From Massilia atriviolacea (lineage in GTDB: Bacteria > Pseudomonadota > Gammaproteobacteria > Burkholderiales > Burkholderiaceae_D), in NCBI RefSeq assembly GCF_003953935.1, contig NZ_RXLQ01000005.1:240625-304624 (forward strand): 64,000 nt of DNA, written 5' to 3'. Both the position numbers and the translations under genes were made by a program. The notes under the pieces are model-generated. The model made no database searches. It was not told the DNA's origin and saw nothing but the letters and a program-made list of their open reading frames with translations. Positions 1 through 64,000 of this stretch are shown piece by piece; the stretch's first letter is position 1, and each line of letters opens with the position of its first letter.

Positions 1-62
1 CCAAGAGCCACCGCACCGAAGCTCCAGCTCCGGCAGCAGCTCCAGCACCAGCCGCAGCGTAA
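1..62 (+). CDS. rpsF: 30S ribosomal protein S6, C-terminal end (partial)
   Basis: Only the last 19 codons and the TAA stop are in the window; the readable tail is KSHRTEAPAPAAAPAPAAA. An Ala/Pro-rich extension is compatible with the S6 C-terminus of related betaproteobacteria. The assignment rests mainly on position: priB, rpsR and rplI follow on the same strand in the classical S6 operon order. S6 binds S18 and 16S rRNA in the small subunit platform. The tail alone would not identify the protein. Confidence 0.8.
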   Translation, partial: KSHRTEAPAPAAAPAPAAA

Positions 63-102
63 TTGTTGACAAGTTTCCCTGAACGCGGATGAGCTCACCT
101 CG

Positions 103-396
103 GTGAATCAACTCCAGTTCGTAGCCCAGATTTGCGAGCGCGACGTGTTGCGCTACACCCCGGCCGGCGTGCCCATCGTGACCGCCACTTTGCTGCACAG
201 TTCGCAGCAGATGGAAGCAGGGGTTGCCAGGTTGGTCGAATTCGAGATCACCGCGCTTGCCGCGGGCGAGATTTCGGGACGATTCAGCCAGGCCGAATTG
301 GGCGCCGTCCATCAGTTCACGGGATTTTTGGCCAAGAAGAACCGCAGCAGTAAAAGCCTGGTGTTTCACATCATTGATTTCTGTGCCGCCGCCTGA
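103..396 (+). CDS. priB: Primosomal replication protein PriB
   Basis: A 97-residue single OB-fold protein. PriB binds single-stranded DNA and bridges PriA and DnaT during restart of stalled replication forks. Length and the stretch LRYTPAGVPIVTATLLHSSQ match the PriB/SSB-like family. The start is GTG, 40 bases after rpsF, with no strong Shine-Dalgarno sequence, so expression probably depends on translation of rpsF. It lies between rpsF and rpsR as in other proteobacterial S6 operons. Confidence 0.93.
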   Translation: MNQLQFVAQICERDVLRYTPAGVPIVTATLLHSSQQMEAGVARLVEFEITALAAGEISGRFSQAELGAVHQFTGFLAKKNRSSKSLVFHIIDFCAAA

Positions 397-430
397 CGCG
401 ACAGCACATTTTTAGATACAGGAGCCTCAC

Positions 431-721
431 ATGGCATTCGGTAAAAAATTCGACAAGAACAAGCTCAAGCTTAAAGAAAAGCGCAAACAACAGAACCCAC
501 TGTTCAAGCGTAAGAAATTCTGCCGCTTCACCGCAGCAAACGTTGAACAGGTCGACTACAAAGACGTAGACACTCTGAAAGACTTCGTCCAGGAAAACGG
601 CAAGATCATGCCAGCACGCCTGACCGGTACCAAAGCGCACTACCAGCGCCAGGTTGACACCGCAATCAAGCGCGCCCGCTACCTCGCGCTGCTGCCATAC
701 ACCGATCTGCACCACGCTTAA
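431..721 (+). CDS. rpsR: 30S ribosomal protein S18
   Basis: A 96-residue basic protein. It has a lysine-rich N-terminus followed by the conserved S18 core, with [19 protein letters not shown] at about residues 27-45 and the C-terminal motif [21 protein letters not shown]18 heterodimerises with S6 on the 30S platform. An AGGAG Shine-Dalgarno sequence lies just upstream of the ATG. It is the third gene of the S6 operon. Confidence 0.98.
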
Positions 722-747
722 TCGCTGCGGATAAACTGGAGAACTCT

Positions 748-1200
748 ATGCAAATCATTCTGTTGGAAAAAGTTGTTAACGTCGGCAACCTGGGCGATGT
801 TGTTAAAGTCAAAGACGGTTACGCACGTAACTTCCTGATCCCGCAACGCATGGCTCGCCGTGCTACCGCGTCGGCTGTCGCCGAATTCGAAGTCAAGCGC
901 GCCGAACTGGAAAAAGCAGCAGCTGCCAAGCTGGCCGCTTCCCAGGCTCAAGGCGAGAAGCTGGGCGGCATGACCATCTCGATCGCGCAAAAAGCGGGCG
1001 TCGATGGCCGTCTGTTCGGTTCCGTGACCAACTTCGACATCGCTGAAGCGCTGACGAAAGCTGGCTTCGCTGTAGAAAAAGCACAAGTACGCATGCCGAC
1101 CGGCCCGCTGAAAACGACCGGCGAACACGCTGTTGCAGTTGCTCTGCACACCGACGTCGTGGTCGAGATCACGATCGCTGTCGTGGGCGAAGCTGCTTAA
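748..1200 (+). CDS. rplI: 50S ribosomal protein L9
   Basis: A 150-residue protein of the usual L9 length. The N-terminal rRNA-binding domain begins [17 protein letters not shown] and includes the signature [14 protein letters not shown] long connecting helix rich in Ala, Glu and Lys joins it to the C-terminal domain. L9 binds 23S rRNA near the base of the L1 stalk. The gene ends the ribosomal operon and is followed by a strong terminator. Confidence 0.98.
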
Positions 1201-1254
1201 GTTACATCGCGTCACACTGTTGCATTGCGGGCATCATGCTTGCAATGCAACTAC

Positions 1255-1285
1255 GAAAAAAGCCGGGTCTTCCCGGCTTTTTTTA
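1255..1285 (+). terminator. Rho-independent terminator of the rpsF-priB-rpsR-rplI operon
   Basis: A GC-rich inverted repeat (AAGCCGGG, TCTT loop, CCCGGCTT) is followed by a run of T, 55 bases after the rplI stop. A run of A precedes the stem, so it could also work in the other direction. Confidence 0.92.
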
Positions 1286-1330
1286 CGCCCAAAAGCGCCC
1301 AATTATGTCAGCCAGTTGACCCGAAGCAGG

Positions 1331-1336
1331 TATAAT
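1331..1336 (+). promoter_or_regulatory. Candidate -10 box for a possibly leaderless dnaB transcript
   Basis: A perfect TATAAT ends 7 bases before the dnaB ATG, and no Shine-Dalgarno sequence is visible in between. A start site at the usual distance would fall at or one base before the ATG. No convincing -35 hexamer lies 16-18 bases upstream, so the promoter is only a candidate. Confidence 0.4.
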
Positions 1337-1343
1337 TCGCGCC

Positions 1344-2729
1344 ATGAACGCACCATCCGATCCGCAGCTCGACGCACTCCGTATCCCGCCCCATTCCATC
1401 GAAGCAGAACAATCTGTGATCGGTGGTTTGCTGCGCGATAACGCCGCGTTCGACCGTATTGCGGACATGATGCATGCCGACGACTTTTACCGCTACGATC
1501 ACCGCATCATCTTCGAGCAGATCGTCAAGCTGATCAACCAGTCGAAACCGGCCGACGTGATCACCGTGTTCGAGGCGCTCACCAACATCGCCAAGGCCGA
1601 GGATGTGGGCGGCTTGCAGTACCTGAACGCGATGGCGCAGAACACGCCGTCGGCGGCCAACATCCGGCGCTACGCCGAAATCGTGCGCGACCGCGGCGTG
1701 CTGCGCAAGCTGATCACCGTGGCCGACGAAATCTCGGGCAACGCGTTCAACCCGCAGGGCAAGGAAGTCAAGCAGATGCTCGACGAAGCCGAGTCCAAGA
1801 TCTTTGCCATCGCCGAACAGGGCGCGCGCGGCTCGCAAGGCTGGCTGGCGGTGCAGCCGCTGCTGACCCAGGTGGTCGAGCGCATCGACGAGCTGTACAG
1901 CCGCGACAACCAGAGCGAAATCACCGGCGTGCCGACCGGCTTTATCGACCTCGACCGCATGACCTCCGGCCTGCAGCCGGGCGACCTGGTGATCGTGGCC
2001 GGCCGTCCGTCGATGGGCAAGACCGCATTCTCGGTCAACATCGGCGAAAACGTCGCCATCGACGCCGGCCTGCCCGTCGCGATCTTCTCGATGGAGATGG
2101 GCGGCGCCCAGCTGGCCATGCGTATGCTCGGTTCGGTCGGCCAGCTCGACCAGCACCGCCTGCGCACCGGGCGCCTCAACGACGAAGACTGGCCGCGCCT
2201 GACGCACGCGATCCAGAAAATGAACGACGCCCAGCTGTACATCGACGAGACCCCGGCGCTCAATCCGATCGAGCTGCGCGCCCGTTCGCGCCGCCTGTCG
2301 CGCCAGTGCGGCAAGCTCGGCCTGATCATCATCGACTACATCCAGCTCATGACGGGCAGCCAGCCGGGCGACAACCGCGCCTCCGAGATCTCGGAGATTT
2401 CGCGAAGCCTGAAGGGCCTGGCCAAGGAACTGCACTGTCCCGTGATCGCCCTGTCCCAGCTGAACCGCTCGCTGGAACAACGCCCCAACAAACGCCCCAT
2501 CATGTCCGACTTGCGCGAATCGGGCGCGATCGAGCAGGATGCCGACGTCATCATCTTCCTGTATCGCGATGAGGTCTACAACCCGGATTCGCCCGACAAG
2601 GGCACCGCGGAGATCATCATCGGCAAGCAGCGTAACGGGCCGATCGGCTCGATACGCCTTACCTGGATCGGCCAGTACACCAAGTTCGGCAACTACAGCG
2701 GTAACCTGGCGATCTACCAGGGCGACTAA
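1344..2729 (+). CDS. dnaB: Replicative DNA helicase DnaB
   Basis: A 461-residue protein of normal DnaB length. It unwinds DNA ahead of the replisome as a hexamer loaded by DnaC or DciA and interacts with DnaG. The N-terminal domain starts near PPHSIEAEQSVIGGLL. The RecA-like C-terminal motor has Walker A GRPSMGKT at about residues 220-227, Walker B LIIIDYIQLM, and the DnaB motif LSQLNRSLEQRPNKRP. It follows the S6 operon as in many Betaproteobacteria. It is intact and intein-free. Confidence 0.98.
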   Translation: MNAPSDPQLDALRIPPHSIEAEQSVIGGLLRDNAAFDRIADMMHADDFYRYDHRIIFEQIVKLINQSKPADVITVFEALTNIAKAEDVGGLQYLNAMAQNTPSAANIRRYAEIVRDRGVLRKLITVADEISGNAFNPQGKEVKQMLDEAESKIFAIAEQGARGSQGWLAVQPLLTQVVERIDELYSRDNQSEITGVPTGFIDLDRMTSGLQPGDLVIVAGRPSMGKTAFSVNIGENVAIDAGLPVAIFSMEMGGAQLAMRMLGSVGQLDQHRLRTGRLNDEDWPRLTHAIQKMNDAQLYIDETPALNPIELRARSRRLSRQCGKLGLIIIDYIQLMTGSQPGDNRASEISEISRSLKGLAKELHCPVIALSQLNRSLEQRPNKRPIMSDLRESGAIEQDADVIIFLYRDEVYNPDSPDKGTAEIIIGKQRNGPIGSIRLTWIGQYTKFGNYSGNLAIYQGD

Positions 2730-2815
2730 CCAGCAACGGCGCCGCCACGGGGCGGCGTCCTTCAGCAGTATCACGCAGCATCAATCACGCTTTAACGCGC
2801 TTTAACGGAGAGACC

Positions 2816-3442
2816 ATGTTTGGACGCCTGATGCCCACCGAGGGCAAATTTTTCGACTTCTTCAACCAGCACGCTGCGCTGTGCGTGAAGGGCGCGCATG
2901 AAATGGTCGGCCTGATGACCAACTTCGACGATCTCGAAAACCGCGTCCACGCGATCGAGAGCATCGAGAAGCAAGCCGACAAGATCACCTACGCCACGGT
3001 CGACATGCTGCACAAGACCTTCATCACCCCGATCGACCGCGACGACATCCACAAGCTGATCACGCGCATGGACGACATCCTCGACCTGATGGAAGACGCG
3101 GCGCAGACGGTCTCGCTGTACGACCTGAAAGCGGTGACCCCGGAAGCGAAGCGCCTGGCCGAACTGTGCCTGGCCTGCTGCCAGAAAGTCGAACAGGCCG
3201 TCGGCCTCTTGCACAATATGGACAACTCGCAGAAGATCGTCGCCGTGTGCGAAGAGATCGACCGCCTCGAGTCCGACGCCGACCACGTCATGCGCGCCGC
3301 CATGTCGAAGCTGTTCCGCGACGAACCGGACGTGCGCAACCTGATCAAGCTCAAGGCGATCTACGAGATCCTCGAAACCGTCACCGACCGCTGCGAAGAT
3401 GTTGCCAACATCATCGAAGGCATCATCGTCGAAAACGCGTAA
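2816..3442 (+). CDS. DUF47 (PhoU-like, TIGR00153) family protein
   Basis: A 208-residue, almost wholly helical acidic protein. The N-terminus MFGRLMPTEGKFFDFFNQHA is typical of DUF47 proteins, which resemble PhoU. These are commonly encoded directly before Pit transporters and are thought to modulate them. The Pit gene starts 11 bases after the stop, so the two form an operon. Acidic patches such as DRDDIHKLITRMDDILDLME could bind metal, as in PhoU. The partnership with Pit is inferred from family precedent and gene order. Confidence 0.93.
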   Translation: MFGRLMPTEGKFFDFFNQHAALCVKGAHEMVGLMTNFDDLENRVHAIESIEKQADKITYATVDMLHKTFITPIDRDDIHKLITRMDDILDLMEDAAQTVSLYDLKAVTPEAKRLAELCLACCQKVEQAVGLLHNMDNSQKIVAVCEEIDRLESDADHVMRAAMSKLFRDEPDVRNLIKLKAIYEILETVTDRCEDVANIIEGIIVENA

Positions 3443-3453
3443 GCGGCACCAGC

Positions 3454-4464
3454 ATGGAACAAATTCAAATCAGCATTTACGTGCTCGGCATGTTGATCGC
3501 GCTGGCGCTGCTGTTCGACTTCATGAACGGCTTCCACGACGCGGCCAACGCGATCGCCACCGTCGTCTCGACGGGCGTGCTCAAGCCGCAGACCGCGGTG
3601 GCCATGGCCGCCGTCTTCAACTTCATCGCCATCGGCGTGGTCGGCCTGCACGTGGCCACCACCCTGAGCAAGGGCACCATCGATCCCAAGGTGGTGGACC
3701 ATTACGTCATTTTCGGGGCCCTGGTCGGGGCCATCATCTGGAACCTGATCACCTGGTACTACGGCATTCCATCGTCGTCCTCGCACGCCCTGATCGGCGG
3801 CCTGGTCGGCGCCGCGGTGGCCAAGTCCGGCACCGGCGCGCTGATCGGCGCCGGCCTGCTCAAGACCGTCATCTTCATCGTGGTGGCGCCGCTGCTCGGT
3901 TTCGCCCTCGGCTCGATCATCATGCTCATTGTGGCGTGGGTGTTCGTCAAGTCGACCCCGCGCAAGGTCGACACCTGGTTCCGCCGCCTGCAGCTGGCCT
4001 CGGCCGCGGCATATAGCCTCGGCCACGGCGGCAACGATGCGCAAAAGACCATGGGCATCATCTGGATGCTGCTCATCGCCAGCGGCTACACCGACGCGGC
4101 CGATGCCGCGCCACCGAGCTGGGTCATCATCTCGTGCTACGCGGCGATCAGTTTCGGTACCCTGTTCGGCGGCTGGCGCATCGTCAAGACCATGGGCCAG
4201 AAGATCACCAAGCTCAAGCCGGTGGGCGGCTTCTGCGCCGAAACCGGCGGCGCGATCACCCTGATCCTGTCGAGCTACTTCGGGATTCCCGTCTCGACCA
4301 CCCACACCATCACCGGCGCCATCGTCGGCGTGGGCGCGTCGCAGAAGATGTCGGCGGTGCGCTGGGGCGTGGCCGGCAATATCGTGTGGGCCTGGATTTT
4401 CACGATCCCGGCGTCGGCCTTCATGGCGGCGGTGGCCTGGTGGATCGGCACCCACATCATGTAA
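3454..4464 (+). CDS. pit: Inorganic phosphate transporter, Pit family
   Basis: A 336-residue polytopic inner-membrane protein of the PiT/PHO-4 family, which imports phosphate as a metal-phosphate complex with protons. Both inverted signature repeats are visible: FMNGFHDAANAIATVVSTGV near the N-terminus and LGHGGNDAQKTMGIIWML in the middle, plus GIPVSTTHTITGAIVGVG near the end. The ATG at 3454 was chosen because it begins MEQIQISIYVLGM just after the DUF47 stop; longer readings run through that gene. A bidirectional terminator follows. Confidence 0.96.
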   Translation: MEQIQISIYVLGMLIALALLFDFMNGFHDAANAIATVVSTGVLKPQTAVAMAAVFNFIAIGVVGLHVATTLSKGTIDPKVVDHYVIFGALVGAIIWNLITWYYGIPSSSSHALIGGLVGAAVAKSGTGALIGAGLLKTVIFIVVAPLLGFALGSIIMLIVAWVFVKSTPRKVDTWFRRLQLASAAAYSLGHGGNDAQKTMGIIWMLLIASGYTDAADAAPPSWVIISCYAAISFGTLFGGWRIVKTMGQKITKLKPVGGFCAETGGAITLILSSYFGIPVSTTHTITGAIVGVGASQKMSAVRWGVAGNIVWAWIFTIPASAFMAAVAWWIGTHIM

Positions 4465-4480
4465 GCGCGCTGCCATCGAC

Positions 4481-4516
4481 AAAAAACCGCCGGTTCCGAC
4501 CGGCGGTTTTTTTTTC
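4481..4516. terminator. Bidirectional Rho-independent terminator
   Basis: AAAAAACCGCCGG, a TTCCGA loop, then CCGGCGG and a long T run. The symmetric A and T tracts mean it can end both the pit transcript (plus) and the GspE-type gene (minus), which converge here. Confidence 0.93.
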
Positions 4517-4519
4517 GTC

Positions 4520-6286
4520 CTAGCGCACGCACACCTGGCGCACCGTGCGCAGGTCGGTCAGTCCCAGCAAGACCTTTTCGATGCCATCCATCTTCAGCGT
4601 CAGCATGCCTTCGCCGAGGGCGGCGGCGAGCACGGTGGCGACCGTGGCGCGCTGCTGCAGCAGGCGCTTGATGGCGTCGCTGCCGATCATCAGTTCGTGC
4701 AGGCCGACCCGGCCCCGGTAGCCGTGGCTGCATGCGGCGCAGCCGCGCGCGCGGTACAGGGTGAAGCCGCCGCCGGCATCGGCATGGCGCGCGCGCCAGC
4801 CGGCCAGCACCGCATCCCGCGCGACGCCGGGCTCGGGCAGTTCGGCGCAGTACTCGGCCAGCAGCTGCGCGATCTCGGCCTCGTTCGCGCGGTACGGCTG
4901 CCTGCACGCGCCGCACAGGCGCCGCGCCAGGCGCTGCGCCAGCACCCCGAGCAGGGCGTCGGCGAAGTTGAACGGGTCCATGCCCATGTCGAGCAGGCGC
5001 ACGATCGATTCCGGCGCGCTGTTGGTGTGCAGCGTGGCCAGCACCAGGTGCCCGGTCAGCGAGGCCTCGATGCCGATCCCGACGGTCTCGCGGTCGCGCA
5101 TTTCGCCGACCATGATCACGTCCGGGTCGGCCCGCAGGAACGCCCGCATCACCGTCGCGAAATCGAGGCCCGCCTTGCGGTTGACCTGCACCTGGCGCAG
5201 TCCCTTCTGGGTGATCTCGACCGGGTCCTCGGCGGTCCAGATCTTGGTGTCGGGCGTGTTCAGGTGCGCCAGCAGCGAGTGCAGGGTGGTGGTCTTGCCC
5301 GAGCCGGTCGGCCCGCACACGAAGAACAGCCCATGCGGCCTGGCGATCGCCGCGCGCAGGCGCGCCAGGTTATGCGGCAGCACGCCGAGCTGCTCGAGCG
5401 GCATGGCGTCGCCGGCCGGCAGGATGCGCATGACGATGTCTTCCACCCCGCCGGCCGAGGGAATGGTCGCCACGCGCAGTTCGATATCGAGCGGGCCGTA
5501 CTTGAGGAAGCGGATCTTGCCATCCTGCGGCCGGCGCCGCTCCGCCGTATCGAGGTCGCACATGATCTTCACGCGCGCGGCCAGCGCGTTGCGGTAGCCG
5601 GCCGGGATGTCGGTGTAGGGCGCCAGCGCGCCATCCTTGCGGAAGCGGATCGCGGTGCGCCCGTTGCCCGGCAGCGGTTCGATGTGGATGTCGGAGGCGC
5701 CCTGGCGCCAGGCATCCATGATCATCTTGTTGACCAGCTTGACCAGTTCGTTTTCGACCGCCTGCGAGACCGGCTGCGGCTCGTCGCCGCCGCCCTCGTC
5801 GTGCGTCATGCCGGAGAGCACTTCGCGCAGCGAGCTGCCGTCGCTGCGCGCGGCGGTGCCGAAGAACTGGTCCATGGTGCGCCGGAATTCGGCGCGCGTG
5901 GTGACGCACCAGCGCACGCGCGACTTGGGGAAGACCTGGTTGACGATGCGGCCGGCGCGCACCCGCTCCGGGTCGAGCGCCAGCACCAGCAAGCCGTCCT
6001 GGTCTTCGTCGAGCGGCAGCCAGTGGTGGTCGTCGACGTATTGCGGCTTGAGATGCTTGAGCAGTAAAGCCGGCTTCACGCGGCCGGGCAGGTAGGGCGC
6101 ATACGGCACCCCGAAGTGGGACGCCAGCGCATTGCCGATGGCCGCCAGCGGCAGATGCAAGTCCTGCACCAGCACGTCCTCGATGTCGCGCAGCGCGGCA
6201 TGCGCGCTGCGCTGCGCCTGTTCGAGCTCGGCGGCGGATACGAGCGCGTCGCGGACCAGCGCGCCGTACTTGGTGGGTGCTTGCAT
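4520..6286 (-). CDS. GspE/PilB-type secretion or pilus assembly ATPase (orphan)
   Basis: A protein of about 588 residues of the type II secretion/type IV pilus ATPase family, which powers pseudopilus or pilus assembly. The N-terminal MshEN/GspE_N domain (about residues 1-150) is followed by the motor: Walker A GPTGSGKTTT at about residue 325, the Asp box and Walker B IMVGEMRDRETVG, and the His box LATLHTNSA. A CxxC pair (CGACRQPY) and a second one (CAACSHGYRG) form the usual zinc site. The start at 6286 (MQAPTKYGAL) was chosen; a GTG 54 bases upstream is possible. No other type II or type IV pilus genes are adjacent. Confidence 0.92.
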   Translation of the reverse strand: MQAPTKYGALVRDALVSAAELEQAQRSAHAALRDIEDVLVQDLHLPLAAIGNALASHFGVPYAPYLPGRVKPALLLKHLKPQYVDDHHWLPLDEDQDGLLVLALDPERVRAGRIVNQVFPKSRVRWCVTTRAEFRRTMDQFFGTAARSDGSSLREVLSGMTHDEGGGDEPQPVSQAVENELVKLVNKMIMDAWRQGASDIHIEPLPGNGRTAIRFRKDGALAPYTDIPAGYRNALAARVKIMCDLDTAERRRPQDGKIRFLKYGPLDIELRVATIPSAGGVEDIVMRILPAGDAMPLEQLGVLPHNLARLRAAIARPHGLFFVCGPTGSGKTTTLHSLLAHLNTPDTKIWTAEDPVEITQKGLRQVQVNRKAGLDFATVMRAFLRADPDVIMVGEMRDRETVGIGIEASLTGHLVLATLHTNSAPESIVRLLDMGMDPFNFADALLGVLAQRLARRLCGACRQPYRANEAEIAQLLAEYCAELPEPGVARDAVLAGWRARHADAGGGFTLYRARGCAACSHGYRGRVGLHELMIGSDAIKRLLQQRATVATVLAAALGEGMLTLKMDGIEKVLLGLTDLRTVRQVCVR

Positions 6287-6394
6287 GGGGTGTCCATGAT
6301 GGCGGTTGAGCGAGCCACCATGATGGGGAAGCTCGGGCACGCCGCGCTTGACCCCGCTCAGGCGTGCGAACGGAACCGGAAGCGCTCTGGCGGG

Positions 6395-6802
6395 TCAGTT
6401 AGAACCGAGCAAGTCGTGGGCGTCGAGGATGGCGTAGATGATTTCCGGATGCCGATCGAGCGAGCGCCGGATTGCGCTCGGGACGGTTTGACGGGTCTTG
6501 CGGCACAGGCCGGGCAGCTCGGCCAGCGCGATCGTCAGCCCGCGCGCGCTGCGTACTTCGTTGTTGCTGGGGGTGATGCGCAAGACCACGCCTAGCTGGC
6601 TGTGCAGGCGTTCGGTCAGCTTGTTCAGTTCGGCATAACTGGCGATGCCGTCGATATGCGCGAGCAGCTTCTTTTCTTCCTCGCGGGTCAGGCGCAGGAT
6701 GCGCGTATCGCCGCCCGGGTCGGCCAGCAAGGCGTCGCGCCGGCACACGCAGGCGCCGGGCGGACATTCGGTGCGGACAGGAAAAGGCGGTGCCTGGAGC
6801 AT
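6395..6802 (-). CDS. Conserved hypothetical protein with CPPGACVC motif
   Basis: A 135-residue soluble protein from the ATG at 6802 (MLQAPPFPVRTECPPG); a longer in-frame reading would add 31 unlikely residues. The N-terminal CPPGACVCRRDALL clusters three cysteines. The C-terminal part, ARGLTIALAELPGLCRKTRQ then SAIRRSLDRHPEIIYAILDA, is helical and charged. I recall similar proteins annotated only as hypothetical in Burkholderiales. The cysteines could bind metal, but no known site is recognisable. Function is unknown. Confidence 0.75.
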   Translation of the reverse strand: MLQAPPFPVRTECPPGACVCRRDALLADPGGDTRILRLTREEEKKLLAHIDGIASYAELNKLTERLHSQLGVVLRITPSNNEVRSARGLTIALAELPGLCRKTRQTVPSAIRRSLDRHPEIIYAILDAHDLLGSN

Positions 6803-6901
6803 GGTGTCAGGTCGCCGCGGCGACAGGAACGGGCCGGATGGATAGAGTAGCGCCGTCGCGGCCCTGGTGTCAAACGCCGCCTGCGCCGTGCGCACAGCGC
6901 C

Positions 6902-7246
6902 TCATCGACTATGCTGAAGGTCGCCGGCCGGGACGTTCATCCGATGCCCGAGGTCCGGATTGCCGTAGGTGCGGATAACTTCCGAAATGACGACGTGATA
7001 GCCGTCCAGCCAGCGCGCCTGCGCCGCCTTGGCCTGCAGATGGGCCGGGTGCTGCATCAAGGCTTGCAGCGCTTCCAGGCTTTCCCAGTAGTACACGTTC
7101 GAAAACAATCCCGTGGCGCGGTTTTCCCACGCCTCTTCACCGAGGTAGCCGGGCAGGGCCTTGGCGGCCTCGGCAATGGTTTTGTCGAGCCGATGGAACT
7201 GCTCGTCGAGGTCTTTGGTGCCGAAGATGAAGGTGGAAGAGTACAT
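6902..7246 (-). CDS. Antibiotic biosynthesis monooxygenase (ABM/YdhR-like) domain protein
   Basis: A 114-residue single-domain protein with the alpha+beta barrel pattern of the ABM superfamily: a beta strand at the start, a helix (DEQFHRLDKTIAEAAKALPGY), then NVYYWESLEALQALMQHPAH, which matches the family's conserved YWES...L..HP region. Such proteins include haem-degrading enzymes and small monooxygenases acting on aromatic substrates. No substrate can be assigned here. It lies alone between two minus-strand genes. Confidence 0.82.
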   Translation of the reverse strand: MYSSTFIFGTKDLDEQFHRLDKTIAEAAKALPGYLGEEAWENRATGLFSNVYYWESLEALQALMQHPAHLQAKAAQARWLDGYHVVISEVIRTYGNPDLGHRMNVPAGDLQHSR

Positions 7247-7313
7247 GGCCCGATGGTGGAGGTAAGAGGGTGAAAAAAGGCGATTGTGCCATGGCGCCGA
7301 CAGTCTTGCCGAT

Positions 7314-7367
7314 GAGGCATGATTGCGCGAGGCATGATTGCCTGAGACAAGATTGCGTGAGGCAAGG
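7314..7367. repeat. Short tandem repeat, 15-bp unit, about 3.6 copies
   Basis: Units begin at 7314, 7329, 7344 and 7359 with the pattern GAGGCATGATTGCGC; the third is diverged and the last is partial. It lies between the minus-strand metallo-hydrolase stop and the ABM gene start. No role is evident. Confidence 0.7.
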
Positions 7368-7395
7368 CCGATCCGCTTGCCGGCGTTCCGCGGAA

Positions 7396-8298
7396 CTAGC
7401 CCGCAAGGGTGTCCAGGTCGACCTCCAGCCCCTCGTAGGCGAGCACCACGCGCAGCCCGGCCGGCAGCGGGCCGTGGCGCCTGAGCGCCTCGGCGAACAC
7501 CGCTTCGAGTTCGTCGTCGCCCCGGGTCGGTTCATGGTGGGTGCAGTACAGGGTGCCGGCGCCGACCCGCACCGCCGTCGCCAGCGCCGCGTCGAAGGTG
7601 CCGTGCCCCCAGCCGCGCTTGGCCGGATACTCGTCGCCCGTGTACGAGCAATCGACGATCAGCGCGTCCACCCCCTGCATGGCGCGGTCGATGGCGTCCT
7701 GGCGCTGTTCGATATAGGCCTGGTAGGGCGCGTGGCCCTCGTCGTCTTCCGGATACAGATTGTAAAAGGGTTCATGGTCGCCGGTGAAAAACACCGACTT
7801 GCCGTTGCAGCTGATGCGGTAGCCCAGATTGGTCACCGGGTGGTTCATGACCACATTGTCGACCACCGCGTCGCCCACGGCCACCGGCACCCCCACGTCG
7901 AGGGTGCGGTATTCGATGGTGGCCGCCATCTGCGCTTCGCCGACCGGAAAATAGCTGTTCTGCAGCTGCACCCCCATCACATGCTCGATGCCCTGGCCGG
8001 TCGCTTCGTCGCGCGCGCCGTGCAGGCGCACCCGGCTGGTCGGAATGAACAGCGGCGTAAAGAACGGCAGGCCGTGGATATGGTCCCAGTGGCTGTGCGT
8101 GATGAAGATGTTGGCGTGCACCGGCAGGCGCGTGAGCAGGTGCTGGGCCAGCGCGAAAATGCCGGTGCCGCCGTCGAGGACGATCAGGGTGCCGTCGTCG
8201 CTGCGCACTTCGATGCAGGTGGTGTTGCCGCCATAGCGCGCCGTGCGCGGCCCCGGCGAGGGAATCGAGCCGCGCACTCCCCAGAAACGCAATTTCAT
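7396..8298 (-). CDS. MBL-fold metallo-hydrolase
   Basis: A 300-residue metallo-beta-lactamase-fold protein. It starts MKLRFWGVRGSIPSPGP with the family's GGNTTCIEV region and has the metal motif HSHWDHIHG (HxHxDH). Further ligands lie in MNHPVTNLGYR, FFTGDHEPFY and the C-terminal YCTHHEPTRGDDELE. This subgroup resembles class II cAMP phosphodiesterase or PhnP-like hydrolases and is often found with response regulators. The start at 8298 was preferred over a longer frame because of the conserved N-terminus and AAGGA just upstream. The next gene is divergent, encodes c-di-GMP hydrolysis and is followed by a cAMP cyclase, so a cyclic-nucleotide role is possible but unproven. Confidence 0.9.
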   Translation of the reverse strand: MKLRFWGVRGSIPSPGPRTARYGGNTTCIEVRSDDGTLIVLDGGTGIFALAQHLLTRLPVHANIFITHSHWDHIHGLPFFTPLFIPTSRVRLHGARDEATGQGIEHVMGVQLQNSYFPVGEAQMAATIEYRTLDVGVPVAVGDAVVDNVVMNHPVTNLGYRISCNGKSVFFTGDHEPFYNLYPEDDEGHAPYQAYIEQRQDAIDRAMQGVDALIVDCSYTGDEYPAKRGWGHGTFDAALATAVRVGAGTLYCTHHEPTRGDDELEAVFAEALRRHGPLPAGLRVVLAYEGLEVDLDTLAG

Positions 8299-8540
8299 GT
8301 CCTTACTCTCATGGCCGGAATCGTCAACGTTGCAATTACGGTCGATCATAGCGGTTTTGCCCCGCAGCGGCTGCAAAATTTGCCTTCGGCCCCGGCCGGG
8401 TACGCTTTCGTTTCCTTTTGCCCACGCCTATCGTGCGGCGATGTACAGGGCGCACGAGTGGCGTTACACTATGGGAAGTTACTCTGAAGAAAGGCATGTC
8501 GGTGTGCCGCAAGGGCGTCCCGTAGGGCCGGTGAACCATC

Positions 8541-10157
8541 ATGCGCGTATTAAATCCTGTTCAAATTGCCCAACGCCTTGAGTTGCTCACCGAGGTTGGC
8601 GTAGCGCTGGGCAATCCGGACACCGGCTATGTGCTCGACCGCATCCTGCACGTGGCGCGCAATATGACCGGCGCCGACGGCGGCACCCTGTACCTGCCGA
8701 CGGCCGACCGCAGCAGCCTGCAATTCCACATTTCGATCAACGAAACGCTCGGCCTGTACCAGGGCGGCGCCAGCGGACGCGAGATCGGCATGGAGGCGGT
8801 GCCCTTGTTCGACGCCGATGGCGCCCCGAACATGAGCGCGGTGGCCGCCTACGCGGCCCACTCCGGCCGCTCGGTGAATATCGCCGATGTCTACCAGGAC
8901 GGCGTGTTCAATTTTTCCGGCATGCGCAGCTTCGACGCCGCCTACGGCTACCACTCGCAATCGTTCCTGACGGTGCCGATGAAGGATCATCACGGCACCC
9001 TGGTCGGCGTCCTGCAGCTGATCAATGCGCGCCCGGGCGGGCGCGGCACGATCGGCGCCTTTTCCGCCACCGACCAGCGCTTCATCGAAGCGCTCGCGTC
9101 GCAGGCCTCGGTCGCCATCACCAAGCAGCAGCTGGTGCGCCAGCTCGAAGAACTGCTCGAAGGCCTGATCGACCTGATCAACATCGGCATCGACGAAAAG
9201 TCGCCGCACACGGGCCGCCATTGCCAGCTGGTGCCGAAACTGACGATGATGCTGGCCGAAGCCGTGCACGAGACGGCCGACGGCCCGATGGCGGGATTTC
9301 GCATGGACGACGCCGACCGCAAGGAGCTGTGGCTGGCCAGCCTGCTGCACGACTGCGGCAAGATCACCACGCCGGTGCACGTGGTCGACAAGGCCACCAA
9401 GCTGGAGACCATCGTCGACCGCATCGGCCTGATCGACACGCGCTTCGAAGTGCTGCTGCGCGACGCCGAGATCGAGGCCCTGCGCGCGCGTGGCAATCCC
9501 GGCGCCGACCACTCCGCCATCGAGGCGGCGCATGCGCGCACCCGCGCCGCGCTGCTGGACGACCGCGCCTTCCTGCGGCGCGCCAACGTGGGCGTCGAAA
9601 ACATGCCCGAGGCCGACCAGGAGCGGGTGCGCCGGATCGGCCGGCGGCGCTGGCGCGGGCCGGACGGCGTGGAGTGCGACTTCCTCGACGACGACGAAGT
9701 GCTGAACCTGACCATCCGCTTCGGCACCCTCACGGCGGCCGAGCGCAAGACCATCAACAACCACATCGACGTCAGCGTGCGCATGCTCGAATCGCTGCCC
9801 TGGCCGGCGCACCTGCGCAACGTGCCCGAATACGCCGGCGGCCACCACGAGCGCATGGACGGCAAGGGCTATCCGCGCGGCCTGACCGGGGCCCAGATGT
9901 CGGTGCCGGCGCGGGTGATGGCGATCGCCGACATCTTCGAGGCGCTGACCGCGCGCGACCGGCCGTACAAGAAGGGCAAGCTGCTCTCGGAGTCGCTGCA
10001 CATCCTCGGCAAGATGGCCTGCAACGGGCATGTCGACCCGGACCTGTTCGATATTTTCGTGCGCAGCAAGATCTACCTGCGCTTCGCCCACGAGAACATG
10101 GACAAGCGCCAGATCGACAGCGTCGACGAAGCCACCATCCCCGGCTATCGCGGATGA
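8541..10157 (+). CDS. GAF-HD-GYP domain c-di-GMP phosphodiesterase
   Basis: A 538-residue cytoplasmic protein. An N-terminal GAF domain (about residues 10-200) is followed by an HD-GYP hydrolase domain with the metal motif HDCGKI at about residues 270-275 and the GYP signature HHERMDGKGYP at 435-445. Both are intact, so hydrolysis of cyclic di-GMP to pGpG or GMP is expected. An insert of roughly 90 residues lies between HD and GYP, longer than in minimal domains. Its TGA overlaps the ATG of the CHASE2 cyclase (ATGA), indicating translational coupling and joint action on two second messengers. Confidence 0.95.
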   Translation: MRVLNPVQIAQRLELLTEVGVALGNPDTGYVLDRILHVARNMTGADGGTLYLPTADRSSLQFHISINETLGLYQGGASGREIGMEAVPLFDADGAPNMSAVAAYAAHSGRSVNIADVYQDGVFNFSGMRSFDAAYGYHSQSFLTVPMKDHHGTLVGVLQLINARPGGRGTIGAFSATDQRFIEALASQASVAITKQQLVRQLEELLEGLIDLINIGIDEKSPHTGRHCQLVPKLTMMLAEAVHETADGPMAGFRMDDADRKELWLASLLHDCGKITTPVHVVDKATKLETIVDRIGLIDTRFEVLLRDAEIEALRARGNPGADHSAIEAAHARTRAALLDDRAFLRRANVGVENMPEADQERVRRIGRRRWRGPDGVECDFLDDDEVLNLTIRFGTLTAAERKTINNHIDVSVRMLESLPWPAHLRNVPEYAGGHHERMDGKGYPRGLTGAQMSVPARVMAIADIFEALTARDRPYKKGKLLSESLHILGKMACNGHVDPDLFDIFVRSKIYLRFAHENMDKRQIDSVDEATIPGYRG

Positions 10158-12415
10158 AGCCGGCCGCCCGCCTGCTGCGCAGGTATTGGGGGCGCTGGCT
10201 GCTCGGACTCGGATTGACCCTTGGCGCGGCCCTGTACACGCTCGGTTACCTGCACAGCGACGCGATCGCGCGCATGGACGGCTTTTTGGCCGGCCTGCGC
10301 ATGCGCGTCGACACGCCGCGCCTCGATCCGCGCATCGTGATCGTCGATATCGACGAAAAGAGCCTGGCGGCGCTCGGGCGTTTTCCGTGGAGCCGCGACA
10401 TCCAGGCCAGGCTGGTCACCCAGCTCACGCGCCGCTACGAGGTGGGCGCGGTCGGCTTCGACATCTCCTTTCCCGAGCCGGATACCTCGTCCGGCTACGC
10501 GGTGCTGGAGCGCCTCGCGCACAGGGAACTGGACCGGGTGGCGGGCCTGAAGGAGCAACTGGCGGGCCTGAAGGCCGGCATGGACTACGACGGCCTGCTG
10601 GCCGACGCCCTGCGCGGGCAGCCGGTGGTGCTGGGCTACAACGTGTCGGAAAAACTGCGCAAGGGCGTGCTGCCGGCGCCCGCCTTCACGCTCGCCAGCC
10701 TCAATGGGCGCGAGCTGCTGGCCTACAGCGCCAGCGGCTACGAGGCCAACATCGCGCGCCTGCAGGAGGCCGCCGCCGGCGCCGGCATCTTTACCGCCGC
10801 CACCGACGCCGACGGCGTGATCCGCTCCGCCATCCTGTTACAGCGCATCGGCGACGCCTACTATCCCTCGCTGTCGCTGGCCACGGCGGCGGTGTACCTC
10901 AAGGCGCGCGCCATCGCGCCGTATTTCGACACCACCGTCGACCAGCTATCGCGCGCGCAACGGGACAGCGGCGGCGTGGCCTGGATTTCGCTGTTCCTGC
11001 CGCAGCGCCAGCTGCGCATCCCGGTGGGCGAGGGCCTGACCACCTACGTCCAGTTTCGCGGGCGCGGCGGCCCGTCCGGCGGCGCCTTTCGCTACGTATC
11101 GGCGGCCGACGTGCTGAGCGGCGCGGCGCCGCTGGCCCAATTGCGCGGCGCGCTGGTGCTGGTCGGCTCCACCGCGCCCGGCATCAACGACCTGCGCGTG
11201 ACGCCGGTCAACCCGGAGTACCCCGGAGTCGAGGTGCACGCCAACCTGCTCAAATCGATCCTCGACAACGACTTCAAGGCCCGTCCCGCCGAAGCCTGGC
11301 TGCTCGAATGCCTGCTGGTGCTGGCGTTCGGGCTGGTGCTGACGGTCGGCCTGGCGCGCCTGCCGCCGCTCAAGGCGGTGGCGCTGGCCGCGCTGGCGCT
11401 GGGCGCCGCCGCCGGCATCAACCTGCTCCTGTACCGCGAAGCCGGGATGGTGCTGGGCGGCGCCGTGCTGCTGCTGCTGATCGTGGCGCTGTTCGTGGTG
11501 AACCTCGCGGTCGGCTATGTGTTCGAAGTGCGCAAGAGCCAGGCCCTGGTGTCGCTGTTCGGCGAATACGTGGCGCCCGAACTGGTGGCCGACATGGCCG
11601 ACAATCCCGGCCAGTACACCATGGACGGCGCCACGCGCGAGCTGACCGTGCTGTTCGCCGACGTGCGCGGGTTCACCGGCATCGCCGAGCAGCTCACGCC
11701 GACCGCGCTGCGCGAATACATCAATCTGTACCTGACCGCGATGTCGCTCGACATCCGCGACAGCCATCGCGGCACCCTCGACAAATACATCGGCGACGCC
11801 GTCATGGCTTTCTGGGGCGCCCCGGTGGCCTTTGCCGACCATGCCAGCCGCGCCGTCGCCAGCGCCCTGCTGATGCAGGCCAGCGCGGCGCGCCTGGACG
11901 GCGAGTTCCGCGCGCGCGGCTGGCCGGCGCTGGCGATCGGCATCGGCATCAACAGCGGCCAGATGCACGTGGGCGACATGGGCTCGGCCATCCGCCGCGC
12001 CTACACGGTCATGGGCGACGCGGTCAACTTGGGCGCGCGCCTGGAAGGACTGAGCAAGGTGTACGGCGCCGGCATCGTGGCCGGCGCGGCGACCCGCCTG
12101 GCCGCGCCCGAATTCGCCTGGCGCGAACTGGACCTGGTGCGGGTCAAGGGCAAGCTGGAACCGGTGGCGATCTTCGAGCCGCTCGGCCATGCGTTCGCGC
12201 TCGACGACGAGGCGGTGGCGCGGCTCGATGCCTGGCACGCGGCGCTGGCGCTGGTGCGGGCGCAGCAGTGGAACGGCGCGCACACCATCCTGGCCGGCCT
12301 GCTGGACGGCGAGGACTGCGTCCTGTACCGGCTCTATCTGGACCGGATCGCGCTGTACCGGGCCCATCCTCCCGGCCCGGATTGGGATGGCGTTACCAGT
12401 TTTGACACAAAGTAA
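10154..12415 (+). CDS. CHASE2-domain class III adenylate/guanylate cyclase
   Basis: A 753-residue membrane protein. A first hydrophobic helix (about residues 15-33) leads to a periplasmic CHASE2 sensor with the typical RIVIVDIDEKSLAALGRFPW. Two or three more helices (about 375-460) precede a cytoplasmic class III cyclase domain. The metal aspartates are visible in LFADVRGFTG (D503) and YIGDAVMAFWG (D548), followed by MGDAVNLGARLEGLSK. It should make cAMP or cGMP from NTP in response to an extracytoplasmic signal. The start overlaps the HD-GYP stop. FecR and hemagglutinin-like genes lie downstream. Confidence 0.95.
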   Translation: MKPAARLLRRYWGRWLLGLGLTLGAALYTLGYLHSDAIARMDGFLAGLRMRVDTPRLDPRIVIVDIDEKSLAALGRFPWSRDIQARLVTQLTRRYEVGAVGFDISFPEPDTSSGYAVLERLAHRELDRVAGLKEQLAGLKAGMDYDGLLADALRGQPVVLGYNVSEKLRKGVLPAPAFTLASLNGRELLAYSASGYEANIARLQEAAAGAGIFTAATDADGVIRSAILLQRIGDAYYPSLSLATAAVYLKARAIAPYFDTTVDQLSRAQRDSGGVAWISLFLPQRQLRIPVGEGLTTYVQFRGRGGPSGGAFRYVSAADVLSGAAPLAQLRGALVLVGSTAPGINDLRVTPVNPEYPGVEVHANLLKSILDNDFKARPAEAWLLECLLVLAFGLVLTVGLARLPPLKAVALAALALGAAAGINLLLYREAGMVLGGAVLLLLIVALFVVNLAVGYVFEVRKSQALVSLFGEYVAPELVADMADNPGQYTMDGATRELTVLFADVRGFTGIAEQLTPTALREYINLYLTAMSLDIRDSHRGTLDKYIGDAVMAFWGAPVAFADHASRAVASALLMQASAARLDGEFRARGWPALAIGIGINSGQMHVGDMGSAIRRAYTVMGDAVNLGARLEGLSKVYGAGIVAGAATRLAAPEFAWRELDLVRVKGKLEPVAIFEPLGHAFALDDEAVARLDAWHAALALVRAQQWNGAHTILAGLLDGEDCVLYRLYLDRIALYRAHPPGPDWDGVTSFDTK

Positions 12416-12505
12416 ACGCTGCAATCTTTGCGTTTTTGCTCGACTTTTGCGCCCTTGTCCGCTCGGCTGACTCCACCAAACAACGCTTGGTGAAAATACG
12501 TCAGA

Positions 12506-12558
12506 TTGCAACAGAATTTCTGTGTTGCAAGAGATGATGCAGTTAAACTGACTGCATC
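12506..12558. promoter_or_regulatory. Two adjacent inverted repeats upstream of the two-partner secretion genes
   Basis: The first is TTGCAACAGAA/TTCTGTGTTGCAA at 12506-12530, palindromic except for a two-base bulge. The second is GATGCAGT/ACTGCATC at 12536-12558 with a 7-base centre. They sit in the 218-bp gap between the cyclase stop and the TpsB start, are more AT-rich than their surroundings and lack a following T run, so an operator is likelier than a terminator. A nucleotide-responsive regulator is one guess. Confidence 0.5.
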
Positions 12559-12633
12559 GCCGCCCCCTTCGGCTTGGCTTTTTCCCAAGCTTGAACGCAT
12601 GCCAACACGACACACACACCGTAGAGTTCATCC

Positions 12634-14212
12634 ATGAATCTTCCCTTTTCGCGCCTGCTGGCTGGCGCGCTGCTGGCCGGCGCGGTCAATGCGGCCTGGG
12701 CCGCCGAGCCCGGCGCGGCCGACACGATCCGCTTCGACATTGCGCGCTTCGAGGTCGCCGGCAACACCTTGCTGCCCGCCGCGCAGGTCGAGGCGGCGCT
12801 GGCCCCGTTCACCGGCGGCGGATTTCGGCGACGTCCAGCGCGCGCTCGAAGCGCTGGAAGCACTGTACCGGCAGCGCGGCTACCAGGTCGTCACGGTCCA
12901 GCTGCCCGAGCAGGAACTCCATCGCGGCGTGGTGCGGCTGAACGTGGTGCAGACCAGAATCGGCCGCCTTATCGTCAGCGGCAACAGGCATGTCGACGAA
13001 GCCAATGTGCGGCGCAGCCTGCCGGCCCTGCGGGCGGGGCAGACGCCTGATCTGGACCGGGTCTCGGCCAACCTGCGCATGGCCAACGAGAATCCCGCGC
13101 GCAAGATCAAGCTGAACCTGCAGAACGGCGCCGCCGACGACGAGCTCGACGCCCGGCTCGACGTGGCCGACGACAAGCCGTGGACCGCCATGGTCAACCT
13201 GGACAACACCGGCACCGCGCAGACCGGCAAGACCCACGCCGGCGTGGTGCTGCAGCACGCCAACCTGTGGGGGCGCGACCATGTCGGCAGCGTGCAGTAC
13301 ACCACCAGCGTCGAGGAACCGAGCAAGGTGAGCGTGTATGGCGCCGGCTACCACATTCCGTTGTACGAACTGGGCGACTCGGTCGACCTGTACGCCAGCT
13401 ATTCGGACATCGATTCGGGCTCGGTCACGGCCGGCATTTTCAACCTGGCGGTGAGCGGCAAGGGCACGGTGGTCGGCGCGCGCTACAACCAGGGCCTGGC
13501 GCGGCGCGGCAGCCTGGAGCCGCGCCTGGTGTACGGGATCGATCACAAGGCCTTCAAGAACAGCGTGCTGTTCTCGGGCGAGAACTTCGGCAACGACATC
13601 ACGGTCCATCCGCTCAGTCTGACCTGGCTGGCCAGTACGCCCCTGGGCGGCGGCGAAGCCAATCTGTCGCTCGGGCTGGTGCGCAATATTCCCGGCGGCA
13701 GCCGTGGAAGCAGCGCCGATTTTGCGCGCAACCGCGCCGGCGCCAAGGCCGGCTACACGATCGCCCGCATCGGCGCGGCGTTCACCCGCGCCTTCGGGGC
13801 CGACTGGCAGGTGCGCGCGCTGCTCAACGGCCAGCTGACCGGCGACGCGCTGGTGCCGGGCGAGCAGTTCGGTGCCGGCGGCGCCTCCTCGGTGCGCGGA
13901 CTGGAAGAACGCGCCGTGTCGCTCGATTCCGGCCTGCTCGCCAACCTCGAAGTCTACAGCCCGAATTTTTGCGCCGTGCGCGAACGCTGGCAGTGCCGCG
14001 TGCTGGCCTTTTACGACGGCGCCCACGGCCGCCGCCATGAGGCGCTGCCCGGCGAAGCCGCGCGCGCCACCGTGTCGTCGCTCGGACTGGGATGGCGTTT
14101 TTCGATGGGCAGCTCGCTCAACATGCAGCTCGACTACGGCCATGTGCTGCGCCGCGACGCCGCTGTGAACGACAAGAACAAGGTGCATGTCCGCGTAGGC
14201 CTGGCCTACTAA
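12634..14212 (+). pseudogene. TpsB (ShlB/FhaC/HecB-type) outer-membrane transporter, frameshifted
   Basis: Read through, this is a transporter of about 525 residues: a signal peptide ending near NAAWAAEPG, a POTRA domain (IRFDIARFEVAGNTLLPAAQ), a second POTRA-like part, and a 16-strand barrel with the FhaC motif VRGLEER. TpsB proteins export the TpsA partner across the outer membrane. Codons 1-62 are in the frame of the ATG at 12634, but everything from the DFGDVQRALEAL region on lies in the +1 frame. One extra G in GGCGGCGGATTTC near 12814-12821 explains this. The frame runs open to its TAA at 14212, so this is either a sequencing error or a very recent mutation. Without correction no full TpsB is made. 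Confidence 0.88.
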
Positions 14213-14223
14213 AGGTGAAACAG

Positions 14224-17200
14224 ATGACTATCCAGAACCACTCCACGCGCTTGCTGCAGCGCCTTTGCCTGCCGCTGCTGCTGGCGTTTGCCGGCATCCA
14301 CGCCGTCCACGCCGCGCCGGCCTCGCCCCAGGTCGTCGCCGGCCAGGCCACGTTTTCGCAGCAGGGCAATGTGTTTTCGATTACGAACACGCCCAACACC
14401 ATCATCAACTGGCAGAGTTTTTCGGTGGGCGCGGGCGACATCGCGCGCTTCATCCAGCAGGATGCCAACAGCGCGGTGCTGAACCGTATCGTCGGGCAGG
14501 ACCCGAGCCGCATCCTGGGCGCCTTGCAGTCGAACGGGCAGGTGTTCCTGATTAATCCGAACGGCATCCTGTTCGGGCGCGATGCGCGCATCGACGTCAA
14601 CGGCCTGACCGCGTCCACGCTCGACATGGGCAATGCCGACTTCCTGGCCGGGAAACGCAACTTCAACGGCCGCGCCAGCGCCGGCAGCGTGGTCCACCAG
14701 GGGGCGATCGCGACCCCGGCCGGCGGCAAGGTGTTCCTGATCGCGCCGAACGTCGAGAACAGCGGCATCGTCACCTCGCCGCAGGGCGAGGTGGTGCTGG
14801 CGGCCGGGCATAGCGTGCAGCTGGCCGATTCCGGCAATCCCGACCTGCATGTGGTGGTGTCCGCACCGGCCGATGCCGCGCTGAACCTGGGGCAGTTGAT
14901 CGCGCAGGGCGGCAAGATCGGCATCTACGGCGCGCTGGTAAAACAGCGCGGGTTGGTCAGCGCCGACAGCGCGCGCATCGGCGACAACGGCAAGATCGTG
15001 TTCAAGGCCAGCGGCGACGCCCTGCTCGAAGCGGGCAGCGTGACTCGTGCCGGCGGCGCCGGCAAGGGCGGCGAGATCAGCGTGCAGGGCGAGCGTGTCG
15101 CCCTGAGCGGTGACGCCCGCATCGACGCCAGCGGCGCGGCCGGTGGCGGCACGGTGCTGGTCGGCGGCGGCTGGCAGGGCAGGCATGCGCTGGTGCGCAA
15201 TGCGCAGCAGACCGTGATGGGCAAGGCGGCCTCGATCCGCGCCGACGCCACCGGCAGCGGCGACGGCGGCACCGTGGTGCTGTGGTCGGACGGCGCCACG
15301 CGCGCTGGCGGCAGCATCTCGGCCCAGGGCCGCGGCGGCAAGGGCGGCCGGGTGGAGACCTCCGGCCACTACCTGAACGTGGAAGGCGTCAAGGTCGACA
15401 CCGGCGCGCGCGGGACCTGGCTGCTCGACCCCTACGACATCACCATCGGCGCCACCGGCAGCGACGTGCTGGCCGACTTCGACCACTTCGACGATGCACC
15501 GCTGACCGGGCCGTCGTACCTCAATGTGGCGGCGCTCAATGCCGCCGCGCCGTCCGACAGCATCGTGATCCAGGCCAAGAACGATGTGCTGGTCAGCGCA
15601 GCCATCGCGCGCGCGGCCGGCAGCACCGGCAGCCTGTCTATCGAGGCGGGCAACAATATCAACGTCAACGCCGACCTGTCTAGCGGCGGCGGCAACATGA
15701 CCCTGAGCGGCGCGAATATCGCCTTCGCTCCCGGCGTACAGGCCAACAGCGGCGTCGGCGACATGAACTTCAACGCCACCAACGTGTTCCAGCTGTCGTC
15801 CGGCGCCGCGCTCAAGAGCGGCGGCATGGTGACGATCGTGGCCAACCAGATGGGCATCCTGGGATCGGTCGGGCCGGCGCAGCCGCAGCAGAATCCGTCG
15901 GTGACCCTGCGTCCGGCGAGCGTCGACCGCGATATCGAGATCGCCGCCGGCGAAGCCGTGGCGGGCGCCTTGCGCCTGGCGCCGGCGCAGCTGGCCGCCA
16001 TCGAGGCGCAGGCGCTGATCATCGGCGGCAATCAGTTTGGCGGCAAGATCGTGGTCAACTCGGCCCTCGGCGGCAGCGGCGGCGCGCTCAAGGCCAAGTA
16101 CCTGCTCTTGAGCGGCGTGGGCAATGTCACCCTGAACGCACCGGTCACCATCGCGGGCGGCATGCAGGTGGACGCCGCCGGCATCGTTAACACCAGCGCA
16201 TCGCCGGTCACGGCCGGCTCGCTGTCCTTCATTACCAAGCAGGGCGTCGGCACTGCCGCCAGCCCGCTTTACACGCAGACGGCTTCGCTGGAAGGCAATA
16301 ACACTGTCGAGACGGGCAACGCGCCCATCCATGTCAGCAACACCGGCACCCTCACGCTCGGCAACCTGAGCCAGAACGGCGGCAACAACAGCGGCGCCAT
16401 CGTGATTGCCAACCAGGGCGGCATGACGCTGTCGAAGGATTCCTCCGTCATCACCCTGGGCGGCGCGGTCAATCTGTCGACGCAAAGCCCGCTGGACATC
16501 AACGGCAGCATCGACTCGAAAGGCGGCGCGATCGCCCTGCAGGCCGGCAATGGCGGCGAGCTGGGTATCGGCCCGCAGGGCTCGGTGTCTTCCGGTGCCG
16601 GCAATATTGCGCTGGTGGCCGGTTCGATCGTGAACAAGGGCAGCGTCAGTGCGACCTCGGGCAATATTTCGCTGAGCACGCCTTCGCTGACCGGCAACGG
16701 CACCATCGGCAGCGCCAGCGGCACGGTGCGCGGCTTGCCGGACATGTCGACCACCTTGCCGGCCTGCGTCAACGCGCCGGCCAGGAACGGTTGCGCGCAG
16801 GTGCTGGCCAACGCCCTGGCGGCCTGCGCCGCCGACCCGAGCGGGCTTTACTGCGCCTCGCTGCTGCCGTCGCTGGAGAACTGCAGCGCCAACCCGGCCT
16901 TGCTCGGCTGCGGCGTGGTGCTGCCATCGCTGGGCACCTGCGTGGCCGCCCCGTCCACGGCCGGCTGCGGCGCGATACTGCCATCGGTGGCGACGTGCTC
17001 CGCCAATCCCGCCGCGCCCGGCTGCTCCGCCGTGCTGCCATCGCTGGCCGCCTGCACCGCCGCACCGACGACGGCCGGTTGCGGCGCGGTCCTGCCCACC
17101 CTGGCCGCTTGCACTGCCGCGCCGGCCACGGCCGGTTGCAGCGCGGTGCTGCCGTCGCTGTCCCAGTGCACCGTCAATCCTGCCCAAGCCGGTTGCGCCC

Positions 17201-18360
17201 AAGTGCTGCCGAGCCTGAACACCTGCGTTGCCGCGCCGTCGACCAACGGGTGCGCGGCGGTGCTGCCCACCCTGGGCGCGTGCGTGGCGACCCCATCGCG
17301 CGCCGGTTGCTCGGCGGTCCTGCCGACCCTGCCTGCCTGCGTCGCCAGCCCGACCCAGGCCGGCTGCAACGTGGTGCTGCCATCGCTGGCGGCGTGCAGC
17401 GCCAGCCCCGGTCTGCCCGGATGTACGGTGGTATTGCCGAGCGTCGCCCAGTGCACGGCGGCGCCGACCCAGGCCGGCTGCGCAGCCGTGCTGCCGACCC
17501 TGAGCCAGTGTATTGCCTCGACCAGCCTGCCCGGCTGCGGCGTGGTCTTGCCATCCTTGTCGCGCTGCGTGGCCAATCCGGCCACGCCCGGTTGCGCCGT
17601 GGTGCTGCCGTCGCTCGGCCAGTGCGTGGCCAATCCGGGCGCCAGCGCTTGCGCGGTGGTGCTGCCGACCCTGGCCCAGTGCGCGGCGAATGCGGCGGTC
17701 CCGGGTTGCAACGTGGTCTTGCCGACGCTGAACCAGTGCATCGGCAATGCCGGTCTGCCCGGTTGCGGCGCGGTCTTGCCGAGCCTGCAAAGCTGCGTGG
17801 CCAATCCCGGCGCGCTCGCTTGCTCGGTGGTGCTGCCGACCCTGGCCCAGTGCAGCGCAACGCCGTCGCTGGCGGCGTGCAATGTGGTCTTGCCGAGCGT
17901 GGCGCAGTGCTCGGCCGCCCCCGGCCTGGCCGGTTGCGGCGCGGTCCTGCCGCCGCTGGCGCAGTGCGTCGCCACGCCATCGGCCCCCGGTTGCGCGGTG
18001 GTCCTGCCGCGCCTGAGCCAGTGCGTCGACACGCCGGCGGCCGCCGGCTGCGGCGTGGTACTGCCGAGCCTGGACCAGTGCGTCGGCAGCCCGACCCTGC
18101 AGGGTTGCAGCGTGGTGCTGCCGCCGGTGAACGCCTGCGTGGCCAATCCCGCGGCGCCCGGCTGCACGGTGGTGGCTCCGCCGCAGCAGCTGTCCGGCAG
18201 CACGCTCAAGGAAGTGGTCGTCAACACGGTCAATGCGGTCGACAGCGTGACGCCGGCTGGCGAGAAAATAGAGAAAAAGGATGACGGCGTGAAAACCGTC
18301 GCGACGAGTAACGTTAAAGGAGACGCGAGTGAACTGCGCAAAAAGACGTATTGCAATTAA
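14224..18360 (+). CDS. TpsA: filamentous hemagglutinin-type exoprotein with cysteine-repeat C-terminus
   Basis: A 1378-residue secreted protein. A signal peptide ends about residue 34 (HAVHAA). The TPS secretion domain follows, with NPNGILFG at residues 111-118 and the typical INWQSFSVGAGD before it. About residues 270-840 form a Gly/Ala/Asn-rich beta-helix stalk with hardly any cysteine. Residues 848-1320 are 25 tandem 19-residue units with two cysteines each, and the protein ends in a charged tail finishing KKTYCN. TPS exoproteins are adhesins, cytolysins or matrix proteins; a structural adhesin is most likely since no toxin domain is seen. The ATG at 14224 has AAGGTG upstream and sits 11 bases after tpsB. 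Confidence 0.93.
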   Translation: MTIQNHSTRLLQRLCLPLLLAFAGIHAVHAAPASPQVVAGQATFSQQGNVFSITNTPNTIINWQSFSVGAGDIARFIQQDANSAVLNRIVGQDPSRILGALQSNGQVFLINPNGILFGRDARIDVNGLTASTLDMGNADFLAGKRNFNGRASAGSVVHQGAIATPAGGKVFLIAPNVENSGIVTSPQGEVVLAAGHSVQLADSGNPDLHVVVSAPADAALNLGQLIAQGGKIGIYGALVKQRGLVSADSARIGDNGKIVFKASGDALLEAGSVTRAGGAGKGGEISVQGERVALSGDARIDASGAAGGGTVLVGGGWQGRHALVRNAQQTVMGKAASIRADATGSGDGGTVVLWSDGATRAGGSISAQGRGGKGGRVETSGHYLNVEGVKVDTGARGTWLLDPYDITIGATGSDVLADFDHFDDAPLTGPSYLNVAALNAAAPSDSIVIQAKNDVLVSAAIARAAGSTGSLSIEAGNNINVNADLSSGGGNMTLSGANIAFAPGVQANSGVGDMNFNATNVFQLSSGAALKSGGMVTIVANQMGILGSVGPAQPQQNPSVTLRPASVDRDIEIAAGEAVAGALRLAPAQLAAIEAQALIIGGNQFGGKIVVNSALGGSGGALKAKYLLLSGVGNVTLNAPVTIAGGMQVDAAGIVNTSASPVTAGSLSFITKQGVGTAASPLYTQTASLEGNNTVETGNAPIHVSNTGTLTLGNLSQNGGNNSGAIVIANQGGMTLSKDSSVITLGGAVNLSTQSPLDINGSIDSKGGAIALQAGNGGELGIGPQGSVSSGAGNIALVAGSIVNKGSVSATSGNISLSTPSLTGNGTIGSASGTVRGLPDMSTTLPACVNAPARNGCAQVLANALAACAADPSGLYCASLLPSLENCSANPALLGCGVVLPSLGTCVAAPSTAGCGAILPSVATCSANPAAPGCSAVLPSLAACTAAPTTAGCGAVLPTLAACTAAPATAGCSAVLPSLSQCTVNPAQAGCAQVLPSLNTCVAAPSTNGCAAVLPTLGACVATPSRAGCSAVLPTLPACVASPTQAGCNVVLPSLAACSASPGLPGCTVVLPSVAQCTAAPTQAGCAAVLPTLSQCIASTSLPGCGVVLPSLSRCVANPATPGCAVVLPSLGQCVANPGASACAVVLPTLAQCAANAAVPGCNVVLPTLNQCIGNAGLPGCGAVLPSLQSCVANPGALACSVVLPTLAQCSATPSLAACNVVLPSVAQCSAAPGLAGCGAVLPPLAQCVATPSAPGCAVVLPRLSQCVDTPAAAGCGVVLPSLDQCVGSPTLQGCSVVLPPVNACVANPAAPGCTVVAPPQQLSGSTLKEVVVNTVNAVDSVTPAGEKIEKKDDGVKTVATSNVKGDASELRKKTYCN
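16765..18183 (+). repeat. Coding tandem repeat: 25 units of 57 bp (19 residues) in TpsA
   Basis: Each unit follows C-x(3)-P-x(3)-G-C-x(2)-V-L-P-S/T-L-x(2), so cysteines recur every 9 and 10 residues. The first unit is 20 residues and the last is cut after 16; the rest hold the 19-residue period exactly. Protein sequence is better conserved than DNA (Val, Leu, Pro and Cys fixed, silent positions varied), which points to purifying selection rather than recent duplication. Fifty cysteines result, suiting a disulfide ladder in the oxidising exterior. Confidence 0.95.
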
Positions 18361-19066
18361 GGCGCTCGCGGGTGTCCTGCTGGCCGGATCCTGCGCGCTG
18401 GCATGGGCGGCGCAGGTGGCCGGCACCATCGTCAACCTGAGCGGGCCGCTGATGGTCAAGAAGGCCGACGGCAGCGTGAAGGTGCTGGGCCTGAAGTCGG
18501 AGGTGGAGCAGGGCGATACGCTGGTGTCCGAAAAGAACACCTACGCCCGCATCGTGTTTATCGACAACAGCGAAATCACCTTGCGCCCGGGAACGACGTT
18601 CAAGATCGAGGCCTTCGCGTACGAGAGCGGCAAGCCGGACGCCGACAGCGCCAGTTTCAGCCTGATCCAGGGCGGACTGCGCTCGCTGACGGGCCTGCTG
18701 GGCAAGCGCAACAAGGAGAAATTCCAGCTCAAGACCCCGACCGCCACCATCGGCATTCGCGGCACGACCTTTGTCGCGCAGTATGTGCCGGGGGGATTGT
18801 CCGGCCTGCCGGCGCCGGCATCGCTCCAGCCCGGTTTGCATGTGTCCGTGCTCGACGGCATGATCGTGCTGAGCAATCCCGGCGGCAGCATGAATTTTTC
18901 TGCCGGGCAGTTCGGTTTTACCTCGAGCCTTCAACAGCCGCCGCTGATGGTGCCGTCCAATCCGGCCCTCAAGTTCAGTCCGCCCCCGGTATTTACCATG
19001 GCGCCGCAGTCGCCCACGGCCAGCAGCGCGCCCAAGGCGCAAGCGGTCGACTGCGAAGTGCGCTAA
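18329..19066 (+). CDS. FecR-domain periplasmic protein
   Basis: A 245-residue exported protein. The signal peptide ends near CALAWA, followed by a FecR domain (about residues 40-150) with GDTLVSEKNTYARIVFIDNS and TPTATIGIRGTTFVAQ, the classic LRTPTAtigiRGT pattern. The C-terminal 60 residues are Pro/Ser-rich. The start is a GTG inside the end of tpsA (32-base overlap) with a strong AAAGGAG five bases upstream. No ECF sigma factor or TonB receptor is nearby, so classical siderophore signalling is unlikely. FecR proteins of this kind often accompany CHASE2 cyclases, which fits the upstream gene. The stop overlaps the convergent lipase-chaperone gene. Confidence 0.9.
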   Translation: MNCAKRRIAIKALAGVLLAGSCALAWAAQVAGTIVNLSGPLMVKKADGSVKVLGLKSEVEQGDTLVSEKNTYARIVFIDNSEITLRPGTTFKIEAFAYESGKPDADSASFSLIQGGLRSLTGLLGKRNKEKFQLKTPTATIGIRGTTFVAQYVPGGLSGLPAPASLQPGLHVSVLDGMIVLSNPGGSMNFSAGQFGFTSSLQQPPLMVPSNPALKFSPPPVFTMAPQSPTASSAPKAQAVDCEVR

Positions 19067-19950
19067 GGCGCATTGCCTGACTGCCGGCTGCGCAGGCGCT
19101 CCAGGTTGTAGGCGCGCGCGGCCGCCATTTCCTGTTGCGAGTACAGGCCGCGCAGCAGGGCTTCCAGGTCGGCGCCCGGGCGCACGGCGGCGAGGAAGGC
19201 ATCGCTGCGCTGTTCCCAGTCCGCGCGCACCTGTTCCGTATCCTGCAAGTGCTGCGCGCGCTCGTCGCCCAGCGCTTGCCGGCGCACGGCGGCGACCTGC
19301 GCTTCGGGGGCGCCGGCGCCGCGCAGCGCGGCCACCTCGTCGCGCAGGCGGTCGACGGCAGGGTCGCCGCTGTCCTGTCGGGGCGCGCCCGCCTGCGTCG
19401 GCGCCAGGTCGGCGCGCATCCGCTGTTCCTCTTTTCCATACATCGACGCGGCCAGCCGCTCGCCGAAGTGCGCGACGCGCAGGGCATGCAACTGGTCCAG
19501 CGCCTGCGCCGGGGCGAGCGCGGCGTCGGCGCCCTGGCGCTCGCCCAGCGCCGCTTCCTGTTCGCGGTAGGCCACGTAGCTGCGCAGCAGTTGCGCCAGC
19601 TGGCGGGCGGCGTCGGGCGGCAGTCCGGCCGCCAGCGCTGTCTCCAGCTGTGCCATCTCCGCGCGGCCCGGCTGGCGCGGCAGGCCGGCCAGCCGTACAT
19701 CGAGCAACACCGGGGTGCGCTCGTCGATGGCCAGGCTGCCGTCGGCGCCAAGCCGGAACGCTGGCGCCTCCTGCACCGGCATCGCGCCGAACGCCGGGCT
19801 GGTGCCGGCCAGCAGCGTGAAGCTGCGCTCGACCGCCTGTTCGGTGCGCTGCGCGGACCTTGCAGGCGCTTCAGGCGCGGGGGTGCGGTACAGCATGACG
19901 CCCGCGGCCAGCGAGGCGGCGACGCAGGCCAGTGCCATCCTGACGTTCAT
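19063..19950 (-). CDS. Lipase secretion chaperone (Lif/LifO)-like protein
   Basis: A 295-residue, Ala/Gln/Glu-rich helical protein with an N-terminal membrane anchor (ALACVAASLAAGVMLY). Helical repeats such as ALDQLHALRVAHFGERLAAS and SMYGKEEQRMRADL resemble the extended Lif arms that wrap around the lipase and help it fold in the periplasm. The region after DGSLAIDERTPVLLD does not show the consensus RxxFDY motif needed by characterised Lif proteins, so this is a diverged member. It is last in an operon with a lipase and a PpiC-like foldase, overlapping the latter by 4 bases. The assignment is partly contextual. Confidence 0.72.
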   Translation of the reverse strand: MNVRMALACVAASLAAGVMLYRTPAPEAPARSAQRTEQAVERSFTLLAGTSPAFGAMPVQEAPAFRLGADGSLAIDERTPVLLDVRLAGLPRQPGRAEMAQLETALAAGLPPDAARQLAQLLRSYVAYREQEAALGERQGADAALAPAQALDQLHALRVAHFGERLAASMYGKEEQRMRADLAPTQAGAPRQDSGDPAVDRLRDEVAALRGAGAPEAQVAAVRRQALGDERAQHLQDTEQVRADWEQRSDAFLAAVRPGADLEALLRGLYSQQEMAAARAYNLERLRSRQSGNAP

Positions 19951-20780
19951 TGGCCGGCCATGAGTCGGATGCTGGCGCGCGTCCTGAGCGCCTCGATGCG
20001 CCGGGCCAGCCGTTCCTGCATGATCTCGGTGCGCAAGCCGGGCCGCAGTTCGGCCAGGGCCGGCTTGGGCACTTCCCTGGTGCCGAGCAGTTGCACGACC
20101 TGCCAGCCGCCTTGCGGCAGGGCGCGTTCGACGGCTTGTCCGGCGCGCATGGCGGCCACCTGGCGGGCGAGGCCGGACTCCATCTGCGCGGCCAGCAGCC
20201 AGCCGGGCGCGGGCCGATTCGGTGTGCTGGCGTAGCGTTTGGCGACAGCCGCAAAGCGCTTGCCCTGGCCCAGCGCGGCCAGCGCGGCGCGCGCCGCCGC
20301 CGGACTCGCCACGTCGATACTGGCGACGTGGAACTGGCGCTCGGCCGGCACGCCCTGGTAGCGCTGGACGATCTCGTCTTCGGTCACCGGGATGGCCGAC
20401 AGCATGTGGCGCACCAGGTCGCGCTGCAGCAGGGTTTTGTAGGCCAGCTCGGCCTCGGCCACCAGATCGGGCGACTCGTGCAGCCTGAGTCTGACGGCTT
20501 CCTGGGCCATCAGTTCCATGGTCACCAGTTCGCCCAGCAGCGCCTGGCGGTCGAGCGCGGCGCGGGCGCCGGCGCGCTCCTGGCGTTCCTGTGCGCTTTC
20601 TTCGTCGAAGGGATTGGCACGCCCGGCGTTGGCGTCGATCAGGGCGTCGAGCAGGGCGCGCCGGAGCGGCTGGTCGCCGACCTGGGCGACCGTTTCCGGC
20701 AGCGCCGCCGGGGACCCGGCATGCGCTCGCGGCAACGCCAGCAGCAGGACCAGGCAGGCCGATTGGAGGTGGATAGTCAT
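19947..20780 (-). CDS. PpiC/SurA-type peptidyl-prolyl cis-trans isomerase
   Basis: A 277-residue exported protein with a short signal peptide (CLVLLLALPRAHAG). A SurA-like N-terminal helical region follows (AQERQERAGARAALDRQALL), then a parvulin domain around RQFHVASIDVASPAAARAAL and RFAAVAKRYASTPN. Such proteins help outer-membrane or secreted proteins fold in the periplasm. It lies between the lipase and the Lif-like gene and overlaps the latter by ATGA, so a dedicated role in lipase folding is a reasonable inference. The conserved parvulin region is short, and isomerase activity is uncertain. Confidence 0.87.
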   Translation of the reverse strand: MTIHLQSACLVLLLALPRAHAGSPAALPETVAQVGDQPLRRALLDALIDANAGRANPFDEESAQERQERAGARAALDRQALLGELVTMELMAQEAVRLRLHESPDLVAEAELAYKTLLQRDLVRHMLSAIPVTEDEIVQRYQGVPAERQFHVASIDVASPAAARAALAALGQGKRFAAVAKRYASTPNRPAPGWLLAAQMESGLARQVAAMRAGQAVERALPQGGWQVVQLLGTREVPKPALAELRPGLRTEIMQERLARRIEALRTRASIRLMAGQ

Positions 20781-20807
20781 GTCCGGTCCTTGTGCTGGTT
20801 GCTGATG

Positions 20808-21455
20808 TTACGGCAGTTGTGCGCGTACCTGGTTGTAGACGCTGGTGTCGGAGAGCATCGCAAGGTGGCCGACGCTGGCCGTCTGCACGTTCGTGCCGCA
20901 CTGCGCATTGCTGGCGGGGAGGATCACGCCATCGTTGGCGGACCAGAGCGAGCGGTCGCATCCGGCGCCGGCGAGCTGGGTGAGGAAGGACGAGCCGGGG
21001 CGCATGTCGTAGCAGGCCGGCGAGAAGCAGGCGTAGGCGCTGGTGGTGCCCTTGTGCGGCGTGCCGAGCGAGATGAAGCGGCGCATGCCGGCCGCGCCGC
21101 CCAGTTTGGCGCGCTGCCAGCGCACCACCAGGCCGCCGTTCGAATGCGCGATCACGGCCACGGTCTGGTTGCCGTTGTTGGCGCGCACGGTGTTGATGAA
21201 GCTGTTGAGCGAAGCGGCACTGGTCTTGTCGCTGCTGGTCAGGGAGCTGTAGTTGAAGCCGTACAGTTTGGCGCGCGGATAGCCGCTGGCGGTAAAGCGC
21301 GCGATCATGCCATCGAAGTTCGAGGCCGAGCCGCTGTAGCCGTGCACGAAAATCACCGGTTCCTGGGCCATGGCGGCCCCGGACAGTCCGAGTCCTGCTG
21401 CGAATAAACCAAGTGCGAGCGCCGACCTGGCGGCCTGGCGGTATGAATGTCGCAT
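20808..21455 (-). CDS. Secreted triacylglycerol lipase (lipase class 2 / LipA-like)
   Basis: A 215-residue alpha/beta hydrolase with a signal peptide cleaved near GAAMAQ at residue 30. The oxyanion region is VHGYSGSASNF. The nucleophile elbow AHSNGG carries S105 in the AxSxG variant known from Bacillus LipA, and D175 (ANDGVI) and H197 (VGHLAM) complete the triad. Cys143, Cys148, Cys166 and Cys186 could form disulfides. The start at 21455 has GGAG seven bases upstream. It heads a minus-strand operon with a PpiC-like foldase and a Lif-like chaperone. Small LipA-type lipases normally fold without a Lif, which makes the pairing unusual. Confidence 0.93.
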   Translation of the reverse strand: MRHSYRQAARSALALGLFAAGLGLSGAAMAQEPVIFVHGYSGSASNFDGMIARFTASGYPRAKLYGFNYSSLTSSDKTSAASLNSFINTVRANNGNQTVAVIAHSNGGLVVRWQRAKLGGAAGMRRFISLGTPHKGTTSAYACFSPACYDMRPGSSFLTQLAGAGCDRSLWSANDGVILPASNAQCGTNVQTASVGHLAMLSDTSVYNQVRAQLP

Positions 21456-21745
21456 GAATATCTCCGTTTGTTGGTGTTCAGTTGACCGGCTTGGCCGCGC
21501 AAGGCGCTGCGTCCGGGGATGGCTTTTCGCTGTTCTTGCGACAACGTTGCGACCAACTATAAGCGGGCAGGGCGGCACAGGCAGTCGCGCGGCGGGCCAA
21601 TGTGCTTGCTTTGGCGGCCATGCCGGCACAGCTGTGGCGCGGATGGCCACACGACAGAAAGTTGTTCTCGTGATAATTGTCCGGGTGTATGATCGGCAGC
21701 CGGCCCCGGCAGTTTCCGCAGGCCAGAAAGGCGAGGTCCAGCGTC

Positions 21746-22768
21746 GTGGCGATCATCAGGCCGAGCGTGTCCGCAGCATGGGTGAAAGGCATCGTCGAGC
21801 TGCTCGGCGCGCTCGGACTCGAGCCGCTGGCGCTGCTGGAGGACGCCGGCCTGCCGCTGGACGAACTCGACGATGCCGACGGCCGCTTCGACAGCGACGC
21901 CGTCTCGGCCTTGTGGACGCTGGCGGCGCAGCAGTCGGGCCATCCGCACCTTGGGCTGGCGCTGGACGGCGCCGCCAGGCCGGCCTGCTTCGGCGTGGTG
22001 CTGCATGTGATGATGTCCTGCCCGGACCTCGATGCGGCCTTGCGGCGCATGGTGCGCTACATGCCGATCGTCAGCAGCGCGGCCACGGTCGCCCTGGCGC
22101 ACGACAGCCAGGGTTGCGGCCTGACGCTGGCGCTGGGCGATGGCGCGCCGCCCGAACGCTACGACTTCGCGCTGCTGATGATCGCCAATCTGTGCCGCTG
22201 GATGACGGGGCGCGCGCTGCGCCCGCAGTCGCTGGAACTGGCGCACGCGCGGCCGCCCAACCTGCTGCCGTACCTGGCGGCGTTCGGCTGCCCCTGCCAT
22301 TTCGGGGCGCGGCGCTACCGCCTGTGTTTTTCGGCGGCCGACCTGGGGCTGGCGCTCATGACCGGCAATCCGCTGCTGACCGAGCTGCACGAACGCTTCG
22401 CCAACGAGCGCCTGGCGCGCCTGGGCGACGCGCGCACCACGCGGCGGGTCAGGGAGCTGGTGCTGGCGTGCCTGGCCGACGGCGAGCCGGGGCGCGGCGA
22501 CGTGGCCAGGGCGCTGTGCATGAGCGAGCGGACCTTGCACCGGCGCCTGCAGGACGAGGGGACCTCGTACGTGCAGCTGGTCGACGCGGTGCGGCGCGAG
22601 CAGGCGGCGCACTACCTGGACCAGACCAGCCTGTGTTTTACCGAGATCAGCTACCGGCTCGGCTTCGCCAACCAGGGCACCTTGTTCAGGGCGTGCAAGC
22701 GCTGGTTCAATGCGTCGCCGGGGCGCTATCGGGAGCGCCATCGGGTGGCGCTCGATGGCCGAGATTGA
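21746..22768 (+). CDS. AraC-family transcriptional regulator
   Basis: About 340 residues. The N-terminal part (about 1-220) resembles the Arabinose_bd (PF12625) sensor domain of OruR/ArgR/QS-like AraC proteins, with HPHLGLALDG and AACFGVVLHVMMSC-like features. The C-terminal AraC HTH pair carries MSERTLHRRLQDEGTSY and EISYRLGFANQGTLFRACKR. The GTG at 21746 was chosen, with GAGG nine bases upstream; a longer frame begins at 21677. It is divergent from the lipase operon with 290 bases between starts, so it may regulate lipase expression. Its 3' end overlaps the convergent AAA-GAF gene by 62 bases. Confidence 0.9.
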   Translation: MAIIRPSVSAAWVKGIVELLGALGLEPLALLEDAGLPLDELDDADGRFDSDAVSALWTLAAQQSGHPHLGLALDGAARPACFGVVLHVMMSCPDLDAALRRMVRYMPIVSSAATVALAHDSQGCGLTLALGDGAPPERYDFALLMIANLCRWMTGRALRPQSLELAHARPPNLLPYLAAFGCPCHFGARRYRLCFSAADLGLALMTGNPLLTELHERFANERLARLGDARTTRRVRELVLACLADGEPGRGDVARALCMSERTLHRRLQDEGTSYVQLVDAVRREQAAHYLDQTSLCFTEISYRLGFANQGTLFRACKRWFNASPGRYRERHRVALDGRD

Positions 22769-25700
22769 CCAGCGAGATGGTCAGCTGGCCGGCGATCAGC
22801 ATCGCCGTGTCGAGGCGGGCGGCGCCGAAGGCCCCGCGCATGGCGCTGTTCTCCAGCAGCAGCACGGCGTGCAGCGCATGCTGGGCGAAGATCGGCACGG
22901 CCAGCACGGCACACTGGCCGTACCCCGCAAAATACGGATCGCGCGCAAAGCGGTCGTCCTGCAAGGCGTCGTCGAGCAGCAGCACGGCGCGTGCGCGTTC
23001 GACGTGGCGCAGCAGCGACAGCGGCAGGGCGGGGGAGCCGGCGCCTGGACCGATCAGCTTCACCGCCGTGGCGCCGGCCAGCGCGCGAAGCTGTTCGCAC
23101 ACGCGCTCCTCCAGCCGCGCCAGGGTCGTTTCGGCGCTCAGGGCTTGCGAGGCGCGCAGCACGGCCAGCAGGTCGACCTTGTCCGCCGGCGCGCCGGCGG
23201 CGTCGGTCGCGCGGCGCAGGAAGGCGTGCGCTTGGCGCATGGCGTGCGCTTTCGCGGTGGCGCCCCAGGCGTCGTAGTGGCGCAGCGCTTCGGCCAGCAG
23301 GGCCGTGCCGACATACTGCAAGCCCTGCGCCAGGTAGCACAGGCCGGCGCGCTCGGTGATGGCGGCGCGCTGCCACGGCCGCCGGTGCGTGCGCATGGCC
23401 AGCAGCGCGTGGTCGAACAGCCGGGCCGCGGTCGCGGCGTCGCCCGAGGCCCAGGCGCATTCGGCGTCGATCCAGGTGACCATGTGGGCGAAATTGCGCG
23501 GCGCGTCGGCGGCGCGCAGCGCCATCCACTGGCGGCAGGCATGCAGCTCGCGCAGCGCGCCGCCGCCGGGGTGCGGCTGCCGCGCCAGCGCCAGGGCGCG
23601 GAACAGATAGCCCAGCGCCGCCGGATAGATGCCGGCGAAGGAAGCCAGCAGCGGCATGGCGGCCGCCGAATGGCGCGCCAGCGCCTCGTCGTCGCCGAAC
23701 AGCAGCGCCATGTGGGCGCGCACCAGGCAGGCGGTGAGCGTGTCCAGGTCGCCCGGAGGCGCCGGAAAACGCAGGTCGATCGCGCCGCGCAGCACATCGA
23801 GCAGATAGCGGTAGCTGCGGTGCACGCGGCTGGCGGTGACGTTGCCGCCGCGCCCCGTGCTCGCCTCGGCCTCGGACAGGATCGCCGCCAGCATGTCCAG
23901 GGTCGGCGCGCAGTCGAGCTGCGCCACGATCTCGGTGTGATAGCTGTGGGTCGCGTACTGGACGTCGCCGTTTTGCAGCAGCACCTGGCGCGCCTGGCGC
24001 GCGTGGGCGATGGCGTTTTCCAGCGGCTCGACCCAGTGCAGCGACGCCAGCGCGAACACGTGCTGCAGCCAGGCCGCCTCGTAGTCGTAGCCGCGCGCCT
24101 TGCCGATGGCCTGCGCCTTGATCAGCAGCGCGTGGCCGGTGCGGTAATCGCCGCGCCGCTTGAACAGGATCGGCAGCGTGCCGAAGGTCTTGAGCAGGGC
24201 CGCGCAGGGACCGTGCTCGATCCACATCCGCTGGTAGCGCACCAGTAGCCGCAGCAGGCGCCTGTCGTCGGCGTAGTAGCTGGCCAGGGTGGTCAGGTGC
24301 AGCAGGGTGCCGAGCGCCAGCACGTGCGGGTCGGTCGGCGCGGGGCGCAGCAGGTCGGCGTCCAGCGCGCCGCTGTGGGCCCAGGCGGTGATGGCATCGA
24401 GCTCGCCGTCCGCTTCGGCCTCGCGCAGCACGATCCCGGCGCGCGCCAGCAGGGCGGTGCCGAGATCGATCGCCTCGGGCAGCAGGCGGCGGCTGGTCAG
24501 GCTGTCGATCTGCACCGAGGTCGCTTCGATCAGCTCGGTGAGCGTGGTGGCGCCGTCCGCTATGCGCGCGTACACGGCGTCGGCGTCGGCATGCCGGCCA
24601 AGGCTGTACAGGCAGGCGTGCCAGGCGCGCATCGGGCCGGGCGCGGCGCCATGCAGGCGGACGGCGGCGGCGAGGAAGCGCTCTTCGAGCGCGTAGTCGG
24701 CCTGGTTTCTGGCCTGGGCCGCGGCCTGGCCGAACAGGGCGGCCACTTGCAGGCGCTCGTCAAGGGCCAGCGCGCTGCCGCCGAACGCGAGGTACTGTTC
24801 GGATGCGCCGGCCTCCTGCCCCGCGTGCGCCAGCAGGCGGCGCCCGATCGCCAGGTGCAGCGCCTGGCGTTCGTGCGCCGGCATGCCTTCGTAGACCGCC
24901 TGCTGCACCCGGTCGTGGCAAAAGCGCAGGCCGCGTTGCGCTTCCAGCACCAGGGCGTCGGCAAGGGCCGGTTCCAGTGCGGCGGTATCGATCCCGGCGG
25001 CCAGCGCCAGCACCTGCGCATCGACCGCGCCGCCAAGGCAGGCCAGCACCTGCAGCATCAGGCGCGGGGCGGGCGGCAGGCGGGCGATGCGCAGCGCCAG
25101 CAGGCTGCTGACGTCGCGCTGCGCGATGAAGGCGTCGATGCGCGCCGGGTCGGGGGCGTCGCACAGTCCTTGCTGGCGCAGGGCGTCGAGCAGTTCGATG
25201 GTGTCGAAGGGATTGCCGTGGGTGCGCGCGCCGATGATGGCGGCAAGGGCGGTGCAGCGCTCCGGCGCGAGGCCCAGGCGCTGGCCGATCAAGGCGGGCA
25301 TGGCGTCCTGCGCCAGGTTGTTTATTTCCAGCGTCGGGCAGGCGCGCCAGCGCGGCAGCATGGCATGCAGCGGGTGCGCGCTGTCGATGTCGTCGCGGAA
25401 GGCACCGGCCAGGAACAGGCCGTGCAGGGTGGCGTCGCGCAGCAGGGCGTCGAAGGCGGCCAGTGCGGCGGGGCCGGCCCATTGCAGGTCGTCGATGGCG
25501 ATGACCAGCGGGCGCGCAGGCGAGACCACGGCGCGCAGCAGGTCCAGGAAGGCGTTGCGCATGCGCGCCTGATGGCGCGCCGGGTCGCTGTCGGCGGCGT
25601 CGATGCGACCGAGCAGCAGGGCGAATTCGGGCAGGGCGGCGGCGACCAGGCCGGCGTTGGTATCGAGCGCCGCCAGGATGCGCTCGCGCTGCTGCGCCAG

Positions 25701-25985
25701 TGGCGCCGCCGGCTCCTTGAGCAGCAGGCGGCCGAGCGCGCGCATGGCCTGTACGATGGCCGAGGGCGCATCGTGCCGGTACTGGTCGCATTTGCCGCTC
25801 ACGTACCAGCCGCCATGGCTTGCCGCGATCGGCGCCAGTTGCGCCAGCAGGGCCGACTTGCCGGCGCCGGCGGCGCCCTTGAGCAGCAAGGCGCCCTCCT
25901 TGCGCCGGCAGGCGGCGGCGAACGCTGCGCGCAGGGCCTCCAGGTCGGCCGCGCGGCCGATCAGGCGCTGTGGCTCGCTGTCCAT
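22707..25985 (-). CDS. Large AAA-ATPase / GAF-domain regulator (PknK/MalT-like, no kinase domain)
   Basis: A 1092-residue protein. The N-terminal AAA_16 ATPase has Walker A KGAAGAGKSAL at about residues 36-46 and Walker B LVIAIDDLQWAG at about 165. A long alpha-helical TPR-like middle follows (about 350-900), and a C-terminal GAF domain (about 920-1060) ends in LDTAMLIAGQLTISLVNL. The plan matches the predicted ATPase + GAF regions of serine/threonine kinase or hybrid histidine kinase giants, but the kinase and output modules are absent. It could be a STAND-type sensor scaffold. The ATG at 25985 is preceded by GGAGG. It is convergent with the AraC gene. Confidence 0.85.
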   Translation of the reverse strand: MDSEPQRLIGRAADLEALRAAFAAACRRKEGALLLKGAAGAGKSALLAQLAPIAASHGGWYVSGKCDQYRHDAPSAIVQAMRALGRLLLKEPAAPLAQQRERILAALDTNAGLVAAALPEFALLLGRIDAADSDPARHQARMRNAFLDLLRAVVSPARPLVIAIDDLQWAGPAALAAFDALLRDATLHGLFLAGAFRDDIDSAHPLHAMLPRWRACPTLEINNLAQDAMPALIGQRLGLAPERCTALAAIIGARTHGNPFDTIELLDALRQQGLCDAPDPARIDAFIAQRDVSSLLALRIARLPPAPRLMLQVLACLGGAVDAQVLALAAGIDTAALEPALADALVLEAQRGLRFCHDRVQQAVYEGMPAHERQALHLAIGRRLLAHAGQEAGASEQYLAFGGSALALDERLQVAALFGQAAAQARNQADYALEERFLAAAVRLHGAAPGPMRAWHACLYSLGRHADADAVYARIADGATTLTELIEATSVQIDSLTSRRLLPEAIDLGTALLARAGIVLREAEADGELDAITAWAHSGALDADLLRPAPTDPHVLALGTLLHLTTLASYYADDRRLLRLLVRYQRMWIEHGPCAALLKTFGTLPILFKRRGDYRTGHALLIKAQAIGKARGYDYEAAWLQHVFALASLHWVEPLENAIAHARQARQVLLQNGDVQYATHSYHTEIVAQLDCAPTLDMLAAILSEAEASTGRGGNVTASRVHRSYRYLLDVLRGAIDLRFPAPPGDLDTLTACLVRAHMALLFGDDEALARHSAAAMPLLASFAGIYPAALGYLFRALALARQPHPGGGALRELHACRQWMALRAADAPRNFAHMVTWIDAECAWASGDAATAARLFDHALLAMRTHRRPWQRAAITERAGLCYLAQGLQYVGTALLAEALRHYDAWGATAKAHAMRQAHAFLRRATDAAGAPADKVDLLAVLRASQALSAETTLARLEERVCEQLRALAGATAVKLIGPGAGSPALPLSLLRHVERARAVLLLDDALQDDRFARDPYFAGYGQCAVLAVPIFAQHALHAVLLLENSAMRGAFGAARLDTAMLIAGQLTISLVNLGHRAPPDGAPDSAPATH

Positions 25986-26001
25986 GGCATCCTCCAAAAG
26001 A

Positions 26002-26041
26002 AAACGGCCTCTGTCCAGATGACTGGAGAGAGACCGTTTCG
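26002..26041 (-). terminator. Terminator of the phoH-like gene
   Basis: On the minus strand, AAACGGTCTCTCTCCAG, a short TCAT loop, then CTGGACAGAGGCCGTTTT and a T-rich tail. The long stem with one or two mismatches lies 40 bases past the PhoH stop and just before the AAA-GAF gene. Confidence 0.82.
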
Positions 26042-26080
26042 ACTGTACCAGTCTGTGCCTAGCAGGCTTGAAGCGGCGGC

Positions 26081-27895
26081 TTACAGCACTTCGCTCGCGT
26101 GGTCGGCCAGGCGCGAACGTTCGCCGCGCGCCAGGGTCACGTGGCCGCTGTGCGACCAGCCCTTGAAGCGGTCGACCACGTAGGTCAGGCCGCTCGAGCC
26201 TTCGGTCAGGTAAGGCGTGTCGATCTGCGCGATGTTACCGAGGCACAGGATCTTGGTGCCGGGACCGGCGCGCGTGACCAGGGTCTTGATCTGTTTCGGC
26301 GTCAGGTTCTGCGCTTCGTCGATGATCAGGAACTTGTTCACGAAGGTGCGGCCGCGCATGAAGTTGAGCGACTTGATCTTGATGCGCGAGCGGATCAGGT
26401 CCTGCGTCGCCGCGCGACCCCACTCGCCGCCATCCGAATCGGACTTGTTGAGCACTTCGAGGTTGTCGTCGAAGGCGCCCATCCACGGCCCCATCTTCTC
26501 TTCCTCGGTACCCGGCAGGAAGCCGATGTCTTCGCCCACCGGCACCGTGACGCGGGTGACGATGATTTCGTTATACAGCTTGGTCTCGAGCACCTGCGCC
26601 AGGCCGGCCGCCAGGGCCAGCAGGGTCTTGCCGGTACCGGCCTGGCCGAGCAGGGTGACGAAGTCGCATTCCGGATTCATCAGCAGGTTCAGCGCAAAGT
26701 TCTGCTCGCGGTTGCGCGCGGTGACGCCCCACACATTGTTCTTGTTGTGGCTGAAGTCGCGCAGGGTCTGGATCACGGCGGTCTTGCCGTTGAGCTGCTT
26801 GACCTGGCCGTAGAACGGCGCTTCGCCGTTTTTCGGTTCCAGGTAGACGAACTGGTTCACCAGCAGGGTCGGCACGGTCGGACCGGTGACGCGGTAGAAG
26901 GTCGACGAGACGCCGTTCTTGTTTTCCTGCCAGGACTCCATGTCCTTGCCGTTCTTGTTCCAGAAGTCGTCCGGCAATTGCACGATGCCCGAGTACAGCA
27001 GGTCGCTGTCTTCCAGCACGTGGTCGTTGAAGTAGTCTTCGGCGGGCAAGCCCAGCGCGCGCGCCTTGATGCGCATGTTGATGTCTTTCGACACCAGCAC
27101 GATGGCGCGGCCCGGTTGCTCGGCTTCGAGGTTGCGCACCACGCCGAGGATCTGGTTGTCGGCTTTGCCGACCGGCAGGCCTTCCGGCAGGGTCGGGCCG
27201 TTTTGCAGGCGCGTCTGGAAGAACAGGCGGCCCTTGGCATCCTTGTTGCCCAGCTTGGACAGCGGGATGCCGCTTTCGATGGCGCCGTCGTCGATGCTGC
27301 CGACCAGGGCGTCGAGCGTGCGCGAGACCTGGCGTGCATTGCGCGCCACTTCCGACATGCCTTTCTTATGGTCGTCCAGCTCTTCGAGCGTCATCATCGG
27401 CAGGTAGACGTCGTGCTCTTCGAAGCGGAACAGCGACGACGGGTCGTGCATCAGCACGTTGGTGTCGAGCACGAACATCTTGGTCTTGCCGGTCTGGTCG
27501 GCATTGCGGCTGGTGGAGGACTTGACCACCATCTCGACCGCCTTGTGCTTGGCCGGGTGCGGCGCTTCCAGGTCGAGCGGCTGCTTTTCCTTGCCGCGCG
27601 AGGCAGGCTTGGCGATCGGCGTTTCCATCACGGCGGGCGAGGTGACCAGCGCGGCCGGCGGCGCGGCGACCAGCGCGGCTTTCTTGGCCGGCGCCTTGGC
27701 CGGCGCCTTGGCGCGGGTGGTCCTGGCCGGCGCCTTGGCGACAGGTTCGGCGAGGTCTTTGGCGACGACATGGTCGGCGACCGCGCTCAGTGTCGCTTTG
27801 GCGGCCGGCGCGGGTTTATTGGCGCGCTCGGCTTTCGGATAATCTTCGGCCAGCAGCAGGGTGGCTGGCTTGGTGGGGATTTTTGGCAGTGGCAT
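26081..27895 (-). CDS. PIN-PhoH fusion protein (PhoH-like ATPase)
   Basis: A 604-residue protein. The first 135 residues are a low-complexity Ala/Lys/Pro linker (KAPAKAPAKKAAL). A PIN ribonuclease domain follows, with the acidic motif FVLDTNVLMHDP and LEELDDHKKG. The C-terminal PhoH helicase-like ATPase has Walker A GQAGTGKTLL at about residues 417-426 and Walker B KFLIIDEAQNLTPKQ. PIN-PhoH proteins are RNA helicase/RNases known from mycobacterial PhoH2. The Ala/Lys-rich extension is not part of the minimal family and may bind nucleic acid. No toxin-antitoxin partner is adjacent. Confidence 0.95.
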   Translation of the reverse strand: MPLPKIPTKPATLLLAEDYPKAERANKPAPAAKATLSAVADHVVAKDLAEPVAKAPARTTRAKAPAKAPAKKAALVAAPPAALVTSPAVMETPIAKPASRGKEKQPLDLEAPHPAKHKAVEMVVKSSTSRNADQTGKTKMFVLDTNVLMHDPSSLFRFEEHDVYLPMMTLEELDDHKKGMSEVARNARQVSRTLDALVGSIDDGAIESGIPLSKLGNKDAKGRLFFQTRLQNGPTLPEGLPVGKADNQILGVVRNLEAEQPGRAIVLVSKDINMRIKARALGLPAEDYFNDHVLEDSDLLYSGIVQLPDDFWNKNGKDMESWQENKNGVSSTFYRVTGPTVPTLLVNQFVYLEPKNGEAPFYGQVKQLNGKTAVIQTLRDFSHNKNNVWGVTARNREQNFALNLLMNPECDFVTLLGQAGTGKTLLALAAGLAQVLETKLYNEIIVTRVTVPVGEDIGFLPGTEEEKMGPWMGAFDDNLEVLNKSDSDGGEWGRAATQDLIRSRIKIKSLNFMRGRTFVNKFLIIDEAQNLTPKQIKTLVTRAGPGTKILCLGNIAQIDTPYLTEGSSGLTYVVDRFKGWSHSGHVTLARGERSRLADHASEVL

Positions 27896-28132
27896 CAGGG
27901 TCTCAATCTAAAAAGGTGCGGAAGGATAGCCCGCAGGCGTCGGCGCAGGCGGCGCTGGTGGCGGCGGGCTCGATGCGGCTGTGCGAACTAAGGGGGTGGT
28001 GGTCGGGCCCGGCATAGTGGCCGGGCCGGCAGGCCGCCAGATTGGGATGATGCGGAAAACGGCAGGTGTGACTCAAAATGGCTGGTGCAATCGGGTTCTG
28101 CTGCGGGTTAGTCGACAGTCGAGCCGTCCTGA

Positions 28133-28603
28133 TCAAGGCTGGCTCCTGATAAATTCCAGCACGTCTTCGGCGTGATGAGGGACTTTCACGCCTCTCCATT
28201 CTTTCACCAATTTACCGTCAGCGTCAATGACAAACGTGCTGCGTTCGACGCCGCGCACTTGCTTACCGTACATATTCTTCATTTTCATCACACCGAACTG
28301 GAGGCACATGGCTTCTTCCGGGTCGGAGATGAGTTCGAACGGCAGGCCGAGCTTGGATTTGAAGCCTTCGTGCGAGCGCAGGGAATCGCGGCTGATGCCG
28401 TAGATCTCGGTACCGGCTTGCTGGAATTGCGCGTGCAGGTCGCGGAAGGCGATGCTTTCGGTGGTGCAGCCGGGGGTGTTGTCTTTTGGGTAAAAGTACA
28501 GCACGGTGTAGCGGGCGGGGCGGCCGGACAGCTGGAACGGCTTGTCGCCGGTCATGACGGCGGAAAAGTCGGCAAAAGGTGCTGCAGTTTGGCTATCAGC
28601 CAC
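28133..28603 (-). CDS. bcp: Peroxiredoxin, Bcp/PrxQ type
   Basis: A 156-residue thioredoxin-fold thiol peroxidase. The peroxidatic cysteine lies in YFYPKDNTPGCTTESIAF (C46); the PrxQ resolving cysteine usually five residues later is absent (serine or alanine instead), so a 1-Cys or distal resolving mechanism is likely. GVERSTFVIDADGKLV is the typical C-terminal part. It reduces peroxides and alkyl hydroperoxides using thioredoxin. The start is GTG with AGGAG seven bases upstream. Confidence 0.95.
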   Translation of the reverse strand: MADSQTAAPFADFSAVMTGDKPFQLSGRPARYTVLYFYPKDNTPGCTTESIAFRDLHAQFQQAGTEIYGISRDSLRSHEGFKSKLGLPFELISDPEEAMCLQFGVMKMKNMYGKQVRGVERSTFVIDADGKLVKEWRGVKVPHHAEDVLEFIRSQP

Positions 28604-28751
28604 AGGTTCTCTCCTGAAGGTGAGTCAGCGCTGATTTTATACCCCGCAGCGCAACAGGGGAGGGGGAAACGTGTTTGGGCGAACCAGATATGGGGGCGGG
28701 ATGCTCGATTGCAAGCCAGGCGTCGCGCTGCGCCGTCGAGCGGGCGACCGA

Positions 28752-29132
28752 TCAGGGCGCGTTGCCGAGGATGAGCGCCAGGGTCACCTTGCGGCCTTCG
28801 CCCATCAGGATATTGTAGGTGCGGCAGGCCGCCTTGTTATCCATGCATTCGCAGCCGATGCGCCGCTCCAGCAGCGCGCCGATCAGTTTGGCATGGACGA
28901 AGCGCTGCCGGTCGCCGGTGCCGAGGATGACGACGTCCGGCTGGTCCTGTCCGATCTTCTCGAAATGGTCGGCCGTGAGGGATTCGAACGTGGGCACATC
29001 CCAGGCGCGCGGCGGCGTTTCGGGCATCACGATCAGGCTGTAGTCGAAGCGCTGGGCGTTGATTTCGACCCCGGTTTCGTCGTAACCGGTCACGGTCTGG
29101 TATTGTTGGGTAGGGCTGGAATGGAGCTTCAT
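28752..29132 (-). CDS. Mth938-like domain (DUF498/Xcc1710) protein
   Basis: A 126-residue single-domain protein. The pattern YDETGVEINAQRFDYSLIVM, then DVVILGTGDRQRFVHAKL and EGRKVTLALILG, is that of the Mth938/NDUFAF3-like fold. Mitochondrial relatives assist complex I assembly, while bacterial members are uncharacterised and often lie near secretion or respiratory genes. Here it is alone and divergent from alaA. No catalytic site is apparent. Confidence 0.9.
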   Translation of the reverse strand: MKLHSSPTQQYQTVTGYDETGVEINAQRFDYSLIVMPETPPRAWDVPTFESLTADHFEKIGQDQPDVVILGTGDRQRFVHAKLIGALLERRIGCECMDNKAACRTYNILMGEGRKVTLALILGNAP

Positions 29133-29360
29133 GGCATGGGTACTGAAAAGGTGATGCAGGGCTCTCGGGCGCTGCGCGTGGCGTTAGCATGCCACAAAGT
29201 CCAGTAAACCGCGAATTTTCGCGAAACAGACGCCAAACCCACACCATTTCGCCGTTTTTTGCCCATGTTGGGCTCAAGCGCAGGTTGATTAAATTAACTC
29301 CTTTCGGCAGAATGGGTATTTTTCGCACTGCAACAAAGCGCCACTGAACAGGGAAATATT

Positions 29361-30590
29361 TTGCGACCGATTCTGAAATCGAACAAGCTCGACGACGTCT
29401 GCTACGAAATCCGCGGCCCCGCGCTGGAGAAATCCCGGCAGATGGAGGAAGAAGGCCACAAGATCATCAAGCTCAATATCGGCAACCTGGCCGTGTTCGG
29501 TTTCGACCCGCCGGACGAGATCGTGCAGGACATGATCCTCAATATGCACGGCGCCGCCGGCTACACCGATTCGAAAGGCATGTTCGCGCCGCGCAAGGCC
29601 GTCATGCACTACACCCAGGGCAAGCGCATCGGTGGCGTGACCATCGACGACATTTACCTCGGCAACGGCGCCTCGGAACTGATCGTCATGGCCATGAACG
29701 GCTTGCTCAATACCGGCGACGAAGTGCTGGTGCCGGCCCCGGACTACCCGCTGTGGACCGCGGCCGTGAGCCTGTCGGGCGGGAACCCGGTGCATTACAT
29801 CTGCGACGAGCAGGCCGGCTGGTATCCCGACATCGACGACATGCGCCGCAAGATCACCAGCAACACCAAGGCGATCGTGGTGATCAACCCGAACAACCCG
29901 ACCGGGGCGCTGTATCCGCGCGAAATCCTGCTGGAGATCATCGAGCTGGCGCGCCAGCACCAGCTGATCATCCTGGCCGACGAAATCTACGACAAGGTCC
30001 TGTACGACGGCGAGCAGCACGACTCGATCGCCTCGCTGGCCGACGACGTGCTGTTCATCACCCTGAACGGCCTGTCGAAGAACTACCGTTCGTGCGGCTA
30101 CCGCGCCGGCTGGATGGTGGTGTCGGGCGAAAAACGCCATGCCAGGGACTACATCGATGGCCTGAACATGCTGGCCTCGATGCGCCTGTGCGCCAATGCG
30201 CCGGGCCAGTTCGCGATCCAGACCGCGCTGGGCGGCTACCAGAGCATCAACGACCTGGTGGGCCCGGGCGGGCGCCTGCTGCGCCAGCGCGACATGGCGC
30301 ACAAACTCTTAACCGACATTCCGGGCGTGACCTGCGTGAAGCCAAAAGCCGCGCTGTACATGTTCCCGCGCCTCGACCCCGCGATGTACCCGATCGCGGA
30401 CGATCAGCAGTTTGCCTACGACCTGCTGGCCGAAGAAAAAGTCCTGGTGGTGCAGGGAACGGGCTTCAACTGGATCGCGCCGGATCACTTCCGCCTCGTG
30501 TTCCTGCCCAATTCCGACGACCTGACCGATGCTTGCGGCCGCATTGCGCGCTTCCTCGACGGCTACCGACGCCGCCACGGGCGCGGCTGA
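29361..30590 (+). CDS. alaA: Alanine aminotransferase (AlaA type), PLP-dependent
   Basis: A 409-residue fold-type I aminotransferase very close to E. coli AlaA along its whole length. Visible are the N-terminus RPILKSNKLDDVCYEIRGPA, VINPNNPTGALYPREIL, the PLP lysine in NGLSKNYRS (about K240) and the C-terminal QGTGFNW. It makes alanine from pyruvate and glutamate. The start is a TTG at 29361, with AGGGAAA just upstream; no in-frame ATG gives a better N-terminus. hom follows 22 bases later, so the two are cotranscribed. Confidence 0.93.
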   Translation: MRPILKSNKLDDVCYEIRGPALEKSRQMEEEGHKIIKLNIGNLAVFGFDPPDEIVQDMILNMHGAAGYTDSKGMFAPRKAVMHYTQGKRIGGVTIDDIYLGNGASELIVMAMNGLLNTGDEVLVPAPDYPLWTAAVSLSGGNPVHYICDEQAGWYPDIDDMRRKITSNTKAIVVINPNNPTGALYPREILLEIIELARQHQLIILADEIYDKVLYDGEQHDSIASLADDVLFITLNGLSKNYRSCGYRAGWMVVSGEKRHARDYIDGLNMLASMRLCANAPGQFAIQTALGGYQSINDLVGPGGRLLRQRDMAHKLLTDIPGVTCVKPKAALYMFPRLDPAMYPIADDQQFAYDLLAEEKVLVVQGTGFNWIAPDHFRLVFLPNSDDLTDACGRIARFLDGYRRRHGRG

Positions 30591-30612
30591 TACCTCTTCC
30601 AGATAAAGAACT

Positions 30613-31935
30613 ATGAAACCCATCAAAATCGGCCTGATCGGCCTCGGCGTAGTTGGTGCCGGCACCTTTAACGTCCTCAAACGCAACCAGGAAGAAATCC
30701 GGCGCCGCGCCGGGCGCGGCATCGAGATCGCGATGGTCGCGGTGCGCAACCTGGAACGCGCGCGCCCCATCGTCGGCACCGACTGCGAACTGGTGACCGA
30801 CCCGGAACTGGTGGTCAACCATCCCGACATCGACATCGTCGTCGAACTGATCGGCGGCTACGACACGGCCAAGACGCTGGTGCTCAAGGCGATCGACAAC
30901 GGCAAGCACGTGGTCACCGCCAACAAGGCCCTGCTGGCGCTGCACGGCAACGAGATCTTCGCGGCGGCCCAGGCCAAGGGCGTGATGGTCGCGTTCGAGG
31001 CGGCGGTGGCCGGCGGCATCCCGATCATCAAGGCGCTGCGCGAAGGCCTGACCGCGAACCGCATCGAATCGGTGGCCGGCATCATCAACGGCACCACCAA
31101 TTTCATCCTGTCCGAAATGCGCGACAAGGGCCTCGACTTCGCCACCGCGCTGAAGCAGGCGCAGGAACTGGGCTACGCCGAAGCCGATCCGACCTTCGAC
31201 ATCGAAGGCGTGGACGCCGCGCACAAGGCGACCATCATCGCCTCGATCGCCTTCGGCATCCCGGTGCAGTTCGACAAGGCCCACGTGGAAGGGATCAGCA
31301 GCCTGCAGGCGATCGACATCCGCTACGCCGAGCAGCTGGGCTACCGCATCAAGCTGCTGGGCATCACCAAGCGCGCCATGGTCGACGGCGTGGAAGGCAT
31401 CGAGCTGCGCGTGCATCCGACCCTGATTCCGGCCAAGCGCCTGATCGCCAACGTGGAAGGGGCGATGAACGCGGTGCTGGTGCAGGCCGACGCGGTCGGC
31501 GCCTCGCTGTACTACGGCAAGGGCGCGGGCGCCGAGCCGACCGCCTCGTCGGTGATCGCCGACCTGGTCGACATCACCCGCCTGGCCACCGCCGATCCGG
31601 AATACCGCGTGCCGCACCTGGCGTTCCAGCCGAACCAGATGACCAACGTGGCGATCCTGCCGATGTCGGAGATCACCACCAGCTACTACCTGCGCGTCTA
31701 CGTGAAGGACCAGCTGGGCGTGATGGCGGACCTGACGCGCATCCTGGCCGACGCCAGGATTTCGATCGACGCGGTGCTGCAGAAGGAACCGGGCGAAGGC
31801 GAGACGCGCACCGACATCATCATGCTGACCCACCAGACCCAGGAAAAGAACATCGATGCCGCCATCGCGAAGATCGAGGGACTCGGTACGGTGGTGGGCA
31901 AGGTGGTCAAGATCCGGCTCGAAAACCTGAGCTGA
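30613..31935 (+). CDS. hom: Homoserine dehydrogenase
   Basis: A 440-residue monofunctional enzyme with no aspartokinase domain. The Rossmann motif GLIGLGVVGAGT is near residue 6. The substrate region AGIINGTTNFILSEM and the catalytic-lysine region PTFDIEGVDAAHKATI are intact, and a C-terminal ACT domain starts near YYLRVYVKDQLGVMADLTRI. It reduces aspartate semialdehyde to homoserine on the way to threonine and methionine; the ACT domain suggests threonine feedback. In related genomes thrC commonly follows, but here it does not. Confidence 0.97.
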   Translation: MKPIKIGLIGLGVVGAGTFNVLKRNQEEIRRRAGRGIEIAMVAVRNLERARPIVGTDCELVTDPELVVNHPDIDIVVELIGGYDTAKTLVLKAIDNGKHVVTANKALLALHGNEIFAAAQAKGVMVAFEAAVAGGIPIIKALREGLTANRIESVAGIINGTTNFILSEMRDKGLDFATALKQAQELGYAEADPTFDIEGVDAAHKATIIASIAFGIPVQFDKAHVEGISSLQAIDIRYAEQLGYRIKLLGITKRAMVDGVEGIELRVHPTLIPAKRLIANVEGAMNAVLVQADAVGASLYYGKGAGAEPTASSVIADLVDITRLATADPEYRVPHLAFQPNQMTNVAILPMSEITTSYYLRVYVKDQLGVMADLTRILADARISIDAVLQKEPGEGETRTDIIMLTHQTQEKNIDAAIAKIEGLGTVVGKVVKIRLENLS

Positions 31936-31952
31936 GGCCAGCGCGTCTCCGA

Positions 31953-31972
31953 CGCCAGGGCCGTCCCTGGCG
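31953..31972 (+). terminator. Hairpin after hom (possible terminator without U-tract)
   Basis: CGCCAGGG-CCGT-CCCTGGCG, an 8-bp perfect stem 17 bases past the hom stop. No T run follows, so Rho-assisted termination or RNA stabilisation is as likely as intrinsic termination. The rest of the gap to 32174 shows only a TGCATGCATGCA palindrome near 32060. Confidence 0.4.
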
Positions 31973-32174
31973 CTTGCCGGCCGCTTGCTCGCGCGCAGCG
32001 GGTAGGGCGACAGGCTCGCGTGGCATGCTTCGCAATGGGCCAGTCTCATTGAATAGACTGCATGCATGCATGCCTGCGCTGCGGTTGAAGGGCGCCGTGC
32101 ATGCAGCATCGACAGCATGAGCGCCGGATGCAGGGGCTGACGCGCAGTGTTGTGTGTGTATCGGATCGCTTGTC

Positions 32175-33617
32175 TCAGGCGGCCGATTCGAAACAGATCC
32201 CGACCGTCAGTCCCGCGCCGTTGGCGCCGCTGGACAGGGTGACGGCGGCGCGGTGCTGGGCCGCCACCTCGCGCACGATGGACAGGCCAAGGCCGGTGCC
32301 GCCAGGGTTGGTCTCGAGCGCACCGGACGAACGGTAAAACGGCGTAAACACTTTTTCGCGCTCGTCGTCGGCGATGCCGCAGCCGCTGTCCTCGACGTCG
32401 AGCCGCACCCTGGCGCCATCGACCCTTACCCGCAATGCCACCTTGCCGCCGGCCGGGGTGTAGCGAATCGCGTTGTCGACCAGGTTGGTCACCATTTCGT
32501 GCAGCATCAGTTCCTGGCCGTCGACCAGCGCTTCATCGGCCGCGTCGAGCGAGAGGTCGATCTGCTTCTGCACGGCCGGCAGCGCCATCTCCAGCCCGAC
32601 CTGGCGCACGATGGCGGTCAGCGAGACCGGCGCCATGCCGGCCGCCTCGCTGCCATGCTCGACCCGCGCCAGCGTCAGCAGGCGGTTGGCCAGGTGCACG
32701 GTGGCGTCGGTGGTGGCGGCGATCGACCTGACGATCTCGCGCATCGCGGCGGCATCGTTTTCGCGCAGCGCCAGTTCGGCCTGGGTCTTGAGCACCGTGA
32801 GCGGGGTGCGCAGCTGGTGCGAGGCGTCGGCGATGAAGCGGCGCTGGCTGGCGATCAGGTTGTGCATGCGCGACATGGTGCCGTTCATGGCTGCCACCAG
32901 CGGGCGCACTTCCTTGTGCACCAGCGCCTGGTCGACGTCCGACAGGTCGCTTACGGCGCGGTTTTCGACTTCCAGCTTCAGGCGCATCAGGGGACGCAGC
33001 ACCAGGCGCACCGCGAACCACACCAGCGAGGCGACCGCCAGCACCATCACGGCCTGGCGCAGGAGCGTGTCGATCAGGATCTTGCGCGACAGGCCGCGCC
33101 GGGCGTCGAGCGTTTCGCCGACCTGGATCAGGGCGATGCCGCGCATCGAATCGTCGTACACCGGCTGCAGCAGGGCGGCGATGCGTACCTGCTCGCCGTT
33201 GTACTCGGCGTGGTAGAAGCGCACCAGCGCCGGATAGGCTTCCGAACGCGGCACGTTGGCCGGCACCGGCGGCAGGTCGTCGAAGCCGGACACGGTTTCG
33301 CCATCGATGCCGCTGACCTTGTAGTAGATGCGTCCCAGTGTGTCGGTCTCGAACGAGTCGAGCGCCACGTAGGGCACGTCGGCCACCACCTTGCCATCCT
33401 TGATCGCGACCCGTTCGGCCAGCGCGCGGGTCGATGCCAGCAGCGAGCGGTCGTAGGCCATGTCGGCCGCATCGAGCGCGTTGTCGTACACCGACACCGC
33501 GTTCAGCGCCACTAGCAGCGCCAGCGGGATCAGGAGCCAGCGCAGCAGCTGGCTGCGCAGGCTGCCCAGGGGCGCGGCCCGGATTCTGCGGCGCAGGGAG
33601 GCGTACAAGGGCGTCAT
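32175..33617 (-). CDS. Sensor histidine kinase, TctE/QseC-like
   Basis: A 480-residue membrane kinase: helix 1 about residues 22-44, a periplasmic sensor to about 185, helix 2 about 190-210, then HAMP. The dimerisation domain has the phospho-histidine in DASHQLRTPLTVL. The ATP-binding domain shows NLVDNAIRYTP, DSGCGIAD and GGTGLGLSIV. The start at 33617 lies 14 bases past the regulator stop. By resemblance to TctE and by its position, divergent from a porin-Bug-ABC locus, it probably senses an organic acid or similar ligand for that uptake system. Confidence 0.93.
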   Translation of the reverse strand: MTPLYASLRRRIRAAPLGSLRSQLLRWLLIPLALLVALNAVSVYDNALDAADMAYDRSLLASTRALAERVAIKDGKVVADVPYVALDSFETDTLGRIYYKVSGIDGETVSGFDDLPPVPANVPRSEAYPALVRFYHAEYNGEQVRIAALLQPVYDDSMRGIALIQVGETLDARRGLSRKILIDTLLRQAVMVLAVASLVWFAVRLVLRPLMRLKLEVENRAVSDLSDVDQALVHKEVRPLVAAMNGTMSRMHNLIASQRRFIADASHQLRTPLTVLKTQAELALRENDAAAMREIVRSIAATTDATVHLANRLLTLARVEHGSEAAGMAPVSLTAIVRQVGLEMALPAVQKQIDLSLDAADEALVDGQELMLHEMVTNLVDNAIRYTPAGGKVALRVRVDGARVRLDVEDSGCGIADDEREKVFTPFYRSSGALETNPGGTGLGLSIVREVAAQHRAAVTLSSGANGAGLTVGICFESAA

Positions 33618-33631
33618 GTCAGGGCGCGCTT

Positions 33632-34327
33632 TCAGCCTGGACTGTCGCGCGGCTGCAGCAGGTAGCCGATGCCGCGCAGGGTGGTGATCGCGGCCGCGCC
33701 TTCCTGCGCGCGTTCGAGCTTCTTGCGCACGCGGTGGATATACAGCTCGATGGCGTCGAGGTTGGCGTCGTCTTCGAGGGCGAAGACTTCGTCGAACAGC
33801 TTTTCTTTCGATACCGCGCGGCCCGGACGGGTGATCAGCGCTTCCAGCACCGCGTGTTCGCGCGGGGTCAGCGCCAGCGCCGCGCCGCCGTAGGCGAACA
33901 TGCGGGTATTGGTGTCGAAACTGAGCGCGCCGCACTGGTACACCAGCGCGTCCAGGCCCTGGCTGCGGCGCAGCAGCGCCTTGACGCGCGCTTCGAGTTC
34001 GGCCAGTTCGAACGGTTTGGCCAGGTAGTCGTCGGCGCCCAGGTTCAGGCCCTGCACCCGTTCTTCCAGGCCGCCGCGCGCGGTGAGGATCATGACCGGG
34101 GTCTTGGCGCGCGCCCCGCCGCGCGCGCGCAGGCGGCGCAGCACGTCGAGGCCGTCCATCTTGGGCAGGGTCAGGTCGAGGATGACGAGCGCGTAGTCCT
34201 GCGTGTGCAGCAGGGCGTCGGCGTCGGCGCCGTTGGCGGCGCATTCGACGGTCAGGTGGGCGTCGCGCAGGGCTTTGGAAAGCCAGTGCGACAGTTCGAT
34301 GTGGTCTTCGACGAGGAGTATGCGCAT
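33632..34327 (-). CDS. OmpR-family response regulator, TctD/QseB-like
   Basis: A 231-residue regulator. The receiver domain starts MRILLVEDHIELSHWLSKAL, with the phospho-acceptor Asp in LVILDLTLPKMDGL (about D51) and the conserved Lys in DYLAKPFELAELEAR. The C-terminal winged helix includes LTPREHAVLEALITRPGRAV and TTLRGIGYLL. The ATG at 34327 was chosen for the canonical receiver start. It is the first gene of the two-component operon and divergent from the porin. Confidence 0.95.
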   Translation of the reverse strand: MRILLVEDHIELSHWLSKALRDAHLTVECAANGADADALLHTQDYALVILDLTLPKMDGLDVLRRLRARGGARAKTPVMILTARGGLEERVQGLNLGADDYLAKPFELAELEARVKALLRRSQGLDALVYQCGALSFDTNTRMFAYGGAALALTPREHAVLEALITRPGRAVSKEKLFDEVFALEDDANLDAIELYIHRVRKKLERAQEGAAAITTLRGIGYLLQPRDSPG

Positions 34328-34460
34328 CCGGGCAGTGTAGCCCCAAGCGCGCAAAAAAGCTCGGCCTGTGTGGCCCGGCCGGTACATGCGGGGACTGAAA
34401 GCCAATTGAAAGGATGGCGAACATATAGTGAGTCCCGCAGCACCCCGCAGCACCCGTAAC

Positions 34461-34488
34461 ACATAAAACATAAAACATAAAACATAAA
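34461..34488 (+). repeat. Four tandem ACATAAA repeats upstream of the porin
   Basis: Four perfect 7-bp copies in the porin leader, ending 17 bases before its start codon; a 10-bp direct repeat, CCCGCAGCAC, lies just upstream at 34434-34453. The AT-rich tract contrasts with the GC-rich surroundings. Copy-number change could alter promoter or ribosome-site geometry. Confidence 0.8.
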
Positions 34489-34505
34489 AAACTCAGGAGA
34501 CAAGA

Positions 34506-35582
34506 ATGAAACCATCCGTGCTTACGCTCGCGCTGGCGGCCGCCCTGCCGGCCGCTCTGGCAGCATCGGGCGCCGCCCAGGCCCAGTCCAGCGTGCAGGT
34601 GTATGGACTGATCGACGCCGGCGTCGATTACACCACCAATGCCAACGCCGCCGGCGACAGCGCCACCCGCGTCATCTCGGGCGGCAAGAACACCTCGCGC
34701 TGGGGCTTGCGCGGCACCGAAGACCTGGGCGGCGGCCTGAAAGCCGTGTTCGGACTGGAAGGCGGCGTCCTGATGGATACCGGCGCGGCCGATGGCGCGC
34801 TGTTCAAGCGCCAGGCCTACGTGGGCCTGGACGGCAGTTACGGCCGCGTGGTGATCGGCCGCTCGTTCACCACCACCTACGATTTCGTGATCCTGTTCGA
34901 CCCGCTCGGCTACGCGCCGAACTACTCCTGGGCCACCTCGTCCAACGCCACCGGCACGTCCAGATACGGCATGACGACCGCCTTCGACAACCTGGTCAAG
35001 TACGCGGGCAAGAGCGGCGACTTCAAATACGGCGCCAGCATCGGCCTGGGCGAGCAGGCCGGCAGCAGCGCCGACAGCCGCAAGTACGCGGTCGCGGGCT
35101 CGTGGACGCGCGGCGGCTTCGCAGCGATGGCGGCCTACGAACAGATCAACGCCAATACGCTGGCCGGCACCGGGCGGCGCGACGAAACCACGGCCTTTCA
35201 CGCGGCCGTCGACTACAGGAATGCGGCGATGCGCCTGACCGGCGGGGTGCGCGACTACACGCTGGAGGCGGCCAAGGCAGGCACGCCGGACGTGCGCGCC
35301 ACCACCTGGTGGGGCGGCGCCAGCTGGTACGCCACGCCGGCGCTCACCCTGACCGGCGCGGTGTATTACGTCAACGTCAAGAACGTGGCGGCGAACACCG
35401 ACGCCGATCCGGTCATGTACGTGGCGCGCGGCCTGTACGCGCTGTCGAAGCGCACCGACCTGTATGTGGCGGCCGCCTACGCCAAGGCCGACAACGGCAA
35501 GCTGGTGGGCCTGTCGCGCGACGACGCGGGCTTCGGCACGACCCAGAAGGGCCTCACGGCCGGGATCCAGCATCGCTTCTGA
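34506..35582 (+). CDS. Gram-negative porin (OmpC/Porin_4 family)
   Basis: A 358-residue outer-membrane protein. The signal peptide ends at GAAQAQ about residue 27, followed by the family start SSVQVYGLIDAGVDYTTN. Later come GLRGTEDLGGGLKAVFGLEG and a C-terminal phenylalanine (IQHRF), required for barrel assembly. It is a trimeric, 16-stranded general porin. AGGAG lies upstream of the ATG. It leads the block of Bug and ABC import genes and is divergent from the TctDE-like system, so it probably supplies the same substrate across the outer membrane. Confidence 0.95.
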   Translation: MKPSVLTLALAAALPAALAASGAAQAQSSVQVYGLIDAGVDYTTNANAAGDSATRVISGGKNTSRWGLRGTEDLGGGLKAVFGLEGGVLMDTGAADGALFKRQAYVGLDGSYGRVVIGRSFTTTYDFVILFDPLGYAPNYSWATSSNATGTSRYGMTTAFDNLVKYAGKSGDFKYGASIGLGEQAGSSADSRKYAVAGSWTRGGFAAMAAYEQINANTLAGTGRRDETTAFHAAVDYRNAAMRLTGGVRDYTLEAAKAGTPDVRATTWWGGASWYATPALTLTGAVYYVNVKNVAANTDADPVMYVARGLYALSKRTDLYVAAAYAKADNGKLVGLSRDDAGFGTTQKGLTAGIQHRF

Positions 35583-35661
35583 TGCATGTTCGTGAACCGG
35601 CATGACGGGCGGGGCTATCATGGTTATTCGACCGCCACGCCCGACTACAGAGGCCACCGCC

Positions 35662-36606
35662 ATGAAACTCCTGCTCTCCACCCTGATCGCCTGCGCCGCC
35701 CTGCATGCCGGCGCCGCCGAATGCATCGTGCCGTCCAAACCGGGCGGCGCGATGGACCTGACCTGCAAGCTGGTACGCGAAGGCCTGAAGGGCGACGCCA
35801 GCGCACCGGAGCTGCGCCTGTCCTATCTGCCGGGCGGTATCGGCGCGGTGGCCTGGCATTCGATGGCGGCCCAGCGCGGCAGCGAAAAGGACACGCTGGT
35901 CGCGTTTTCGGGCGGTTCGCTGCTCAATCTGGCGCAGGGCAAGTTCGGCAAGGCCAGCGCCGACGACGTGCGCTGGGTGGCGGCCCTGGGCGCCGACTAC
36001 GGGATGATCGCGGTGCGCGCCGATTCGGCCTTCCGCAACCTGGCCGATCTGCTGGAAGCCCTGAAGCGCCAGCCTGAGAAAGTGCTGATCGGCGTGTCCG
36101 GCACGATCGGCAGCCAGGACTGGATGAAGATGGCGCTGCTGGCCAGACGCGCCGGGATCGATCCGAAGGTGCTGCGGTTCGTGGCGCTGGAAGGCGGCGG
36201 CGAAGCCTTCACCGCGATGCACGCCAATCATGTGCAGGTGGTCTCCGGCGACGCCTCGGAAGCGACCCTGTACGCGGGCGCCGGCAAGGTGCGGGTGCTG
36301 GCGGTGCTGTCGGAGCAGCGCCTGGCGGGCGTGCTGGCGCAGGCGCCGACCGCGCGCGAGCAGGGCGTGGACGTGGTGTGGCCGATCATCCGCGGCGTGT
36401 GGATGGGACCCAAGGTGGCCGATGCCGAATACCGGCGCTGGGTGGGCAATTTCGAGCGCATGACGGCCAGCCCGGATTTTGCCAGGCTGCGGGCGGCGCA
36501 CGGGCTGTATCCGTTCACGCTGACCGGGCAGGCGCTCACCGATTACATCGACAAGGCCGTCGCCGACTACAACCGGCAGGCCAGGCAATTCAAACTGATT
36601 CGCTAA
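35662..36606 (+). CDS. Bug/TctC-family tricarboxylate-type periplasmic binding protein
   Basis: A 314-residue protein with a short signal peptide (IACAALHAGAAE). The Bug family pattern shows in CIVPSKPGGAMDLTCKLV and in the C-terminal YIDKAVADYNRQARQFKLI. Bug proteins bind carboxylic acids and either feed TctAB permeases or act as sensors for TctE-type kinases. No tctA or tctB is in the window, so this copy may serve mainly as the extracytoplasmic sensor of the neighbouring kinase, as known for BctC. The ATG at 35662 begins the signal peptide. Confidence 0.9.
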   Translation: MKLLLSTLIACAALHAGAAECIVPSKPGGAMDLTCKLVREGLKGDASAPELRLSYLPGGIGAVAWHSMAAQRGSEKDTLVAFSGGSLLNLAQGKFGKASADDVRWVAALGADYGMIAVRADSAFRNLADLLEALKRQPEKVLIGVSGTIGSQDWMKMALLARRAGIDPKVLRFVALEGGGEAFTAMHANHVQVVSGDASEATLYAGAGKVRVLAVLSEQRLAGVLAQAPTAREQGVDVVWPIIRGVWMGPKVADAEYRRWVGNFERMTASPDFARLRAAHGLYPFTLTGQALTDYIDKAVADYNRQARQFKLIR

Positions 36607-36631
36607 AACACAACAACAATCTGGAGACACC

Positions 36632-37723
36632 ATGAATATGAAACGAACCCTGATCGGCGCAAGCATTGCGTTCATTCTTGCCGGGAGCGCCTTCGCGCAA
36701 GTCCCGGCCGGCTATCCGGCCGACTACCAGAAGATCATCGACGGCGCCAGGAAGGAAGCCAGACTGGTGATCTACTCGGCCACCGACAGCAAGGCCGCGC
36801 AGCCGCTGATCAAGGATTTCAACGCCCTGTATCCGGGCGTGAAGATCGAATACAGCGACATGAATTCGACCGAAGTGTACAACCGCTTCATTTCCGAGGC
36901 GGCGGCCGGCGGCACTACCGCCGACGTGGTGTGGTCGTCGGCGATGGACCTGCAGATGCGCCTTGCCTCCGAAGGCAACGCCCTCAAGTACCGCTCGCAG
37001 GAAGCGGGCAAGCTGCCGGCATGGGCGGTGTGGAACGACAGCGCCTACGGCACCACCTTCGAGCCGGCGGCCATCGTCTACAACAAGCGCATGGTGACCG
37101 GCAACGACATTCCGAAGACGCATGCCGCTTTTGCGGCAATCGTCAAGACCGACAAATTCCGCGACAAGGTCACCACCTACGACATCGAAAAATCCGGCGT
37201 GGGCTTCATGTTCATGACCGCCGATGCGCGCGAAAATCCGCAGTTCGCGGACCTGCAGAACGGCTTCGGGGCGGCCAAGGTGCGGGTGCAGTCGTCCACC
37301 GGCACCATGCTGGAACGGATCTCGTCGGGCGAAAACCTGATCGGCTACAACGTGCTCGGCTCCTACGCGCTGGTGCGCGCCAAGACCGACCCCTCGCTGG
37401 GCGTGGTGCTGCCGGCCGATTACACCCTGATCATGTCGCGCGTCCAGTTCATCAACAAGGCCGCCAAGAACCCGAACGCGGCCAAACTGTGGATGGATTA
37501 CCTGCTGTCGGTGCGCGGCCAGACCGTCATCGCCAACGAGTCGAAGCTGTTTGCGATCCGCGCCGACGTCGCCGGCGAAACCACCTCGGCGGAACTGATC
37601 AAGATCGTCGGCGAAAAGAACATCAAGCCGATTCCGGTGCATCCGTCGTTGCTGGAATACCTGGCGCCGGCCAAGCGCATGGCTTTCCTCAAGCAGTGGA
37701 AAGACACCGCCGGCAAGAAGTAA
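36632..37723 (+). CDS. ABC transporter substrate-binding protein (Fe3+/phosphonate/phosphoglycerate type)
   Basis: A 363-residue periplasmic protein. The signal peptide ends at GSAFAQ. The SBP_bac_6/11-like core begins DYQKIIDGARKEARLVIYSATDS and includes YPGVKIEYSDMNSTEVYNRF. The spaced tyrosines of ferric-binding FbpA are not obvious, so an organic or phosphorylated substrate is likelier than iron. It is followed by a double-domain permease and an ATPase of the same importer. Confidence 0.9.
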   Translation: MNMKRTLIGASIAFILAGSAFAQVPAGYPADYQKIIDGARKEARLVIYSATDSKAAQPLIKDFNALYPGVKIEYSDMNSTEVYNRFISEAAAGGTTADVVWSSAMDLQMRLASEGNALKYRSQEAGKLPAWAVWNDSAYGTTFEPAAIVYNKRMVTGNDIPKTHAAFAAIVKTDKFRDKVTTYDIEKSGVGFMFMTADARENPQFADLQNGFGAAKVRVQSSTGTMLERISSGENLIGYNVLGSYALVRAKTDPSLGVVLPADYTLIMSRVQFINKAAKNPNAAKLWMDYLLSVRGQTVIANESKLFAIRADVAGETTSAELIKIVGEKNIKPIPVHPSLLEYLAPAKRMAFLKQWKDTAGKK

Positions 37724-37780
37724 ACGCCAGCACGGTGGGCTGGCGCCCACCGCCCCCCTCATCCCTGGATCGGACCTGAC

Positions 37781-39547
37781 ATGACCACCTTATCATTGCG
37801 GGCCACGCGGCTTAACTGGCCGCGCGGCCTGGTGGTGACGCTCGCCTGCGTCGCCATCTTCCTGCCGCTGTTCTTGATTTTTTACCAGAGCTTTTTGTCG
37901 GCGCCCTTCTTCATGCCGGAAAAAAGCCTGGGCTTCGACGCCTACGCTTTCATCTTCGAGGACCCCGACTTTACCCAGGCCTTCAAGAATGGGGCGATCC
38001 TTGCCACCGGGCTGGCCGCCATCGCGGTGCCGCTGGGCGGCATGCTGGCCTTCCTGATGGTGCGCACCGACCTGCCGGGGCGCAGCTGGATCGCGCCGCT
38101 GCTGCTGGTGCCGATTTTCGTCTCGCCCATGGTGATGGGCTTCGGCTACGTGGTGTCGATGGGGCCCGTGGGCTTTTACTCGGTGTGGGCCAAGCAGCTG
38201 CTCGGCTTCATCCCGTGGAATATCTATTCGTTCACCAGCATCGTCGTCATCGCCGGCCTGACCCACGTGCCGCACGTGTACCTGTACGCTTCCTCGGCGC
38301 TGAAAAGCCTGGGCTCGGACGTGGAAGAGGCGGCCCGCGTGGCCGGCGCCTCACCGCTGCGGGTGATGATGAACGTGTCGCTGCCGATGATCATGCCGGC
38401 CCTGGCGTATGCCGGCGTGCTGGTGTTCTTCCTCGGCTTCGAAGTCTTCGGCCTGGTGCTGGTGCTGGGCGATCCGGAAGGCCACCTGGTGCTGGCCACC
38501 TACCTGTACAAGCTGACCAACAAGATGGGTACGCCCTCGTACCACCTGATGGCGGCGGTGGCGGTGTGCCTGGTGATGGTGACCATGCCGCTGGTGATGA
38601 TCCAGCGCTGGCTGCTCAAGTCGGCCAACAAGTATGTGTCGATCAAGGGCAAGGGCGCGCGCCAGAAGGCGATGCCGCTGGGCCGCTGGAAGTGGCTGGC
38701 CTTCGCCATGCTGGCCGGCTGGCTGCTGGTGACGATCGTCCTGCCGCTGTCGGGCATCGTGCTGCGCTCTTTTGTCCAGAACTGGGGCGAGGGCGTGGTG
38801 CTGTGGGACGTGCTGACCTTGCAGCACTTCCGCGACATCCTCGAGCAGCACTCGCTGGTGCGCGGGATCGTAAACACGGTGCTGATCGGCGTGATCGGCG
38901 GAGCGATGGCGGTGGTGTGCTACACGGCGATCGCGCTGGCCATGCACAGGAAGCCCGACGGCATCACCCGCCTGCTCGATTACAGCGTGCTGGTGCCGCG
39001 CGCGGTACCGGGCCTGCTGGCCGGCCTGTCCTTCCTGTGGGTGTTCCTGTTCGTCCCCAGCTGGCTCGACGGCATGTTCAAGGCGAGCGAGTTCGGTCCG
39101 CTGCTGTGGCTCGGCGAGCATGCGATTCCGCTGCTGCGCGAAGTGCGCTCGACCATCTTCGCCCTGTGGCTGGCGTATTCGGTGGTGTGGCTGGCCTACG
39201 GCATGCGCCTGATCTCGGCGGCGCTGCTGCAGGTGGGACCGGAACTGGAAGAGGCGGCGCGCGCGGTCGGCGCAACCCGCGGCCAGGTCACGCGCGACGT
39301 GACGCTGCCGCTGATCAAATACGGGATGCTGGGCGCCTGGCTGATGGTGTTCCTGATCTTCGAGCGCGAATATTCGACCGGGGTCTACCTGCTCACGCCG
39401 GGCACCGAAGTGATCGGGGCGATGCTGGTATCGCTGTGGGCGGGCGGCTCGACCGACCTGGTGGCGGCGCTCTCGTTCATCAATATCACGCTGGTGGCCA
39501 TCGGCCTGGGCATTGCGCTGCGCTTCGGCGTCAAGCTGCACCAATAA
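37781..39547 (+). CDS. ABC transporter permease, fused two-domain type
   Basis: A 588-residue inner-membrane protein with about 12 helices. Two BPD_transp_1 domains each carry an EAA loop: EEAARVAGASPLRVMMNVSL in the first half and EEAARAVGATRGQVTRDVTL in the second. The fused layout is typical of FbpB and related ferric, putrescine or phosphonate-type importers. The ATPase follows 26 bases later. Confidence 0.94.
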   Translation: MTTLSLRATRLNWPRGLVVTLACVAIFLPLFLIFYQSFLSAPFFMPEKSLGFDAYAFIFEDPDFTQAFKNGAILATGLAAIAVPLGGMLAFLMVRTDLPGRSWIAPLLLVPIFVSPMVMGFGYVVSMGPVGFYSVWAKQLLGFIPWNIYSFTSIVVIAGLTHVPHVYLYASSALKSLGSDVEEAARVAGASPLRVMMNVSLPMIMPALAYAGVLVFFLGFEVFGLVLVLGDPEGHLVLATYLYKLTNKMGTPSYHLMAAVAVCLVMVTMPLVMIQRWLLKSANKYVSIKGKGARQKAMPLGRWKWLAFAMLAGWLLVTIVLPLSGIVLRSFVQNWGEGVVLWDVLTLQHFRDILEQHSLVRGIVNTVLIGVIGGAMAVVCYTAIALAMHRKPDGITRLLDYSVLVPRAVPGLLAGLSFLWVFLFVPSWLDGMFKASEFGPLLWLGEHAIPLLREVRSTIFALWLAYSVVWLAYGMRLISAALLQVGPELEEAARAVGATRGQVTRDVTLPLIKYGMLGAWLMVFLIFEREYSTGVYLLTPGTEVIGAMLVSLWAGGSTDLVAALSFINITLVAIGLGIALRFGVKLHQ

Positions 39548-39573
39548 ACACCTACCTACATCGGGAAATCTCC

Positions 39574-40638
39574 ATGAATGAATTGACTGTCAACGACCTG
39601 CACCTCGACTACGGCACCGGTGCGCACGCCAACCCGATACTCAAGGGTGTATCGATGCACCTGCAGCGCGGCGAAGTGGTGGCCTTGCTGGGCCCCTCGG
39701 GCAGCGGCAAGACCACCTTGCTGCGCGCCGTGGCCGGGCTGGAAAGCCCGAAGAGCGGCACCATCGACATCGGCGAGCGGCGCGTGTTCGACGGCTCGCG
39801 CAACTTCGACATGGCGGCCGAGCACCGCAGCCTGGGGCTGGTGTTCCAGTCGTACGCGCTGTGGCCGCACAAGAGCGTGTTCGACAACGTGGCCTACGGC
39901 CTGACCCTGCGCAAGATGGGCAAGAGCGAGATCGAGGCCAAGGTCAGGGAAGTACTGGCGCAGCTGGGACTGGGCCACCTGGGCGAGCGCTATCCACATC
40001 AACTCTCGGGCGGCCAGCAGCAGCGGGTGGCGATTGCGCGCGCGCTGGTGTACAACCCGCCGGTGATCCTGCTCGACGAGCCGCTCTCGAACCTGGACGC
40101 CAAGCTGCGCGAGGAGGCGCGCGCCTTCCTGCGCGAACTGATCGTGCGGCTCGGCCTGTCGGCGCTGATGGTCACGCACGACCAGGGCGAGGCGATGGCG
40201 ATTTCGGACCGCATCCTGCTGCTCAATAACGGCAAGATCGAACAGCAAGGCTCGCCGCAAAGCATGTACGAAACGCCGGACACCCTGTTCACCGCCGAAT
40301 TCATGGGCAGTAACAACCGCCTGCAAGGCCAGGTGGTGGGCACAAACGACGGCACGGTGGCGCTGCAGGTCGATGGCGTGCGCATGCGCGGCAGCGCGCG
40401 CGGCGCGCGTAGCGGCGGCGAGGCCACGCCGCTGATCCGGGTCGAGGATGTGAAGATCAGCGCGCAGCAGGTCGACAATGCGCTGCAGCTGCCGCTGCTG
40501 ACCTGCATGTACCTGGGCGACCGCTGGGAGTGCCTGTTCATGCGCGAGGGCTTCAGCCTGCGCGCTTACTCCAAGCACCGGCTGGAAGCGGGCAGCTACT
40601 GGCTGCACATGCCGCCCGAGAAGCTGTGGGTGTTCTGA
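39574..40638 (+). CDS. ABC transporter ATP-binding protein (PotA/FbpC-like)
   Basis: A 354-residue ATPase. Walker A GPSGSGKTT is at about residue 45, followed by the Q-loop (LVFQSYALWPH), signature LSGGQQQRVAIARAL, Walker B VILLDEPLSNLDAK and the H-loop MVTHDQGEAM. A C-terminal TOBE-like domain follows (about residues 245-354). It drives the adjacent fused permease. The ATG at 39574 was chosen; longer readings run through the permease gene. A strongly similar subunit is found in spermidine/putrescine and iron importers. Confidence 0.95.
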   Translation: MNELTVNDLHLDYGTGAHANPILKGVSMHLQRGEVVALLGPSGSGKTTLLRAVAGLESPKSGTIDIGERRVFDGSRNFDMAAEHRSLGLVFQSYALWPHKSVFDNVAYGLTLRKMGKSEIEAKVREVLAQLGLGHLGERYPHQLSGGQQQRVAIARALVYNPPVILLDEPLSNLDAKLREEARAFLRELIVRLGLSALMVTHDQGEAMAISDRILLLNNGKIEQQGSPQSMYETPDTLFTAEFMGSNNRLQGQVVGTNDGTVALQVDGVRMRGSARGARSGGEATPLIRVEDVKISAQQVDNALQLPLLTCMYLGDRWECLFMREGFSLRAYSKHRLEAGSYWLHMPPEKLWVF

Positions 40639-40646
40639 GCGGGCGC

Positions 40647-41435
40647 TTACTCGATGCCGACCACGCTCGCGCTGGCGGCGGGGTCGCGCTTCTTGACAAA
40701 GCGCAGCACCGATTCGACGCTGACGATGTCGATCTGGCCGGCGATGCGGCGGCCCAGCGGATGGTCGTCGAAGGCCACGTTGGCGCGGAACACGCGCGCG
40801 CCGAGGCGCTTGACCGAGGGCACCCAGATCGTGTCCGGCGCATAGCCGGCCTGCCTGAGCCAGGACTGGGCAGCGCCGCGGTCCTCGACCGCCGCCTCGC
40901 TGGCGGCGTAGGTCTCCAGTACCCACTGGTTGGAGTTCTGGTATTTGGTTGAATACGGAAAGGCCAGCATATTGTAGTCGGCGCCGTGCAGGCGCGCCGG
41001 CGCCTGCGAGGCCAGCATGGCGACGATGCGCTTCTGGCTTTGCGCGCCGGGGATCACGACCTGGCTCTCGTAGGCGAACAGATCGTCGAGGAAGAAGTTG
41101 GCCAGGCCCTGGTCGAACACCTTGGAGGTGGCGCTGCCGCACTGGTTCAGCAGGTGCACCACGGTCCAGCGGCCCTTGGGATGGTCGCGCCAGGTGTAGG
41201 CCATGTGCGAGTAGCGCAGATCGTATCTGGACAGATCCTGGCCGATGCGCGCGATCAGCGCCACCTCCGCCCCCGACGCATCGAGGGCGGCGCTGGTGTT
41301 TTCGGCCAGCCTGACCGCCTTGACGAAGTTGGCGGCGTCCTGCGCGACTTCCTCGCAGGCGGTGCCGGCATGCGCGAGGCGCAGCGGCAGGGCCAGCACC
41401 AGCAGCAAAAGAGCGCGTCGGCCGATGCGGTTCAT
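40647..41435 (-). CDS. DUF2145 domain protein, exported
   Basis: A 262-residue secreted or periplasmic protein with a signal peptide (LLLLVLALPLRLAHAG). Conserved stretches LRYSHMAYTWRDHPKGRW and VVHLLNQCGSATSKVFDQGL match DUF2145, whose function is unknown. Its active-site-like C, H and N residues recall NlpC/P60-type hydrolases, but this is a guess. It follows the 137-residue exported protein after a 2-base gap, so the two are coupled. It converges with the ABC transporter operon. Confidence 0.88.
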   Translation of the reverse strand: MNRIGRRALLLLVLALPLRLAHAGTACEEVAQDAANFVKAVRLAENTSAALDASGAEVALIARIGQDLSRYDLRYSHMAYTWRDHPKGRWTVVHLLNQCGSATSKVFDQGLANFFLDDLFAYESQVVIPGAQSQKRIVAMLASQAPARLHGADYNMLAFPYSTKYQNSNQWVLETYAASEAAVEDRGAAQSWLRQAGYAPDTIWVPSVKRLGARVFRANVAFDDHPLGRRIAGQIDIVSVESVLRFVKKRDPAASASVVGIE

Positions 41436-41437
41436 GT

Positions 41438-41851
41438 TCAGCCCTTCGCGCCGTTCTGCGAGTGATGCAGCAGGCCTTTGCCGATTTCGGTCGGGATGAA
41501 GGCGATCACCTTGCCGGCGGCGATCAGCACATGGCCGCTGGCGGTGGCGGTGACGGTGACGGTCTGGCCGACCAGCTTGGAAAAGCCCCTGGCGCCGTCG
41601 CCGCTCAATTTGACGGTGGCGGTGGAACCGTCGGCCACGTTCCTGAGCACCACCACGGTGCCGTCGGCGACGGTGTCGACGCTTTGCGCCACCACGCTGC
41701 CGCCCACGGCCACCACCAGCAAGCTTCCCAATACCACCGCGCCCGACACATTGCTCGGGGTCGACGACAGGTGCGAGCCCTGCGCCAGCGCGGCCGGATT
41801 GGCGCCGAACAGCGCGCAGGCGAGGGCGGCGATCATCAGCTTGGTTTTCAT
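41438..41851 (-). CDS. Small exported hypothetical protein paired with DUF2145
   Basis: A 137-residue protein with a signal peptide ending at PAALAQ. The mature part is Val/Gly/Thr-rich (GSLLVVAVGGSVVAQSVDTV, GQTVTVTATASG), which suggests beta strands or a membrane-inserting hairpin, and ends KGLLHHSQNGAKG. I do not recognise a family. It is first in a two-gene unit with the DUF2145 gene and divergent from the XRE regulator, which may control it. Confidence 0.8.
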   Translation of the reverse strand: MKTKLMIAALACALFGANPAALAQGSHLSSTPSNVSGAVVLGSLLVVAVGGSVVAQSVDTVADGTVVVLRNVADGSTATVKLSGDGARGFSKLVGQTVTVTATASGHVLIAAGKVIAFIPTEIGKGLLHHSQNGAKG

Positions 41852-41992
41852 GCGGTTTCCTTGGATTGACAGGCCGGGTTGGCAAACACATCTTACGCAA
41901 GATTGGCCCTGGCTAAATGAAATGATAGGCCGTATCGCTTTTATTCTGAATAAGTATTAGTATTTGCTACCAGAATTCAGAGGGATACGGAA

Positions 41993-42727
41993 ATGCCGCA
42001 TGCAATTACACTTGTCGACACCTTGAAGCGCCTGTTGAAGGGGCGCGGCATCACCTACGGCGACCTGGCCGGGCGGATCGGCATGTCGGAGGCCAGCGTT
42101 AAGCGTATGTTTTCACAGAAGAATTTCACTTTGCAGCGGCTCGACGAGATCCTCACGGCGACCGGGATCGAGTTCGACGAGCTCAGTGCGGCGCAGTCGG
42201 CGCCGGCCCTGATTTCGCACCTGACCCTGGCGCAGGAGCGCGAAATCATCGGCGACCCGCGCCTGCTGGTGGTGGCCGTGTCGGCCATGAACCACATCGG
42301 CTTCGACGATATTGTGCGCTCTTACGACATGACCGAGGCGGAAGTGACCAAATACCTGCTGCGCCTGGACCGCATCGGCTTCCTCGAGCTGCTGCCGAAT
42401 AACCGGGTCAAGCTGCTCATCGCGCGCACCTTCGGCTGGATTGCGAACGGGCCGATCCAGGGCTACTTCCGGCACGAGGCGGCGGCCGACTACCTGAACT
42501 CGCGCTTCGATGGCGAGGATGAAGTCATGCGGCTGGTGAACGTGATGCTGACCAAGCAGTCCGGCGCGGCGCTGCTCGAACGCCTGAAGCAGGTGGCGGC
42601 CGAGTTCTCGCAGCAGCACCAGCACGAGACGCGCCTGCCGTTCGACCAGCGCCACGCGATCAGCTTCATCGTGGCCGCGCGGCCCTGGGTGCCGCAGGCT
42701 TTCAAGGCCCTGCTGCGCCGGCCGTGA
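41993..42727 (+). CDS. XRE-type HTH transcriptional regulator
   Basis: A 244-residue protein. Residues about 10-60 form a Cro/C1-type HTH, with TYGDLAGRIGMSEASVKRMF as the recognition part. A longer C-terminal region has no known domain; its TEAEVTKYLLRLDRIGFLEL resembles a second winged-helix motif. It is divergent from the DUF2145 pair, with 141 bases between starts. Confidence 0.88.
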   Translation: MPHAITLVDTLKRLLKGRGITYGDLAGRIGMSEASVKRMFSQKNFTLQRLDEILTATGIEFDELSAAQSAPALISHLTLAQEREIIGDPRLLVVAVSAMNHIGFDDIVRSYDMTEAEVTKYLLRLDRIGFLELLPNNRVKLLIARTFGWIANGPIQGYFRHEAAADYLNSRFDGEDEVMRLVNVMLTKQSGAALLERLKQVAAEFSQQHQHETRLPFDQRHAISFIVAARPWVPQAFKALLRRP

Positions 42728-42802
42728 TGGTACCCTGACGCTGCGCAGCCACTTTTTTTGCCACCTTTTTTGTCACTTCGAGACCCTGAGAGAACGATCA
42801 GC

Positions 42803-44689
42803 ATGAGTCAATCCAGCCAGTTTTCCCTCCTGACGCAGCGCCGCTTCGCGCCGTTCTTCTGGACCCAGTTCCTCGGCGCCTTCAACGACAACGTCTTCAA
42901 GACCGCCTTGCTGGTGATATTGACGTACGAAGCCGCCAGCTGGACCACGGTCGATCCGGCCGTGTTGAACAGCCTGATTCCCGGCCTGTTCATCCTGCCC
43001 TACGTGGTGTTCTCGGCGACCGCCGGGCAGATCGCCGAAAAGGTCGAGAAAGGGCGCCTGGCGCGCTTCGTGAAGCTGTTCGAGATCGCCATCATGCTGG
43101 TGGCCGGCATCGGCTGGATGACGCATACCCTGTGGCTGCTGATCGCCTCCGTGGTCGGCATGGGCGTGCATTCGACCCTGTTCGGCCCCGTGAAGTATGC
43201 CTACATGCCGCAGCACCTGAAACCCGAAGAGCTGGTGGGCGGGAACGGCGTGGTCGAGATGGGGACCTTCGTCGGCATCCTGCTCGGGCAGATCCTGGGC
43301 GCGGCGCTGGTATTGAAGCCGAACGGCTTGATGCTGGTGGCCGGCGCCACCATGTTCTTCGCCGTGCTCGGGCTGGTGGCCAGCTACCGCATTCCGCATT
43401 CGCCGGCGCCGATGCCGGACCTGAAAATCAATCCGAATCCGATCGCCGAATCGATCCGCAACATCGGCCACGCGCGCAAGAACCGCACCGTGTTCCTGTC
43501 GATGCTGGGTAATTCGTGGTTCTGGTTCTACGGCGCCATGATCCTGTCGCAGTTCCCGCTGTACGCCAAGGAGTTCCTGCACGGCGACTACAGCGTGTTC
43601 GTGATGCTGCTCACCGTGTTCTCGGTCGGCGTCGGCGTCGGCTCGCTGCTGTGCGAAAAGCTCTCGGGCCACAAGGTCGAAATCGGCCTGGTGCCGTTCG
43701 GCTCGATCGGCCTGTCGCTGTTCGGGATCGACCTGTACTTCGCCAGCATGGGCTATGTGCGCCCGGCGCTGGAGGTGGACATGATGGGCATGCTGGCGCA
43801 GGCCGGCGTGGCGCGCGTGCTGTTCGATATTGCGATGGTGGGCGTGTTCGGCGGCCTGTTCATCGTGCCGCTGTTCGCCCTGATCCAGACGCGCTGCGAG
43901 CCGGCCCACCTGTCGCGCACCATCGGCGGCATGAATATCCTGAACGCGCTGTTCATGATCGGCGCGGCCGGCATGGCGATCCTGATGATCAAGCTCGGTT
44001 TCACGATTCCCCAGATGTTCCTGGCCACCGCCATCCTCAACGCCGTGGTGGCGCTGTATATCTTCTCGCTGGTGCCGGAATTCCTGGTGCGCTTCGTGGC
44101 CTGGATGCTGATCCACACGATCCACCGCGTCAAGACCGTGGACACCGACCGCATTCCCGAGGAAGGGCCGGCGGTCCTGGTGTGCAATCACGTCAGCTAC
44201 GTCGATGCGCTGGTGATCGGCGCGGCCAGCCCGCGTCCGATCCGCTTCGTGATGGACCACAAGATCTTCAAGATGCCGATCATGGGCTGGCTGTTCCGCA
44301 CCGCGCGCGCGATTCCGATCGCGCCGGCCAAGGAAGACCAGTTCCTGATGGAGAAGGCGTATATCGACATCGCCCAGGCGCTGCACGAAGGAGACCTGGT
44401 CTGCATCTTCCCGGAAGGACGCCTGACCTCGACCGGCGAGATGGGCGAGTTCCGGGGCGGGATCGCCAAGATCGTCGAACGCAGCAAGGTGCCGGTGATT
44501 CCGATGGCGCTGCGCGGTCTGTGGGGCAGCCTGCTCACGCGCGATCCGGGTAACCTGTTCGAGCGCACCTTCGCGCGCGGACCGCGCTCGCGCCTGGCGC
44601 TGGCGGTCGGCACGCCGGTGGCGCCGGAAGACGCCACCCCCGACTACCTGCACAAGCAGGTGCTGGCCTTGCGCGGCGACTGGAAGTAA
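42803..44689 (+). CDS. Lysophospholipid transporter-acyltransferase fusion (LplT-PlsC/Aas-like)
   Basis: A 628-residue protein. The N-terminal 12-helix MFS domain is LplT-like (FFWTQFLGAFNDNVFKTALL, with HSTLFGPVKYAYMPQHL). A C-terminal PlsC-type acyltransferase follows, with the HX4D motif NHVSYVDALV at about residue 455 and FPEGRLTSTGEM. In E. coli LplT and Aas together flip and re-acylate lysophospholipids at the inner membrane; here one chain holds transport and acyl transfer, without an AMP-binding domain. The ATG at 42803 was chosen. Confidence 0.93.
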   Translation: MSQSSQFSLLTQRRFAPFFWTQFLGAFNDNVFKTALLVILTYEAASWTTVDPAVLNSLIPGLFILPYVVFSATAGQIAEKVEKGRLARFVKLFEIAIMLVAGIGWMTHTLWLLIASVVGMGVHSTLFGPVKYAYMPQHLKPEELVGGNGVVEMGTFVGILLGQILGAALVLKPNGLMLVAGATMFFAVLGLVASYRIPHSPAPMPDLKINPNPIAESIRNIGHARKNRTVFLSMLGNSWFWFYGAMILSQFPLYAKEFLHGDYSVFVMLLTVFSVGVGVGSLLCEKLSGHKVEIGLVPFGSIGLSLFGIDLYFASMGYVRPALEVDMMGMLAQAGVARVLFDIAMVGVFGGLFIVPLFALIQTRCEPAHLSRTIGGMNILNALFMIGAAGMAILMIKLGFTIPQMFLATAILNAVVALYIFSLVPEFLVRFVAWMLIHTIHRVKTVDTDRIPEEGPAVLVCNHVSYVDALVIGAASPRPIRFVMDHKIFKMPIMGWLFRTARAIPIAPAKEDQFLMEKAYIDIAQALHEGDLVCIFPEGRLTSTGEMGEFRGGIAKIVERSKVPVIPMALRGLWGSLLTRDPGNLFERTFARGPRSRLALAVGTPVAPEDATPDYLHKQVLALRGDWK

Positions 44690-44815
44690 ATCCGGTTCTA
44701 GCGGAGGGGAGAATCTGTGAGAAAGTGGTTATAATTGCAACCGTACGGCAGTGTGCCGCTTCTCCGTTTTTCAAAGGCCGTAGCATCCCATGAACCGTTT
44801 TTCGCCGCCGATGCC

Positions 44816-47047
44816 ATGAAAATCCGCGCTTATCTCGCGCTGATGGTCGCGGCGATCCTGATTCCGGTGATCCTGTTCTCGACGATTTCGCTCAACATGC
44901 TGCTCAAGGCCGAGCGCGAAGCGGCCCTGAAAGGCGTGCGCGAAACGGCGCGCATCTCGCTGGTGAGCATCGACCGCGAGCTGACCAACACCCAGAGCGC
45001 GGTGCGCATGCTGGCCACCTCGCCGCACCTGGCGCGCGGCGACCTGGCCGGCTTCTACGAACAGGCGCGCTTCGCCGACAAGGTGGGCGCCACCTGGACC
45101 GCGCTGCTCGACGAGCGCGGGCAGCAACTGATCAACACGGCGGTGCCTTTCGGCGCGCCCTTGCCGGGGCCGGACGCGGCCCAGCGCGTGGCCCAGGTGC
45201 TGGGCGCCGGCCGGCCGCAAATCTCCAACCTGATTCGCGGCGTCGTCACGCAAGCCTTGCTGGTGGTGGTGGACGTGCCGGTGACCACGCCGGACGGGAT
45301 GCGCTACGTGATCGCCCAGGGCTTCAGGATCGACCACTTCAACGATGTGCTGGACCAGGTGAACGCGCCGCCGACCTGGCTGGCCGGCGTGTACGACCGC
45401 AACGGCATGACGATCGCCCAGACCGACGGCGGCGACGCCAGCGGCCGTGGCGAGACCCGCCCCGACCTGCGCGAAGCGATCCGCAGCAAGACCATCGGCG
45501 TGATCCGCAACGCCAGCGACGACAAGCTCAAACTGTACACCGTGCTGGAGCGCTCGGCGCTGTCCGGATGGACGGTGGCCGTCGGCGTGCCGGAAGCGGA
45601 AATCGAATCGGCCGCGCGCCATGCGCTGATGGTGTCGATCTTCGGGCTGGCGGCGGCGGTGTGCTGCGCCACGCTGGCCGCCGTGTTTTTTGCGCGCCGG
45701 CTGTCGCGCTCCATCCGCCAGGTGGCGCGCTCGGCGCATGCGCTGGGCGGTAGCGCGGGCCCGGACCACGGCGACGTGTCGGGCGTGGCCGAGGTGGACG
45801 AGGTGCAGGCGGCGATTGCGGCGGCGGCCGCCCTGGTGAACCAGGAAAAGCAGTCGCGCCTGGCCGCCGAAACCGAGCGCGAAATCCTGTTCGAGCGCGA
45901 ACACGCGGCGCGTACCACGGCCGAACAGCAGAACCGCGCCAAGGATGAATTCCTGGCGATGCTGGGACATGAGCTGCGCAACCCGCTGGCGGCGATCGTC
46001 AACGCCACCAGCGTGATGGCGCATCCGGGCATGCCGGCCGCGGCCAGCGAACGCGCGCGCGAGATCATCACGCGCCAGAGCGGGCACCTGACCCGCATCG
46101 TCGACGACCTGCTCGACATGGGGCGGGTCCACTCCGGCAAGATCCTGCTGGAGCGGCGCGCGCTGCGGCTGGACCAGGTGATCGAGCATTACGTGGGCAC
46201 CCTGCGCGCGTCGCAGCGCGCGGCGCGCCATGAATTGCGGGTCGAAACCGCACCGGTGTGGGTCGATGGCGACCCCACCCGGCTCGAGCAGATCGTCTCG
46301 AACCTGCTCGACAACGCGCTCAAATATACGCCGGCCGGCGGCACGATTTCGGTCAGTGTCAAGGGCGACGGCGAGGAGGCGCTGCTGTGCGTGTCCGATT
46401 CCGGAATCGGCATCGCGCCGGAGCTGATGCCGTATGTGTTCGACCTGTTCGTGCAGGGCGCGCGTCCGCTGGACCGGGCCCAGGGCGGCCTCGGCGTGGG
46501 ACTGGCGCTGGTGCGCCAGCTGGCGCTGATGCACGGCGGGCGGGTCGATGTGCGCAGCGCCGGCCCGGGCCTGGGCAGCAGTTTCGAGCTGCGCCTGCCG
46601 CGCGTGGCGCCGCCGCGCTCGGAGCCGGGCGTGCCGGCGCCGGCGCCGTCGTCGCGCCAGCGCGTGCTGCTGATCGAAGATAACGAGGACGGGCGCGAGA
46701 TGATGGCGATCATGCTCGAAGCGCAGCAGTACCGGGTCGACACCGCCGTCGACGGCGTCGACGGCTTGCGCCAGGCAGCGGCGGCGTGCCCGGACATTGC
46801 GCTGGTCGATATCGGCCTGCCCGGCATCGACGGTTACGAAGTGGCGCGCCGCATGCGCGCCGACCCGGCAACGAGCAAGGTGCGGCTGGTGGCGCTGACC
46901 GGCTATGGACAGGACAGCGACCGCGAACGCGCGCTCGCTGCCGGCTTCGACGCCCACCTGGTCAAGCCGGTGGACATGGCGCGCCTGGTGGCGGCCCTGG
47001 AGAGCGCGGCGCCGGCCGCGCCGCAACTGGCGAAAACGGCAAGCTAG
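44816..47047 (+). CDS. Hybrid sensor histidine kinase/response regulator with extracytoplasmic sensor
   Basis: A 743-residue protein: membrane helix about residues 5-25, a dCache-like periplasmic domain to about 270 (including [15 protein letters not shown]), helix about 275-300, a linker and coiled coil. HisKA follows with the phospho-His in [16 protein letters not shown], then HATPase_c with [11 protein letters not shown] and a C-terminal receiver with its Asp in [13 protein letters not shown]. The ATG at 44816 begins [10 protein letters not shown], chosen because it starts the first helix; TATAAT lies at 44730-44735. It converges with another hybrid kinase, and their TAG stops share a palindromic CTAG. 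Confidence 0.93.
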
Positions 47048-48576
47048 CCGCTTGCGCGCAAGCCCTGCGCCGCGCCCAGGCGGCCGTCGGCCAGGCGCTT
47101 GATGTCGTCGAAGTTGACCGGTTTGATGAGGTGATGGTCGAAGCCGGCGTCCAGCGTGCGCTGGCGCGCGTCGCTCTGGCCCCAGCCGGTGAGGGCGATC
47201 ATCAGCACCGACTGCGAACCTGGCTGCAGGCGGATGCGGCGCGCCGCCTCGTAGCCGTCCATGCTCGGCATGCCGAGGTCCATCACGATCATGTCGGGCA
47301 TGTCCTGTTCCACCGCCTGTACCGCCTCGTAGCCGTCGTAGGCGGTGGCGACCTTGCAGTTTTCCATTTCGAACAGCGCCTGCAGCGAATCCGCCGCATC
47401 GCGGTTGTCGTCCACCACCAGCACTTTGGGGCGCTGGTCGGATGCGCCGATGACGTCCACCGCGGGCGTGGCCTGGAGCGGACGCGCTTCGCTCACCACC
47501 GGCAGGGTGACGATAAATTCGCTGCCCTTGCCGAGGCCTTCGCTGGTGGCGCGCACGCTGCCGCCATGCATTTCGGCGAACTGGCGTGACAGGCTCAGGC
47601 CGATCCCCAGGCCGCTGGCGATCTGGCCCGAGGGCGGGCGGCTTTGCTCGAACATGGCGAAGATGCGCCCGAGGGCGGCCGGCTCCAGGCCGATCCCGGT
47701 ATCCTTGATGTAGATGTGCAGGGCGCCGAATTCGACCTGCGCGCGCACGCCGATGTAACCGTCGGCCGGCGTGAACTTGACCGCGTTCGAGACGATGTTG
47801 GCCACGATCTGCACCACGCGCGCGTAGTCGGCGTACAGCGCCACGTCGCCGGGCGGCATGGCCACGTCGATCTTGATGCGCTTGGCCGCCGCCGCCGCGG
47901 AGCACAGTTCGATCACGTGTTCCATCACCTTGGCGAAGGTGGTGTAGTCGCGCTGCAGTTCGATCTTGCCGCTGTTAATGCGGGCCACGTCGAGCAGGTC
48001 GTCCACCAGGCGGGTGAGATGGGTGACCTGGCGCTCGATCACGTCGCTGACCTTCCTGACGGGCGCCTGGTCGGGATACAGGTGATTGAGCACGCTCATC
48101 GAGGTGCGGATGGGCGCCAGCGGGTTGCGCAGTTCGTGACCGAGGCTGGCCAGGAATTCATCCTTGCGGCGGTCGGTCTCGCGCACCTGGTACTGCTTTT
48201 CGCGGGCGCGCAGCACCGATTGCAGCGACGTGATCAGGGTCAGGGTGCGCACCGGGCGTTCGAGCAGGGTGACGTTGCCGAGGGCGGCGATGGCCTGGCG
48301 CACGCTGAGCGAGTCGGGGCCGCGGTGGGTGAGCAGCACGATCGGCAGGTCCGACCAGTTGGGCTGGCGCTGGACGAATTCGCCGAGCGCCTTCAGGCCG
48401 CCGTTCGACAGCGCCTCTTCGACCGTGAGCACGGCGCCGACGCCGATCAGCATCTCTTCGGAGAGCCTCTGGGCGTTTTCGGCGACCAGGTTGTCGACCT
48501 GGGCGAGGGAGAGCATTTTCGACGCCAGCACCGCGTCTTGGCCGGTCGGGGCGTAGATCAGGACACGCTTTTCCAT
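47044..48576 (-). CDS. Cytoplasmic hybrid histidine kinase with C-terminal receiver
   Basis: A 510-residue soluble protein. An N-terminal pseudo-receiver-like domain (about 1-125) is followed by HisKA with [15 protein letters not shown], HATPase_c with [14 protein letters not shown] and [18 protein letters not shown], and a C-terminal receiver ([14 protein letters not shown], Asp in [13 protein letters not shown]). No transmembrane segment is visible. It is 10 bases downstream of the KaiC-like ATPase gene, a common pairing in which the kinase may read the KaiC-like output. Confidence 0.93.
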
Positions 48577-48586
48577 AGGCAGCCGC

Positions 48587-50089
48587 TTATCCGTTGTCGC
48601 CGTCGAACAGCACGTGCGGCTCGCTGTCGTCGAAGGTGGGAACGCCGGTCAGGATGCCGTGGAAGTTGGTCAGCACGTCGCCCACGTGGATGCCCCTGCT
48701 GTCCATCGAGAACAGGCGGATGGTGCGCTCGTGCAGGCCGACGCGTTTCTTGAAAACCGAAATCGCCTGGCGCACCTTGCCGCGCGCTTCGAAGTAGCGC
48801 AGCATGATGACGCTGTCGGCGATGTAGCTGGCGTCGACCGTGGTGCTCATGTTCGAGCCGATCACGCCGGGCTGCACGCCGACCAGGATGGTGACCACGC
48901 CGCGCTGGCCCAGGTAGGTGAGCAGTTCGTGCATGTGGGTGGACAGGAAGCGCTCGTCGGGCATGGCCTTCAGGTAGCCGTTCAGGCTGTCGATGACGAT
49001 CACGCGCGCCCCGCCGGCTTCGGCGTCGGTCACCGACTGCATGAATTCGCCGGGCGCCATTTCGGCCGGGTCGATCTGCTTGATGATCAGCAGGCCGTTG
49101 TCGACCGCGCCTTTGAGGTCGATTCCCAGGCCGGTGGAGCGCAGCAGCAGGTTGTTGGCCGCTTCCTCGAACAGGAACATGGCCGCCTTCTGGCCGCGCC
49201 GGGTGGCCGCGTACACGTACTGGGCGCACAGCGAGGACTTGCCGGTGCCCGGCGGGCCGGAGAGCAGGGTGCTGGTGCCTTCATCGAGGCCGCCGCCGGT
49301 CAGGGCGTCGAGTTGCGCGATGCCGCTCGATAGCTGTTTGCGCTCGCTCGCGACGCGCGTGTGGGCGGCGATCAGGCGCGGGAACACCACCAGGCCGCCG
49401 GTGACGATCTTGTAGTCGTGCGAGCCGCCGCGAAAGGCGATGCCGCGATATTTGACGATGCGCACGCGGCGCCGTTCGGAGCCGTAATCCTGGTTGATCA
49501 GTTCGAGCGTGATGACGCCGTGCGCCACGCTGCGCACCTGCAGGTCGCCGGAGAGGGCGGTGCGGTCGTCGAGGAACAGGGTGGTGCAGCCTTTGCCGGA
49601 CAGGTACTGCTTGAGCGCGAGCACCTGGCGGCGGTAGCGCAGCGGGCTTTCGGCCAGCAGCTGCAGCTCGGACAGCGAGTCGAGGACGACGCGGGTCGGC
49701 TTGTACTTTTCGATCGTGTCGAGGATGCGCTGGGTGGTCATGCCCATCTCGATTTCGGACGGGTGGAAAATGGTGAACTGGTGGTCGGGATGGAGGATGT
49801 TCTCGTTGGGGATGATGTCCTCGACGTGGATGCCGTCCATCGACCAGCCGTGCGACTGCGCCACCGCCTTCAGTTCGACGCGGGTTTCGGCCAGGGTGAT
49901 GTAGATGACCGATTCGCCGCGGCGCACGCCTTCGTACAGGAACTGGAGGGCGAGCGTGGTCTTGCCGGTGCCGGGCTCGCCTTCGATCAGGAACAGGCGG
50001 TCGCTGGTGAGGCCGCCGCCGAGGATGGTGTCCAGTCCGGGGACGCCGGTTGAAAGAAAGCGGCTGGTGTCGCTGTTCTGCATTTCCAT
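48587..50089 (-). CDS. KaiC-like (RecA-superfamily) circadian-type ATPase
   Basis: A 500-residue protein with two tandem KaiC domains. The first has Walker A GEPGTGKTTL at about residues 37-46 and the start STGVPGLDTILGGGL. The second has GPPGTGKSSL at about 277. Both also carry GxxxLDxLLGGG-type motifs. KaiC clock proteins need KaiA and KaiB, which are absent, so a stress or signalling role like that of other proteobacterial KaiC homologues is likelier. The start ATG at 50089 has GGAG nine bases upstream. It is cotranscribed with the hybrid kinase. Confidence 0.92.
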   Translation of the reverse strand: MEMQNSDTSRFLSTGVPGLDTILGGGLTSDRLFLIEGEPGTGKTTLALQFLYEGVRRGESVIYITLAETRVELKAVAQSHGWSMDGIHVEDIIPNENILHPDHQFTIFHPSEIEMGMTTQRILDTIEKYKPTRVVLDSLSELQLLAESPLRYRRQVLALKQYLSGKGCTTLFLDDRTALSGDLQVRSVAHGVITLELINQDYGSERRRVRIVKYRGIAFRGGSHDYKIVTGGLVVFPRLIAAHTRVASERKQLSSGIAQLDALTGGGLDEGTSTLLSGPPGTGKSSLCAQYVYAATRRGQKAAMFLFEEAANNLLLRSTGLGIDLKGAVDNGLLIIKQIDPAEMAPGEFMQSVTDAEAGGARVIVIDSLNGYLKAMPDERFLSTHMHELLTYLGQRGVVTILVGVQPGVIGSNMSTTVDASYIADSVIMLRYFEARGKVRQAISVFKKRVGLHERTIRLFSMDSRGIHVGDVLTNFHGILTGVPTFDDSEPHVLFDGDNG

Positions 50090-50330
50090 GGAGAGAGTCT
50101 CCGTTTTTCTCATCGTAAATTTCGTTAATTGCAACACTATGTGAGAAATAGTACCTGAATGCGCTGTGGGTCGTAGTTCTGTACGGAAGCACGCTGGTGT
50201 TGGAGTTGCGAAGAAGTAACACTGGCCAGGGGAGCGGTTTGATGCAGCGCAAACGGTGAGAGGTGGCGTGCGCGCCATGCGATTTTGTGTGCCAAAAACG
50301 TAAGATGCTCTGATATAATTCGCAGCTCGT

Positions 50331-50407
50331 CGGGGCGTAGCGCAGCCTGGTAGCGTACTTGCATGGGGTGCAAGGGGTCGAGTGTTCGAATCACTCCGTC
50401 CCGACCA
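50331..50407 (+). tRNA. tRNA-Pro (GGG anticodon)
   Basis: A complete 77-base cloverleaf with an encoded CCA. The acceptor stem CGGGGCG pairs with CGTCCCG. The anticodon arm CTTGC-ATGGGGT-GCAAG has GGG at loop positions 3-5, and the T arm holds GTTCGAATC. It reads CCC and CCT proline codons. A TATAAT lies 12 bases upstream at 50314-50319 and a terminator follows. Confidence 0.97.
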
Positions 50408-50423
50408 ATAGAATCAAAGACTT

Positions 50424-50450
50424 AGGCCAGCCAGCGTGCTGGCCTTTTTC
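50424..50450 (+). terminator. Rho-independent terminator after tRNA-Pro
   Basis: AGGCCAGC, a 6-base loop, then GCTGGCCT and TTTTTC. The 8-bp perfect stem lies 16 bases past the tRNA CCA end. Confidence 0.9.
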
Positions 50451-50544
50451 TTGTCCGCAGTCTTTTCGTGGCGTGGCCGACCCGCTTGTCTGGGCTCGGG
50501 CGTGCTTCCTTGATATGTGCAATGCGTTTGATTGAGGGGGGAAT

Positions 50545-51015
50545 ATGAGCGAAGTCGATAAGGTATTGGCGCAATTGGCGGCCCAGGCGGCGCGCGCGCA
50601 AGCAGCATCGCAGCGCGCCGCGGCGGGCGGCCAGCGTTATGTCGCTGATGCGTTGGCCATGATTAACGCGGTTCTTCCCGTGGCGGACGCGGCGATCGAT
50701 CAGCTCAGGGTCGAGCTGGCGGCCGCCTCGGGGTCGGTGGGCGTGCAGTCATCGACGACGCAAGGCGAGATGGTGGTGCTGACCTTCGATGTCACTGTTC
50801 CGTATGGAAATGCAGGGATGAACGCCTGCACGATCAAACTGCGTGCCAACTCGCACGGCACAGATGCGGTCAGCGCCGAGGTCCAGATTGGCATCGGTGG
50901 ATTGCGCAACTTCTTCAGCGAGGTGATTCCAGCAGTAAGCAATCCAGGCGACTTCGATCCGGTGTTCGCCGGGATGATCGCTAAGCTGTCAGGATACGTG
51001 TCCCCACTCAAATGA
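50545..51015 (+). CDS. Hypothetical protein (156 residues)
   Basis: No family recognised. The N-terminal 55 residues are an Ala/Gln-rich helix (LAQLAAQAARAQAASQRAAA) and the rest looks like a beta sandwich (VVLTFDVTVPYGNAGMNACT). No signal peptide is visible. An ATG at 50545 lies 8 bases after GGGGGG. It is the first gene past tRNA-Pro; codon use is less GC-extreme than in the core genes, which fits an accessory origin. Confidence 0.7.
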   Translation: MSEVDKVLAQLAAQAARAQAASQRAAAGGQRYVADALAMINAVLPVADAAIDQLRVELAAASGSVGVQSSTTQGEMVVLTFDVTVPYGNAGMNACTIKLRANSHGTDAVSAEVQIGIGGLRNFFSEVIPAVSNPGDFDPVFAGMIAKLSGYVSPLK

Positions 51016-51090
51016 TGACAACGGCAAGACGCATTGTTCTTGCACATCGCGGTGTGCTGGGCAGGCGTGCCGGAATCGTTCGGGCCGGAT

Positions 51091-51471
51091 TTACTTCGGC
51101 GGCGCCGTGGCCGTCGTCGCCGGCTGGGGAACCGTGATGATGATCGGGGCGGGCTGAGCGGCAGGTTGCGATGCAGGCTTTTCCGTCATTTTTGATACGG
51201 CGAGTATCGCTCCGATGCTGGCCAGTCCGAAGCCGATCACCCACTTGACGATGTCCATCATACCTTTGTGCATATCGGTGCGCATTTTTTCCATCTCTGC
51301 ACGCATCTCGCCAGTCTGTTTAGCCATGTCGGCGCGCAGCTCGGCAAAGCCCGTGTGCAATCCAGCGAAGCCAGTCTTCACACTGGTGTTGAAGTCGGCC
51401 AGGCGCGCATCGACCTTTGCCTCATTGGCGGCGAGCTTTGCGTCAACTTCTTGGCGGGTGAGGTCGGTCAT
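51091..51471 (-). CDS. Coiled-coil membrane-anchored hypothetical protein
   Basis: A 126-residue protein. Residues 1-75 form an amphipathic coiled coil (LAANEAKVDARLADFNTSVK, KQTGEMRAEMEKMRTDMHKG), followed by one transmembrane helix (VIGFGLASIGAILAV) and a Pro/Ala-rich tail. The layout resembles DUF1640/CCDC90-type proteins, which are known from phage and plasmid contexts. The function is unknown. Confidence 0.75.
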   Translation of the reverse strand: MTDLTRQEVDAKLAANEAKVDARLADFNTSVKTGFAGLHTGFAELRADMAKQTGEMRAEMEKMRTDMHKGMMDIVKWVIGFGLASIGAILAVSKMTEKPASQPAAQPAPIIITVPQPATTATAPPK

Positions 51472-51594
51472 TCAAATATCGTCGCGCAAAATGCAGTCAC
51501 CGTCAACCGTGCGGGTCACGTGAACGAAACCCGCCCACCAGGCATCCGCGGCGTTTTTCGGCGCCGGCCGATGCCGCTGCGCGCGGGTCCCGGA

Positions 51595-52236
51595 TTAGCG
51601 AGATGATTTACACAGCATCAGCCGATCGAATCCGATACCGAAACCGATTCCCTGCCGATAGGTTCCACCGCCAACCACCTGCTGTTGCGCGCCCAGCGCC
51701 GGCACGGCGAGCTCGAATCCATCGGTCGTGTAGTAATCCAAACCGCGTTGTACGGCGCGCGCTAGCACGTAGTCCTGCGTCTTCAGTCCGACCATTTTCT
51801 CGGCCAGCGAGATCAGTTCGTCGCGGATCGTGTCGGAATCGGGATTGAGCACCTCCAGTCCGAATTGAAAGAACTCGCGGTAACGTCCTTCCTGCGGCCG
51901 CTCATAGCGCCAGCAGCGTTCGAAGTACCACAGCCTGACATTCTTCCGGCGCGCGTAGTGTTTGTCGGCGATCAGCTGGACAGTCGCCGTGCCCTCCGGA
52001 CGCAGGCACAGCGAGCGGTTTTTCTTGTCCGGGAAAACGTACATCTGCGACAGAATCTCGGGTCCTGCCTTGTCCACATACACGCTCGATGGTTCGATCG
52101 ATGGCAGCACGATTTCTTCGAACCGCGCCGCTTCGGCGATGGCGATCAGTTGATTGAGCAGGACGCGGCGGTTCCTGGCTTCCTGGCCGGCGATAATGCG
52201 TACGCCCCGGGCTTGCGCTTCAATATCCAATTCCAT
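51595..52236 (-). CDS. Miniature HisRS-like class II synthetase core protein
   Basis: A 213-residue protein that matches the catalytic core of histidyl-tRNA synthetase or HisZ but is far shorter (about 380-430 in those). It has LRPEGTATVQL (78-88), motif 2 FERCWRYERPQEGRYREF (105-122), the HisA-type motif RGLDYYT (164-170), GGG at 189-191 and a motif-3-like GIGFGIGFDRL (196-206). The insertion domain and the anticodon-binding domain are missing, and HisB GGRYDGL is reduced. It cannot recognise tRNA-His normally. An automatic label would be HisZ, the HisG regulatory subunit. A histidine attenuator lies in its leader, so it responds to histidine supply. AGGGA precedes the ATG. Confidence 0.85.
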   Translation of the reverse strand: MELDIEAQARGVRIIAGQEARNRRVLLNQLIAIAEAARFEEIVLPSIEPSSVYVDKAGPEILSQMYVFPDKKNRSLCLRPEGTATVQLIADKHYARRKNVRLWYFERCWRYERPQEGRYREFFQFGLEVLNPDSDTIRDELISLAEKMVGLKTQDYVLARAVQRGLDYYTTDGFELAVPALGAQQQVVGGGTYRQGIGFGIGFDRLMLCKSSR

Positions 52237-52295
52237 GGTGATTCCCTATGCCGTCGGCAGTGCATCGCGCTCGTCGCAATACAGCGCCGCAAAAC

Positions 52296-52329
52296 AAAAA
52301 AGCCCTCGCAGCGGCGCTGGGAGGGCTTT
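52296..52329 (-). terminator. Attenuator terminator in the leader of the HisRS-like gene
   Basis: On the minus strand, AAAGCCCTC pairs with GAGGGCTTT across a 13-base loop, followed by TTTTTT. It lies about 17 bases past the leader peptide stop and about 60 bases before the HisRS-like gene. The 5' half overlaps CTCCCAGC (52316-52323), which can instead pair with GCTGGGAG in the leader (52366-52373), giving mutually exclusive terminator and antiterminator forms. Confidence 0.85.
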
Positions 52330-52345
52330 CTCAGTGATAGGGCTT

Positions 52346-52426
52346 TCAATCACGTAGCAATAGCTCTCCCAGCCGCGGATGCGACGAGGCGTGGTGGTGA
52401 GCGGCATGCTGGATGTATGGGTTCAT
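52346..52426 (-). CDS. Histidine attenuation leader peptide (26 codons)
   Basis: A 26-codon ORF beginning MNPYIQHAAHHHASSHP has five His codons, at positions 7, 10, 11, 12 and 16. It ends with LLLRD and a TGA just before the terminator. This is the classical design of a his-type leader: a ribosome stalled at His codons when charged tRNA-His is scarce frees GCTGGGAG (codons about 18-20) to form the antiterminator. No Shine-Dalgarno sequence precedes the ATG, which lies at the predicted transcription start, so translation is probably leaderless. Confidence 0.85.
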   Translation of the reverse strand: MNPYIQHAAHHHASSHPRLGELLLRD

Positions 52427-52432
52427 GGATCG

Positions 52433-52461
52433 ATCATAGAGTGGCGTTTGTTGCATGTCAA
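52433..52461 (-). promoter_or_regulatory. Sigma-70 promoter of the histidine leader and HisRS-like gene
   Basis: On the minus strand, TTGACA (52461-52456), a 17-base spacer and TATGAT (52438-52433). This is a perfect -35 and a near-perfect -10 at optimal spacing. The start base falls 7 bases past the -10, exactly on the A of the leader-peptide ATG at 52426. Confidence 0.85.
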
Positions 52462-52518
52462 CACCGTCTCCCATTTCTTGCGGATGTAATTTTCCCTTAC
52501 GGAAATAAGCTACGGGCC

Positions 52519-52524
52519 TATAAT
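52519..52524 (+). promoter_or_regulatory. Candidate -10 box for the lipoprotein gene
   Basis: TATAAT, 42 bases before the lipoprotein ATG, with TTACGG 16 bases further upstream as a weak -35. It is divergent from the histidine-leader promoter. The 329-base gap 52237-52565 therefore holds both promoters, the leader peptide and the attenuator. Confidence 0.5.
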
Positions 52525-52565
52525 CCCATCCATCCCGAACGCGAACCGATAATGAAAGAGGCACT

Positions 52566-53351
52566 ATGAAAAAAGCAGTGGCAATCCTGATGATGGCGGC
52601 AATCTTTGCCGGCTGCGCCGCGTCCAGTTTCAAGACCGCGCGCGAGAACGCGAACCAGGTCAAGAATGGCATGACCTTGCAGCAGGCGGAAGCCATCCTC
52701 GGCATGCCGGCGACCGATAAGGGCGTCAATAAGTTCAAGTGGCGCCGTGGGAATGCCCAGCGATATGACGCGACGCCAAACGGGTCGGTCGAGTACAACG
52801 TGGAAAATGGCCTCATCGTCGGGATTCCAGAGGGCGGCGTATTCGGTCCGCTGGCACGCCAGGCGTACCTCGAGAATCAGGCTGAAGAAAAAGCCGCCCG
52901 GTTTGCAGCGAGCGAAGCCGAGGCCGCGGAAGAGGCGGCAAAAAAGGCCGCTTCCGACAAGGCCGCGGCAGTACGGCGCGAGCGCGCGCATGCGCAAGCC
53001 AAGGAAGAGATCGCGGTGCTGTTGGCGGCCCAGGAACAGGCATACATCCTCTGCCGCGACAAGGCGACCTGCACGAAAATGTTTTCGCTGGCGCAGATTT
53101 TTATTACCCAGAATGCCGATCAAAAGATCCAGGTTGCGACGGATACCGTCATCCAGACCTACAATGCTACCGAGAACGGCAATATCTCGGCATCGATCAT
53201 CAAGATGCCGGGCAGCGGATCGAACGAGAAGATCACGCTGACCCTGAACTGTAAAAGTGAGACCGAAGGATTCGACAAACTGTGCCGCACCAACCAGACC
53301 CGCATTTACAGCAAGTTCCGGCCCTTTATCGAGAAAAACCTGGCCAAATAA
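52566..53351 (+). CDS. Lipoprotein with BamE/SmpA-like motif and coiled coil
   Basis: A 261-residue lipoprotein. The signal peptide ends in a lipobox (AAIFAGCAAS, Cys17). The region VKNGMTLQQAEAILGMP resembles the SmpA/OmlA (BamE) domain start. An Ala/Glu/Lys-rich coiled coil spans about residues 105-150, and a C-terminal domain has four cysteines (CRDKATC, CKSETEGFDKLC). The upstream AGAGG fits the ATG. The envelope location is clear, but the function is unknown. Confidence 0.83.
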   Translation: MKKAVAILMMAAIFAGCAASSFKTARENANQVKNGMTLQQAEAILGMPATDKGVNKFKWRRGNAQRYDATPNGSVEYNVENGLIVGIPEGGVFGPLARQAYLENQAEEKAARFAASEAEAAEEAAKKAASDKAAAVRRERAHAQAKEEIAVLLAAQEQAYILCRDKATCTKMFSLAQIFITQNADQKIQVATDTVIQTYNATENGNISASIIKMPGSGSNEKITLTLNCKSETEGFDKLCRTNQTRIYSKFRPFIEKNLAK

Positions 53352-53411
53352 AGCCCGTTTGCGGCATGGAATGCCGCATCGACACCAGCAGAACGTCGCC
53401 GCCGCAAGCGC

Positions 53412-53798
53412 TCAGCGCGGCGTGACCGGATAACTGACGATGATCGACAGCGGTTCCGTGCCGAGCTGCCTGATGCCGACCGTGGCTCCCTGATGCAGAT
53501 AAGCGGCCATGCCCGGCGCCAGGCGCGCGGTGGACCCGTCGGACGTGACTTCGCCCTCGCCGGCGAGGACGTAGTACACCTCGTCATGGTCGATCTTGTG
53601 CAGTCCGATGGCGGCGCCCGCATGCAGCACGCGCTTGCGAAATTCCATGGCCCTCGGCCCCGGCACCGCATCGCTGATCCGGTACGCCGTGGACATGCCG
53701 ATCGCCCCATGCGGCGGCGCTTCCTCGCGCTTGACGTCGTCTTCCCGAACGACCACCATGGCGGGTCCCGCAGCCATTGCCAACATTGCCAGTATCAT
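53412..53798 (-). CDS. Cupin domain protein, exported
   Basis: A 128-residue protein with a short N-terminal hydrophobic segment (MILAMLAMAAGPAMV). The single cupin domain has IGLHKIDHDEVYYVLAGEGE and RLAPGMAAYLHQG, with metal-binding His and Glu in the classical spacing. It may bind a small ligand or act as an isomerase or dioxygenase. AAGGAG lies eight bases before the ATG at 53798. It is divergent from the ADP-ribosylglycohydrolase gene. Confidence 0.86.
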   Translation of the reverse strand: MILAMLAMAAGPAMVVVREDDVKREEAPPHGAIGMSTAYRISDAVPGPRAMEFRKRVLHAGAAIGLHKIDHDEVYYVLAGEGEVTSDGSTARLAPGMAAYLHQGATVGIRQLGTEPLSIIVSYPVTPR

Positions 53799-53905
53799 CC
53801 GATGATGCTCCTTGTCTCATGAGGGGCAGCGCGGCATTCCATGCCCGCCTGCCGCATTAAAGCACGGCCGATCGCCTTACCATTCGTTTGCTTCCGGAGA
53901 ACACC

Positions 53906-54682
53906 ATGTTAGGAACCATTGTCGGGGACATTTACGGTTCCCTCTACGAAAAATCGTGCACGGCGACGCGCACGCTGCCGGCGCTGACAGCGGCGCATTC
54001 CTTTACCGACGACACGGTCATCACGCTGGCGGTGGCCGAGCATCTGCTGAGCGGCACGCCGCTCAAGGAAGCGTTTCGGCGCTGGGTGGCCGACTACCCG
54101 AACGCAGGCTACGGCAGCTTGTTTGCCGCGTGGGCGATGGGGGCGTCTTCCGAGGAACTGGTGAGCTGGGGCAATGGCGCGCTGATGCGCCTCGGCCCGG
54201 TTGCGGCGCTGGCGCCCGATCTGGCGCAGGCGCGCCGCGTAGCGGCCGCCATCACGCGCTCGACGCACGGCCATCCGAGCGCGATGCAGGCGGCGGATAC
54301 CTATGTGCAATTGCACTGGGCCGCCTTGCACGGCGCCAGCAAGGACGACTTGCTGGCCTCGTGGCAAGCCGGCGGCGGCACGCTGCACGCGGTCGAGGCG
54401 CACCACCAGGCAGGTTCGCCGATGCGCGTGCGCGCCGACGACACCCTCGTGGACGTGATGAGCTGCCTGGCGGAAAGCGACGACATCGATTCGCTGCTGG
54501 CCGCCTGCCTGTATCACGGCGGCGACAGCGACACCATCGCCGCGACCGCCTGCGTGCTCGGTGAGGCGCTGTGGGGCGTGCCGCCGCTGCGGGCGGCGGC
54601 GATCGCCCCCTTCCTCGACGAGCGGGTAGCGGCGGCGCTAGCGCAGTTGAACGACGCCATCGGCAAGCTGGCGCGCGCGTAA
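53906..54682 (+). CDS. ADP-ribosylglycohydrolase (DraG/ARH family)
   Basis: A 258-residue protein with the ARH fold. MLGTIVGDIYGSLYEKS starts the domain. The first metal motif is FTDDTVITLAVAEHL (about residues 33-47), and the second is GGDSDTIAATACVLGEAL near residue 210. DraG-type enzymes remove ADP-ribose from proteins or free substrates using two Mg ions. The start at 53906 has CCGGAGA upstream. The linked sirtuin gene also deals with NAD-derived chemistry, but no direct connection is shown. Confidence 0.93.
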   Translation: MLGTIVGDIYGSLYEKSCTATRTLPALTAAHSFTDDTVITLAVAEHLLSGTPLKEAFRRWVADYPNAGYGSLFAAWAMGASSEELVSWGNGALMRLGPVAALAPDLAQARRVAAAITRSTHGHPSAMQAADTYVQLHWAALHGASKDDLLASWQAGGGTLHAVEAHHQAGSPMRVRADDTLVDVMSCLAESDDIDSLLAACLYHGGDSDTIAATACVLGEALWGVPPLRAAAIAPFLDERVAAALAQLNDAIGKLARA

Positions 54683-54707
54683 GACGCGGCCATTGCCGTT
54701 CGCGGCG

Positions 54708-54767
54708 CGCACGCCAGGCGTGAAGCCAGGCGTGCGATTGCCCCGCGCGGCAAACCGCGCGCGGCAG
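54708..54767. terminator. Hairpin pair between converging genes
   Basis: CGCACGCC (54708-54715) pairs with GGCGTGCG (54729-54736), and CCGCGCGG with CCGCGCGCGG at 54742-54766. The genes on both sides converge here. No long T run is visible, so termination may be Rho-dependent. Confidence 0.4.
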
Positions 54768-54773
54768 CTTGCT

Positions 54774-57392
54774 TTATGGAAGCGCCATATTGTACTTCAT
54801 GACCTTTTCCTCATTGACGAAGTAGATATTGCCCTTGGCATCGACTTTCATCATCCCCGATCCGCCTTTGCGCACCAGTTCGATGCTGTCAGGCTTGCTG
54901 ATGTTGACGCGATAAACGTTGGTCAGTTTGGTATCGCTCGCGGAAAAGTACACATACCCGTTCGATTGGACCATGCTGCCCGCATTCCATGACACTTTCC
55001 ACTCTGCGTAGGAGAACTGTTCCGGGGTGCGCAGCGTGTTCACGAATTGTTTCTTGTCGTGGTCGTAAATGAGCACCATGTCTTCGGCCAGGATCCAGAT
55101 CTGCCGGTTCACCGTCAGCAGCGCGGTAATCGCCTTTTTGGTCCACGCAGCCCCGTTAAAAACAGCCCCGGTGATCGGCACGTCAACCGGAGCGATCTCA
55201 CCGAACGGGCTGAACCTGAACAGCTGGGCAGCGCCATCGCTCTTCGGATTGTCGATGTCGCGCCAGACGGACGTTCCGCCATAGACGACATCGTCGATCC
55301 TGGTCAGCGCCAGGATCGATTGCCCCGGGAAGCGGCCCTTGAGCACATTCCACGGGGAGAGCTCGCCGACCGAATACACGGCGAGCGCGCCCTGTTCGTC
55401 TTTTTTCGGAACGGTGGCGATCACCAGCCGGTCGGCTTCGTTATTGTTTCGTTTAGGTACGGCCAGCATGGCAAACGGACGGTTCTGGCCGTGGACGCTT
55501 CCCAGCGTTGTGTCAGCCGGGGAAGCCGGTTCCAACAGTCCTGTGTCCGTCAATTTAAAGGACTTGATGACCGCGCCGGGATATCCGCCGATATACAGGC
55601 GTTCCCCGAGGACCGCCATGCCTTCGGCCTGGAGGTATTCCTTGACCAGCACTGGCGGATTCGTCCCCTCCGTGTCGCCGATGCCGATGGCGCCGTTGAC
55701 AAAGCCCGACGAATACGTTTTGCCTTTATACACCTCGAGCGTGCGGATCCCGGACGCCGTTTCCGGTGGCGCGAAATTGGTCGTCTCGCGCACAGCCTTG
55801 TTGTTGGCGGCGTACAGATCCGACAGATTGAAGCGAACGATCTTGCCGAAGCCGTCCACGGGATCGCGCAGGACCGAGACCAGCTTGGTCGGCGCCGATG
55901 GCGGCGCATAGCCGAAGGTGGCAGGTGGGCTCATCTGGATTGCCAGCGCGGTCTCGCCGTTGGCGTCGAGGCGGTAGGAGGACAGGTGGGTTCCCTTGCC
56001 GGCGCCGAGATCCTTGGTGTAAAACACGGTGTTCTGGCACGGCGAAGGAAACACGGCCGCCGAACAAGAAGGGGAAAGGGCGCTGATGCCGACCGAATTG
56101 ATGTCGGCCACCGGATCGCTCACGCTGGTGCCCGCACGGTTCAGCACCACGGTCCGGGTGGGGGTGGTGCCGGTCAGGCGCGCAAACACGCGGTCCTTGA
56201 CGAAGTCCGTATAGTAGGCATAGTCGTGGGCCGCATTGATGGTCAGAAAGTCCGTCAGGCCGTTTGCGTCCAGGGCGCTTTTGTACAATCTGGCAGGGTT
56301 TCCCATGCCCCAATACACGGCGCTGGCGTTGTGATTGTCGCCAGGATCGACGGCCAGCGAGCGTACGTGAAAGCCGGCCGCCTTACCGTCCTTCTTGGTC
56401 GGCAAGGTCAGCAAGGTCAGCTCTTGCGCAGCGGCGCAATACTTGAATCCGTTACTCTCGTCGCCTGCCGGCGCCAGGCCGCCATAGATGCAATTGCCGG
56501 GACCCGCTGTGAGCGACCAGATGGTGCGGTTGGTGCGGGAAGTCTCGCTCGTCTTTCCGAAATCCCTGATCAGTTCGGGCGCGTCATTCTTGCTGTTGTC
56601 GAAGCGGTAGAGCCGGCCGGATGCCGTACCGAAGTAGGCGGCACGGTCGCCGCCGACGACAACGCTCCAGATTTCGTCATTCGGCAGGGTATGGCGTTTT
56701 TGTACCGAGCCATCCGAGACCTTGTAGGTGAAGAATTTTGCCGGATTGCCATTGGCGGCGACATACAGCGTATCGCTCTCATTATCGATCGCCGCTGCCG
56801 AGACGCGGCCGACGAAGACCTGATGGCCTCGGTCTTCGAGAATGATTTTGCTCATGACCACGTTATCGACGTAGGCGTTCACCACGCCGGCCGATTGACC
56901 GCGCACCACCACCCTGGCGCTCTTGGTCCCTTCCGGCGCCACGCCCGATACCTTGACGCTCAGCCATGTGTTGACAGGCCCGGTCAGGTGCGACCACCGC
57001 GTTGCCGCAGCAATCGGCGCGTCGTTGCTATCGTAAAACACGATCCCCAGCGACACATCTTCTTGCCCGACGACCGCATCGCGCTTCATCAGCGCCGATG
57101 CGGCAATGAACTGGCCTGGTGCGACCAGCTTCGGTTCGCTGGTGGCCGTGTGCAGCGGCAGTTTCTCGATGTTGAGGTGCAGGCACTTGGTTGCGCCACA
57201 GTTGCCTTGTTCCGGCACAACCAGCACGTTGCCGATTTTTTCCCACGGATGAATTTCGACATCGAAGGTGCCGTTGGTCAAGCCGAGGTTTTGCGCAGCA
57301 TATGCGAGCGGCATGCTGAGAAGCAGGGTGAGAGGAGCGAACGCGGCGGCGCGAAGCTTGGGTAAACGGGATGAAATCGGACGACGCTTCAT
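54774..57392 (-). CDS. Large exported protein, CBM-like N-terminus and predicted beta-propeller
   Basis: An 872-residue secreted protein. The signal peptide ends at LAYAAQ about residue 34. A beta-sandwich module (about 40-185, with NLGLTNGTFDV and AYVDNVVMSK) resembles carbohydrate-binding galactose-binding-like folds. The rest is WD/NHL-like, with repeated blades such as VVVGGDRAAYFGTASGRLYR, RTIWSLTAGPGNCIYGG and GKTYSSGFVNGAIGIGD. No catalytic residues are recognised. It is alone on the strand. Confidence 0.85.
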   Translation of the reverse strand: MKRRPISSRLPKLRAAAFAPLTLLLSMPLAYAAQNLGLTNGTFDVEIHPWEKIGNVLVVPEQGNCGATKCLHLNIEKLPLHTATSEPKLVAPGQFIAASALMKRDAVVGQEDVSLGIVFYDSNDAPIAAATRWSHLTGPVNTWLSVKVSGVAPEGTKSARVVVRGQSAGVVNAYVDNVVMSKIILEDRGHQVFVGRVSAAAIDNESDTLYVAANGNPAKFFTYKVSDGSVQKRHTLPNDEIWSVVVGGDRAAYFGTASGRLYRFDNSKNDAPELIRDFGKTSETSRTNRTIWSLTAGPGNCIYGGLAPAGDESNGFKYCAAAQELTLLTLPTKKDGKAAGFHVRSLAVDPGDNHNASAVYWGMGNPARLYKSALDANGLTDFLTINAAHDYAYYTDFVKDRVFARLTGTTPTRTVVLNRAGTSVSDPVADINSVGISALSPSCSAAVFPSPCQNTVFYTKDLGAGKGTHLSSYRLDANGETALAIQMSPPATFGYAPPSAPTKLVSVLRDPVDGFGKIVRFNLSDLYAANNKAVRETTNFAPPETASGIRTLEVYKGKTYSSGFVNGAIGIGDTEGTNPPVLVKEYLQAEGMAVLGERLYIGGYPGAVIKSFKLTDTGLLEPASPADTTLGSVHGQNRPFAMLAVPKRNNNEADRLVIATVPKKDEQGALAVYSVGELSPWNVLKGRFPGQSILALTRIDDVVYGGTSVWRDIDNPKSDGAAQLFRFSPFGEIAPVDVPITGAVFNGAAWTKKAITALLTVNRQIWILAEDMVLIYDHDKKQFVNTLRTPEQFSYAEWKVSWNAGSMVQSNGYVYFSASDTKLTNVYRVNISKPDSIELVRKGGSGMMKVDAKGNIYFVNEEKVMKYNMALP

Positions 57393-57610
57393 AGGGCCTT
57401 TTTGACAAGTAAGGTGCGGCAGGTCGCGTGGGCGACGTGCGCTGTGGCTGAGATTGCAAGTTTGACAGAATTTACTGCTCAGCTCGCCTTACTTCCCGAA
57501 AAACTGACGTAAAAGCAACTATGCCTTTATATAAACCCTTGACAAGCGCGCTAGTTCATTCATTTTTGAGCAAGTCCGCGACCGCGGCCGGCATGGCGGC
57601 GAGCGGCCCG

Positions 57611-58444
57611 TCAGCGTGCGTCGAACGCCGCGGCAATGCGCGACAGGCCTTCCAGCGCACCGAGCGCGATCCCGATATCGCGCGCCAGGCCCACCGCCGG
57701 CTCGCCCGGATTGACACGGATCAGCGGCCGGTCCTGGCTCTCGCCGAATACCCGCACCGAGGGAATCCAGGTGCCGGCGCCCAGTTCGATGACGACGGCG
57801 CGCTGCTGGCGCGCCAGCCAGGCGCCGAGGCGCTGTTCCTGCCGGTCGGCTTCGCTTGAATCCCACAGCCGGTCGCCGAACATCAGGATGTTGGGCCGCG
57901 CGATGTCGCCGCAATGCGGGCATCGTGGCAGCGCGCAGCTCAGCAGGCAGCGTTCTTCGTCGACCGCCGGCACGAATTCCTGCGCGGACCAGGCCGGATG
58001 GCCGCAGTCGCCCAGGCATTGCAGCTTCTCGATGCTGCCGTGACACTCCACCACGCGTTCCCCGGGCATGCCGCTGCGCTGGAATTGACCATCGACATTG
58101 CTGGTAAACACGAAGGCGCCATGCGGCAGGCGCGCCGCGATGCGCTTGAGGATGCCGAAGCCGGCGTGCGGCACCGTGCGCCGGTATAGCTGCAGGCGGT
58201 GCCCGTAAAAGCCCCAGGCCAGTTCGGGCCGCTCGCGGAAGGCGCGCGGGTTGGCGATCTCGGTAAAGCGCAGGCCGTGCTTGCCCAGCGCCGGGTAAGC
58301 GTTCCAAAAACCTTTGTCGCCACGGAAGTCCGGCAAGCCGGAATCGATGCCCATGCCGGCGCCGGCGGTGATCAACAGGCCGTCGCACTGGTCGAGGAGG
58401 GCGGCCGCGTCCGCGCATGCCTGGTCGAGGGAGGAGTTCGTCAT
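57611..58444 (-). CDS. Sir2-family NAD-dependent protein deacetylase
   Basis: A 277-residue sirtuin. The NAD motif is TAGAGMGIDSGLPDFRG (about residues 26-42), the catalytic histidine is H135 in VVECHGSIEK, and the zinc ligands are C143, C147, C175 and C178 (CLGDC and CPHC). It removes acyl groups from lysine using NAD and releases O-acetyl-ADP-ribose. No class III SirTM features, such as a linked macrodomain or lipoyl gene, are present. Confidence 0.95.
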   Translation of the reverse strand: MTNSSLDQACADAAALLDQCDGLLITAGAGMGIDSGLPDFRGDKGFWNAYPALGKHGLRFTEIANPRAFRERPELAWGFYGHRLQLYRRTVPHAGFGILKRIAARLPHGAFVFTSNVDGQFQRSGMPGERVVECHGSIEKLQCLGDCGHPAWSAQEFVPAVDEERCLLSCALPRCPHCGDIARPNILMFGDRLWDSSEADRQEQRLGAWLARQQRAVVIELGAGTWIPSVRVFGESQDRPLIRVNPGEPAVGLARDIGIALGALEGLSRIAAAFDAR

Positions 58445-58632
58445 ACGGTAGTTCTTAAAATGGGCGGAGGCAGCATTCTACGGCCTCGCGGCAATTGCAA
58501 TGCTGGCGCGCAAAATTATCATGAAGAAACAGCCAGCTTGTTTGATCCAGCGCTAGTCGTTTATTGAACTATCCAGCATGGCAGGGATACCTCGTCGGTA
58601 ACACTGACATCTCACGTCATGGGAGGTTCATC

Positions 58633-58818
58633 ATGTATTTCGAAATCTACCAAACTCAAGCTTCGGAAAAGAGCCGCAAAGAGTGGCGCTGGCGCCTGAA
58701 GGCCAAGAATCACGAAATCATTGCCAGCGGCGAAGCTTACAGCTCGCGCGCGAAAGTGCTGGCGGCGATCGAGCTGATCAAGTCGGTCACCGTGCGTACC
58801 AAGATTGTCGAGGGTTGA
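58633..58818 (+). CDS. DUF1508 (YegP-type) small protein
   Basis: A 61-residue single-copy DUF1508 domain. MYFEIYQTQASEKSRKEWRW then LKAKNHEIIASGEAYSSRAK matches the family core. The longer E. coli YegP holds two such repeats. GGGAGG precedes the ATG at 58633. A small I78-like gene follows 64 bases later. Confidence 0.9.
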   Translation: MYFEIYQTQASEKSRKEWRWRLKAKNHEIIASGEAYSSRAKVLAAIELIKSVTVRTKIVEG

Positions 58819-58834
58819 TCCGCCCTGGCTTGCC

Positions 58835-58858
58835 GACAAGCCGCCCCGGCGGCTTGTC
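58835..58858. terminator. Perfect 11-bp inverted repeat after the DUF1508 gene
   Basis: GACAAGCCGCC-CC-GGCGGCTTGTC, with just two bases between the arms, lying 16 bases past the DUF1508 stop. No T run follows. It could be a weak terminator or an RNA-stabilising hairpin between the two small genes. Confidence 0.5.
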
Positions 58859-58882
58859 CCACCTGATTGCAAGGAGCTTATC

Positions 58883-59089
58883 ATGCAAGAAAATAACTGC
58901 CGCCAGTTGGACGTGACCAGGGAAATCCCACGGTCGGTTCCGCTGACCCTGCGCGAGCTCACCGGCCGCCGCATCCGCGTGGTGCCCTTCGGCGCCCTGA
59001 TCACCCAGGAGTTCATCGCCGGCCGGGTCACCATCTACCTGAATCAGCAAAACCTGGTCCGCAACGTCGTGGTCGAAACCTGCGACTGA
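58883..59089 (+). CDS. I78-like peptidase inhibitor domain protein
   Basis: A 68-residue protein. The pattern RRIRVVPFGALITQEFIAGR, TIYLNQQNLVRNVVVETC is close to the potato-inhibitor-like I78 fold (RvvrPGxavTxdyrxdRLNi). Members usually have a signal peptide or lipobox, whereas this one has neither. It may act in the cytoplasm or be a non-inhibitory relative. AAGGAG lies six bases before the ATG. Confidence 0.75.
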   Translation: MQENNCRQLDVTREIPRSVPLTLRELTGRRIRVVPFGALITQEFIAGRVTIYLNQQNLVRNVVVETCD

Positions 59090-59152
59090 GCGCATGCCAC
59101 CCCGCAAGGCTGGGGCGTCGCCCGGCGCCCCGTTCTCCCGCCCCTGGTTCGA

Positions 59153-59602
59153 CTATTTGTTCAAGACCTCGCCGGCCAGCCGGTCGAGGATCGCTTTCAG
59201 CTCGTCGCGCTCGGTCCTGGCCACGCCCCGGCGTATCAGTGCCCGATCGACGTAGTCCCCCATGACGTTCAATTCTTCCGGCGTGAGCGCCATGCCGCGA
59301 TGCGCCAGCGCCATCGAATCGCCTTCGTACTTGCAGGGGCCGCCGCTGAGCGAACACAGGTGCGTGGTGACGCTGGCCTTGAGCCGGCTCAGGTTGACGC
59401 CGTCGAAGGTGCGCTTCGAGCGTGGGTCGGCCGACACCTGGGACACAAAATCGTCGACCACGGCGCGCACGTTCGCCATGCCGCCGAGGCGCTCGAACAG
59501 CGATGGCGCGGGCGCGAGCGGAACTGTGGGCGCGCAGGCCGTGACGCCGGACAGGGCGTAGAAGGTGAACATGGCCGCCGTGATACCAGTGCGAAGCGTC
59601 AT
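59153..59602 (-). CDS. Truncated haemoglobin group I, exported/lipoprotein-like
   Basis: A 149-residue protein. The hydrophobic N-terminus ends in LSGVTACAPT, a lipobox-like sequence that may anchor it as a lipoprotein. The globin part begins SLFERLGGMANVRAVVDDFV, and MALAHRGMALTPEELNVM contains the proximal-His region (A-H-R-G-M). Short 2-on-2 globins bind O2 or NO. Export of a trHb1 is unusual; CKYEGDSMAL is the typical distal-to-proximal link. AGGAA lies upstream. Confidence 0.88.
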   Translation of the reverse strand: MTLRTGITAAMFTFYALSGVTACAPTVPLAPAPSLFERLGGMANVRAVVDDFVSQVSADPRSKRTFDGVNLSRLKASVTTHLCSLSGGPCKYEGDSMALAHRGMALTPEELNVMGDYVDRALIRRGVARTERDELKAILDRLAGEVLNK

Positions 59603-59740
59603 CGAATGGGTTCCTGATTGTCAGGTCGATGGTAGCACTTCCGCCGGACACGGCGGTTCCGCTTCGATTGCGCTTCACGAACGCGGACAATCCGGCACGT
59701 GGGCCTATACTCGCCTTTTTCCCCTGACAGAGAGACGGCG

Positions 59741-59959
59741 ATGAGCGATTCCGAGGTAAAAGTGATGCTGAGCGAAATTAACGGCGGCGCCGCGGCGACG
59801 GTGCTGAACGCGCACCGGGCTGCCGTGACCATCGCGCAATACATGCAGCTGTGCGAAGGCTTGCGCGGGATCATTCCCGACGGCGAAGTGAGCCTCGTGG
59901 CAGCCAGGTTGACCGCCGGCATTGTTTCCAATCCCAACTTCGCGCTGTCGAGCCAGTAA
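59741..59959 (+). CDS. Small hypothetical protein
   Basis: 72 residues from the ATG at 59741 (MSDSEVKVMLSEINGG). The sequence is helical, with INGGAAATVLNAHRAAVTIA and LCEGLRGIIPDGEVSLVAAR. No known domain, signal or metal motif was seen. A weak AGAGA lies upstream, but codon use is consistent with a real gene. It lies between the haemoglobin gene and the polysaccharide cluster. Confidence 0.6.
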   Translation: MSDSEVKVMLSEINGGAAATVLNAHRAAVTIAQYMQLCEGLRGIIPDGEVSLVAARLTAGIVSNPNFALSSQ

Positions 59960-59991
59960 GGCGGCGCGGCCGAGGCCGCCCCGAACCTCGC

Positions 59992-61092
59992 TCATGGCCG
60001 GCGCGGCGACGCGCGCGCGCGCGGCCTGGCGTCCATCAGGCTGCACACGGCATCGACCACCGTCGCCGGCGCGACCTTGCCCAGGCAGTCGTGATGCCCT
60101 TCGGGACACACGCTCTTGTAGCAGAAGCGGCAGGGCACGTCGTGATACAGCAGCCGGCTTTCGACTTGCCACGGCGTGTGCTGCGGATTGGTCAGCGCGT
60201 ACAAGGTGGCCAGCGGCGTGCCGAGCGCGGCGGCAATATGCGCCGGACCGGTATTGTTCGACACCACCACCGTAGCCAGGCGGATCGCCGCGCCCAGCTG
60301 GCCCAGGCCGAGCTGGCCCGCCAGCGAGCAGGTGGCCACGCCGCAGCCGGCGCGGATGCCGTCGATCAGCGCCGCTTCGTGCGTCTCTCCGGTCAGCACG
60401 ATCGGGCAGCCGGTGCGCCGGGCCAGCGCGCCGATCACGTCGGCCCAGCGTTCGGGCGGATAGCGGCGCGAGGCCGCGCTGGCGCCCGGATGCATGAGGA
60501 TCCACGGCCGCCCGCGCCCGATGCCGCGCGCCTCCAGCATGCCCCGTACCGCCGCCAGGTCGTCGGCGCGCACGGCGAAGCGCATGCGCGTCTCGTCGGT
60601 GCGGCAGCCGATGCTGGCCACCAGGTCGAGCTGGCGCTGGACCTCGTGCCGGATGCGCGTGCCGGGCTCGCCGTCGGCCACCCAGTGCGAGAGCATGCGG
60701 TAGGGATTTTCGCGGCAATGCCCGAGGCGCAGGGGAATGCCGGCCATGTAGCACATCAGGGCGGCCGGCAGGGCGCTCTGGCTGAACGAGGTGAACACGA
60801 CGGCGGCGTCGAAGCGGCGCTCGGCCAGCTGGCCGATGAAGTCGCTGTCGGCCGAGGGCGGATGAGGTGCGCCGGCCTTGATCCATGGCGCCGCATAGGC
60901 GATCGCGCTATCGACATCCTCGAGGCAGGGCGCGAGCGCCGTGCCGCTCGCCGAACTGAGCAGGGTAAGCGTGCGGCCGGGCCGCGCCTGCCTGAGCGCG
61001 CGCATCGCCGGCGTGCACATGAGCACATCGCCCATCGAGTCGAGGCGCACGCACAGGATCGTGCGCGCGTCGTTCCAGTGCGGCGCGCTCAT
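59992..61092 (-). CDS. Glycosyltransferase family 9 (heptosyltransferase-like)
   Basis: A 366-residue GT9 enzyme. N-terminal ILCVRLDSMGDVLMCTPAMR is typical of heptosyltransferases. The C-terminal sugar-nucleotide site has SNNTGPAHIAAALGTP and CRFCYKSVCPEGHHDCL. GT9 enzymes add heptose or similar sugars to lipid A-core or other glycans in the cytoplasm. The start at 61092 overlaps the GmhB-like gene by four bases (ATGA). The GmhB neighbour fits a heptose donor. Confidence 0.93.
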   Translation of the reverse strand: MSAPHWNDARTILCVRLDSMGDVLMCTPAMRALRQARPGRTLTLLSSASGTALAPCLEDVDSAIAYAAPWIKAGAPHPPSADSDFIGQLAERRFDAAVVFTSFSQSALPAALMCYMAGIPLRLGHCRENPYRMLSHWVADGEPGTRIRHEVQRQLDLVASIGCRTDETRMRFAVRADDLAAVRGMLEARGIGRGRPWILMHPGASAASRRYPPERWADVIGALARRTGCPIVLTGETHEAALIDGIRAGCGVATCSLAGQLGLGQLGAAIRLATVVVSNNTGPAHIAAALGTPLATLYALTNPQHTPWQVESRLLYHDVPCRFCYKSVCPEGHHDCLGKVAPATVVDAVCSLMDARPRARASPRRP

Positions 61093-61655
61093 CGCCGCTC
61101 CTCGTCGTGGCGCACGATGGCCACCGCCGCCGCGTACAGGTCGCCGGCGATGCGGGTCGGGACGCGGTGCGGTCCCAGCTGCCATTCGGTTTCGTTGCCC
61201 TTGTCGATCAGCAGGGTGCGGCAACCGGCGCGGTTGCCGGCTTCGACGTCGTGCAGGATATCGCCCACCATCCAGGAAGCGGCCAGGTCGATGCCGTGCT
61301 CGCGCGCGGCGCGCTGCAGCATGCCGGGCAGGGGCTTGCGGCAGGTGCAGCTCAGCGCGTAGGGCGCCACCTTGCCGTCCGGATGGTGCGGACAATAGTA
61401 GAAACCGTCCAGGCTCAGCTGCTCGCGGAACAGCAGGTCGGCCAGGCGCCGCTCGACGCGGCCCATGGCGTCCTCCCCAATAAGGCCGTGCGCAATGCCA
61501 TCCTGGTTGCTGACGATGAAGAAGCGGTAATCGCGCCGCGCCAGCAGGCGCAGGGCCGCGCCGGCGCCGCTGCACAGGGTGATGCGGCGCGGCTCGGCGT
61601 TGTAGGGCACGTCGTCGACCAGGGTGCCGTCCTTGTCCAGGAATATCGCTCTCAT
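61089..61655 (-). CDS. gmhB: HAD-IIIA phosphatase, GmhB-like (heptose 1,7-bisphosphate phosphatase)
   Basis: A 188-residue HAD-IIIA enzyme. Motif I is IFLDKDGTLVDDVPYN; the zinc Cys/His set is CPHHPDG and CTCRKPLPGM, the hallmark of GmhB; and motif IV is SWMVGDILHDVEAGNRAG. It removes the 7-phosphate of D-glycero-D-manno-heptose 1,7-bisphosphate on the way to ADP- or GDP-heptose. The overlap with the GT9 gene implies translational coupling. An alternative role in another sugar is possible, as for the histidinol-phosphatase branch of the family. Confidence 0.9.
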   Translation of the reverse strand: MRAIFLDKDGTLVDDVPYNAEPRRITLCSGAGAALRLLARRDYRFFIVSNQDGIAHGLIGEDAMGRVERRLADLLFREQLSLDGFYYCPHHPDGKVAPYALSCTCRKPLPGMLQRAAREHGIDLAASWMVGDILHDVEAGNRAGCRTLLIDKGNETEWQLGPHRVPTRIAGDLYAAAVAIVRHDEERR

Positions 61656-61658
61656 GGT

Positions 61659-62408
61659 CTAGGGCCAGGACGTTTCTTGCATGGGCAGCACGGTGATTTC
61701 GGCCACCACGCTGTCGGGCGGCAGCAGCAGGACCGCGCGGATGGCCTGGGCCACGTTCATCGGCGCTTGCAGGGTGGCCGCGTCGATATCGGGAAAGCGC
61801 TCCAGCAGGAAAGGCGTGCGCATGCCGCCCGCGATCACCGCCGTGACCTTGATGTTGTGCGGCCGCAGTTCGGCATGCATCGCGTGCGACAGGCCCAGCA
61901 GCCCCCATTTGCTGGCGTGGTAGGCGCTGGCATTGGGCCAGGCGCGCTTGGCGGCGGTCGACGCCACGTTGACAATATGGCCGCCGCCGGCATCGCGCAT
62001 GTGGCGCGCCGCGTACTTGGCCAGCAGGAAGGGCCCGTTCAGGTTGGTGTTGATGACGCGCATCCATTGCTGCGGCGTCAGGTCGGCCATCGGCAGGGTG
62101 ACGTCGGTGCCGGCGTTGTTGATCAGCACATCGAGGCGGCCGAAGCGCGCCAGGGCGGTGTCGATGGCGTGTTCGGCGCTGGCAGGATCGCCCACGTCGA
62201 AACCGAGCGCATGCACGCGCACGCCGTGTTCGCGCAGGATGTTGGCGCTGACGGTGGCCATGTCGCGCTTGATGTCGGCGACGATGAGGTCGGCGCCGGA
62301 GCGCGCCAGCAGCTGGCACAGCGCAGCGCCGAGGCCGCTGGCGCCGCCGGTGACGAACACGGCCTTGCCGCGCAGGCTGGGCGCTTCGTGAGCAGGTTGA
62401 TCGGACAT
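61659..62408 (-). CDS. SDR-family oxidoreductase
   Basis: A 249-residue classical short-chain dehydrogenase. The cofactor motif is VTGGASGLGAALCQ near residue 18; NNAGTDV lies near 93. The catalytic Ser/Tyr/Lys set is VNVASTAA plus YHASKWGLLG. Typical cofactor discrimination (ADIKRD after beta-2) suggests NAD(H). Its position, 3 bases after a GmhB-like gene and 12 before a glycosyltransferase, suggests a role in nucleotide-sugar or glycan metabolism, but the substrate is unknown. Confidence 0.92.
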   Translation of the reverse strand: MSDQPAHEAPSLRGKAVFVTGGASGLGAALCQLLARSGADLIVADIKRDMATVSANILREHGVRVHALGFDVGDPASAEHAIDTALARFGRLDVLINNAGTDVTLPMADLTPQQWMRVINTNLNGPFLLAKYAARHMRDAGGGHIVNVASTAAKRAWPNASAYHASKWGLLGLSHAMHAELRPHNIKVTAVIAGGMRTPFLLERFPDIDAATLQAPMNVAQAIRAVLLLPPDSVVAEITVLPMQETSWP

Positions 62409-62420
62409 GGAGCATGCCTC

Positions 62421-63755
62421 CTAGAGTGTGGGTAGACGGGAAACGCTGCAGGCGGGGCGGGCGTCGGGCCGCTGCCGGCCGACCACGTCGGCGTAGATGG
62501 CGGCGGCCTTGCGCGCCACGTGGCGCCAGGTGTAATGGCGGAAGGCGCGGCGCATGCCCTCGTCGCCCAGGGCGGCGGCCAGCTGCGGGTCGCGCTGCAG
62601 CTGGGCCAGCCTGTCGGCCACGGCCTGCGGGTCGCGCGGCGGCACCAGGAAGCCGGTGCCGCCGTCCAGCACGGTATGCTGGATGCCGCCCACGGCCGCG
62701 CCGATGACGGGCCGCGCGCAGGCCATCGCCTCGACCGGGGTGATGCCGAAGGGTTCGTACCAGGGCGTGGTGACGAAGACATTGGCGGCGCTGTACCAGT
62801 AGCGCAGTTCGGCGCGTTCCTTGCGGCCTGTAAAGTGCACGTGCGCGCCGATGCCCAGGTGCGCCGCCAGCGCGCGCAGGCGCGCCAGTTCCGGCGTGTC
62901 GCGGCAGGCGCTGGCGGCGGCGTCGCCCCCCACCACCAGCAGAGCGGCGTCGATGCCGTGCTGGCGCCGCAGCAGCGCCAGGCTGTGGATGACGGTGTCG
63001 ATGCCCTTGCGCGGCACGATGCGGCCCAGTTGCAGGATGAGGAACTTGCCCTGCGCCAGTCCCAGCTTGTGGCGCGCCAGGCGCATCGGCAGCGGCCACA
63101 GTTCCTGCGGGTCGAAGCCGCAGGGCGCGATGTCGATGCGCTTGCCGGGGGCGTCGTAGAGTTGCTCCATGTCCAGCCGGTCTTGCGGGCATTCGGCGAT
63201 GATGCGGTCGGCCTGGCGCATCAGGCTGTTTTCGATCTGCAGGCGCGCCGGCGGAAAGGTATCGGCCGCGCCCTGGGCGCGCAGCCGGACTTGTCCCAGC
63301 GCATGGAAGGTGATGACGAAGGGAATCCCGAGCACCTGCTTGAGGTGGCGCGCCACCATGCCCGACATGAAAAAATTGGCGTGCGTCACGTCGTACAAGG
63401 CGTCCTGGCGGCGCGCGAAGCGGGCCACGAAGCGCGCGAAGCTGTCTATATAGGGCAGCATCTTTTCTTTGGGAATATAGTGGGCCGGACCGGCCGGCAC
63501 GTGGATCACGCGGATATGGCGGCGCCAGTGCACCAGCTGCTTCTGGCCGATGGCGTCGCGGCGCGTAAAGATGTCGACCTGGTAGCCGGCCAGCGCCAGT
63601 TCGCGCGCGAGCTGGGCCACGTAGACGTTCTGGCCGCCGCTGTCGACGCTGCCGGGCGCGGCCAGCGGCGAGGCGTGCTCGCTGACGATGGCGATGCGCT
63701 TGACGGCGCCGGCGCTTGCGGGGCGCGGGTCGGGAGGTAATTCACCGAGTAACAT
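62421..63755 (-). CDS. Glycosyltransferase family 4 (group 1)
   Basis: A 444-residue GT-B enzyme. The N-terminal acceptor domain contains SVDSGGQNVYVAQLARELAL. The C-terminal donor domain has QLGRIVPRKGIDTVIHSLAL, VFVTTPWYEPFGITPVEAMA and the EX7E acid pair (E in YEPFG, E in VEAMA). It closely resembles sucrose-phosphate-synthase-like or D-inositol-phosphate GT4 enzymes. It likely adds a sugar for a surface glycan with its neighbours. Confidence 0.93.
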   Translation of the reverse strand: MLLGELPPDPRPASAGAVKRIAIVSEHASPLAAPGSVDSGGQNVYVAQLARELALAGYQVDIFTRRDAIGQKQLVHWRRHIRVIHVPAGPAHYIPKEKMLPYIDSFARFVARFARRQDALYDVTHANFFMSGMVARHLKQVLGIPFVITFHALGQVRLRAQGAADTFPPARLQIENSLMRQADRIIAECPQDRLDMEQLYDAPGKRIDIAPCGFDPQELWPLPMRLARHKLGLAQGKFLILQLGRIVPRKGIDTVIHSLALLRRQHGIDAALLVVGGDAAASACRDTPELARLRALAAHLGIGAHVHFTGRKERAELRYWYSAANVFVTTPWYEPFGITPVEAMACARPVIGAAVGGIQHTVLDGGTGFLVPPRDPQAVADRLAQLQRDPQLAAALGDEGMRRAFRHYTWRHVARKAAAIYADVVGRQRPDARPACSVSRLPTL

Positions 63756-63809
63756 GCCAGCTCCTTGTGATCGTGTGCCTTGATTTTTGTGAGTGAACAG
63801 CCGCTTCGG

Positions 63810-64000
63810 CTAACTGCGCAGGGACGCGCCCGACAGCCCGGTCACATGGCGCAGCGCGCGGTCCCAGTCGTCGCAGAAGCGGCCGATGGCAAAGCGTTCG
63901 CGCGCGCGCTTGCGGGCCCGCGCGCCCAGGGCCCGCGCCAGCGCCGGCGTGCGTCCCAGTTCGCGCATGTGCTCGACCAGGGTGGCCAGGCGGGTATCGA
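63810..64000 (-). CDS. Glycosyltransferase, C-terminal end (partial)
   Basis: The window ends inside this gene; only the last 63 codons are present, reading ...ARALGARARKRARERFAIGR then FCDDWDRALRHVTGLS, and ending LRS with a TAG at 63810. The ERFAIGRFCDDW segment is typical of a group 1 glycosyltransferase C-terminus. It lies 54 bases upstream (5') of the GT4 gene on the same strand and belongs to the same cluster. Confidence 0.7.
   Translation of the reverse strand, partial: DTRLATLVEHMRELGRTPALARALGARARKRARERFAIGRFCDDWDRALRHVTGLSGASLRS

Follow-up and report, generated by a model that had tools for sequence, protein, structure and literature searches.

A His-codon leader with attenuator layout and a predicted leaderless start precedes a minimal HisRS gene in Massilia atriviolacea, with an apparent +1 frameshift in a sister subfamily

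Results

The window, by which we mean the whole 64,000-nt stretch of Massilia atriviolacea DNA that was analyzed, carries on its minus strand a promoter, a short ORF rich in His codons, an intrinsic terminator, and a gene for a small HisRS-like protein that we call mini-HisRS (Table 1). An earlier, sequence-only reading of the locus had named the promoter TTGACA-17-TATGAT and a 26-codon ORF with five His codons, three of them in a row; both are where it placed them, with the ATG at 52426, the stop codon at 52346, and the His codons at 52408-52406, 52399-52391 (the three consecutive ones), and 52381-52379. That reading also called the element a his-type attenuator and named no gene under its control. 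The architecture holds up, and its predicted target is the mini-HisRS gene rather than a biosynthetic operon. This gene begins 60 nt past the GGGCTTTTT of the terminator; in eight relatives the gap is 21-33 nt, which leaves little room for another promoter.

Table 1. Features of the leader and of the gene behind it (positions in the window)
Feature	Position	Strand	Basis or remark
-35 hexamer TTGACA	52456..52461	-	similar hexamers in type-A leaders
-10 hexamer TATGAT	52433..52438	-	17-nt spacer to -35
Predicted transcription start, A of leader AUG	52426	-	promoter geometry only; six nt past -10
Leader ORF, 26 codons and stop, peptide MNPYIQHAAHHHASSHPRLGELLLRD	52346..52426	-	five His codons
Putative protector hairpin 1:2, GUCGC (52385-52381) with GCGGC (52376-52372)	52372..52385	-	overlaps Ser-Ser-His codons; local folds
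Putative antiterminator 2:3, GCUGGGAG (52373-52366) with CUCCCAGC (52323-52316)	52316..52373	-	folds, pairing counts
Predicted intrinsic terminator 3:4 with T run	52296..52332	-	CUCCCAGC common to antiterminator
Candidate Shine-Dalgarno sequence AGGGA of mini-HisRS gene	52243..52247	-	sequence inspection
Putative regulated gene, 213-aa mini-HisRS, catalytic core only	51595..52236	-	profile, alignment, and fold evidence

The 213-residue protein is matched by Pfam tRNA-synt_His at 1.1e-23, while the NCBIfam profiles hisS (155.4 bits) and hisZ (TIGR00443, 77.2 bits) both score under their cut-offs of 286.75 and 271.65, respectively. Set against the full-length HisS of the host (451 aa, L002), mini-HisRS is without a middle stretch and without the C-terminal part, which we take to be the insertion domain and the anticodon-binding domain. 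What a full HisRS would have is thus present for the class II core and absent for these two domains, and the hisS score stays below the cut-off. Across 25 members of the family there is no variation at the residues aligned with E. coli HisRS motif 2, RGLDYY motif, and motif 3; these are presumably the class II core motifs, RGLDYY being the His motif, with catalytic roles. An AlphaFold2 model (pLDDT 85.9, pTM 0.84) finds its top Foldseek match in 1kmn_B, a HisRS with histidinol and ATP, with a TM score of 0.84 on the query. Within the M. atriviolacea genome the only other match to mini-HisRS is the normal hisS.

We distinguish the subfamily of the window (type A) from a sister subfamily (type B) that is 43-49% identical to it. 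Matches to mini-HisRS at E <= 1e-30 occur in 11 of the 392 genomes of a family sample, and matches to a type-B query at 1e-25 in 7 of the 399 genomes of an order sample. The best 80 of the 139 relatives from a contig search comprise 16 close ones (L013-L028) and 64 archaeal proteins, which are full-length HisRS in the seven that we read. Plasmid records, phage records, and IMG/VR supplied further relatives; none came from a viral scan that used the Paraburkholderia protein as query. A tree built on 45 rows places the 37 bacterial and phage mini-HisRS rows in one clade (100/100), with long-branch warnings. The nearest full-length matches are archaeal, but an origin from an archaeal HisRS is not claimed, since the host HisS branch is very long and the tree warns of long branches meeting.

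The best reading of these data is that mini-HisRS is an auxiliary HisRS that would charge tRNA(His). Its missing anticodon-binding domain, together with the annotation of two Paraburkholderia relatives as ATP phosphoribosyltransferase regulatory subunit, would also suit a protein that does not charge tRNA and instead regulates HisG in the manner of HisZ or acts as a ligase on some other substrate. We judge such a role unlikely, though not negligible, since hisS outscores hisZ (both below cut-off), the residues aligned with the E. coli HisRS active site do not vary over the 25 members, and a tRNA-His gene lies in the fetched flanks of 12 of the 28 phage loci scanned (L104, L105, L107, L109-L113, L153, L159, L161, L162; none in the other 16). 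In phage Phosso (L104) a tRNA-His gene occupies 2597-2671, with the annotated gene located at 2947; at L153 two tRNA-His genes, with starts at 2520 and 2608, follow a match that ends at 2507. Many of the scanned phage stretches are tRNA-rich, so this proximity counts as supporting evidence only. The tRNA-His genes near phage mini-HisRS are sometimes paired; in the 64,000-nt window and in the bacterial flanks scanned, no tRNA-His was found.

The leader precedes mini-HisRS at 17 of 21 distinct bacterial type-A loci (the window, L003, L008, L013-L020, L025-L028, L103, and L124/L156, with duplicates between two collections counted once), which belong to Massilia, Undibacterium, Hahella, Pleionea, Pseudomonas plasmids, and Cellvibrionales. 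Sixteen of these leaders, that of the window included, were aligned; the 17th, at L124, came solely from a search with the RNA model R1. No His leader was seen in the 320 nt upstream of L021-L024, which form one type-A subclade and are not split either, nor before the phage type-A genes examined. Among the latter, L093-L099, L105, L106, and L152 have the N-terminus in frame in their translations, with no split. At L008 and L028, both among the 17, the gene behind the leader is interrupted; in this Undibacterium group (L028/L009 and L008) the mini-HisRS frame is broken and the leader is present.

A promoter scan of the kilobase around the leader returned a single site, with 11 of 12 matches, where shuffled sequences gave an expectation of 0.4. 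When a -10 hexamer is followed by six nucleotides, as here, the usual start would fall on the A of the AUG. We note that this spacing is not peculiar to the window: when the 60 nt upstream of each leader ATG are scanned for sigma-70 promoters, the top-scoring match stops 6-8 nt short of the ATG in 24 of 26 leaders. The 26 combine two unrelated leader types, 16 of type A and 10 of type B, and do not include L012, whose contig ends there, or L124, which was found later. Shuffled upstream sequences, under a criterion of 5-8 nt, averaged 3.3 of 26 and never exceeded 9 in 300 trials, and the mean promoter score was 10.0 in the leaders versus 3.7 in the shuffles. The two exceptions, L100 and L101, have a better-scoring promoter elsewhere in their 60 nt. 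Because the promoter ends 6-8 nt before the ATG so much more often than in shuffles, the leaderless geometry is, by this comparison, under selection, and the leader RNA of the window is likely leaderless.

It could be argued instead that the element is an attenuator whose transcription starts farther upstream, with a conventional translation start, for example at the in-frame ATG that the window carries inside the -35/spacer region with a GGGAG about 11 nt before it. L003 and L013 likewise have in-frame upstream ATGs; in the other relatives the upstream ATG of the window is absent or out of frame, and no upstream start is common to them. A Shine-Dalgarno check before the leader ATG flags one of the 26 leaders (L017), and the flagged string lies upstream of its -10. 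Taken with the 6-8 nt spacing, this makes an upstream start improbable. In the type-B locus L012, AGGTGAGGAA, a Shine-Dalgarno sequence, precedes the leader ATG.

Beyond the His codons the leader has, as predicted from its sequence, the 1:2, 2:3, 3:4 layout of trp- and his-type attenuators. The complementarity that the sequence-only reading had reported, GCTGGGAG at 52373-52366 with CTCCCAGC at 52323-52316, is found at both places, and the terminator that it had set in competition with this pairing lies at 52332-52296 and shares CUCCCAGC. The antiterminator is extended by GCU (52364-52362) pairing with AGC (52327-52325) and by an apical helix within 52357-52330. When isolated, the stretch from GCUGGG to CUCYCAG(C/U) folds as the antiterminator GCUGGGAG.GCU ... 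AGC.CUCCCAGC with its apical helix in 16 of the 16 aligned leaders, and 98.9% of the cells of the main helix are paired. The terminator stretch also folds in 16 of 16 and is part of the best full-leader fold in 15, the antiterminator winning over it in the full-length fold of L028. A terminator scan restricted to loops of 3-8 nt did not list the terminator at 52332-52296. In silico, then, a short ORF rich in His codons is joined to an antiterminator and a terminator that exclude each other and share a segment.

The protector hairpin required a correction. The pairing proposed earlier, GCCGC in codons 8-9 with GCGGC, is possible in the window; three Massilia relatives read TCCGC and keep a shortened CCGC:GCGG, and leaders of other genera do not have it. 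Conservation singles out GUCG(C) with (G)CGGC as the protector, given by RNAalifold over the 16 leaders as GUCG/GUCA with CGGC/UGGC. One of its pairs is GC in seven leaders, AU in seven, GU in one, and unpaired in one. A hairpin of this type appears in 12 of 16 local folds (L003, L013, L015, and L027 fold otherwise). In every one of the 16 leaders the final His codon sits at the protector loop, a constant 7 nt before GGCTGGG, and one or more further His codons are found 16-34 nt ahead of that motif; each leader holds 2-5 His codons.

A loss of the His codons or of either stem in relatives had been named as evidence against attenuation; the comparison found the His codons and the antiterminator and terminator arms kept in all 16 aligned leaders. 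Covariation, the other check proposed, was borne out for one pair of the protector, through the two-sided GC/AU change (AU in 7 of 16), and not for the terminator and antiterminator, where two-sided changes in the 16 leaders do not exceed shuffles; their columns are almost constant, and the alignment of the apical helix is faulty. For these two stems we rely on the fold of each individual sequence, together with the protector pair. By inspection, the apical helix differs in sequence yet pairs, as GUGAU:AUCAC, as GUAAA:UUUAC, and as a GUGUG-type helix in Pseudomonas. With its parts in place and conserved in relatives, the his-type reading is supported, and the element in the window is very likely an attenuator.

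The elements just described, their conservation, the promoter-ATG geometry, and a HisRS core with its active-site residues can all be read from the sequence, and they suggest to us a mechanism that we hold to be highly probable: a ribosome-mediated attenuator that would switch on an auxiliary minimal HisRS when His-tRNA(His) is scarce. The 5' end is predicted, transcription starting on the A of the leader AUG; translation of the leader is likewise predicted, a ribosome loading on the leaderless RNA and reading the His codons. The response to His-tRNA would follow from where that ribosome goes. With His-tRNA plentiful it would pass through segment 2 (GGCUGGGAG), and segment 3 (CUCCCAGC) would then pair with segment 4, so that transcription stops at 52296. 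A ribosome stalled on the His codons would cover segment 1 and free segment 2, and the 2:3 pairing would preclude the terminator, so that the mini-HisRS gene 60 nt farther on is transcribed and its product could charge tRNA(His). If no ribosome loads, the 1:2 protector would form and transcription would terminate. A ribosome positioned at the stop codon would shield segment 2, located 18-26 nt upstream of it, only in part; termination must therefore rest, in this scheme, on the moving ribosome.

A different proposal is that the leader RNA is always terminated and that it, or its peptide, acts in trans, with mini-HisRS served by a weak promoter of its own. There is a precedent in the S. meliloti rnTrpL/peTrpL pair, where, according to the cited part of that work, rnTrpL starts with the trpL ATG and acts in trans (PMC7298713), and the stretch from GGCTGG to TGC is nearly invariant at the nucleotide level among our leaders. 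We nevertheless consider the proposal quite unlikely: the gap to the gene is as short as 21 nt, an alternative antiterminator would be purposeless, and the strong matches of an RNA model in 369 genomes of the class directly precede mini-HisRS. In that scan 20 genomes had a match at E <= 0.001, two of them above 100 bits (the window's own genome with 123.1, G1076 with 102.3), and it is these two that stand directly before a mini-HisRS gene; the remaining 18 genomes gave nothing above 31.7 bits. Seven weak matches from six genomes were inspected and set aside (L125, L127, L128, L132, L133, L134, L145), none being followed by mini-HisRS. Within the attenuator reading, the leader RNA or peptide may additionally act in trans. 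Two of the 274 genomes in the class of G1076 hold the protein at E <= 1e-45; the leader accompanies it in one of them and is missing from the other, the L022 gene.

The genes on either side differ from genus to genus in most cases, because of which the leader and the gene look like one mobile cassette. Among the neighbor matches listed (window, L015, L016, L018, L019; 25 loci compared), no widely recurring operon partner was found. For the neighbor genes of the window, counterparts occur in Massilia only; Pleionea and G1076 have two downstream ORFs in common, and one neighbor protein, 30% identical, is shared by Undibacterium and Pleionea at different places, all among those same matches.

Taken alone, the window offers modest statistics: its leader folds with z -2.71 versus shuffles, with the terminator in the best fold, and the isolated antiterminator stretch also gives z -2.71. 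The feature is raised above chance because the promoter-ATG distance, the His codons, the antiterminator, and the terminator recur in relatives. The idea that promoter, His-rich ORF, and terminator came together by accident, which those modest statistics might invite, is refuted to near certainty by their recurrence with fixed geometry in at least six named genera.

The sister subfamily, which occurs in Burkholderiales and in huge phages, has leaders of its own in the bacteria. A His-rich leader ORF is present at 11 of 11 bacterial type-B loci, and a GGCGCC terminator follows it at 9 of the 10 examined, L102 being a degraded copy. Exact complements 5-8 nt long occur in eight of the nine terminator-bearing leaders, with none in L121, and the stretch varies; a type-B antiterminator is not established from these. 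L100, L101, and L116 carry His runs and a GCGCCGTGGT able to pair with ACCAAGGCGC at the terminator, a pairing noted by eye that a script did not confirm. They could have an attenuator unrelated in sequence to that of type A.

The coding sequence itself is split in ten intact bacterial and ten phage type-B genes (counted without the duplicates L108 and L154). The N-terminal part runs up to (C/G)TT CA(T/C), and the HisRS core continues onward in the +1 frame. A type-A phage gene, L153, is split independently at a different place, also at CTT CAT, which brings the set to 21 (L010, L011, L012, L100, L101, L104, L107, L109-L116, L118-L121, L159, L153). A split at a His-codon site belongs to the sister genes and L153; the gene of the window has none. 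In all 21 the shift site is CUU (16) or GUU (5) followed by a His codon. A stop codon comes immediately after in 17 and 2, 1, 2, and 10 codons later in L104, L114, L153, and L159; for this reason a frameshift driven by the stop codon, as in RF2 proper, was rejected. L160 resembles an unsplit relative.

A Shine-Dalgarno-like element precedes the shift site in 19 of 21 genes; L115 and L159 are without it, and that of L111 is weak. Its duplex energy at the site averages -6.75 versus -1.25 (sd 0.57) elsewhere in the same genes, with 0 of 5000 draws as low, in a fixed window that was set after the pattern had been noticed by eye. Allowing any spacing of 0-8 nt makes the result for seven sites less striking, 4-19% of other codons being as good. 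Energies of -9.2 to -12.6 are found at the five GUU sites, for which poorer re-pairing would be expected. In ten bacterial genes the synonymous fractions in frames 0/+1/+2 are 0.48/0.11/0.09 before the site and 0.08/0.62/0.10 after it; six phage genes, chosen for N-terminal parts of equal length, give 0.41/0.19/0.07 and 0.08/0.83/0.06, from pairs that are not independent. The frame of protein-level constraint thus switches at the shift site in these 16 of the 21 genes, and both parts are therefore under such constraint and the genes not simply decayed. We regard the split as an apparent RF2-like programmed +1 frameshift at a His codon. The predicted His leaders and His-codon frameshift of the sister subfamily are an independent link to His-tRNA supply. 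In L100 and L101 (3920-4531 in each) the database start lies in the frame of the core, upstream of the shift site; both are annotated ATP phosphoribosyltransferase regulatory subunit, and the conserved N-terminus is in the other frame.

Discussion

Attenuated HisRS paralogs, as predictions in Bacillus, and leaderless leader peptides are already known. The enterobacterial scheme of a His leader peptide, mutually exclusive hairpins, and an intrinsic terminator, as outlined in the portions cited (PMC9413887, PMC3896937; RF00514 His_leader), is shared by the leader of the window, which differs in standing before a HisRS-like gene instead of biosynthetic genes and in that no Shine-Dalgarno sequence was seen. 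Naville and Gautheret (2010) predicted His leader peptides before Bacillus hisS* and hisZ, and the passages cited report no similarity between Firmicutes and proteobacterial leaders (PMC2965389). In both cases a HisRS paralog stands behind a His leader peptide; hisS* is a Firmicutes case, and the cited passages do not mention a leaderless start or a minimal core (PMC2965389). For S. meliloti trpL the leader peptide ATG is described in the cited part as the RNA 5' end (PMC7298713), which here is predicted by promoter geometry only; that case concerns Trp, alphaproteobacteria, and biosynthetic genes. Given this precedent, a leaderless leader peptide is not new in itself. An auxiliary synthetase under ribosome-mediated attenuation also has a parallel: Streptomyces trpRS1, the subject of work by Vecchione and Sello in 2010, is reportedly an auxiliary antibiotic-resistant TrpRS controlled in this way, in actinobacteria and with a link to a drug, none being known here.

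The leader of the window would offer a compact, testable example in which a leaderless leader peptide operates an attenuator in both beta- and gammaproteobacteria, and in which transcription and translation must be coupled from the very first base of the RNA. Mini-HisRS looks like a natural HisRS cut to its catalytic core and bears on the minimum synthetase that is needed.

The sister genes resemble release factor 2, whose autoregulatory +1 frameshift in bacteria is covered in the cited part of a 2016 review by Atkins and colleagues (PMC5009743), in having a Shine-Dalgarno-like element a few nt before a CUU (or GUU) codon, a slow A-site codon, a +1 frame that encodes the functional part, and a product that would govern the slow step. 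They depart from it in that the A-site codon is His (CAU/CAC) in 21 of 21 instead of a UGA stop read by the gene's own product, which here is HisRS-like. On hungry-codon frameshifting as a way to make starvation-specific proteins, the same review says in the passage cited that "no examples are known" (PMC5009743), so that the apparent shift in the sister genes would fall in a class then called unknown. If true, it would be a natural hungry-codon programmed frameshift making a starvation-specific protein. We think it fairly probable that mini-HisRS is a mobile family of bacteria and huge phages gated by His-tRNA(His) at two levels, by leaderless attenuation and, in the sister genes, by a +1 frameshift with a hungry His codon where RF2 has the stop codon. 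The surprise for specialists would be the family-wide pattern, the His-codon frameshift above all. Among the titles and abstract openings listed from the open-access literature we found nothing on this leader, the mini-HisRS family, or a natural hungry-codon frameshift.

At the leader locus every Rfam family stays below its gathering score, and RF00514 gives no match at gathering score over the window nor at E up to 10 over the leader. Two hits stayed below threshold, Leu_leader at 17.7 bits against 50 (E 0.36) and ctRNA_p42d at 26.9 against 50, and we read both as terminator look-alikes. Elsewhere in the window, at 43458-43579 on the plus strand, the Rfam family Bcj11 (Burkholderia RNA 11) matches with 61.1 bits.
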